Origin: Saprospiraceae bacterium
GTDB lineage: Bacteria; Bacteroidota; Bacteroidia; Chitinophagales; Saprospiraceae
Length of the DNA: 35,748 nt
Assembly: GCA_026983735.1 (NCBI GenBank)
Contig: JALSTN010000264.1
Location: 1-35,748 of the forward strand
Direction of reading: 5' to 3'
The notes beneath the pieces are model-generated. The model ran no database searches. It worked only from the letters and a program-made list of their open reading frames with translations, and was not told the origin of the DNA. Below, one piece after another: positions 1 through 35,748 of this stretch. How positions within the stretch are numbered: position 1 is the first letter of the stretch; the number at the start of each line of letters is the position of its first letter. A program made the position numbers and the translations under genes.

Positions 1-2265
1 AGAAATAGGGCCTACAGATGGGTTTGGATATACCAACAAATCATCCGGGCGTAGGACAAAACGGCTAGGGCCTTTCGCAAGCGGCAAGTAGGTCGTTACC
101 CCGGGCAACTTATATAACCTGCCATTCTTTCCGGAGCCGAATCCTTCTAAACTAATCTTTAAGTAGTCCTTATTGAAGCGGAATCCATCTATATCTTCTT
201 CTATGATAATCTCAATATGCTGAACAGCCCCATATCCGGATGTGGGTCGCTTATTGGTCCTTGTCATCCCTACATCAACCTGATTGTGTTTTGGCTGTGT
301 ATACAAATCCAAAAACCCGGTATTTGCGACAAACCATGTATTGGGCAAACTCTTTACTTTTAGAGAACTAGAGTCGTAATCAAAAGCGAAATTTACGGTA
401 TAACTAAATCCATACAGGTCATAAGCGGGATCAACATCATCTCCCAAAGCCACTTCATAAACCGCTAAATCTCCTGCATGCAAAGAATCAAACAATGGAT
501 TGAGGTAAAAAGGGAACTGTCTTTCCGGACCGACTAGCTCAGGTTCCATGCTGTGCTCCTTATAATAAAAATCAATTATTCCTGAAGTATCCGCTGAGGT
601 AATCACCCCGTCTCCATCTGTGTCACAGTGTTTCATATCTGTGCATAGTCCTTGAATTGGCTTTCCCCATTTTGAAGCTCGCTGCGCCATCCAATCGTGG
701 GTAACATTTGTTCTTGATTGACCGGATTCACCCAGATGATATCCCATAGACAGCAAGTCAAACATATTGACCTTACCATCAAAGTTAACATCTCCCTCCC
801 AAACACAATCTCCAACACAAGCACAATCCCCCTGCGTATTCGTCGTAATGTTGACATTAATATCTACAGTTTCACAATGTATTGAATCCGTAACACAATG
901 CCGAAGAGTAAACCCACAATCTCCTACGTAATTATGAGGCGGATCAAAAACTATTAAATCCGTACCAATGACTGTATCACAACTAAAGTACAATGTATCC
1001 AGTCCGGAGTATATATCTACAGTAGAACCACCACAAGTGGAAACAACCTCCCAAGAATCAAAGTCTTTAATCGGAATCTCATAGTTGAGGACAAGTGGAG
1101 TATTCATTCTTGTCTTCATCTCATAGGTACGTGTATTGACCGGATGTCCATCATTGACGAAGATAGATACGCGCGCTATCTCCATGGTCTTAGAATTATG
1201 AAGTTTGTAGGTGAAGGACTGAATCCCTTGATAATCCAAAGGAGGAGTATATGTAAATACTCCCAAAGAATCATGAACCAACACCCCCAGATCCACAGAA
1301 TCTACCACTTCTGGTAAGTAATTGTTGGTTATATCATTAAGCGATACATCAAATTGAATCGGGCTATTCATCGCACATTCCACCCGGTCATCAACAACTG
1401 CCATATTAATGTCGGGAACAGCGAGAACTTCCAGAAAGAAATATTCAAAATCTCCATGATCGTTCTCCCACAAAATCGTATCTTTCCCTACAAAATCCAT
1501 GCTGGGCGTATAGCGATAAATCGCTTCTGAAACTGAATCCAAGGCCCCATTTGCTGGATCAATAGAAATGTAAAAGTCGGATTTAGACAAGAGTAAAGGC
1601 CTCGATTCATTAGCGGACATCATCATGTAAACAGAATCAGCCACCGATGCAGATGAATCAACCACAACAATTGAAATTAACCCTAAATCACAATTATCAA
1701 GAGAATCACAAACTCTATAACTCACATAAGCCGTCCCGGCAAATCCATCGTCAGGGGTAAAAGATAAAGTAGCACTATCAACAATGGCTGTCGACCCAAA
1801 ATTACTCCCTGGAATATTTTGAATGGCTATACTCCCTAAACTCGTAGAGTCATTCTCCAAGGGGTGTATAATAATACCACTATCTCCTTTTGAAATAGTC
1901 AAATAATCATCTTTTGCCAGCACGACAGACTTCACAACATGAAAAACATGGCTTTCGAAAATATGTGTCCCTTTATATCGTCCATCACTCCAATATTCTA
2001 CAATTAAAGTATCGAGTCCGATATAGCCAGAATCAGGTGTATATCTATATTTGTAATTGGGAATACTTCGCTGGATAACTTTGAATTTTCCGTGTCTGGG
2101 ACTGTGTGTCTTTCGCAATGTGTACCCATGAACAGACTTTATAAAGGCCTGATTCTCCAATAGTACTACATGCGTATAGGGGTCATTCCCTTGGGCCGAA
2201 ACACCCTTAAATAAAAAGATATTTAACAGTAGAAGGAGTGTTAATTGAATTATTTTGCGTATCAT
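1..2265 (-). CDS. Secreted Ig-like/dockerin/cohesin-like surface protein, 3' end cut off by window edge
   Basis: An uninterrupted reading frame of 755 codons runs from an ATG at 2265 off the window edge, so the C-terminus is missing. Residues 1-25 form a signal peptide ending near VSAQ. Several Ig- or cadherin-like repeats follow (about 40-470), with recurring patterns such as 'FTPDDGFAG' and 'FTYTPPLDYQG'. A Cys-rich stretch leads into two dockerin-type calcium loops: DVNFDGKVNMFD at 492-503 and DTDGDGVITSAD at 548-559. A beta-rich cohesin/CBM-like region follows (about 575-730). The visible end, 'LLVYPNPSVGP', is the start of a type A T9SS sorting domain. Export by Sec and then T9SS to the cell surface is inferred. 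The ligand is unknown. A weak -7 box lies at 2316-2323. Confidence 0.85.
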   Translation of the reverse strand, partial: MIRKIIQLTLLLLLNIFLFKGVSAQGNDPYTHVVLLENQAFIKSVHGYTLRKTHSPRHGKFKVIQRSIPNYKYRYTPDSGYIGLDTLIVEYWSDGRYKGTHIFESHVFHVVKSVVLAKDDYLTISKGDSGIIIHPLENDSTSLGSIAIQNIPGSNFGSTAIVDSATLSFTPDDGFAGTAYVSYRVCDSLDNCDLGLISIVVVDSSASVADSVYMMMSANESRPLLLSKSDFYISIDPANGALDSVSEAIYRYTPSMDFVGKDTILWENDHGDFEYFFLEVLAVPDINMAVVDDRVECAMNSPIQFDVSLNDITNNYLPEVVDSVDLGVLVHDSLGVFTYTPPLDYQGIQSFTYKLHNSKTMEIARVSIFVNDGHPVNTRTYEMKTRMNTPLVLNYEIPIKDFDSWEVVSTCGGSTVDIYSGLDTLYFSCDTVIGTDLIVFDPPHNYVGDCGFTLRHCVTDSIHCETVDINVNITTNTQGDCACVGDCVWEGDVNFDGKVNMFDLLSMGYHLGESGQSRTNVTHDWMAQRASKWGKPIQGLCTDMKHCDTDGDGVITSADTSGIIDFYYKEHSMEPELVGPERQFPFYLNPLFDSLHAGDLAVYEVALGDDVDPAYDLYGFSYTVNFAFDYDSSSLKVKSLPNTWFVANTGFLDLYTQPKHNQVDVGMTRTNKRPTSGYGAVQHIEIIIEEDIDGFRFNKDYLKISLEGFGSGKNGRLYKLPGVTTYLPLAKGPSRFVLRPDDLLVYPNPSVGPIS

Positions 2266-2315
2266 GTTGTTCCTTTTCAAATAAAGTGAGATCTCTACCC
2301 TATTCTTATTAGCGC

Positions 2316-2323
2316 CAAAAATA
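2316..2323 (-). promoter_or_regulatory. Candidate -7 box (TATTTTTG) for the dockerin-bearing surface gene
   Basis: The minus strand reads TATTTTTG, matching the Bacteroidota TAnnTTTG consensus, about 50 bp upstream of the ATG at 2265. No convincing TTG -33 element lies 17-23 bp further upstream, so this rests on one box in AT-rich DNA. Confidence 0.3.
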
Positions 2324-2393
2324 AAGAACTTTATCCATATAGAGGTAATTATTATTAATCTTTTTTTAATATATTATGAAATGGTTTAATGCG

Positions 2394-2464
2394 TGTTATA
2401 ACATGACAAATATTTGTAATGTATATTTTAGAATATAATCAGTTTATAAACATGATAATTATCA
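2394..2464. repeat. Cluster of four perfect short palindromes
   Basis: Read directly: TGTTATAACA (2394-2403), ACAAATATTTGT (2406-2417), GTTTATAAAC (2442-2451) and TGATAATTATCA (2453-2464). The sequences differ, so they are not copies of one operator. Their centres form two pairs 12-13 bp apart, separated by about 35 bp. They could be dimeric regulator sites, DNA-bending sites or chance in AT-rich DNA. Confidence 0.5.
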
Positions 2465-2860
2465 ATAATATGAAGAGTATATCTTGCGACAATACTTGGA
2501 TATATTCTTTACCTTTGAATTGGTTTTTCCCCGCCAATTTTTAACAATGTCATTATATGTCTTCAAATATTTGCTTTCAAATTGACAGAGAATATTGCAA
2601 AAATGCTTTAATGACTTGTACTCTTCTTCTGGTTCTATAAATATAAGGGAATGCACTTTTCTTTATATTGCGAATATTCTTATTATCTTCGTGGATGCAA
2701 TTCAATCTTACAGTAATGAAGTGGCTTTATTTTCTAGTCAAAAGATTATTCGAACCTATAATCTTCCAATTTTCTCTCCAAACCCATCCATCCATCACAG
2801 ATGGGAATCACTTGAAAAATATCGGTTAAATTGGTAGCATATTACAAACGCCTAGCATAA

Positions 2861-4300
2861 GTGCATAAAACAAAACTATATCAGATACTAAGCAGCTTTA
2901 GCTCGTTTGAATTGAATAGACTGGATAAGTTCATTCGGTCTCCATATTTCAATAAAAATGAAACATGGATACTGTATTATGAAATATTACATAGGCACAT
3001 CAAATCTAAGAGTCAGAAAGAACTGCACAAAAAGCACATCTGGAAAAAGTTATATACAGATGCCCCGTATGATGACAAAAAATTCAGAAAATTAACCACA
3101 GATCTTCTTCAGTTAGTCATTCGATTTTTGAGTGTTGAAAAGCATTTTAATTCTCCCCTTGAAGTGGCAAAAGATATCTTGGGACATATCCGAGATAAGG
3201 AAATCACCCCCTTATACAACAGCAGTATTAAAGTCTCACAAAGGTTGGCTGAGCGCCATTATTATCGCAATGCAGATTATTTCTACTATCGATTCAACAT
3301 GGATAAGACCATATTTGAAATGCGCAACACACTGGACAAACGACTTATCAAAGATGCTTCTAAAGACACCGGTTTAGATCGGATTATGGCTCATTTGGAC
3401 TATTTTTACTTAGCTGAAAAGCTTAAATATTACAGTATTATTCTAACCTGGGGAAAGATGTATCGAAGAGAAGAAAATATTCTTTTCATGGATGAAATCA
3501 TTCAATATGTCAAGGAAAATGATTTTATTTCTATCCCTTCAATAGCTTTATATTATTATGTCATCCTTCTATTAAAGGAGCCGGAGAATGAAAGCAATTA
3601 TTTTACCTACAAACAATTACTCGCGGAGTATTTAGAGCTCTTTCCCAATGAAGAGCAAAAAGAACTTTATGAGCATTTAATTAATTTCTCTATTCGCAGA
3701 CTAAATAGTGGTAGTAAAGCTTTTTTGAGTGAGAGCTTTGAAAACTATAAGCTGGGACTGGAAAACGAGTTTTTATACATAAAAGGAAAACTTTCTCCCT
3801 TCCTTTTTAAAAACATTGTAACAAGTGGATTAAGACTTAAAGAATACGATTGGGTCGAAAATTTCATCAACAAATACTCTGACAAGTTGCCAGAGGAAAT
3901 ACGGAGTTCTGCCATTTCATACAACCTCGCCAATCTTCACTTTTACAAGGCCAATTATGAAGAAGTGTTGACCCTTCTGCAAGAGGTAGAGATTTCGGAT
4001 ATCTACTACAATCTAGGGGCTAAGTCTCTACTCATGGCTACGTATTATGAGACGCAAGAATGGGAAGTTTTAGACTACTTTCTTCACAGTTTTAGAGTAT
4101 TCCTCAACAGACAAAAAAATCTACCTCCGAATCGGGTGCAATCCTACTTAAGACTGCTCACTTATACCAAACGACTGATGAACATCATTGGAAGAGATCG
4201 GCCTGCACTTACTGAGTTATATGACAAAGCCTCAAAAGATGCCTTTTCCTCCAAGAACTGGCTGATCAACAAGATAAATGAACGCCTGAACGGACTTTGA
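2861..4300 (+). CDS. Conserved helical-repeat (TPR-like) protein of unknown function
   Basis: The 479-aa product is predicted cytoplasmic, with no signal peptide or membrane segment. The whole chain looks alpha-helical and is rich in Leu, Tyr, Lys and Glu. From about residue 110 onward helix pairs recur in a TPR/solenoid manner, for example 'AISYNLANLHFYKANYEEVL' near 346-365. The N-terminus, with 'FELNRLDKFIRSPYFN' at about 15-30, resembles a conserved opening I associate with uncharacterised Bacteroidota proteins; this is recall, not a search. The start is GTG at 2861, and no in-frame ATG nearby keeps this N-terminal block. It stands alone between two spacers of more than 300 bp, so context gives no function. 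A scaffold or regulatory protein is possible. Confidence 0.8.
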   Translation: MHKTKLYQILSSFSSFELNRLDKFIRSPYFNKNETWILYYEILHRHIKSKSQKELHKKHIWKKLYTDAPYDDKKFRKLTTDLLQLVIRFLSVEKHFNSPLEVAKDILGHIRDKEITPLYNSSIKVSQRLAERHYYRNADYFYYRFNMDKTIFEMRNTLDKRLIKDASKDTGLDRIMAHLDYFYLAEKLKYYSIILTWGKMYRREENILFMDEIIQYVKENDFISIPSIALYYYVILLLKEPENESNYFTYKQLLAEYLELFPNEEQKELYEHLINFSIRRLNSGSKAFLSESFENYKLGLENEFLYIKGKLSPFLFKNIVTSGLRLKEYDWVENFINKYSDKLPEEIRSSAISYNLANLHFYKANYEEVLTLLQEVEISDIYYNLGAKSLLMATYYETQEWEVLDYFLHSFRVFLNRQKNLPPNRVQSYLRLLTYTKRLMNIIGRDRPALTELYDKASKDAFSSKNWLINKINERLNGL

Positions 4301-4633
4301 TTTCAAATTCATAAAGGGATGGACTTTTAGCTAGATTCAACATCATTCCCTCGTAGCCTTTTGGAGTATCTCGCATGTATTATTCTTCTTATATAAATTT
4401 ACACCATCCTTCTCTCCTCAAATTTAACCCCTACATCATGAATTTAAAATATATTAATCACTTATTTGATATTACCTAATACCTTTTGAGCCAGCTTGAA
4501 AACAACCTATTTTACGGTCAAATAACCGTTTTTAGAATCATACAATTTACAATGAAATCATCACAAATGAGTTTCACATTGAAAAAAATTACGATATTGG
4601 CACTTGCTTAAATCAAAACACTTAATCTGACGT
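4301..4633. other. 333-bp intergenic spacer, no gene seen
   Basis: This AT-rich spacer lies between the helical-repeat gene and the symporter gene. I see no coding potential and no clean TAnnTTTG promoter box. The only structure is a short hairpin (ACGGT 4514-4518, ACCGT 4525-4529) followed by five T residues. It could be a weak terminator but lies more than 200 bp after the upstream stop codon. Confidence 0.5.
4514..4533 (+). terminator. Weak hairpin plus T-run
   Basis: A five-base-pair stem with a six-base loop is followed by TTTTT. The stem is short and distant from the upstream stop, so this is only a tentative intrinsic terminator. Confidence 0.2.
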
Positions 4634-6211
4634 ATGAAAAAATCACTTGCACTTCTCACTTTACTTATGTTACCAATCAGTATTTTTGCAGAAACACTTG
4701 CAGACAGGATTGATACTGTATTCAAGGCTTATACGGGTTGGTTTGTCAAGATAATTTTTGCGGAATTTCCGGTTTTCGGATATAGCATTCCCTGGGTATT
4801 GGTCGTTTTACTTGCTGGAGCTATTTTTTTTACCATAAGGTTTAGATTTCCCCAGTTTTCGTTGTTTAGACTATCCATTCGAGTTGTGAGTGGGAAGTTA
4901 GATAAATTAGACCACCATGAGTCCTACGACATTGCAGAGGATCCAACCCTTAATGCCGGAGGGGATATCCCCGAGACGATTGCGATCGAGGGCCATAAAG
5001 GGGAAGTATCCCATTTCCAAGCATTGACTGCAGCCCTTTCTGCAACGGTAGGCCTTGGGAACATAGCAGGGGTAGCTGTGGCTGTAAGTATAGGAGGACC
5101 GGGTGCCACCTTTTGGATGATTTTAGCCGGTATGTTGGGGATGGCATCCAAATTTGCTGAGTGCACCTTAGGGGTGAAATATAGAGATATTAACGAGGAA
5201 GGTGTAGTTTTTGGCGGCCCCATGTATTACTTATCCAAGGGGCTCAAATCCATAGGTTTTGCTTCATTGGGAAAGGTACTTGCTATATTCTTTGCAGTGA
5301 TGGTAATCGGGGGGTCGTTTGGTGGAGGAAATATGTTCCAAGCCAATCAAGCCTCCAAGCAGTTCATAAAGCTATTTGGGATCGCAGACCCAAATGCCGG
5401 CATTTATTTCGGAATTTTAATGAGTGTGCTTGTCGCCATTGTAATCATTGGAGGAATTAAGCGAATAGCACAGGTGACTGAAAAGCTTGTTCCTTTCATG
5501 GCCGTCATTTATGTAGGAGCTGCCTTGGTAATAATCTTTATGAACATCCCTCTAATTCCTAGAGCTATAGGAGAGATTTTTTCAGGGGCATTTAGCGGTG
5601 CAGGAATAGCAGGAGGAGCTATCGGTGTATTGATACAAGGATTTAGACGGGGGACCTTTTCAAATGAAGCAGGGGTCGGTTCAGCGGCTATCGCCCACTC
5701 CGCAGTAAAGACAAGATATCCTGCCAGTGAAGGCATCGTAGCCTTATTAGAGCCCTTCATTGATACGGTAGTAATCTGCACAATGACTGCATTGGTTTTA
5801 GTTATTACCAATTTGAAGTTTGGTCTTTTCGAATACGGCACAGAAATAAAGCAAGGAGTAGAACTCACAGCCAATGCTTTTGACTCTGTTATACCACATT
5901 TCTCAATTATCTTGACTATAGCTGTTATTCTATTTGCTTTTTCAACTATGATATCATGGTCGTATTACGGTATGCAAGGATGGATGTATTTATTCGGGAG
6001 GAACAAGACCGTCGATCTCGTATATAAGATTTTGTTTCTTTTCTTTGTGATAGTAGGAGCTAGTATAAAGTTAGGCTCTGTATTGGACTTTTCGGATGCA
6101 ATGATTTTTGCAATGGTTGTTCCTAATATGATAGGTGTCGTATTGCTTTCACCTAAAATCAAAGAAGAAGTAGCCCGATACCTCAAAGCCATCAAGGAAT
6201 ACGGGAAATAA
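4634..6211 (+). CDS. Sodium:alanine symporter family (AGCS) protein
   Basis: The 525-aa inner-membrane secondary transporter is predicted to import alanine, glycine or a related small amino acid with Na+. It starts with a signal-like segment (residues 1-20, ending 'ISIFAE') and then about ten hydrophobic segments from residue 55 onward. The AGCS core is clear: 'TVGLGNIAGVAVAVSIGGPG' at 138-157 and 'GFRRGTFSNEAGVGSAAIAH' around 336-356. A periplasmic-side hydrophilic stretch (about 90-125) precedes the core. The ATG at 4634 directly precedes the signal-like segment. It is unclear whether residues 1-20 are cleaved or kept as a transmembrane anchor. The next gene is 131 bp away with its own promoter box, so it is probably transcribed alone. 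Substrate specificity cannot be read from sequence. Confidence 0.95.
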   Translation: MKKSLALLTLLMLPISIFAETLADRIDTVFKAYTGWFVKIIFAEFPVFGYSIPWVLVVLLAGAIFFTIRFRFPQFSLFRLSIRVVSGKLDKLDHHESYDIAEDPTLNAGGDIPETIAIEGHKGEVSHFQALTAALSATVGLGNIAGVAVAVSIGGPGATFWMILAGMLGMASKFAECTLGVKYRDINEEGVVFGGPMYYLSKGLKSIGFASLGKVLAIFFAVMVIGGSFGGGNMFQANQASKQFIKLFGIADPNAGIYFGILMSVLVAIVIIGGIKRIAQVTEKLVPFMAVIYVGAALVIIFMNIPLIPRAIGEIFSGAFSGAGIAGGAIGVLIQGFRRGTFSNEAGVGSAAIAHSAVKTRYPASEGIVALLEPFIDTVVICTMTALVLVITNLKFGLFEYGTEIKQGVELTANAFDSVIPHFSIILTIAVILFAFSTMISWSYYGMQGWMYLFGRNKTVDLVYKILFLFFVIVGASIKLGSVLDFSDAMIFAMVVPNMIGVVLLSPKIKEEVARYLKAIKEYGK

Positions 6212-6296
6212 AAGATATCACTTCAACTTGTCTAGATAGTCATTTGATTGGTCGATTAATTTTGTACTCCTATAATATTCGACAAACTAAAAGCGC

Positions 6297-6304
6297 TATC
6301 TTTG
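6297..6304 (+). promoter_or_regulatory. Candidate -7 box (TATCTTTG) for signal peptidase I gene
   Basis: A perfect TAnnTTTG box lies 38 bp upstream of the GTG start at 6343, the usual place for a Bacteroidota sigma-A promoter. No clear TTG lies 17-23 bp further upstream. Confidence 0.5.
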
Positions 6305-6342
6305 TGATGCTTTTGAATTATTCAGTTTAAAACAAAAAAATT

Positions 6343-7911
6343 GTGGTGATATTAAGCTTATTTCTCCTATTCTATATAGCTTTAAGCATTAGCTTGTACT
6401 TTTTATTCCCCAAGGTGGACAAGGCGGCATGGAAAGGACTAATCCCCGGACTTAACTTCGTAGAATGGTGTGACATTATCGGCCGTCCCACCTGGCATGC
6501 TCTACTCCTCCTCGTCCCCATTCTCAACATATTTGTATTTAGCTATATGGCTATTGAATTAGTTAGGAGCTTTGGATACTATGACTTTAAGCATAGTTTT
6601 TTAGCGGTTATAGCTACACCTCTTATCCTTTTTCATATAGCTTTCAACAAATCCGCTAAGTTTCTTGGTCCAAACTATGTAGAAGAAAAAGCTTATTTAA
6701 CCCAAGTCAAAGCTTTGCAAAGAGCCGGAAAGGCACATGAATTGCAAAAACTTCAGAGAAAGTCCCCTTTTTATAAGGCTGGGGAAAGACTTTGGGCAGA
6801 ATCTCTCATTTTTGCCATTTTTGCAGCAGCCTTTATACGGATGTTTCTCATAGAAGCTTATGTGATTCCCACCCCCTCTATGGAAAGTTCTTTATTAGTG
6901 GGCGACTATTTATTTGTAAGTAAAGTGCATTATGGGCTTCGTACTCCCATGACTGTTTTTCAAGTACCTTTACTGCACAACAGGATTCCATTTATTAATC
7001 GAGAATCTTACTTGTCTTCCCCTAGCTTACCCTATTTTAGGTTGCCCGGCATTACCCCCATTCATAGAAATGATCCCTTTGTTTTTAATTGGCCGATTGG
7101 AGATAGTGTTTATATCACGCCACAACGCTCCTTTGCTGCTAGTCAGGTGGCGGATAACCCTCCACTTAGAAACTATATTGAACGTGAGCATTTCAAATTG
7201 GTCGTGCGCCCTATTGACAAAAAAGACCACTATATAAAGAGGTGTATTGCTATCGCCGGAGATACACTTCAGCTCATTGATCGACAAGTTTACATCAATG
7301 GTAAGGCCGCCAAGAATCCTTCAAAAATTCAACACGCATACCGTGTCACCTCCACCAAAACCCACCTCAATCCTAAAGTTTTCGAACGACTAGGCATTAA
7401 TGTTAAAAATGAAGACGCTACACATGGGGTCTTCTATTTGTACCAAGAACAAGTCGATAAGCTCAAAGCTCTAGGCAATGACGTAATAGTAGAGATTATT
7501 CCAAATAATGAAGATCGAGTATTCCCTCATAATCCAAAGTATTTTCACTGGACCGTTGATAATTATGGACCTATATGGATACCAAAAAAAGGAGCAACAG
7601 TCCAACTAAATAAGGAAAATATAGATTTGTATAAACGTATTATTTCAGTCTATGAGCATAATGATTTTCGAATCGAAGACAACAAATTTATCATCAATGG
7701 CCAACCTGCAAACAGCTATACTTTCAAACAGAATTATTACTGGGCTATGGGGGATAACCGTCATCAGTCAGAAGACAGTCGATTCTGGGGATTTGTTCCT
7801 GAAGACCATATCGTAGGCAAACCTTTATTTATCTTTTTCTCAACAAAAAATGGTAAACTCTCAAACGGATTGCGTTGGAACAGGATATTTTCTTCCGCTA
7901 ATAAGATGTAG
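6343..7911 (+). CDS. lepB: Signal peptidase I, enlarged Bacteroidota form
   Basis: This membrane serine protease removes signal peptides from Sec-exported precursors. The S26 boxes are present: 'IPTPSMESSLLVGDYLFVSK' (175-194) with nucleophile Ser179; 'YIKRCIAIAGD' with general-base Lys299; and 'GDNRHQSEDSRFWGFVPEDH' starting at Gly470. The chain is 522 aa against 324 in E. coli. Two hydrophobic segments lie in the first 75 residues and a third at about 153-170, just before the Ser box. About 120 residues separate Ser179 and Lys299, roughly twice the E. coli spacing, and a further insert of about 150 residues precedes the GDN box. The start is GTG at 6343; a second in-frame GTG follows immediately. 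A TATCTTTG box sits upstream. Confidence 0.95.
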   Translation: MVILSLFLLFYIALSISLYFLFPKVDKAAWKGLIPGLNFVEWCDIIGRPTWHALLLLVPILNIFVFSYMAIELVRSFGYYDFKHSFLAVIATPLILFHIAFNKSAKFLGPNYVEEKAYLTQVKALQRAGKAHELQKLQRKSPFYKAGERLWAESLIFAIFAAAFIRMFLIEAYVIPTPSMESSLLVGDYLFVSKVHYGLRTPMTVFQVPLLHNRIPFINRESYLSSPSLPYFRLPGITPIHRNDPFVFNWPIGDSVYITPQRSFAASQVADNPPLRNYIEREHFKLVVRPIDKKDHYIKRCIAIAGDTLQLIDRQVYINGKAAKNPSKIQHAYRVTSTKTHLNPKVFERLGINVKNEDATHGVFYLYQEQVDKLKALGNDVIVEIIPNNEDRVFPHNPKYFHWTVDNYGPIWIPKKGATVQLNKENIDLYKRIISVYEHNDFRIEDNKFIINGQPANSYTFKQNYYWAMGDNRHQSEDSRFWGFVPEDHIVGKPLFIFFSTKNGKLSNGLRWNRIFSSANKM

Positions 7912-7989
7912 CAAAGAGGGAATTTACCCGATTAAAGCTTTTTTCCCCCACTTTTCCCTCTCATTGCTAGAAAGGAATTATCTTGTGGT

Positions 7990-8898
7990 ATGAAATGGTG
8001 GATGGTCATTGCAATTTTTATACAATGGGAGATAAATTTGATTTCCGCACAAGAAATCATTCTAATGCCCTGTACCCTAACAAAAGATTCTTTTATCATC
8101 GACTCTACTGCCTATCTTCTATCAAGCTTTAACCCAAATGATATAACCACTACCCCATCATTTTTAGGGGACAATTCCTTTTTGGTAAGTGCAAATTTCC
8201 CTGATAGTAATCAAGTGGACATTTGGAAACTTGATTTAGCAGATAGCACTGTTTCAAGTATTTCAGCCACGACTGTTTCAGAATATGCTCCACAACCTGA
8301 TTATTTTACACCCCATCGAATTCTTTTCATACGAAAAAACGGTGCCAATGATTCCAAACTCTGGTTTTATCCTGTTTCTCAACAAAATCAAGGGAATGCT
8401 TTGTTTGATTTCCCCACAGACCTGTCTATAATCGATTTCAAGCAACTCAATAATAATGAGATTGGGCTCTTGATTCAAGATACTATTGAGCTCCACTCCA
8501 CTTCCCCTCACACCTACAAGATCATCATCTTCAACTCGACAGCCCAGAATTCATTTACATTGACAAATAAGGTCCTTCCGATGATACAATCCTTGGATGG
8601 GAATTTGTATTTCATTCATCAGATTATATCTTCCACCAAATATTTAAAAGTTAGAACTCCCGGAAGTAAACGCTCACTGATCATAACTACGATTCCCTTT
8701 GATATTAATGCAATATGTCCAATAGACGAGAACAACTTCCTAGCGGTATCCCATACATTAATTTACTATTTCTCTAAAAAAGACAAATCCGGCTGGCTAC
8801 CACTAATAGATCTTCACTATCTAGGACTTAAGGCGATACACTCCCTCCAATACAAGGACAATAAACTGCTGATAGAAGGGCAATTTAGACAACGGTAG
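7990..8898 (+). CDS. Secreted beta-propeller-like protein of unknown function
   Basis: The 302-aa product begins with a signal peptide (about residues 1-21, 'MKWWMVIAIFIQWEINLISA', cleavage near SAQ), so it is probably periplasmic or exported. The mature part is beta-rich. It repeats a pattern of a hydrophobic strand, a short turn with Asn/Asp, then 'W-x-L' or 'Y-F' strands, as in 'FLVSANFPDSNQVDIWKLDL' (about 64-83). This recalls TolB/PD40-type propellers, but I see no diagnostic motif and would not assign a function. There is no T9SS sorting domain and no lipobox. The gene starts 78 bp after lepB, the next gene follows 31 bp later, and all three may share transcripts. Confidence 0.75.
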   Translation: MKWWMVIAIFIQWEINLISAQEIILMPCTLTKDSFIIDSTAYLLSSFNPNDITTTPSFLGDNSFLVSANFPDSNQVDIWKLDLADSTVSSISATTVSEYAPQPDYFTPHRILFIRKNGANDSKLWFYPVSQQNQGNALFDFPTDLSIIDFKQLNNNEIGLLIQDTIELHSTSPHTYKIIIFNSTAQNSFTLTNKVLPMIQSLDGNLYFIHQIISSTKYLKVRTPGSKRSLIITTIPFDINAICPIDENNFLAVSHTLIYYFSKKDKSGWLPLIDLHYLGLKAIHSLQYKDNKLLIEGQFRQR

Positions 8899-8929
8899 TA
8901 ATTCTTTTTATCACTTACTCTAATACAAA

Positions 8930-9799
8930 TTGAAGACAGAGCCAAAACACACCACCAAATCTCCCGCTATATGTATTATAGGCGCAGGAAAAATGGCATA
9001 CAACCTATGCCACGCTTTCAGCTCTTCGGGACTCTCCAATATCTGTGTCATTAATCGAAATCATACACACCTTAAAGAATTATCAACACGTATTAATATC
9101 AAACACCTCTCAACGGATTACAAGGATATTCCTAAAGACACAAGCTTACTCCTCATTGCTGTGTCGGATGACGCAATTCCCCTCGTTGCCGAAAAAATAC
9201 AACCCTATGTTCCCCACTCTTCCGTCGTAACTCATTGTTCCGGTGTTCTTCCTATAACCATCCTTCAAAACTTTGACGCCTTCGGGTTATTTTATCCATT
9301 GGCTTCTATGTCTAAGGAGAAATTCACCAACTTCCAGCAAATACCCATTATCATTGACGGAAATGCTCAGAATTCAATTCAATTTCTACAAACAGTGGCA
9401 GCTAAATTATCACCAAAAGTATATCGACTCAATGATGGACAACGCCCTTTCCTACATCTCGCCGCAGTCCTAGTCAATAATTTTACTACACATATCATAG
9501 GTACTGCATTTGATTTGCTACAAGAACATCAAATCTCCAAAGATCTACTTTCCCCCATCATTCAACAGACTTTGGAAAATGTACTTAAATTTCTCCCTCA
9601 TGAGATACAAACCGGTCCTGCGATGCGGTTCGACATCCATACCCTCGACAAACACCTTGAATTGCTCGATCCCTCCCCTACTTTACAATCTATATACAAA
9701 CTTATAACCAAGAGTATCATCAAAACTCAAATGGAGAGAAAGGACTTTACTAAACAAGAGAGAGAAAAGGCTGAATCTATCTTAAGTCAACTAAAGTAA
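8930..9799 (+). CDS. Rossmann-like/DUF2520 NAD(P)-binding protein
   Basis: The 289-aa predicted cytoplasmic protein has a nucleotide-binding motif GAGKMA at about residues 18-23, in 'CIIGAGKMAYNLCHAFSSSG'. A Rossmann fold continues to about 125 with 'SLLLIAVSDDAIPLVAEKI', and a helical C-terminal domain holds 'LHLAAVLVNNFTTHI'. This layout resembles the ketopantoate reductase/P5C reductase superfamily, in particular the Rossmann-DUF2520 proteins common in Bacteroidota. The substrate is unknown. The start is TTG at 8930; the next in-frame ATG would cut into the glycine motif, so the TTG is preferred. It lies 31 bp after the preceding gene, suggesting co-transcription. Confidence 0.85.
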   Translation: MKTEPKHTTKSPAICIIGAGKMAYNLCHAFSSSGLSNICVINRNHTHLKELSTRINIKHLSTDYKDIPKDTSLLLIAVSDDAIPLVAEKIQPYVPHSSVVTHCSGVLPITILQNFDAFGLFYPLASMSKEKFTNFQQIPIIIDGNAQNSIQFLQTVAAKLSPKVYRLNDGQRPFLHLAAVLVNNFTTHIIGTAFDLLQEHQISKDLLSPIIQQTLENVLKFLPHEIQTGPAMRFDIHTLDKHLELLDPSPTLQSIYKLITKSIIKTQMERKDFTKQEREKAESILSQLK

Positions 9800-9821
9800 C
9801 ACGGACATCTGGTTACTCTAC

Positions 9822-10187
9822 CTAATTACAAGGTATATCAAAGTGTTCATCCAAAGACGATATACTGTATTGTGAAGACTTTCTTCTCACCTTGGGATAT
9901 CTCTTTTTTAGCGATTCATCTATTAGATTGCTTTCAATTTCCTTTTCCGCTAGCGATTGTTTAAGCAGTTCCACTTCTTGCTCCAACCCCTTAATTCGCT
10001 CTAAGCGTTCTTTTGTCATGCTGTGCTGTAAGCCCGCTTCACCCATTTCCTCAAACTTCTTCTTCTATAATTAATATAGCTTGCGGGGTAAATACCATGT
10101 TTCTCAATCGTTATCTTACCCCCAATAATACTTGCTTCCATTAAATTCTGAAGCTACTTTTCCTTCGTTAAGTGTCCATATGTTTAA
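9822..10187 (-). pseudogene. Decayed IS3-type transposase orfA
   Basis: Read on the minus strand, one frame gives 'MEASIIGGKITIEKHGIYPA', an HTH_Tnp_1-like opening with a recognition-helix pattern. It then breaks, and the protein continues in another frame as 'KKKFEEMGEAGLQHSMTKER' followed by a leucine-zipper-like stretch 'LEQEVELLKQSLAEKEIES', as in IS3-family OrfA. An in-frame stop also lies upstream of the HTH part. No orfB catalytic (DDE) part follows, and terminal inverted repeats were not found, so this is a dead fragment. The longest surviving frame is about 74 codons (9822-10046). The family call rests on the pattern of helix-turn-helix plus zipper and is moderate. Confidence 0.6.
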
Positions 10188-10208
10188 AAAATTCATGTTC
10201 GCTTCATA
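10176..10208 (+). repeat. Minimal copy of the AT-rich structured repeat (ends fused)
   Basis: The left-end sequence CCATATGTTTAAAAA runs straight into the right-end sequence ATTCATGTTCGCTTCATA. These match the two ends of the units at 17162-17309 and 17331-17474 with the whole middle missing. It lies at the 5' end of the transposase relic. Confidence 0.5.
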
Positions 10209-10279
10209 ACTGCAAAAATACAGTTTTATTTCTATAATCTTGTCTGAAGTATTTGGGGGCTAAAGTAGGTTAATACACA

Positions 10280-13200
10280 TCAATGCAAGATGATTGAGAT
10301 ATTGCCTATCCGTTGATAATCTTCCCCGTTAATACATGTATATTTTAGTAGGTAATTATATACATCGGGAGGTAGTACAGTTCCTTTATAAGTACCATCC
10401 CAACCATCTCCTTGGTTTGTAGTATGAAAAACCTTTTCTCCCCAACGGTTATATATCACCAAGTCCATTTCCTGTATTACAGCGCTCCTGACGAAGAGGA
10501 TATCATTAACTCCATCACCATTGGGCGAAAATGCATTCGGTAAAAAGACTCCCTTCTCACAATCCAAAGGAATAGCAGTTACCAAAACTGTATCCATCCC
10601 CATACAACCAAATTCATCTGTTACAATAACTTTAAATATCTGGGCCCCTGTTTTACTCAAAGTTGCAATAGGGGTTGGTGAGCTCGAATCGTCTAGCAAT
10701 TCAGGTGGCATCCATCGGTAAGTGTATCCCTTAGGTACGACATCTAACTGAACGGGCAATCCGACTACGATCCGTGGGGGGTCTGCTGAAGCAACTACCT
10801 CGTCATCATCAAATCCATGAACAACAAGGTTAATTTGCTCTGTATAAACACAACCATCACCATATCGAACAGTTACTTTGTAACTGTGCTTATCTTTAGA
10901 AGGCCTCACAAAGACTTTCTTGTCTATAAAAGTCAGATTACCACCTAAATCCCAATCAATCTGAACATTTCCACCACCATTGCAGACCACTTGCATCATC
11001 ACACTATCTCCTGCACATACATCTGACGGAAAGACAATATCAAAATTCTTGTCATACGACCGGACAAAAATCGAATCTCGAGTTACACATCCCAAGCTAT
11101 CTGCTATTTTCAATACATAATTAACACTGTCATTCGGCAAAATAACAACCGGATTGCCCTCACCTATAACTTTTCCTGAGCTATCACACCACGTCAATAA
11201 TCCACCGTCAGGTGTAACATCTACGTCAAGTTCCAGGGAGTCCGCATCACACAATATTGTATCTACGGGTAAGTTGTGCACAATAAACTTAGGACCTACT
11301 TTAACCTCTACTTCAAATTGCATCTCACATTGTTGGAATTCCGGGTCATGGATTTGCACCTTGAAAGTAACGGAATGATCAACGGTAGCCTTGGGGTTGG
11401 CCTTAGTAGAATCGTCTAAGTATTTCCCAGGGGTCCAAAGATAGGTCAGTGTTGTATCCCCATCGGGATTTAAAAATAGTTCGCCACCTCCGTAACATAA
11501 AATATGTTCTTTAGGGATATGTACATTACGCCCTCCATAAACAATGTATCTAGAAGCCACTCCCTGACATTGGTCGGCTGCACCTGCTCTAACAAATAGA
11601 ACCGTATCTCCAGAAATCTCTATTCGCAACGTATCTCCGGTATTTACGATGGGATTGAAGCTATCGTTATAGGACCATTCGAACTGAGTAGAATCATTGG
11701 AATGTGCGACAAGCAACACCTGGCCATCACAGGTAGTATCTGTTCCCGTTATCCAAACGGGGATAGTATCGTGAACCTCTATATATACTGAGTCTACTAA
11801 AGAACATGTGTCATTGGTTATAGTGACATAATAAGTGGTATTGGAATCAGGAGATGCAATGGGTCTATCCGGTCTCTTTAAATTAAGCCCCGTCGTCGGA
11901 GACCATGTATAATTATAATCCGACTTTGAAAACTTAAAAAGCCTTATTGAGTCTCCTCTACATATATTGAGGGAGTCTCCTGTCCATTCGATATTAATAT
12001 TGGGCAAATAGGTATCTAACTCTTTAACCCCTTTGCAACCATTCATATCTTCTACCTCCAATTTTATATGTACTTGAACTCCTTTTTTCATCAAGACCAA
12101 AGCAGGACTACCGGAAGCGGTATAAGTGCCCTTCGGGTCCGTAACTGTCCAATTCCATGCAACTAAACTATCCTTAGAGGTTGAAATACTATTTAAGCGG
12201 AGCCCCAAGGTGTCAGTACAAAGCAAGGTGTATTCAAAGTTCACATCAATCTCAGGGTCGATGATTGTAATGATTTGGATCGTAGAATCCATACAACCGT
12301 CTTTATCTACTTTTAGTAGCACTTTATAGGTTCCAGCCGAATCAAATGTAAAAGTCGGATTTTCTTCAGAAGAGCGCTTTGTCCGGTCTCCATCTGCATC
12401 AAAAAACCAAAGATAGTTATTTGCATTCTTAGATGTGCTCATAAACGTTTGTGTCAAGCCATCGCAAGGGTCAGAAGTGAGCTCAAATGAAGCTACTGGC
12501 TTTTCTCCACAAGCTCGGACATTGAACTCAAAATCACGATAGCTCACTCCGATCACTTTACCATCTCTATACTCCTGCACACAAACACCAACCAAGAATT
12601 GGCCAATCGTATTGGGTGTTGCGGTCATTATCCCTGTATTCTCATCTATTTTCAATGGAACTCCTCCAAGTAAATCAGCGAGTCCGTAAGGCGCTTTCCA
12701 CACGACAGGTTCGTAAGGCGGTGGGTCGGCTTTGAGGTCTTGAGGATGAGCGAAGGTTAACCCTTGGTATGGAGCACATAACGAATACACTAAACTATCC
12801 CCATCAGCGTCTGTTGCGCTATGGTCAAAAGTAAACGGCAAACCTGAACAGATATAGATCGGTGCCCATTGTTTGAATTCCGGAGAAGAATTGCAAAGTG
12901 AAAGCGTTTTAGGATTAATCTTCGCAAAATAAGTAGTTCCTGTTTCCAAAGGAGTTTCAATATTATTTAGAGTCCAATTCCTACAACAACGTTGATAAGA
13001 TAAAATATATCCGGTTGCCTCCGTTGGGGGCAACACCACTTCTCCAACATATGTCCCCTCCTCCACACAGACAGGTTTTCCTTGATCTATGCACCCTCCA
13101 TCTAAGTCAGAATCAACGGGGACAACACCTAAAAATCGCATAGGTACATATCCGTTCTTGCCAAGTGTAATTCTATGCCCTCCTTCCCCATTGTATATGG

Positions 13201-13393
13201 TTAGGTGTAAATCACGATCAAAGGGTTCTTGACCAAACTCACAATCCCTTCGGATAGTCAACTTAAATTGATATCGGTTATTTCCAAGGCATCTGTATGT
13301 GATATTTCCTCCTACAATATGGGTAGCCCACGATACTTGATTGGAAAATAAAATTATTAAAGTAAGGGAGAATAATCGAATGAAGCTTTTCAT
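10280..13393 (-). CDS. Large PKD/Ig-like adhesin with gliding-type (T9SS type B) C-terminal domain
   Basis: The product is a surface protein of 1037 aa from the ATG at 13393; a TTG three codons upstream is less likely. A signal peptide spans about 1-24, ending near WATH. The first 290 residues match the opening module of many Bacteroidota adhesins, with 'HIVGGNITYRCLGNNRYQFK' and paired cysteines ('YQRCCRNW'). A PKD domain follows at about 295-380 ('NPTFTFDSAGTYKVLLKV'), then several Ig/PKD-like repeats with tandem 'VDS' and 'GDT' turns. The last 90 residues are a gliding-motility C-terminal domain: 'LPNAFSPNGDGVNDILF', 'IYNRWGEKVFH', 'GDGWDGTYKG'. Such type B domains depend on a PorP/SprF partner, and one lies in the same cluster. 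The PorE-like gene ends 20 bp upstream. Confidence 0.93.
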   Translation of the reverse strand: MKSFIRLFSLTLIILFSNQVSWATHIVGGNITYRCLGNNRYQFKLTIRRDCEFGQEPFDRDLHLTIYNGEGGHRITLGKNGYVPMRFLGVVPVDSDLDGGCIDQGKPVCVEEGTYVGEVVLPPTEATGYILSYQRCCRNWTLNNIETPLETGTTYFAKINPKTLSLCNSSPEFKQWAPIYICSGLPFTFDHSATDADGDSLVYSLCAPYQGLTFAHPQDLKADPPPYEPVVWKAPYGLADLLGGVPLKIDENTGIMTATPNTIGQFLVGVCVQEYRDGKVIGVSYRDFEFNVRACGEKPVASFELTSDPCDGLTQTFMSTSKNANNYLWFFDADGDRTKRSSEENPTFTFDSAGTYKVLLKVDKDGCMDSTIQIITIIDPEIDVNFEYTLLCTDTLGLRLNSISTSKDSLVAWNWTVTDPKGTYTASGSPALVLMKKGVQVHIKLEVEDMNGCKGVKELDTYLPNINIEWTGDSLNICRGDSIRLFKFSKSDYNYTWSPTTGLNLKRPDRPIASPDSNTTYYVTITNDTCSLVDSVYIEVHDTIPVWITGTDTTCDGQVLLVAHSNDSTQFEWSYNDSFNPIVNTGDTLRIEISGDTVLFVRAGAADQCQGVASRYIVYGGRNVHIPKEHILCYGGGELFLNPDGDTTLTYLWTPGKYLDDSTKANPKATVDHSVTFKVQIHDPEFQQCEMQFEVEVKVGPKFIVHNLPVDTILCDADSLELDVDVTPDGGLLTWCDSSGKVIGEGNPVVILPNDSVNYVLKIADSLGCVTRDSIFVRSYDKNFDIVFPSDVCAGDSVMMQVVCNGGGNVQIDWDLGGNLTFIDKKVFVRPSKDKHSYKVTVRYGDGCVYTEQINLVVHGFDDDEVVASADPPRIVVGLPVQLDVVPKGYTYRWMPPELLDDSSSPTPIATLSKTGAQIFKVIVTDEFGCMGMDTVLVTAIPLDCEKGVFLPNAFSPNGDGVNDILFVRSAVIQEMDLVIYNRWGEKVFHTTNQGDGWDGTYKGTVLPPDVYNYLLKYTCINGEDYQRIGNISIILH

Positions 13394-13413
13394 TGAAAAC
13401 AAGGTTTATATTT

Positions 13414-15849
13414 TTATTTGGCTGTAACATTGGATATATCGATGCGACGCATTCCGGAAGCTTCCGGACTGTATATCGAGTTACGCTCATCTTTTAAATT
13501 TTCTAATATACTTCTGATTTTTAGAATTTCTTCCGGCAGCTCACTTTCACCAATGGCTCTCTCCTTAGCTATGACAAGACTACCATTCTTTAAATAAGGC
13601 AATAAAATCCCACCCTTATACCTTCTAAATTCATTCTTAATAGAACTTATTCTTCTGGCCGCAAGATTTTTATTGTAACCGGAAGAGGCCCGGGGTGAAG
13701 TGTATCCTCTAATTTCAATTCTATATTTATTACCTAATTTCATTTCACTTTCCAATACTTCTAGAAAAAGTTGGAGTTGGTCATAACCTGCTTTAACTCG
13801 TGTTTGAAAAAATGAAGCAATTCTTTCGCCATCGGCAGAAGCTCCTCCTTCGGAGAATCTGTCAATGAATTCTTGCTTCTTAGGATAATACTTCAGATAA
13901 GTATCCGTATAACTTTCTTTGGTGGTTCTCTTCCAAGATCTTCTACCCGGCCTGTCGTTATCAAAGTACAATGCGATGGGCAACACACTAGGTAAAGAAG
14001 GCGTGAGGTATAATTTTATAACAATAGGTCCATCCTTTGGAGTTGACAGGTCCAGACTCTTAGTATCGGGAAGATATGCAAATTTCTTTCCTTTAAACAC
14101 TAATCGGGTACCGGGGATAACTGTAAATATAGTTTCGTTATCCGGACAAGTTTTCTTGCTAGATAGTAGTTGATTATTTTTTGAATCACTCATTAAAACA
14201 TCTACACAAGAAAGCGGTTTACCCGTATTCTTATTAAAGGTTTGAACAAGCACTTCTATACGTTGAGGTTTCAAATACAAGGTTCGTTGAATGGTTGTAT
14301 CCTTAACACTCAAGGGAGTTTGTAGATCTACGGATGCAGGTAGAAAGCCATTTTTCGTAGCTACTAAGCTATATCTACTATCACAATCTACCGGTACTTT
14401 GTAGAGACTTGCAATATCATTTTGAAAAGTCAGAGTATCCCGCGTATCCTTATTAATCAGGAGTAAGGTCGCACCTCGTAAAGAGTCTTTGGTTTCTGCA
14501 TTCATTATAGCGGTCAACATCCGTATATTGCAAGGCAAGTAGGTCAACTTGTAGATATCAAAACAACACGCTTTTGGCTCGGACTCCAAATGAAACGCAT
14601 CCACCCGATTGGAAGCTACATAAGCTGTTCCTCTATCCGGAGATAATGTGTAGTAGATATCGTTATAACTGGAATTAACCGGTGCGGGCAATGGTTCCAC
14701 TTTACCCCATCCCTTTCCACCTACACGACATTTATAGACATCGAAACCACCTAAGCCTCGGTACCCCTTTGAACTAAAATACAACATACTGGATTCAGCA
14801 TGCATATATGGGGAGATATCGTCTTCAGCGGTATTAACTCCACTCATGTTAACAGGAGCAGAATACTCCATATTTTCATTGAGAACACTGTACCAAATAT
14901 CTTTATTTCCTCTTCCCCCCGGCATATCAGACACAAAATACAAAATATACTTCCCCAAATCTGCATCAAAAGATATCGAGGGATCTGTGGCTGTATATCC
15001 GGGGACATTAATATATTCCGGAAGTATTTTGGCCGTCCCCCAATGCCCATTCTCCATTTCTCTAACGTAAATCTTACAATTCAACTTACTGTCATTGACA
15101 TAATCACATAGTGTATAATAAAGCATTTTAGAATCCTTTGAAATACTGGTATGAGCAGCGCCTTGAATATCATCAACCAAAAAATCCTCTTGGACTTCAC
15201 TTTGCCCTGCTTCATTCAAAAGGATTTTAGAGCGCAATTTTCCCATAGATTTCCCCTTGGCAAGAACAGGATATTTCATAGAAGAAAAGTAGAGTTGATC
15301 ACCCTTAACCAGCGCCCCAAAATCTGAATAAGGGGAATTAATGGATTCATCCAAATGCTCTATAAGAATATTGTCAGGTGCATTTTCCACTCTCTGGTAT
15401 GCCCATCGACAAGCCTCCTTTTCCTTCCTGGCACGCTCGGTCAAATAGGATCCATCATCTCCATACTCCGTAATATAGAGGTTATAGTTAGCGATTGCAT
15501 CTTGATATTTACCCTGTATTTGTTGCATTTCTGCTAGATAATAGGCTGCGGCAGGAAACTGACTTCCCTGGTCCGAAGACACGACCTTTTGATACATTCG
15601 TTCTGCGTATTCATAAGCGTGAAATAACCTAGCTGATTCAGCTAAACGATAAGTAATATCAGTAGCTGTAGTATCGTATAAATACGCCTCTTGAAAATAG
15701 TGAAATGCAGAGTAATAATTCTCAGACTGTGTCGCTTCCTCTCCTAACTTCAGATATTCCTCTCTTTGTTGCCCAGGCCTATATAATTCTTGGGCATGGA
15801 GGGAACAAATAAAAAAGATCAGGTATGAAATGGTTAAAATTTTGTTCAT
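13414..15849 (-). CDS. PorE-like TPR-PD40-OmpA outer-membrane-associated protein
   Basis: The product is 811 aa from the ATG at 15849. A GTG six codons upstream is open, but the ATG directly precedes a signal peptide, 'MNKILTISYLIFFICSLHAQ'. Modules in order: TPR repeats (about 25-145, 'ENYYSAFHYFQEAY'); a PD40/WD40-like propeller (about 165-440, with 'SPYMHAESSMLYFSSKGYRG'); carboxypeptidase-regulatory-like beta domains (about 450-625); and an OmpA-like C-terminal domain (about 690-811) with 'YRIEIRGYTSP', 'YNKNLAARRISS' and a terminal 'MRRIDIS'. The order matches PorE of the T9SS, which links outer-membrane parts to peptidoglycan. Here 'GYTSPRAS' replaces the usual TDxxGS, a variant common in this group; whether it still binds peptidoglycan is unproven. 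It lies 60 bp after the PorP gene. Confidence 0.9.
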   Translation of the reverse strand: MNKILTISYLIFFICSLHAQELYRPGQQREEYLKLGEEATQSENYYSAFHYFQEAYLYDTTATDITYRLAESARLFHAYEYAERMYQKVVSSDQGSQFPAAAYYLAEMQQIQGKYQDAIANYNLYITEYGDDGSYLTERARKEKEACRWAYQRVENAPDNILIEHLDESINSPYSDFGALVKGDQLYFSSMKYPVLAKGKSMGKLRSKILLNEAGQSEVQEDFLVDDIQGAAHTSISKDSKMLYYTLCDYVNDSKLNCKIYVREMENGHWGTAKILPEYINVPGYTATDPSISFDADLGKYILYFVSDMPGGRGNKDIWYSVLNENMEYSAPVNMSGVNTAEDDISPYMHAESSMLYFSSKGYRGLGGFDVYKCRVGGKGWGKVEPLPAPVNSSYNDIYYTLSPDRGTAYVASNRVDAFHLESEPKACCFDIYKLTYLPCNIRMLTAIMNAETKDSLRGATLLLINKDTRDTLTFQNDIASLYKVPVDCDSRYSLVATKNGFLPASVDLQTPLSVKDTTIQRTLYLKPQRIEVLVQTFNKNTGKPLSCVDVLMSDSKNNQLLSSKKTCPDNETIFTVIPGTRLVFKGKKFAYLPDTKSLDLSTPKDGPIVIKLYLTPSLPSVLPIALYFDNDRPGRRSWKRTTKESYTDTYLKYYPKKQEFIDRFSEGGASADGERIASFFQTRVKAGYDQLQLFLEVLESEMKLGNKYRIEIRGYTSPRASSGYNKNLAARRISSIKNEFRRYKGGILLPYLKNGSLVIAKERAIGESELPEEILKIRSILENLKDERNSIYSPEASGMRRIDISNVTAK

Positions 15850-15909
15850 TTTTATATTTTTGAGCACTTGTAAAAGGAATTGAAATAACTCAAACTCGGG
15901 TATTTTGGT

Positions 15910-16929
15910 CTAATAAATGGGGCAGGTCTTAAAATCCCTTATCGGCCGCACATGCACTATTCTATAGATTAAAGCAAATTCAGGTCCTCCTAATTTCCCA
16001 GTAGCACGTTGAAAATCAGATATATTAACATCATAACTCAACCCAGCATACCACATACTCCACTCTGCAGCGACTTTGGGTATAACTGCATCTTTATGCC
16101 GAACAGAAAGACCGAGCAATAAGGCAAACTCTTTGCCTCGCTTCTGATTAAAAAATAATTTGCCATATCCTCCGTAAACCAACTCTTTATATGGGCCTTG
16201 TGTCTGGTACAACACATGCGCTAAGATGTCCAATTGTGAAAGTAGTGGCCACTCTGCTAAAGCGTGATAGGCCAATCGCATATCCAAAGGGTAATTTGTA
16301 GTACCAGCGTTAAAGGACTGGTTAGGACGATTGAGGTGGGCTGCCCCAATACCCAAATTTAGCTTTTTACGATAACTTTTTTGCCATTGATAATTGACCC
16401 CGCCTGAAAAATCAACGTAAGATCGTGCCAAGTTTTCAAAAGCTTCACCGCTGGGTAAAGAGGGATCTACCACATCGCCATTCCACTGCGAATCCCAAAC
16501 TAAGTCATCGGTTTTAAATCGCCGTTGGGCAAGGCCCAGCATAAGTCCTGCACTAATAAAATGTGTTCTGGATAATGGATAAGTATAGGCTCCTGAGCCA
16601 CCAAAATGGACCAAACCCAAACGAGAATCTCCTGCTTGGTCATAGTTAAATATCGCACCTAAAGACCAAAAACCTCGCATGTGCTTGGGGTAAATCTTTG
16701 TATCTGCATGCAAAGAACCAGTGCGATATCGAGCCAAGTGATTCGTGTACCATTGGCTTCTTAAATTGAGCCCCACACGTGTATCTCCATTAAAAATCCC
16801 GGTCATCGATGGATTTAAATTAAGTGGGGAAGTGTAGAACTGTGAGTAATGCAAATCTTGGCCATGAATACTAAATGTCCATACGCCAAGTATGATTGCA
16901 AAAAGGATTTTAAATCGGATTACTTTCAC
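15910..16929 (-). CDS. PorP/SprF family type IX secretion membrane protein
   Basis: The 339-aa outer-membrane beta-barrel protein has a signal peptide (about 1-23, ending 'SIHGQ') followed at once by the family signature 'DLHYSQFYTSPLNLNPSMTG', then alternating amphipathic strands to the C-terminus. PorP/SprF proteins help T9SS export and anchor specific cargo; SprF serves the type B adhesin SprB in Flavobacterium. The gene precedes a PorE-like gene and a type B adhesin on the same strand, so it is probably dedicated to that adhesin. The start is GTG at 16929; no ATG is available before the signal peptide. A candidate promoter lies at 17019-17052. Paralogues are usual in this phylum, so no gene name is assigned. 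Confidence 0.93.
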   Translation of the reverse strand: MKVIRFKILFAIILGVWTFSIHGQDLHYSQFYTSPLNLNPSMTGIFNGDTRVGLNLRSQWYTNHLARYRTGSLHADTKIYPKHMRGFWSLGAIFNYDQAGDSRLGLVHFGGSGAYTYPLSRTHFISAGLMLGLAQRRFKTDDLVWDSQWNGDVVDPSLPSGEAFENLARSYVDFSGGVNYQWQKSYRKKLNLGIGAAHLNRPNQSFNAGTTNYPLDMRLAYHALAEWPLLSQLDILAHVLYQTQGPYKELVYGGYGKLFFNQKRGKEFALLLGLSVRHKDAVIPKVAAEWSMWYAGLSYDVNISDFQRATGKLGGPEFALIYRIVHVRPIRDFKTCPIY

Positions 16930-17018
16930 TTCAGTAGGTTTTAATGTATAAAGTTTACAATAAAACCGGTCTTCAGGGGTAACTCAACCTGAGATCAAAT
17001 CACTCAAGGTTCATTCCG

Positions 17019-17052
17019 CAAATATACACAAAATATTTATAACACACAGCAA
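17019..17052 (-). promoter_or_regulatory. Candidate promoter of the porP-porE-adhesin cluster
   Basis: On the minus strand a TTG (17050-17052) is followed after 23 bp by TATATTTG (17019-17026), fitting the Bacteroidota -33/-7 pattern at the long end of its spacing range. The predicted leader to the GTG at 16929 is about 80 nt. Confidence 0.45.
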
Positions 17053-17161
17053 CAAAACTAAATAAATATTCATTTTCCTTATATACGTCAAATAAATGCC
17101 TTCATAATCTTTCGAATTTATTCTATTAACATTGTCGGGACAAAGATCTATAAACCTATAT

Positions 17162-17309
17162 ATTTCATATGTTTAAAAATTTATAATAAATTGAAAGTAA
17201 TTGTATTACAAATTTTCTGCACCTATGGAACCGCTTCGCTCTCACATGAATTTTTTTAATTATCTTTCTGTGTGAATTTATAATTAATAAAATTCATGTT
17301 CGTTTCATA
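17162..17309 (+). repeat. Structured AT-rich intergenic repeat, copy 1 (148 bp)
   Basis: It opens with ATTTCATATGTTTAAAAATT and closes with AATTCATGTTCGTTTCATA. The right half contains an inverted repeat with 19-base arms, 17245-17263 and 17280-17298, matching at 18 of 19 positions around a 16-base loop. The left half has a second, looser inverted repeat from AAAATTT to AAATTTT. Between them is the only GC-richer segment, with ACCGCTTCGCTCTC. RNA or cruciform hairpins are likely. No coding frame is seen. Confidence 0.8.
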
Positions 17310-17330
17310 GAGCTAAACGCTCACTTTACC

Positions 17331-17474
17331 ATTTCATATGTTTAAAAATTTGTACTAAATTGTAATAAATGTATTACAAATTTTCTGCAGCTATGTAACC
17401 GCTTCGCTCTCTCATGAATTTTAATCAATTTTGTGTGTGAATTTATAATTAATAAAATTCATATTCGTTTCATA
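17331..17474 (+). repeat. Structured AT-rich intergenic repeat, copy 2 (144 bp)
   Basis: A direct repeat of copy 1 after a 21-bp spacer, with the same opening, the same central ACCGCTTCGCTCTC and the same closing AATTCATATTCGTTTCATA. Differences are mostly small indels and substitutions in the hairpin arms. The left inverted repeat is tidier here, the right one less perfect. The copies are diverged, so the duplication is not recent. Confidence 0.8.
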
Positions 17475-17515
17475 CAACAGAAAAACGTATTGTTTTAACT
17501 TAATTTATTAGAAAT

Positions 17516-18292
17516 ATGACCCTAAAAACAATTCTTATCACAGGAGCGACATCAGGGATTGGACGAGCAACGGCGGTTAACTTTGCCACGCAAAAAAACA
17601 ACCTTATCCTTTTGGCTAGACGGGTCGATAGATTGCAACAAATCAAAGAAGCTCTTCAAAAAAAACATGATGTTAAGGTAGATATTAGAGCACTGGATGT
17701 AAGAAACTTCGACGCTTTGAAAGAAGGGTTAAGAGATATTTGGGAAGAAGAGATAAAAATAGATGTATTAGTCAACAATGCAGGCTTAGCCTTGGGATTG
17801 TCTGGATTTGAAGACGGTAAAATAAGCCATTGGGACCAGATGATTGACACGAATATCAAGGGTCTTCTTCATGTAACCAAAATCGTCTCCAAAGGGATGA
17901 AACATCGAAAAGATGGACACATTATCAACCTTTCCTCCATTGCCGGCAAGGAAGTTTATCCCCTTGGAAATGTTTATTGCGCCACCAAGCATGCTGTGGA
18001 AGCGCTTACCAAAGGAATGAGAATTGACTTATCTCCATATAACATCAGAGTTAGTCAAGTAGCTCCGGGTCATGTCGAAAACACTGAGTTTGCAAGCGTG
18101 CGGTTTGAAGGGGATGAGGAGAGAGCTAGGATCTACGAAGATTTCAATCCTGTTCGCTCTGAGGATATAGCGGAAATCATCTATTTTATCGCATCCAGAC
18201 CCGTACATGTCAATATACAAGATGTACTTGTGACTGGCACTCAACAAGCTTCAGCAACCATCATCCGACGTTCTGGTAGAATATTTGATTAA
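17516..18292 (+). CDS. SDR family NAD(P)-dependent oxidoreductase
   Basis: The 258-aa cytoplasmic short-chain dehydrogenase has the cofactor motif 'TGATSGIGRAT' (about 9-19), the structural NNAG (about 87-90) and the catalytic triad Ser141, Tyr154, Lys158 ('YCATK'). Its length and the 'EEEIKIDVLVNNAGLALGL' region resemble classical YdfG-like SDRs, which reduce 3-hydroxy acids such as L-allo-threonine with NADP+. The true substrate cannot be read from sequence. The last 35 residues ('RPVHVNIQDVLVTGTQQASA') are also typical of this subgroup. The ATG at 17516 lies 41 bp after the second structured repeat. The stop is only 4 bp from the stop of the convergent MscS gene, leaving no room for a separate terminator. 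Confidence 0.93.
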   Translation: MTLKTILITGATSGIGRATAVNFATQKNNLILLARRVDRLQQIKEALQKKHDVKVDIRALDVRNFDALKEGLRDIWEEEIKIDVLVNNAGLALGLSGFEDGKISHWDQMIDTNIKGLLHVTKIVSKGMKHRKDGHIINLSSIAGKEVYPLGNVYCATKHAVEALTKGMRIDLSPYNIRVSQVAPGHVENTEFASVRFEGDEERARIYEDFNPVRSEDIAEIIYFIASRPVHVNIQDVLVTGTQQASATIIRRSGRIFD

Positions 18293-18296
18293 TATC

Positions 18297-19388
18297 TTAG
18301 GTTTCACTTTCAAAATCTTCAATGACCTTATCAATTTTGGCTATGAGTTTATCTCTTCCATCTTTTAAGTGTTGTAGACGAGTATACAAGAGTTCTTTTT
18401 TAACTTTTTCCTTTGCCTCCTTCCATTGTTTTTCAAGTTCCAATATTTTTTGATCTAATTCAGCCTTTACCTCCTTTTTCTTTTCAATAGACTCTGCTTT
18501 ATCTGCCTTATCAAATACGATAGCATCGGGTTGAATCTCCTCCTTAATAGGCAATTGCTTCTCATCTGTAGGTGAAGTCGGAATAAAGACTTGTTCATTA
18601 ACTTGCCTTTGGTTCATAAAGTGAGGAGATACGATTTCTATTTGGGATTTATGCAATAGGTCCAAGATGGCCGACTTTAAGTTGGATTGAGTGAGTAAGA
18701 GTTTACCTACATCCAATAACTTGCCATTCACTTGATAGACCACAGAGAAATCCCCTAGCTCCTTAACGTAGACAAATGGAGCCTCTAGACCTGTCTTCAA
18801 AGCTGCTTCAAGCAATCTCGATTCAATGGTTTGGTGGTGTACTTCATAACCAAGGGAAACCTCTGCTGTAACAATTGTACCAGTAGAGCGAAAAACTTCA
18901 ACAGGGTGATTGACAAGATATAAGTTGGGTATCGTAATTAAATTACTATTTACGTCTTGTATTTCGGTATGAAATAATCCCTGTTCAGTAACTTTTCCAA
19001 AATAGTCGACAGTCTGAATCATATCGCCCGGTTTGAACGTCCCAACCATCTTATGAAATACCCCTGCAAAAGCATTGCCTATAAAAGTCGTAGAACTTAA
19101 AGCCAAGACGGCTGAAATTACAATACCCAATAGACTTGTAACATTTGAACGCATCACATCACTCATCGGGATAGAGAGGATAATAGCAATGAGACCGATA
19201 ATAGCTAGCACCCCCATTGTCAGCTGCTTTAACAAACGCTTAGACTGAACACCTTTCTTTCGATGCTTGAACAAAAAATTTAGTATCAAATAAAGGAGTA
19301 CAAATATCACAACTGTAGTTGCAAAATGCTTCCATGCAAAAAGGGATTGTATAATCATTGGAATGGTTTTATTGTTAACGCCAGTCAT
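18297..19388 (-). CDS. MscS-family mechanosensitive channel with coiled-coil tail
   Basis: The 363-aa inner-membrane channel is predicted to open under membrane tension and release osmolytes. Three hydrophobic helices lie at about 21-40, 54-73 and 83-112. The third is the pore-lining helix rich in Ala and Gly, running into 'FKPGDMI' (118-124) of the MscS beta domain, followed by 'VTEQGLFHTEIQD' and 'ITIPNLYLVNHPV'. The family core ends at about residue 265. The remaining 95 or so residues are highly charged (Lys/Glu) and predicted coiled coil, 'KKEVKAELDQKILELEKQWK' being typical. This is longer than E. coli MscS (286 aa). A candidate promoter and a hairpin lie in the 90-bp gap after truB. 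Confidence 0.92.
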   Translation of the reverse strand: MTGVNNKTIPMIIQSLFAWKHFATTVVIFVLLYLILNFLFKHRKKGVQSKRLLKQLTMGVLAIIGLIAIILSIPMSDVMRSNVTSLLGIVISAVLALSSTTFIGNAFAGVFHKMVGTFKPGDMIQTVDYFGKVTEQGLFHTEIQDVNSNLITIPNLYLVNHPVEVFRSTGTIVTAEVSLGYEVHHQTIESRLLEAALKTGLEAPFVYVKELGDFSVVYQVNGKLLDVGKLLLTQSNLKSAILDLLHKSQIEIVSPHFMNQRQVNEQVFIPTSPTDEKQLPIKEEIQPDAIVFDKADKAESIEKKKEVKAELDQKILELEKQWKEAKEKVKKELLYTRLQHLKDGRDKLIAKIDKVIEDFESET

Positions 19389-19397
19389 AAATCCTGG

Positions 19398-19420
19398 AAG
19401 GATAGATAAGGCCTATCCTT
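19398..19420 (-). other. Perfect 8-bp hairpin in the mscS leader
   Basis: AAGGATAG (19398-19405) and CTATCCTT (19413-19420) form a perfect stem around a seven-base loop, 10 bp before the channel start codon. No T-run follows, so it is not a standard terminator. It could affect translation initiation or be the 3' end structure of the truB message. Confidence 0.4.
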
Positions 19421-19436
19421 CATACACATAGCAACA

Positions 19437-19469
19437 TAAAGATAACAAAAATACTAAAACCGTTGCAAC
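19437..19469 (-). promoter_or_regulatory. Candidate promoter of the MscS-family gene
   Basis: On the minus strand TTG (19467-19469) is followed after 22 bp by TATCTTTA (19437-19444), one base off the TAnnTTTG consensus. It sits in the truB-mscS gap, about 50 bp from the start codon. Confidence 0.35.
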
Positions 19470-19479
19470 ATGAGAAGCC

Positions 19480-20214
19480 TTATTCAGTTGATTGAAGCAC
19501 TTGAATTAGATCCTCCAATTTCCAAGCTTCTTCGAGCCTAAATTGGCCAATGGCTGTTCTCACTAATCGCGTTAGGTAGGCTCCGTTTCCACATGCTTTA
19601 CCCAGATCATGTGCCAACGAGCGAATGTATGTTCCTTTCGAACAATTCACCTTAAAACCGACCTCCGGCCAGTCAAGTAAACTCAATTCAAAGGAATGAA
19701 CAAAAATCTTTCTCGAGGATAATTCGACTTTTTGACCTTTTCTCGCGTATTTGTACGCAGCTTTACCATTTTTTTTTACAGCAGAAAACAAGGGAGGAAA
19801 TTGCTCTATTTCACCTTGAAACAAAGGAATTTTTTCTTGTACTGTGTTGAAATCAAGATCGACAAGTTCAAATACAGCATCGGGCATCATCTCCGCATCA
19901 AACGTAGGAGTAGAAGCGCCAAAGCGCATATTTCCTTCATAAGTTTTATCTAAATTTTGGAAACTTTCCAGTTGCTTTGTCATTTGGCCAACTGCTATGA
20001 TTAAGAGACCGGTAGCTAGTGGATCCAATGTGCCGGCATGGCCTACTTTGATTTTTTTAATTCCGAGCCTTTTCCTAAGCGCATAACGAATCTTATTGAC
20101 AACATCGAAGGAGGTCCAGTTCAATGGCTTATCAACGAGAAGCAATTGCCCACTTAAAAAATCCGTTTTATCCGATATCGATACCAATGGTTCTACCTTA
20201 TGACCAACACCCAT
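19480..20214 (-). CDS. truB: tRNA pseudouridine(55) synthase
   Basis: TruB converts U55 of the tRNA T-loop to pseudouridine. The signature 'KVGHAGTLDPLATG' contains catalytic Asp64. Also present are 'VDKPLNWTSFDVVNKIR' near the N-terminus, 'KTYEGNMRFGASTPTFDAE' and 'GTYIRSLAHDLG'. The chain is 244 aa from the ATG at 20214, chosen because it gives a normal-length N-terminus, overlaps uppP by only 22 bp and has AGGAG just upstream. An ATG at 20250 would add 12 residues and widen the overlap. There is no long C-terminal PUA domain, only a short tail. It is the last gene of the ftsX-DUF3098-uppP-truB order common in Bacteroidota and is probably translated with uppP. Confidence 0.95.
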   Translation of the reverse strand: MGVGHKVEPLVSISDKTDFLSGQLLLVDKPLNWTSFDVVNKIRYALRKRLGIKKIKVGHAGTLDPLATGLLIIAVGQMTKQLESFQNLDKTYEGNMRFGASTPTFDAEMMPDAVFELVDLDFNTVQEKIPLFQGEIEQFPPLFSAVKKNGKAAYKYARKGQKVELSSRKIFVHSFELSLLDWPEVGFKVNCSKGTYIRSLAHDLGKACGNGAYLTRLVRTAIGQFRLEEAWKLEDLIQVLQSTE

Positions 20215-20990
20215 GCTACTCCTATTAATCCAATTGTCAAACAATACCATCCGAAGTAAGCTAACCTCGCTCTACGAACGATGGATGTCATCCATCGACA
20301 AGCAAAATATCCCGAAATCAAAGCTGCAAAGAACCCCACTAGTAATACAGTAAATGGAAGGGTAGTATGTGTATAATCCCCCTGAATTATATCCAAAGCC
20401 ACCTTCCCCAAAATAACAGGGATGACCATTAAGAAAGAAAATCGTGCGGCCTCCTCTCGATTCACCCCCAATAACAAGGCGGTCCCAATAGTTGCTCCTG
20501 ATCGGGAGATACCCGGTAAAATGGCAATAGCCTGTGCAAAACCAATAAGCAAAGCAGAAGCATTACGAATCTGTAACTTCCCTCCTTTTACTTTATCCGA
20601 TACCAATAACCCTATTCCTGTAAGAATTAGCATAGAACCAACCAAAAGGATATTACTATCGAACAATGCATCAATGACGTCTTCAAAGACTAAACCAATA
20701 AAAACAGCAGGAATCATTGATAGAATTATAAATCCGGCATATTGTAAAGCCGATTTCTCTCTCCGAAAAACACCCTTTAAAATAGACTGAATATCTTTTC
20801 TAAATACAATGAGAGTAGCTAGAACAGTTGCTAAATGCAGGGTAACGGTCATCAGGACCTGATCCTTAGGTATCCCCCGCTCACCAAAGAAGTAATTGGC
20901 CAGTTCCAAATGCCCACTACTACTGACGGGCAAAAACTCTGTTAGTCCTTGAATGATACCAAGCAGAAGTGCTTTTAAGTGTTCGAGCAT
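20193..20990 (-). CDS. uppP: Undecaprenyl-diphosphatase
   Basis: This polytopic inner-membrane enzyme (265 aa) removes a phosphate from undecaprenyl pyrophosphate to recycle the lipid carrier for peptidoglycan and polysaccharide assembly. It is of the BacA/UppP type. The two family motifs are intact: 'EFLPVSSSGHLE' (18-29) with the conserved Glu and His27, and 'GISRSGATIG' (160-169) with Arg163. Seven or eight hydrophobic segments are visible. The ATG at 20990 lies 2 bp after the DUF3098 stop, and the 3' end overlaps truB, so the genes are tightly coupled. Activity of this family is often linked to bacitracin resistance. Confidence 0.96.
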   Translation of the reverse strand: MLEHLKALLLGIIQGLTEFLPVSSSGHLELANYFFGERGIPKDQVLMTVTLHLATVLATLIVFRKDIQSILKGVFRREKSALQYAGFIILSMIPAVFIGLVFEDVIDALFDSNILLVGSMLILTGIGLLVSDKVKGGKLQIRNASALLIGFAQAIAILPGISRSGATIGTALLLGVNREEAARFSFLMVIPVILGKVALDIIQGDYTHTTLPFTVLLVGFFAALISGYFACRWMTSIVRRARLAYFGWYCLTIGLIGVAWVLVIR

Positions 20991-20992
20991 GT

Positions 20993-21292
20993 CTACTTGA
21001 ATATCGAATAAAATCCAATCCCCAAACCCGTTAAAATTACGATAGGGGCAAGGGTTATACGGCGAAAAGAATAAATTAGTCCTTCATCCCATACATCAGG
21101 AGAAGGCATACTTCCCCCCAACATCAAGAGTAATCCCATAACAACGACAGCAAAAGCTATCCCCAATAGTATAAAATTCTTTTTCCTCATAATCAATGTG
21201 GACTCTTGTCCATCTCCCTGATCTTTGCCCTGATGTGAAATACCCTTTTTCGGAGAAGTAACCATTATCTTTTTCTTTTCTTTAGCAGCCAT
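20993..21292 (-). CDS. DUF3098 small membrane protein
   Basis: The 99-aa protein has a basic, hydrophilic N-terminus (about 1-37) and two transmembrane helices: about 39-59 ('NFILLGIAFAVVVMGLLLML') and about 78-97 ('ITLAPIVILTGLGIGFYSIF'). Between them is the DUF3098-like pattern of a Gly-Gly, a 'PSPDVWDEGLIYSFRRI' segment and 'APIV'. The function is unknown. Its conserved place between ftsX and uppP in Bacteroidota suggests a role in envelope biogenesis or division, which is inference. The ATG at 21292 is separated from ftsX by about 100 bp, where a deleted copy of the structured repeat has inserted. Confidence 0.88.
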   Translation of the reverse strand: MAAKEKKKIMVTSPKKGISHQGKDQGDGQESTLIMRKKNFILLGIAFAVVVMGLLLMLGGSMPSPDVWDEGLIYSFRRITLAPIVILTGLGIGFYSIFK

Positions 21293-21330
21293 TGATGCAA
21301 TTATTTTATAAACAAATTAGCCGGAATCGA

Positions 21331-21383
21331 CCATTTCATATCTTTGAAAATTTATATGTAATAAAATTCATACTCATTTTACA
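21331..21383 (+). repeat. Internally deleted copy of the structured repeat
   Basis: The left end ACCATTTCATATCTTTGAAA and the right end AATAAAATTCATACTCATTT align with the ends of copy 2 at 17328-17474, with few mismatches and about 95 bp of middle missing. It lies within the gap between ftsX and the DUF3098 gene. Confidence 0.6.
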
Positions 21384-21391
21384 CAAAAAAG

Positions 21392-22261
21392 TTAATGCCC
21401 TAAAAATTTACGCAACACGACAAAGGTACCACTTAGAAACAATACTAAGCTAAACAAAAGCAAAAATATCATCGTCAGTATAACGTATTTCATATTAAAA
21501 TATTCTGCCATACCCGGCAAATAAAGCAATACTCCCACCACAGTTAAACCAAGTAAAATCGAAGCAACTGAGGCACTTCCGACAGCGTATTTAAATGATT
21601 TTCTATAGAAAGGAAGGCGGATAAAGCTCCATGAGGCTCCGACGAGTTGAAGTAGGTGAATACTGTAGGATTTGGCATCAATCATCAGCCTCAGCATATT
21701 GAATATCAACCCAATCGCTAGGATCATCAAGACCATTCCAAATATACTTAGCATCCGATTAATCCTATGTTTCCAGATATCCCAATACTCCAAATACTCC
21801 GTTTGGGCATAGACATCTTCAACTTTGGATTGGCGTTTTAGGTCCTGGATTAATTGTCCAATTTTACCTTTAGAAGAAAATTTGGCTTTTACATTAAATA
21901 TAAATATATCTCTAAAGGGATTAGAGCCAACTCCCTCTAAAATATCCGCTCCTAAATCAGATTTCATAATATTCATCGCCTCATTTTTAGGGATAAATAC
22001 AATGCTTTTAGGCCGAATAAAAGTGTGAGCCCTCAACACATTCTCTACTTTGTCCGCATCTGTTCGAGTAGAATTAGAGGTGAGCTCGACAACGATATTG
22101 GTATTTTCCTTAAAAAAATTGACGATGTTATCGTCGTGCAGCCAGAAGAGTAGGAGAATGCCAATAACCCATAGAAACAAGCTGGAGCTAATCAAGGTTA
22201 GAAGGACTCCTGTCCATTCACTACCGATATTACCCAGACTTTTTGCTACATTCGATTGCAT
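21392..22261 (-). CDS. ftsX: Cell division protein FtsX
   Basis: The 289-aa permease-like subunit, with the ATPase FtsE, couples division to peptidoglycan hydrolase activation. Topology fits: a short cytoplasmic N-terminus, TM1 at about 22-42, an extracytoplasmic domain of about 110 residues (ECD, 'NIVVELTSNSTRTDADKVEN' onward, with 'VEDVYAQTEYLEYW'), then three TM helices at about 165-190, 213-238 and 255-282. 'NMLRLMIDAKSYSIHLLQLV' matches the FtsX-domain block. The gene is without ftsE, as is usual in Bacteroidota. The ATG at 22261 is only 4 bp from a perfect -7 box, so the message may be leaderless. Confidence 0.93.
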   Translation of the reverse strand: MQSNVAKSLGNIGSEWTGVLLTLISSSLFLWVIGILLLFWLHDDNIVNFFKENTNIVVELTSNSTRTDADKVENVLRAHTFIRPKSIVFIPKNEAMNIMKSDLGADILEGVGSNPFRDIFIFNVKAKFSSKGKIGQLIQDLKRQSKVEDVYAQTEYLEYWDIWKHRINRMLSIFGMVLMILAIGLIFNMLRLMIDAKSYSIHLLQLVGASWSFIRLPFYRKSFKYAVGSASVASILLGLTVVGVLLYLPGMAEYFNMKYVILTMIFLLLFSLVLFLSGTFVVLRKFLGH

Positions 22262-22265
22262 CGGG

Positions 22266-22273
22266 CAAAGGTA
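22266..22273 (-). promoter_or_regulatory. -7 box (TACCTTTG) abutting the ftsX start codon
   Basis: The minus strand reads TACCTTTG four bases before the ATG at 22261. If it is used, transcription would begin at or next to the start codon. No clear TTG -33 element is visible. Confidence 0.4.
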
Positions 22274-22313
22274 GCTAATCTACTTTATATATTACATGAA
22301 ATTGCTAAGTGTT

Positions 22314-23174
22314 CTAAAATAAGCTAGATAGCTCAAAGGATTCATCTAGCACTACACGACCTCTATCATTGCGTTTAAGGGTGATGCATTCCACGCTCGG
22401 GTCATGTTCCAAAAACAGCACATAATCTCCATCCAAAACCTCATTAAAAAAAGCGGTCTTTTCATCTAAAGTTGTTAAAGGTCGAATATCATAACACATC
22501 ACATATGGCATACCGACATGCCATCTAGAAGGAAGTAAATCAGCACAATACACCACTGTTCTATGCTCCATATGGAGGATGGGCACCATCATAGCTTCTG
22601 TATGACCATAACTGAAAAACACCTTGATATCAGGACCAAAAGGAGTTTCTCCTGTCAGAGTTTGAGGTATGAAATGAATAAGTCCTTGTTCTTCCAGTGG
22701 AATAAAATTTTCTTTTAAAAAGGATGCCTTTTCTCTTGCATTGGGGTATTTTGCCCATTCCCAATGCTTCTTATTTGACCAATATTTTGCATTGGGAAAG
22801 GTAGGTATGAGTTTTCCATTTGCATCTCGTTTAACTGCACCACCATCGTGATCAAAGTGCAAATGCGTCAACCAGACATCTGTAATGTCCTCGGGTTCAA
22901 AGTCTGCCTCTTTAATAGACTGAACTAAGTCCTTACCAGAAGGATAGAAAAAAGAACGAAACTTAGCATCCTGCTTATCCCCCATCCCTGTATCTATCAG
23001 AATAAGTCTATCCTCCGTTTCAACGAGCAGACACCTCAATGCCCAATCGCACATATTATTTTCATCCGGTGGATTCATTTTCCCCCAAATACTACGGGGA
23101 ACCACACCAAACATAGCTCCACCGTCCAATTTGAACCTGCCGGCATCTATGACATGTAATTTTTTTATTGCCAT
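22314..23174 (-). CDS. MBL-fold metallo-hydrolase
   Basis: The 286-aa predicted cytoplasmic metallo-beta-lactamase-fold enzyme has the metal motif HxHxDH at His104, His106, Asp108 and His109 ('THLHFDHDGGAV'). Further ligands are consistent with 'GHTEAMMVP' (His of the HT pair), 'YCADLLPSR' and 'FLEHDPS'. The length and these blocks resemble the lactonase/YtnP-like branch of the superfamily, which hydrolyses lactones or related esters. The substrate is not determinable. The ATG at 23174 starts 5 bp after the ribH stop, so it is probably the last gene of the TPR-ribH operon. No riboflavin-related role is known for this family. Confidence 0.9.
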   Translation of the reverse strand: MAIKKLHVIDAGRFKLDGGAMFGVVPRSIWGKMNPPDENNMCDWALRCLLVETEDRLILIDTGMGDKQDAKFRSFFYPSGKDLVQSIKEADFEPEDITDVWLTHLHFDHDGGAVKRDANGKLIPTFPNAKYWSNKKHWEWAKYPNAREKASFLKENFIPLEEQGLIHFIPQTLTGETPFGPDIKVFFSYGHTEAMMVPILHMEHRTVVYCADLLPSRWHVGMPYVMCYDIRPLTTLDEKTAFFNEVLDGDYVLFLEHDPSVECITLKRNDRGRVVLDESFELSSLF

Positions 23175-23179
23175 AATGT

Positions 23180-23674
23180 TTATTTTGAATACTCTGAATA
23201 CAAACGCGCCATGACAATAGCTGTCTCAGCAGCCTCTTCTCCTTTATTGCCATACTTCCCCCCTGCCCTATCTTCTGCTTGCTGTCTATTCTCTACTGTT
23301 AACAATCCAAAGATGGTAGGTGTTTTGTATTTTATATTGAGTTGGATAAGGCCTTGAGCAACAGCGTGGTTAATATACTCATCATGCCGGGTCTCCCCTT
23401 TTATAACACACCCCAATCCTATTACGGCATCACAATCATTTTGAGTAAGTAGAAGTGACATGCCACCTATTAATTCAAAGCTTCCAGGGACTTCAAGCAC
23501 CTTAATATCTTGTGCATCTGCACCTGAGATTTGAAGTACTTTTTTACATCCCTCCAAAAGACGAGAGGTAATGGAGTCATTCCATTGGGCGACGACGATA
23601 CCAAATTTTAAACCGGACGCGTCCAGGGGGGCGCTGTCGGCACGATCGGCTATCGCTCTATCTTTGGAAGACAT
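23180..23674 (-). CDS. ribH: 6,7-dimethyl-8-ribityllumazine synthase
   Basis: RibH condenses 5-amino-6-ribitylaminouracil with 3,4-dihydroxy-2-butanone 4-phosphate, the penultimate step of riboflavin synthesis. The 164-aa chain has the family blocks 'KFGIVVAQWNDSIT' (aromatic Trp stacking on substrate), 'VLEVPGSFELIGG', 'AVIGLGCVIKGETRHDEYIN' with the catalytic His, and 'PTIFGLLTVENRQQAEDRAG'. The start ATG overlaps the upstream TPR gene's stop codon as TAATG, so translation is probably coupled. No FMN riboswitch is visible upstream, since the leader is the coding region of another gene. Confidence 0.97.
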   Translation of the reverse strand: MSSKDRAIADRADSAPLDASGLKFGIVVAQWNDSITSRLLEGCKKVLQISGADAQDIKVLEVPGSFELIGGMSLLLTQNDCDAVIGLGCVIKGETRHDEYINHAVAQGLIQLNIKYKTPTIFGLLTVENRQQAEDRAGGKYGNKGEEAAETAIVMARLYSEYSK

Positions 23675-24354
23675 TATTTCAACTTATTAATATAGAGTTC
23701 AATTTGACGAGCATCTGGGGCGTTGGGATAGTCCTTTTGAATTTTCTCGTAAGCCATTAGAGCTTTGTCATTATGGCCTAGGGTCTCTTCCAATTCACCA
23801 TATTTCAACAGATAGTAGGCTGCTAGGAAGTCAGAATCCTCATCTGCGGCATCCGCAGCTTTCTTATAATATTCAGCAGCCTTTTCCAAATCATTCTTCT
23901 CAGAATAAATATCTCCAAGGACTCCGAATTTCATAACAGGCATCACAGTGCCATCCGGACTATAGTCTTCGATATAGTTTAGTGCTTCCTCTAAATTACC
24001 CATACGAAGGTAGGATACCCCCGCATAATATTTGGCCAAATTAGCAACGGTTGTGCCACTATAATTATCAATGATTCCAAGAAACCCATCATAGCCACCG
24101 CCCGGATTATTCAGTGCGAGATTAAAAGAATCTTTGTCAAATTGGAATTGGGCCTGATACATTTGGTCGGCGGCTTCTGTCTCTCTAGGCATCTTATACA
24201 GGTTCATGTAGGAAAAATACCCACCAACTCCAATAATCAATGCCAGAACTACTCCAATGACCAAGTTCTTATTCTTTTCTATAAATCCTTCAACATTTCC
24301 GGTAACCTCTTCAAAGTCTACCAATAAATCTGAATTGTCTTTCTTTTTTGCCAT
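23674..24354 (-). CDS. Membrane-anchored TPR protein (YfgM-like)
   Basis: The 226-aa protein has a short cytoplasmic N-terminus, one transmembrane helix at about 31-52 ('LVIGVVLALIIGVGGYFSYM') and an extracytoplasmic TPR domain. Repeats are visible as 'VANLAKYYAGVSYLRMGNLE' (about 102-121), 'GDIYSEKNDLEKAAEYYKKA' (about 147-166) and 'ALMAYEKIQKDYPNAPDARQ'. The layout is that of YfgM, an inner-membrane TPR protein linked to the Sec translocon in E. coli; the same role here is inference. The gene leads the TPR-ribH-MBL operon, and its stop overlaps the ribH ATG. A perfect -7 box lies at 24395-24402. Confidence 0.88.
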   Translation of the reverse strand: MAKKKDNSDLLVDFEEVTGNVEGFIEKNKNLVIGVVLALIIGVGGYFSYMNLYKMPRETEAADQMYQAQFQFDKDSFNLALNNPGGGYDGFLGIIDNYSGTTVANLAKYYAGVSYLRMGNLEEALNYIEDYSPDGTVMPVMKFGVLGDIYSEKNDLEKAAEYYKKAADAADEDSDFLAAYYLLKYGELEETLGHNDKALMAYEKIQKDYPNAPDARQIELYINKLK

Positions 24355-24394
24355 AATATGGTATTAAATAGTAAACTATAACTCAATGAGCGCG

Positions 24395-24402
24395 CAAAGA
24401 TA
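24395..24402 (-). promoter_or_regulatory. Candidate -7 box (TATCTTTG) of the TPR-ribH operon
   Basis: A perfect TAnnTTTG on the minus strand about 40 bp upstream of the ATG at 24354. No good TTG lies at the expected distance. Confidence 0.45.
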
Positions 24403-24493
24403 CCAATTTGTATGAATTCCATCACATAGAATGATTGAAAAAAGCATTTGAAAAAAAAATTACTGCTTTTTCTACAAGTCTTAATGATTCAAA

Positions 24494-24501
24494 TATCTTT
24501 G
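24494..24501 (+). promoter_or_regulatory. Candidate -7 box (TATCTTTG) of folD
   Basis: A perfect box 30 bp upstream of the ATG at 24532, in a T-rich stretch. No exact TTG -33 is seen. Together with the box at 24395 it defines a divergent promoter region. Confidence 0.5.
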
Positions 24502-24531
24502 GGTCTTCTTAAAAGATAAAATTTGAAATCC

Positions 24532-25413
24532 ATGGAACTCATCGACGGAAAAGCCTTAGCTTTACAAATACAATCAGAGCTCAAGGATCAAGTAGAAGCC
24601 TATACTCTTACTGGTAAAAGACCCCCTCATCTTGTCGCGGTATTGGTGGGAGAAAATCCGGCTAGTCGCTCCTATGTCCGCAATAAAATACGTTCCTGTG
24701 AACGTGTCGGATATCGCTCTACCCTACACCATTTGGAGGAGGACACTTCACAAGATGCGCTCTTGGCACTAATAGACCAACTTAATAAGGACAAAGAGGT
24801 CGATGGATTTATTATCCAACTTCCTCTTCCACGGCATATTGACCCTACAGCTGTTATATTGGCTATAGCTCCGGAGAAGGATGTTGACGGCTTTCACCCT
24901 ACCAATTTTGGGAGAATGACTCAAGGACTATCCGCCTATCATCCTGCCACACCCCTTGGAATTATGGAAATGCTCAGACGTTACAATATTGACACCTCAG
25001 GGAAGGACTGTGTAGTCTTGGGTCGCAGTAATATTGTGGGACGTCCCATCAGTATAATGCTCTCTTCTAAAGGAAATCCAGGAAATGCAACAGTTACTGT
25101 CTTGCATAGTAAGAGCAAAGACATTTCAAGCAGATGTGCCCAAGCAGATATTATAATTGCAGCTATTGGCATCCCGAATTTTGTTAAGAGTAATATGGTC
25201 AAACCCGGTGCTGTAATAATAGATGTCGGAATCAACAGAGTAGAAGATGCTTCAAAGAAATCCGGATATAGGTTGGTAGGAGATGTAGATTTTGAGGCAG
25301 TTGCTGAAAAATGCAGCTTCATAACCCCCGTTCCTGGCGGGGTTGGTCCAATGACCGTTACTGCCCTTCTCCTCAACACTTGGAAATCCTATACCGGTGA
25401 AGTCTATGGATGA
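24532..25413 (+). CDS. folD: Bifunctional methylenetetrahydrofolate dehydrogenase/cyclohydrolase
   Basis: FolD interconverts 5,10-methylene-THF and 10-formyl-THF, feeding purine and formyl-Met synthesis. The 293-aa chain has Tyr48 and Lys52 of the active site ('SYVRNKIRSC'), the substrate block 'GFIIQLPLPRHID', 'PEKDVDGFHPTNFGR', the NADP-binding motif 'VLGRSNIVGRPISIML' and the C-terminal 'ITPVPGGVGPMTVTALLL'. The ATG at 24532 is chosen over a TTG three codons upstream because 'MELIDGKALA' is the normal family beginning. It has its own promoter box and is divergent from the TPR-ribH operon. It is followed by a 205-bp gap before glnS, so it is probably monocistronic. Confidence 0.97.
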   Translation: MELIDGKALALQIQSELKDQVEAYTLTGKRPPHLVAVLVGENPASRSYVRNKIRSCERVGYRSTLHHLEEDTSQDALLALIDQLNKDKEVDGFIIQLPLPRHIDPTAVILAIAPEKDVDGFHPTNFGRMTQGLSAYHPATPLGIMEMLRRYNIDTSGKDCVVLGRSNIVGRPISIMLSSKGNPGNATVTVLHSKSKDISSRCAQADIIIAAIGIPNFVKSNMVKPGAVIIDVGINRVEDASKKSGYRLVGDVDFEAVAEKCSFITPVPGGVGPMTVTALLLNTWKSYTGEVYG

Positions 25414-25512
25414 TAATTGTAAATATGATATGACTAAAATTTTCTAATAGAATGAATAGGTTGCATCTCCTATGTTTTTCTTTATTCTCCTCCTGCTATG
25501 TATCATAAGATG

Positions 25513-25537
25513 AATGAAATTCATTATCATTTCATAC
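25513..25537 (+). repeat. Possible right-end fragment of the structured repeat
   Basis: AATGAAATTCATTATCATTTC and the following CATAC resemble the right end of copy 2 (from AATAAAATTCATATTCGTTTC), with a few mismatches. No matching left end is clear nearby, so this could be chance in AT-rich DNA. Confidence 0.3.
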
Positions 25538-25592
25538 CTAATCAAAGTTGAATTTAGTTAGGGAGAGCTCCTGTTATGCTATTATCTTTATC

Positions 25593-25600
25593 TATCTTTG
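25593..25600 (+). promoter_or_regulatory. Candidate -7 box (TATCTTTG) of glnS
   Basis: A perfect TAnnTTTG whose last three bases form a TTG codon in frame with glnS. The box lies 18 bp upstream of the ATG at 25619, implying a leader of only about a dozen bases and ruling against use of the upstream TTG as a start. Confidence 0.5.
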
Positions 25601-25618
25601 CACTCTAAAATAACTGGA

Positions 25619-27295
25619 ATGGAAGATAACACAAACGAAGGAGGAGGACATTTTATCGATCAGATTATCCGATCTGATATAGCCTCAGGAAAACATGGTG
25701 GACGAATACATACTCGATTCCCCCCGGAGCCCAATGGATTTTTGCATATTGGGCATTCGAAGGCAATCATTTTGAATTTTGAACTTGCTGCCAAGTATGG
25801 AGGAATGACCAATCTTCGATTTGATGACACCAACCCTGCAGCTGAAGAAACTCGTTTTGTTGAGGGTATCAAGGAAGATATCCGATGGTTGGGATATGAC
25901 TGGGACGATCGGGAGTACTATGCCTCTGACTATTTCCCTACCCTTTTTGAATATGCCATAAAGTTAATCAAAAAGGGGAAAGCATATGTGGATCACTCCA
26001 GCCCTGAGGAGATGTCTAAGATGAGAGGCACTCCTACGAAACCTGGACAAGAGAGTCCCTATAGACAGCGTTCTATCGAAGATAATCTCGAACTATTTCA
26101 TCGAATGCAAGCAGGAGAATTCGAAGAGGGAGAATGCGTGCTTCGAGCTAAAATAGATATGTCTTCGCCCAATATGCACATGCGCGATCCTGTCATGTAT
26201 CGCATTCTAAATACTCCTCATCATCGAACAGGGACAAAGTGGAAAATTTACCCTACTTATGACTTTGCTCATGGACAATCCGACTCGATCGAAAAAATAA
26301 CCCATTCACTTTGTACTTTGGAATTTGAGAACCATCGACCACTTTATGAATGGTTCATTCGAGAGTTAGAAATATTTCCATCCAGACAAATTGAATTTGC
26401 AAGGCTCAACATCAACTATACGGTCATGAGTAAACGCAAACTTCTACAACTTGTAAAAGAAAAACATGTCGATGGATGGGATGATCCTCGTATGCCCACA
26501 TTGGCAGGGATGAGACGAAGAGGATATACTCCTCAGGCAATACGCAATTTTATCCTTAAGTTGGGAATAGCCAAGAGAAAACACATCATAGATCTTTCTC
26601 TATTGGAGCATACTCTCAGGGAGGACCTCAATAATATTGCTCTTCGGAGGATGGTGGTCATCGATCCTATACGGGTAGTGATAAGCAATTTTCCTGAACA
26701 TCATGAGGAAGCAATGCCCGCTGACAATAACCCACGTGATCCGGAAGCAGGTAAGCGGACGATACAATTTACCAAGGAATTGTACATCGAACGCGCAGAC
26801 TTTATGGTGGACCCTCCCTCCAAGTATCATCGTCTCCGTCCTGGAGGTTTTGTGCGATTAAAACACGGCTTTATACTGCAATGTGAGCATTATCAACAGG
26901 ATAGCGAAGGAAAAATAATCGAAGTTACCTGTAAGTATTTCCCTGAAAGCAAAAGTGGCTCAGACACTTCGGGAATTAAAGTGAAGGGGGTTATTCATTG
27001 GGTATCTGCCAAATATGGAGTGCCCATTGAAATCCGTCTATATGATCGGCTATTTAATGATGAGAATCCGCTGGGTCATGCAGATCGAGACTTTCTGGAA
27101 TTCCTCAATCCCGACTCTCTTAAGCTGTGCACCAATGCCATTGGAGAACCTTCTATATTGGAAGCTAATAAGCAGGATCGATATCAATTTTTAAGAAATG
27201 GGTACTTTGTGCAGGATACAGAATCAACCCCTGGACATTTGATTTTCAATCGAACCGTGACCTTACGTGATAGCTGGAGTAAAAAGCAAAAATAA
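25619..27295 (+). CDS. glnS: Glutamine--tRNA ligase
   Basis: This class I aminoacyl-tRNA synthetase charges tRNA-Gln with glutamine. The 558-aa length is close to the 554 of E. coli. The opening 'TRFPPEPNGFLHIGHSKA' holds the HIGH motif at 43-46, with 'NLRFDDTNPAAEE' following. The KMSKS motif is 'VMSKRKL' with Met270-Ser271-Lys272-Arg273. The C-terminal half has the beta-barrel anticodon-binding domain, with 'RLRPGGFVRLKHGFILQCEH' and 'GVIHWVSAKYGVPIEIRLYD'. These GlnRS-specific blocks distinguish it from GltX. The ATG at 25619 is preferred over an in-frame TTG at 25598 that lies inside the promoter box. Its presence suggests direct glutaminylation of tRNA-Gln. Confidence 0.97.
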   Translation: MEDNTNEGGGHFIDQIIRSDIASGKHGGRIHTRFPPEPNGFLHIGHSKAIILNFELAAKYGGMTNLRFDDTNPAAEETRFVEGIKEDIRWLGYDWDDREYYASDYFPTLFEYAIKLIKKGKAYVDHSSPEEMSKMRGTPTKPGQESPYRQRSIEDNLELFHRMQAGEFEEGECVLRAKIDMSSPNMHMRDPVMYRILNTPHHRTGTKWKIYPTYDFAHGQSDSIEKITHSLCTLEFENHRPLYEWFIRELEIFPSRQIEFARLNINYTVMSKRKLLQLVKEKHVDGWDDPRMPTLAGMRRRGYTPQAIRNFILKLGIAKRKHIIDLSLLEHTLREDLNNIALRRMVVIDPIRVVISNFPEHHEEAMPADNNPRDPEAGKRTIQFTKELYIERADFMVDPPSKYHRLRPGGFVRLKHGFILQCEHYQQDSEGKIIEVTCKYFPESKSGSDTSGIKVKGVIHWVSAKYGVPIEIRLYDRLFNDENPLGHADRDFLEFLNPDSLKLCTNAIGEPSILEANKQDRYQFLRNGYFVQDTESTPGHLIFNRTVTLRDSWSKKQK

Positions 27296-27397
27296 ATAAT
27301 TGACACTCTGTATATGTATTTTTACATCTAGGAATAATCGCCTGCAACTTTTAGTCGAACTATGACGTTTATTTCATATAAACCATAGGATATATAC

Positions 27398-28609
27398 ATG
27401 AAAGTGCTTCGAGGTCTAAAATTCTTCCTAATTCTCTCCACTAGCTTTCCTGTAATTATACTGTCGCAGGTCCGGTGTGGAACAGATGCTTATCACTCCC
27501 AATATCTTAGACAGAATGAAGTAGCAGCAGAAGCATGGAATACACTTAATCAATTGAATATTTCCTCGTTAGAGATACGCTCAGAATTGGATATTCCGGT
27601 AGTTGTGCATATCGTCTACAGAACAGAGGAGCAAAACTTATCTGAATCAGACATCTTAGACCAATTGGACATCGTTAATGTCGCCTTAAATTCTTCCAAC
27701 AAAACACATCCAGGGGTACCCACTGAATTTAAGCCATTAGCCACAGCCATGAAAATTAGGCTTTGCCTATCAGAGGAGATGCCCGGCGGAAGTAATACAC
27801 TTAGGATTACTCGTCAAAAAACAGACATTCTAGACCTAGGCGATTACCGCAAACAAGATATTAAGTTTTCTACAAAAGGAGGAGTAGATGCCTGGGATAC
27901 TAAAAAATATCTCAACATATGGATCGGGGAAGTCGGAAACAATATCTTAGGTTACTCCACTTTCCCGGACATGGCAGGTAATCCGGAGGATGGAATTGTT
28001 TTAGATGTGCGATACCTCCTCGGTCAAACCCCCTCCTACAATTTGTCTCGCACTTTGATTCATGAGTTGGGACATTATTTAGGCTTATGTCACCTTCCTG
28101 GATGTCTTCATGCCGGTTGTGAAGTGGATGATAACATAAAAGACACCCCCAACCAATCTCATTATTACAATTCATCTGAGTGTCCAACTTGGCCCCAAAT
28201 CAGCTGTAATAGTATAGATATGTATATGAATTACATGTCTCTAGCTCCGGATGATTGTCTGCTAATGTTTACTGCTGAACAGGTCAAATTAGCCCGTTTT
28301 CTCCTAAGCATAAAGCGAAATGAATTGTTGGGCAGAACTTGTCCCGATATTGGCTCTACCCAAACCTGGTCTAATGGTTTAAAGGTTTATTATTCAGGAG
28401 ATGAAGGAGCTGTAATCATTTCTTCGCCTCATGCTGCACCGGATGAATGGAAGGTCCAACTCATAAACATGGCAGGGCAGATTATGTTTGAGAGCCCTAT
28501 CTCATATCGAAAGAGACTAATAATAGAACGGGAATTAGCTCAAGGCAATTATATTGTGTACTTTTACGGCCCCGGAAATAATTTTTATAAAAAAATAACT
28601 CTTTATTAA
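27398..28609 (+). CDS. Secreted M43-type zinc metalloprotease with T9SS-like C-terminus
   Basis: The 403-aa product has a signal peptide (about 1-25, ending 'VIILSQ'). A pro-region with 'LDIPVVVHIVYRTEEQNLSE' precedes the catalytic domain. The zinc motif is HELGHYLGLCH, with His222, Glu223, His226 and His232, and the Met-turn region is 'SIDMYMNYMSLAPDDC'. Paired cysteines around the zinc site are typical of pappalysin/M43B (cytophagalysin) enzymes. The last 80 residues have the strand pattern of a type A T9SS sorting domain ('WKVQLINMAGQIMFESPI', 'GNYIVYFYG', 'FYKKITLY'), but the usual YPNP opening is degenerate ('VYYSGDEG'). Export by T9SS is therefore likely but not certain. The next gene begins 1 bp after the stop. 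Confidence 0.9.
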   Translation: MKVLRGLKFFLILSTSFPVIILSQVRCGTDAYHSQYLRQNEVAAEAWNTLNQLNISSLEIRSELDIPVVVHIVYRTEEQNLSESDILDQLDIVNVALNSSNKTHPGVPTEFKPLATAMKIRLCLSEEMPGGSNTLRITRQKTDILDLGDYRKQDIKFSTKGGVDAWDTKKYLNIWIGEVGNNILGYSTFPDMAGNPEDGIVLDVRYLLGQTPSYNLSRTLIHELGHYLGLCHLPGCLHAGCEVDDNIKDTPNQSHYYNSSECPTWPQISCNSIDMYMNYMSLAPDDCLLMFTAEQVKLARFLLSIKRNELLGRTCPDIGSTQTWSNGLKVYYSGDEGAVIISSPHAAPDEWKVQLINMAGQIMFESPISYRKRLIIERELAQGNYIVYFYGPGNNFYKKITLY

Positions 28610-28610
28610 T

Positions 28611-29387
28611 ATGCGTAATTCCCGTTTAAACACCAATATTAAGAGCATTTTTCTCCTTTCGAGTCTAATATCGCTTGCCGGTTTATTTTACTCCTGTTCT
28701 CCCTGTGCTATCCAAAAAGGACCTAAGGGAAATTGGTTAAAGTATGAGATCAAAAAAGGACCTTGTTTTGGTTCGTGTCCTGTTTACAACCTGTATGTCT
28801 TTGCCGACGGAGAAGCCCTATTATACGCACAAAATTTTGTAGATGATCCAGGCATTTTTACCAGGGAATTATCCAAGGAAGAATACACACTTCTATGTGG
28901 CGCATACAAAAATGCACATTGGTCAAAACTCAAAGAGAGGTATGAGAGCAACATCGTTGACCTCCCATCCTCCCAACTGACTTTGTATGACAAGAAAGGA
29001 GACAAAAAAACTGTCCATGCGCAAGATAATATTCCAGAACCCGTCATCGCTGTTACCAATGCATTTGAAAAAATACGAAAAGACGGTGGGAAATGGAAAA
29101 AAATATTTATCAACCCTACTACAGAACATTTTGACACTAGGTGGTTGGTTCTAAATCTCAATGGAGAGGACGACCTAAATACCCTAGAGGCAAAATATAA
29201 GAAATACGGTTTAAAACGAGGAGAGCGAATCACCCCCAAATTAAACTATTGGGAAGTCACCTATGACTATACAAAGGTACCTGGAGAGTTGATGTTCTAC
29301 CTATTAAGAAAAGACCCCATCGTAAAAGAGGTCGCCTATATCAGAGCTAATGTAAGAGAACCTAAAGCCCGCCCTGGCAAATCCTAA
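28611..29387 (+). CDS. Predicted lipoprotein with DUF6438-like domain
   Basis: The 258-aa product has a lipoprotein signal ending 'LFYSCS', so Cys29 would be lipidated. A domain follows at about 42-150 with 'YEIKKGPCFGSCPVYNLYVF', a pattern I associate with DUF6438: two Cys in CFGSCP, then 'ADGEALLYAQ'. The C-terminal 100 residues ('KIFINPTTEHFDTRWLVLNL' onward) are unfamiliar and include 'ITPKLNYWEVTYDY'. The function is unknown; attachment to the outer or inner membrane facing the periplasm is inferred. It starts 1 bp after the metalloprotease stop, so the two are almost certainly co-transcribed. Whether it protects against or assists the protease is not shown. Confidence 0.8.
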   Translation: MRNSRLNTNIKSIFLLSSLISLAGLFYSCSPCAIQKGPKGNWLKYEIKKGPCFGSCPVYNLYVFADGEALLYAQNFVDDPGIFTRELSKEEYTLLCGAYKNAHWSKLKERYESNIVDLPSSQLTLYDKKGDKKTVHAQDNIPEPVIAVTNAFEKIRKDGGKWKKIFINPTTEHFDTRWLVLNLNGEDDLNTLEAKYKKYGLKRGERITPKLNYWEVTYDYTKVPGELMFYLLRKDPIVKEVAYIRANVREPKARPGKS

Positions 29388-29629
29388 TGGTTGTCTTTTC
29401 TGAATTTTTAATGGGTACAACGGCTAAAGATTTCTAAATTTATCTATCTTTATACTTGCGTTGAGACCAAATGGGTTAAGAAGAAGTAGTCTTCTCTCAT
29501 TCGCGAGTATATCTTATCAAACAAATACGAGGAAATTGGATGGATAAATATTTATTAGAGTTGGAATTGTTTGATATACACAGAAATTTTGGAATTACTT
29601 TAATTAATTTATCACAAAAATGGACAAAA

Positions 29630-30061
29630 ATGAAATGGTTTATTCTCCATTTGATATGGTTATTAATGGCAGGGTGTCACACCGCTAAGATCCCACAATC
29701 GCCCCCATCTGATAAAGAAAGTATTCACTTTGGTCATGGCGGTGGATTTTCCGGCGCTGTTAATAGTTTTGTGTTGACAGAAGGGGGATATTTATATTCC
29801 GGAGATGGCGAATTTCAACCCTTCCAATATATAGGACGTATAAAGAAAAACCAACGGCAACAATATTTCAAAATTCTAAAATCAATTATAGATCGACATC
29901 CTTCTATTAACCAACCTGGGAACACGTATAAGTTCGTTACATTCAATGGGCATGCAGGTAAGATAAAATACGTATGGAGCGATCAATCCCTCCCCCCTAA
30001 AAAGTTGCGTATTTTGCATGAAATATTAGAGGGAGAAGTCCAGCGCATAAGACAGGAGTAG
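29630..30061 (+). CDS. Small predicted lipoprotein of unknown function
   Basis: From the ATG at 29630 the product is 143 aa, with a compact signal 'MKWFILHLIWLLMAGC' and a classic lipobox (MAGC, Cys16). An in-frame ATG at 29540 would add 30 residues of non-signal sequence and is less likely. The mature protein has a Gly/His-rich block 'HFGHGGGFSGAVNSF', then beta-strand-like 'LTEGGYLYSGDGEFQPFQYI', then a helical C-terminus. Similar 'FGxGGGFxGAV' lipoproteins seem to occur in Bacteroidota, which is recall rather than a search. The preceding lipoprotein gene is 242 bp away. No catalytic motif is visible. Confidence 0.75.
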   Translation: MKWFILHLIWLLMAGCHTAKIPQSPPSDKESIHFGHGGGFSGAVNSFVLTEGGYLYSGDGEFQPFQYIGRIKKNQRQQYFKILKSIIDRHPSINQPGNTYKFVTFNGHAGKIKYVWSDQSLPPKKLRILHEILEGEVQRIRQE

Positions 30062-30134
30062 GCATAAGTTTAATTCGAATACATAAAAATCAAATAAAGG
30101 ATAAAAGAATCTCACACAAACGAGGTATTTGGTT

Positions 30135-30142
30135 TATCTTTG
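30135..30142 (+). promoter_or_regulatory. Candidate -7 box (TATCTTTG) of carA-eno
   Basis: A perfect TAnnTTTG box 56 bp upstream of the carA ATG. The predicted leader contains a GGCAGG/CCTGTC hairpin with one G-U pair (about 30152-30170). No clear TTG -33 element is seen. Confidence 0.5.
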
Positions 30143-30198
30143 GGCCCCGATAGGCAGGTCGAAAATTCCTGTCCATTCTTGTATTTTTAAGCCTTGCA

Positions 30199-32633
<2,435 letters not shown>

Positions 32634-32676
32634 GGGGCATAATTTAGACAAAAGTACTCTTATAAAATAGGTGTAA

Positions 32677-33540
32677 TTATATCGGGAATACTTTTGTAGC
32701 CCTATCCTCGGCAAGGATCAAGGCATCTTTATCAAGATCACAGGGGATACCATTTTGTTCACAAAACAGTAATAGGTTTTCGGTGGGCAAGTTTCCTGTC
32801 AAATCATCTTTGGCCATCGGACAACCACCATACCCTTTAATGGCGGCATCAAATTTTCTACAACCACTTTCATATGCAGCTTTTACATTTCTATACCAAT
32901 TGGAGGGTTGAGTATGGAGATGAGCACCAAAATGACACAGAGGATATGTATTTATCAACCCTTCAAAAAGATAGGCGATACTTTCCGGATTCGCAATTCC
33001 AACCGTGTCCGATAAGGCAAAATGAGTAATACCCGCTTGAACCAAACGCTCGACCCAGTGAGATGCTATTCCAAGATTCCAAGGATCTCCATAAGGATTG
33101 CCAAATGCCATTGAAATATACACCATCAAATTTTTATGATTGGTTAAACAAAGATCTTGTATATCTAAGACCCGTTCAAGGCTCTGCTCAATTCCGGCAT
33201 TTGTATTCCTGATTTGAAAGGTCTCGGATATAGAAAACGGAAACCCAAGGAAATCAATCTGATCAAATTGAAGGGCATCCAATGCCCCTCTTTTATTGGC
33301 TACAATAGATAGCAACCTGGTATTCGTATGGGATAAATCCAATTTTCGAAGCACATCAGGGGTATCCTTCATCTGTGGAATAGCCTTAGGAGACACAAAG
33401 CTTCCAAAATCCAATACATCAAACCCAACATCCAAAAGCCCTTGAATATACATTACTTTCTTCTCTGTTGGAATGAATTCCTTTATACCCTGCATAGCAT
33501 CTCGGGGACATTCTGTTATATAGATTGGCTCCTTTTCCAT
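32677..33540 (-). CDS. Hydroxymethylglutaryl-CoA lyase
   Basis: The enzyme cleaves HMG-CoA to acetoacetate and acetyl-CoA, the last step of leucine breakdown. It is a DRE-TIM TIM barrel. The 287-aa chain starts 'MEKEPIYITECPRDAMQG', with the catalytic Arg-Asp pair in the Bacteroidota form 'CPRDAMQG' rather than 'GPRDGLQ'. It contains 'DFGSFVSPKAIPQM', 'LSDTVGIANPESI', the metal-binding 'GAHLHT' and the signature region 'AIKGYGGCPMAKDD' with the active-site Cys. The ATG at 33540 is chosen for length; an ATG at 33555 would add five residues. No other leucine catabolism genes are nearby. Confidence 0.93.
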   Translation of the reverse strand: MEKEPIYITECPRDAMQGIKEFIPTEKKVMYIQGLLDVGFDVLDFGSFVSPKAIPQMKDTPDVLRKLDLSHTNTRLLSIVANKRGALDALQFDQIDFLGFPFSISETFQIRNTNAGIEQSLERVLDIQDLCLTNHKNLMVYISMAFGNPYGDPWNLGIASHWVERLVQAGITHFALSDTVGIANPESIAYLFEGLINTYPLCHFGAHLHTQPSNWYRNVKAAYESGCRKFDAAIKGYGGCPMAKDDLTGNLPTENLLLFCEQNGIPCDLDKDALILAEDRATKVFPI

Positions 33541-33727
33541 GGTGTAAAATTGCATAAAATATATGACAATGCAGTCTGTTTATTAAAAAAACTATACAAC
33601 TACTCAAGAGGCCGCCAGCTGCAAAGTCTCCGAATCACTCCGACTTCAAATGCATGTTTTAAGTTAAATATAACACCTGATCAAACGATAAAAAGGCAAT
33701 TAATGGTCATCATATCGAATATAATAG

Positions 33728-33735
33728 TACTTTTG
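33728..33735 (+). promoter_or_regulatory. Candidate -7 box (TACTTTTG) of typA
   Basis: Matches TAnnTTTG and lies 34 bp upstream of the ATG at 33770. No TTG is present at the expected -33 distance. Confidence 0.45.
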
Positions 33736-33769
33736 CGCCTCATTTATAAAAACCACAGGTTTAACACAT

Positions 33770-35533
33770 ATGCAGTCAATTCGAAATATAGCCATTATCG
33801 CACACGTAGATCATGGTAAAACCACCCTTGTTGATAAGATACTTCACGAGGCCAGCATCTTTAGCAAGCATAAGACAACAGGTGATCTCATCCTTGACAA
33901 CAATGATTTGGAGAGGGAGCGTGGCATTACCATATTGTCTAAAAATGTTTCTATCCTCTACAAGGATACAAAAATTAACATCATCGATACGCCCGGGCAC
34001 AGTGACTTTGGAGGGGAAGTCGAACGAGTATTAAAAATGGCTGACGGAGTGTTGTTGCTCGTGGATGCATTTGAAGGAGCCATGCCTCAAACCAGATTTG
34101 TGTTAGGGAAAGCCTTGGAATTAGGGCTTACCCCTATTGTAGTCGTCAATAAAGTGGATAAGGAAAATTGCACACCGGAAGAAGTTCATGAAGATGTTTT
34201 TGATCTGATGTACAACTTGGGTGCAACAGAGGAACAACTGGACTTTCACACCCTTTATGGATCAGCCAAGCAAGGATGGATGAGTGAAGATTGGCGGAAA
34301 CACGACAATTCTGTAAAACCTCTTTTGGATGCAATTATCGAACATATTCCAAGCCCGATAGAACGCCCGGGCCCTTTACAAATGCAGATTACTTCTCTAG
34401 ATTACTCTGCATTTACCGGAAGAATAGCCATTGGAAGAGTATTTCGTGGTATTGTGGAGGAGGGGAAAGATTATATGCTCTGTATCAAAGAAGGTTCCCC
34501 AAAAAAAGTGCGAGTTAAAGAGTTATTTATTTTTGAAGGACTTGGTAAAAAGAAGGTACAATCTGTGGTAAATGGAGATATATGTGCTATTGTTGGTATA
34601 GAAGGATTTGAAATTGGAGACACATTAGCTAATATAGAGAATCCGGAACCCTTACCCCGAATTCGGATAGATGATCCAACCATGAGTATGATGTTTACCA
34701 TTAATACGTCTCCCTTCTTTGGGAAAGAAGGTAAATTTGTTACATCCAGACACCTTAGAGATCGATTGTATAAAGAGACAGAGAAGAATTTAGCCTTACG
34801 AGTAGAAGACACTGATTCCGAAGACAAATTTATAGTTTTTGGACGGGGAATTTTACATCTTTCGGTATTGATCGAAACGATGAGGAGAGAGGGGTATGAA
34901 CTTCAGGTAGGAAAACCTGAAGTCATATACAAGACAATAGACGGGGAGAAAATGGAACCTTATGAAACATTAGTTGTAGATGTCCCGGAAGAGCATTCCA
35001 GTAAGGTAGTGGATCTTGTGACAAGGCGTAAGGGAGAGTTGCACATTATGGAGCCCAAAGGAGATATATTGCACTTGGAGTTTGAGATTCCATCCCGAGG
35101 GCTTATCGGCTTAAGAAATATGATTCTCACTAACACATCCGGTGAAGCAGTTATGAACCACCGATACCTAAAATACGGACCTGTAAAAGCAGATATTGAG
35201 ACGCGCTCTAAAGGGTCTTTAGTATCTATGTCTACAGGGAAGAGTACGGCATTTGCTATCGATAGACTGCAAGACAGAGGACGATTTATGGTTAGCCCCG
35301 GGGAGGAGATCTACAAGGGACAAATCGTAGGGGAACATACACGTGCTAATGATTTGGAAGTCAATCTCGTCAAGAAGAAAAAGCAAACCAACATTAGAGC
35401 TGCGGGTTCAGATGATGCCGTTAAGATAGCGCCAAAAGTAGATCTCTCTTTAGAAGAATCAATGGAGTTTATTAAAGAAGATGAATTACTCGAAGTAACA
35501 CCTTTAAATATTCGTATGAGGAAAATGGGATAA
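33770..35533 (+). CDS. typA: Translational GTPase TypA/BipA
   Basis: This ribosome-associated GTPase of the EF-G/LepA class is involved in ribosome assembly and stress or low-temperature growth. The 587-aa chain has G1 'AHVDHGKTT' (11-19), G2 RGIT (51-54), G3 DTPGH (73-77), G4 NKVD (127-130) and the G5 region 'YGSAKQG'. It continues with the OB-like domain 2 ('[13 protein letters not shown]'), the EF-G C-like domain ('[20 protein letters not shown]' with 'SRGLIGLRN') and the BipA-specific C-terminal domain ('[20 protein letters not shown]', '[12 protein letters not shown]'). The ATG at 33770 is preceded by a promoter box. It is divergent from the HMG-CoA lyase gene and probably monocistronic. 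Confidence 0.97.
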
Positions 35534-35653
35534 GGGCAGATTATATTCGATTGTATTTGTTGAATAGAACGAAAATAGTCTACTTAGTTAGAAAAGAAAA
35601 TCATCACACCATATAGGATGATTAAAAGATAAAAGCGAATTTGTCAAGGTAGC

Positions 35654-35661
35654 TACCTTTG
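35654..35661 (+). promoter_or_regulatory. Candidate -7 box (TACCTTTG) for a gene beyond the window
   Basis: A TAnnTTTG match in the 215-bp stretch after typA, pointing out of the window. No start codon with a following long frame is visible before the window ends. Confidence 0.3.
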
Positions 35662-35748
35662 TATTAATAGACATTTCTTATCTTCGCCCTATTATTTTAG
35701 ATTTAGATGGTATTTCATACCTCTTATAATAAATGTTAAACCACTAAG

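Follow-up and report, generated by a model that had tools for sequence, protein, structure and literature searches.

A dispersed, hairpin-bearing repeat of about 140 bp found 3' of TTCAT in Saprospiraceae and other Bacteroidota, with an excess at start codons

Elements of the IS200/IS605 family (ISDra2, the group A IStrons and non-autonomous derivatives) are inserted at a T-rich pentanucleotide target present on their 5' side only, produce no target-site duplication and bear subterminal palindromes; according to PMC6006769, their guides sit 5' of the hairpin foot, and Y1 transposases of subclass 1.2 are generally without terminal structures of the IS200 type. REP and BIME sequences with a RAYT transposase are short, palindromic and high in copy number and are sometimes arranged in tandem (PMC3733652 and PMC6006769); the latter gives the Bacteroidetes TnpA-REP subclass 2.6 atypical flanking structures and no GT[AG]G foot. 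Classical MITEs are small, non-coding, dispersed and presumably moved in trans, and a small repeated element of a Bacteroidota genome is the Porphyromonas gingivalis MITE, by its title an inverted-repeat element holding a minisatellite (PMC4596501).

The repeat unit described here is dispersed and multiplied in the genome of a Saprospiraceae bacterium, where it stands directly 3' of TTCAT, ends in its own GTTTCAT and carries two conserved hairpins near its ends. It shares with IS200/IS605 the T-rich pentanucleotide on the 5' side, the lack of a target-site duplication and the subterminal palindromes, but its target is TTCAT, it ends itself in TTTCAT, its presumed guide (ATGnAA) comes after hairpin A, on the 3' side, when read on the strand that has the target 5', no tnpA or tnpB is present in any unit seen, and it shows no association with Y1_Tnp and an excess at start codons. 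Unlike REPs and BIMEs, it is about 140 bp long, with two hairpins and a defined TTCAT junction, it has no GT[AG]G foot by eye in the cross-genome alignment A3 (see below) and no unit was found at 30 Y1 loci; with subclass 2.6 the comparison is one of description and not of flank sequences. From classical MITEs it differs by having neither terminal inverted repeats nor an ordinary target-site duplication, and from the P. gingivalis element it is set apart by the latter's description. The unit is very probably a mobile structured repeat, and the chief evidence for movement is its dispersal to many unlike sites. As a whole, we favour the reading of a miniature mobile element, about 140 bp long, non-coding and non-autonomous, which is moved in trans and is IS200/IS605-like in target and ends. 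No earlier description was found in the open-access papers searched; ISfinder and subscription papers were outside the scope, so one may exist.

The window, that is, the whole stretch of 35,748 nucleotides analysed, is contig C264 of a source assembly of 3.32 Mb in 314 contigs. It holds two direct, diverged copies of one non-coding unit, with a PorP/SprF-like gene on one side and an SDR gene on the other:

15910–16929, minus strand: PorP/SprF-like gene, neighbour (context)
17163–17168, plus strand: TTTCAT, left junction of copy 1, whose TTCAT is read as the target that stays in the flank, on the base counts of 80 free left ends
17166–17227, plus strand: hairpin A of copy 1 with its foot (CATATG with CCTATG)
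17169–17308, plus strand: moving part of copy 1, 140 bp, with GTTTCAT at its end
17225–17230, plus strand: internal ATGGAA of copy 1, an instance of ATGnAA that can pair with TTTCAT; putative guide
17230–17243, plus strand: central ACCGCTTCGCTCTC of copy 1; GCGAAGC on the bottom strand, a possible mini-hairpin
17244–17299, plus strand: hairpin B of copy 1, arms 17244–17263 and 17280–17299
17303–17308, plus strand: TTTCAT, right end of copy 1, owned by the element on the right-end base counts
17309–17331, plus strand: spacer between the copies, 23 bp, with a small GAGC..GCTC palindrome
17332–17337, plus strand: TTTCAT, left junction of copy 2, in the context ACCATTTCATA favoured in the source genome
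17338–17473, plus strand: moving part of copy 2, 136 bp, with GTTTCAT at its end
17345–17384, plus strand: hairpin A of copy 2, arms 17345–17361 and 17368–17384
17393–17398, plus strand: internal ATGTAA of copy 2
17398–17411, plus strand: central ACCGCTTCGCTCTC of copy 2
17413–17463, plus strand: hairpin B of copy 2, partly degraded
17516–18292, plus strand: short-chain dehydrogenase gene, neighbour (context)

Copy 1 runs from the TTTCAT at 17163–17168 to that at 17303–17308, and copy 2 from the TTTCAT at 17332–17337 to that at 17468–17473. In a repeat search of the window the direct copies share two blocks, one of 82 nt at 80% identity and one of 56 nt at 91%, and the inverted repeats include 17244–17263/17280–17299 at 95%. 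The motif ACCGCTTCGCTCTC, allowing up to two mismatches, occurs twice in the window against 0.20 expected, a number reached in 1 of 100 shuffles; the bottom-strand heptamer within it has the form of the stable GCGNAGC mini-hairpin class. The left junctions of the two copies open frames of only 6 and 3 codons, and the pair has the appearance of two insertions into TTCAT sites close to each other. The initial annotation had described two diverged direct copies as a tandem pair; the copies, their coordinates, the inverted repeats and the central motif were correct, but the tandem is not an immediate one, 23 bp (17309–17331) separating the copies. It had also seen no coding frame, and we agree: a coding function was considered and rejected, since copy lengths differ by 1–4 bases and the reading frames are not maintained.

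The further copies that it had proposed to look for in the genome are abundant, BLASTN with copy 1 giving matches on dozens of contigs. Genome-wide, the central motif with up to two mismatches is found 160 times and its reversed control 9 times, and the right-end pattern TTAATAAAnnTCATnnTCGTTTCAT with up to three mismatches is found 179 times and its reversed control never. At about 140 bp per unit, 179 right ends amount to roughly 0.75% of the genome. Within the 288 kb fetched around copies, 89 profile matches exceed 100 bits. Sub-variants have spread as well: at 8 places there is a long form whose hairpin B holds about 170 additional bp, the inserts being 95.9–98.2% identical to one reference insert. 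Elsewhere this insert is matched at one place (contig C26) at 82% and in pieces of 37–65 bp at four more, and in two of the eight places it matches its own reverse complement at 75–76%, so that it is an imperfect palindrome; it may be another repeat nested in the unit. The sequence matched on C26 (about 1.2–1.5 kb; loci L006/L099) contains a terminator-like palindrome and lies beyond a gene that by eye looks CreD-like. In one copy, on contig C35, the loop of hairpin B is inverted (by eye).

The ends of the unit were defined from nhmmer matches in these 288 kb rather than in the whole genome. Left ends were counted where the match started at model position 3 or lower, exceeded 50 bits and contained TTCAT, which gave 102 left and 90 right ends; 81 and 69 of these are free, and 80 and 67 long enough for base counts. 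The constancy of TTCAT is partly by construction, being required for counting an end; in relatives it is absent from 3 of 47 matches. The base before TTCAT is T in 72, A in 6 and C in 2 of the 80 free left ends, and T in 64 of the 67 free right ends. At the right end this T is in turn preceded by TCG (T, C and G in 65, 64 and 63 of 67), the G standing directly before TTTCAT, while the base that follows TTCAT is A in 59, T in 6 and G in 2 ends and the bases further out are free. Before the left TTTCAT, CCA is favoured in the source genome (C 35, C 44 and A 44 of 80). Hence GTTTCAT at the right end is owned by the element, and TTCAT at the left is target sequence that stays behind in the flank; with the right TTTCAT moving along with the element, the two junctions do not amount to an ordinary target-site duplication, and the junction counts describe insertion 3' of a fixed short target. 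The unit ends, TTTCATnnGTTTAAA and TCGTTTCAT, are not inverted copies of each other, so there are no terminal inverted repeats. Searches for an empty site gave no orthologous junction for the joined flanks in three other genomes of the genus of G015, none in G001, which has a 69% match to the left gene but not the right flank beside it, and no match readable as one when 65 joints were compared with the fetched stretches of the source genome.

Twenty-one junctions of the ends examined serve two units at once. They are true head-to-tail arrays with a period near 140 bp, for example on contigs C276, C104 and C207. Seven contigs (C270, C271, C259, C224, C190, C135 and C207) start or stop inside or right at units; long arrays may therefore be collapsed or broken in the assembly, and the element seems to break assemblies. 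A short core common to both junctions, together with head-to-tail arrays, could also be produced by site-specific recombination, in which a tyrosine or serine recombinase would join a circular form of the unit to a TTCAT core, the hairpins serving as binding sites or as a folded strand. Integron attC sites offer a folded single-strand comparison. Such a route requires neither a Y1 enzyme nor a reverse transcriptase, and PF00589 was found in all six unit-bearing genomes searched; its presence says little, because all 14 control genomes have PF00589 too. Moreover, no inverted core-binding arms are seen by eye around TTCAT and the conservation of the target is chiefly one-sided, and we consider recombination unlikely, although it fares best among the alternatives.

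Hairpins A and B form subterminal palindromes at both ends of the unit, with covariation. On the top strand, the cross-genome consensus reads target TTCAT, then nnG TTTAAAATTTTT as hairpin A, in whose foot CATnnn pairs with nnnATG, followed by ATGnAA, CCGCTnCGCTCTC, nCATGATATTTTTTAATCAT (hairpin B), ATGATTAATAAAnATCATGnTCG and TTTCAT. Folded as single-stranded DNA, copy 1 reaches z scores of –4.2 and –5.7 on the two strands, with none of 200 shuffles as good, and copy 2 reaches –1.6, with 17 of the 200 shuffles at least equal to it, and –2.5, with 2 of them, folding less well because part of its hairpin B is lost; in another copy of the source genome (L018) hairpin A is near-perfect and z is –10.2. 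Alignment A1 contains 26 copies of the source genome, including both in the window, and two from G015, and A3 contains copy 1 and 34 hand-chosen copies from other genomes; both were made with MAFFT, ignoring structure. The rows of A3 were found with a structure-scoring model and so lean towards the structure, and low-scoring, duplicate and odd-length matches were excluded from it. In A1, both partners are altered in at least one sequence at 12 of the 33 predicted pairs; for the specified structure such double changes affect 16 pairs and 53 cells, compared with 6.8 pairs and 16.9 cells after shuffling and 3–7 pairs and 4–11 cells when slid. In A3 they affect 18 pairs and 91 cells, compared with 10.1 and 27.5 after shuffling and 8–15 and 13–30 when slid, and 90.6% of cells are paired compared with 39.8–44.9% when slid; the shuffle figures are not probabilities, because the rows are related. 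In the foot of hairpin A, 90.7% of the A3 cells are paired. In 19 of the 35 rows the triplet that follows CAT is the exact complement of its partner, in the other 16 it is not, and the complementary pairs are of five kinds (ATG/CAT, CTG/CAG, GTG/CAC, TCG/CGA and GAG/CTC). Five of the eight foot pairs, those of TTTCAT with ATGnAA, are nearly invariant; a guide pairing between these motifs is thus neither supported nor refuted, as its five pairs hardly vary and the neighbouring triplet alone covaries. A second subfamily (in G288, G189, G316 and others) lacks the CGCTnCG part and has TTCAGGAACTCnCAT at its centre; a remnant is present in G001.

Copy 1 folds better than shuffles on both strands and copy 2 more weakly. 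The many compensatory changes in both hairpins, within the genome and between genomes, agree with what the initial annotation expected of a structured repeat family; the outcome that it had set against one, no further copies and no compensatory substitutions, did not arise. Its suggestion of a REP/MITE-like mobile repeat holds in kind, for the dispersed copies, the conserved ends and the compensatory changes, and, by the present tests, fails for a REP of the RAYT type and for a classical MITE with terminal inverted repeats and target-site duplication. Its alternatives, a small-RNA pair and a nucleoid-associated site, gained no support. In Rfam, for the window copies and the units of eight fetched loci there were only matches far below the gathering score, none above chance and none covering the unit as a whole.

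Partial copies in the source genome, counted by eye with long forms and contig ends excluded, are 11 with the left end only and 3 with the right end only. After about 11 right ends comes a brief left-end-like stretch that then breaks off (likewise in L199, L201 and L203); these scraps may be remains of older, truncated units or may have been left by the way insertion works. Right-end scraps ahead of left ends occur too, for example on C305, and were not counted. The left end being 3' in gene sense, the partial copies and the roughly 11 right ends with scraps would suit a retro-element, in which unit RNA of the gene sense would be copied back at ATGAA by a reverse transcriptase, leaving 5'-truncated copies. 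The stem mismatches of A3 point the same way, A-C on the top strand (G-U in gene sense) prevailing by 36 to 20, but these counts are not independent and A1 shows the opposite, 31 G-T to 22 A-C (8 to 22 without the column pair 12–58). Selection for retaining the start codon would favour retention of the left end too; furthermore, RVT_1 is present in 6 of 12 unit-bearing genomes and was not found in the source genome, some of the genomes being 74–94% complete, and a retro-element is in our estimation improbable.

A mobiliser of the unit was not found when Y1_Tnp, RVT_1, PF00589 and recurrent neighbour genes were examined. The high copy number, the palindromes and the largely intergenic position would fit a RAYT (TnpA-REP) system in which the units are the REPs and the mover is the genome's Y1 transposase or one since lost, and the source genome does yield one Y1_Tnp gene (L096, contig C313, 1–2117), whose YILNQ motif resembles, by eye, subclass 1.2 as given in PMC6006769. 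This gene, however, sits among another palindromic repeat, with 21 AGCTCC/GGAGCT half-sites in 2,117 bp and no unit; the locus also shows apparent repeated scraps of its own Y1 gene. At E ≤ 0.001, Y1_Tnp was detected in 28 of 34 unit-bearing genomes and undetected in six, among them G288 with 38 right ends, and no GTAG/GGAG foot was seen by eye in the units; a REP system is thereby rendered more improbable still. At E ≤ 1e-8 there is no association between Y1_Tnp and units (17 of 26 unit-bearing genomes, 261 of 398 overall), and no unit at the 30 Y1 loci scored better than E 1.3. The ends of Y1 insertion sequences in relatives (L164/L191 and L167/L192 aligned, five loci by eye) have no likeness to the unit ends, and none of the loci fetched holds an autonomous copy encoding a Y1 TnpA with unit ends. 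Beside isolated ends on C78, C26, C180, C194, C114, C96, C66 and C190 there is no transposase-like ORF (by eye). Among genes next to units, 55 loci of relatives gave five clusters of 3–4 loci, some being one place counted twice and none a transposase (by eye), and the genes beside the units of the source genome, from their first residues, include no recurrent transposase. Movement as a single strand would be tied to the lagging-strand template; the strand of the units agrees with local GC skew in 31 of 77 cases (p 0.55), showing no bias in windows of a few kb, which are noisy, one mixed segment being omitted.

Units are found well beyond the source genome. A covariance-model search of 398 genomes of the family Saprospiraceae, with stricter filters and at most seven candidates scored per genome, gave a match at E ≤ 0.001 in 26. 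A pattern scan of a collection of species genomes gave 28 loci, several of them overlapping the covariance-model matches and all in Bacteroidota: Saprospiraceae, Chitinophagales, Crocinitomicaceae, Flavobacteriaceae, Galbibacter, Bacteroidales, Bacteroides sp., Prolixibacteraceae and "Bacteroidetes bacterium". Viral contigs scanned with one pattern gave no match. Across the 34 unit-bearing genomes, right-end matches range from 0 to the 179 of the source genome, followed by 38 in G288, 27 in G186 and 23 in G284, Galbibacter sp. EGI 63066 has 17, and the two genomes with none were detected by the covariance model alone. A copy close to the type of the source genome occurs in G100, of another genus, at 164 bits, and is either a transfer or a binning error. 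The family is a real one of structured miniature mobile elements in several Bacteroidota orders, with an excess at start codons; it is a mobile repeat recurring across a phylum, yet no mobiliser was found.

This excess concerns the left junction, which reads ATGAA on the bottom strand. Of 43 left junctions in relatives, 35 open an ORF, which has at least 106 codons in every case and in some reaches the end of the locus; the 43 derive from the 47 matches, from which duplicates and cut matches had been removed by hand, minus 3 without TTCAT and 1 repeat. In the source genome 23 of the 81 free left ends open an ORF of at least 100 codons and 58 do not. The control, meant to remove the purging of insertions inside genes, consists of ATGAAA sites that have no unit and are either intergenic or at a gene start; of these, 27 of 71 in relatives and 23 of 162 in the source genome are starts (Fisher p 6e-6 and 0.009), figures that depend on simple ORF calls and may undercount starts because of these and because sites with TTAAA just upstream were omitted. 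A looser control (51 of 217 and 49 of 545), set against 24 of 81 for the source genome, yielded stronger values than this stricter one and has the same limits. Statistically, then, units lie at ATGAA start codons in a larger share of cases than do ATGAAA sites lacking a unit, and at such insertions the gene retains its start codon while its native upstream region is joined to the ATGAAA of the element. All ten proteins scanned with Pfam behind start-codon units gave a match (CinA-type, SDR, POR, Usp, LytTR response regulator, lactamase fold, VIT, SprB/HYR, semialdehyde dehydrogenase and DUF1302), and in six the domain starts at residues 1–11, so that these genes most likely do start at the ATG of the unit junction. 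Through this excess the element would contribute to rewiring leader regions across unrelated genes.

A functional RNA leader, maintained by selection where the genes under its control begin, would account for this position, for the covarying structure and for the one site common to two species of a genus, where a unit precedes a LytTR regulator gene (L127, L129), but with ten scanned genes of unrelated kinds, 58 of the 81 free left ends of the source genome starting no ORF of 100 codons and no Rfam match, it is the least credible of the alternatives and can hardly be right. Translational bypassing was also considered, and dropped because most copies of the source genome precede no ORF. In Prolixibacteraceae bacterium JC049 (G428; L193, L194), similar units of a divergent type stand before FecR-like and TonB/SusC-like frames (by eye), and an ORF beside the unit L022 (contig C109, about 14.5–15.8 kb) begins MDSKRILGLDLGTNSIGWALIDYN, which looks like the N-terminus of a Cas9.

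Returning to a non-autonomous element moved in trans, a single-strand guide mechanism is conceivable, and we give it somewhat less than even weight. An enzyme acting in trans would recognise a folded single strand of the element, and the internal ATGnAA after hairpin A would pair with the target TTTCAT, forming five of the eight foot pairs. The same ATGnAA could equally pair with the right-end TTTCAT of the element, and one guide could thus place both cuts, after which the enzyme would join TTCAT to the element. Each right-end TTTCAT would be a fresh target, which would explain the head-to-tail arrays. The target-pairing foot makes this guide model testable. More tentatively, the units could represent a Bacteroidota-wide class of elements homing to start codons, with an undescribed mobilising enzyme of their own and a target choice written in the ATGnAA that pairs with the target and with the element's own end. 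As TTTAAACnnATG leads up to the target and ATGAAA stands at the other end in gene sense, such an element would rebuild the start region on both sides and might land before genes with little harm. Read in gene sense, the right end of many copies, though not of all (for example 17303–17308), gives ATG AAA CGA nCA TGA, a possible leader ORF of four codons.
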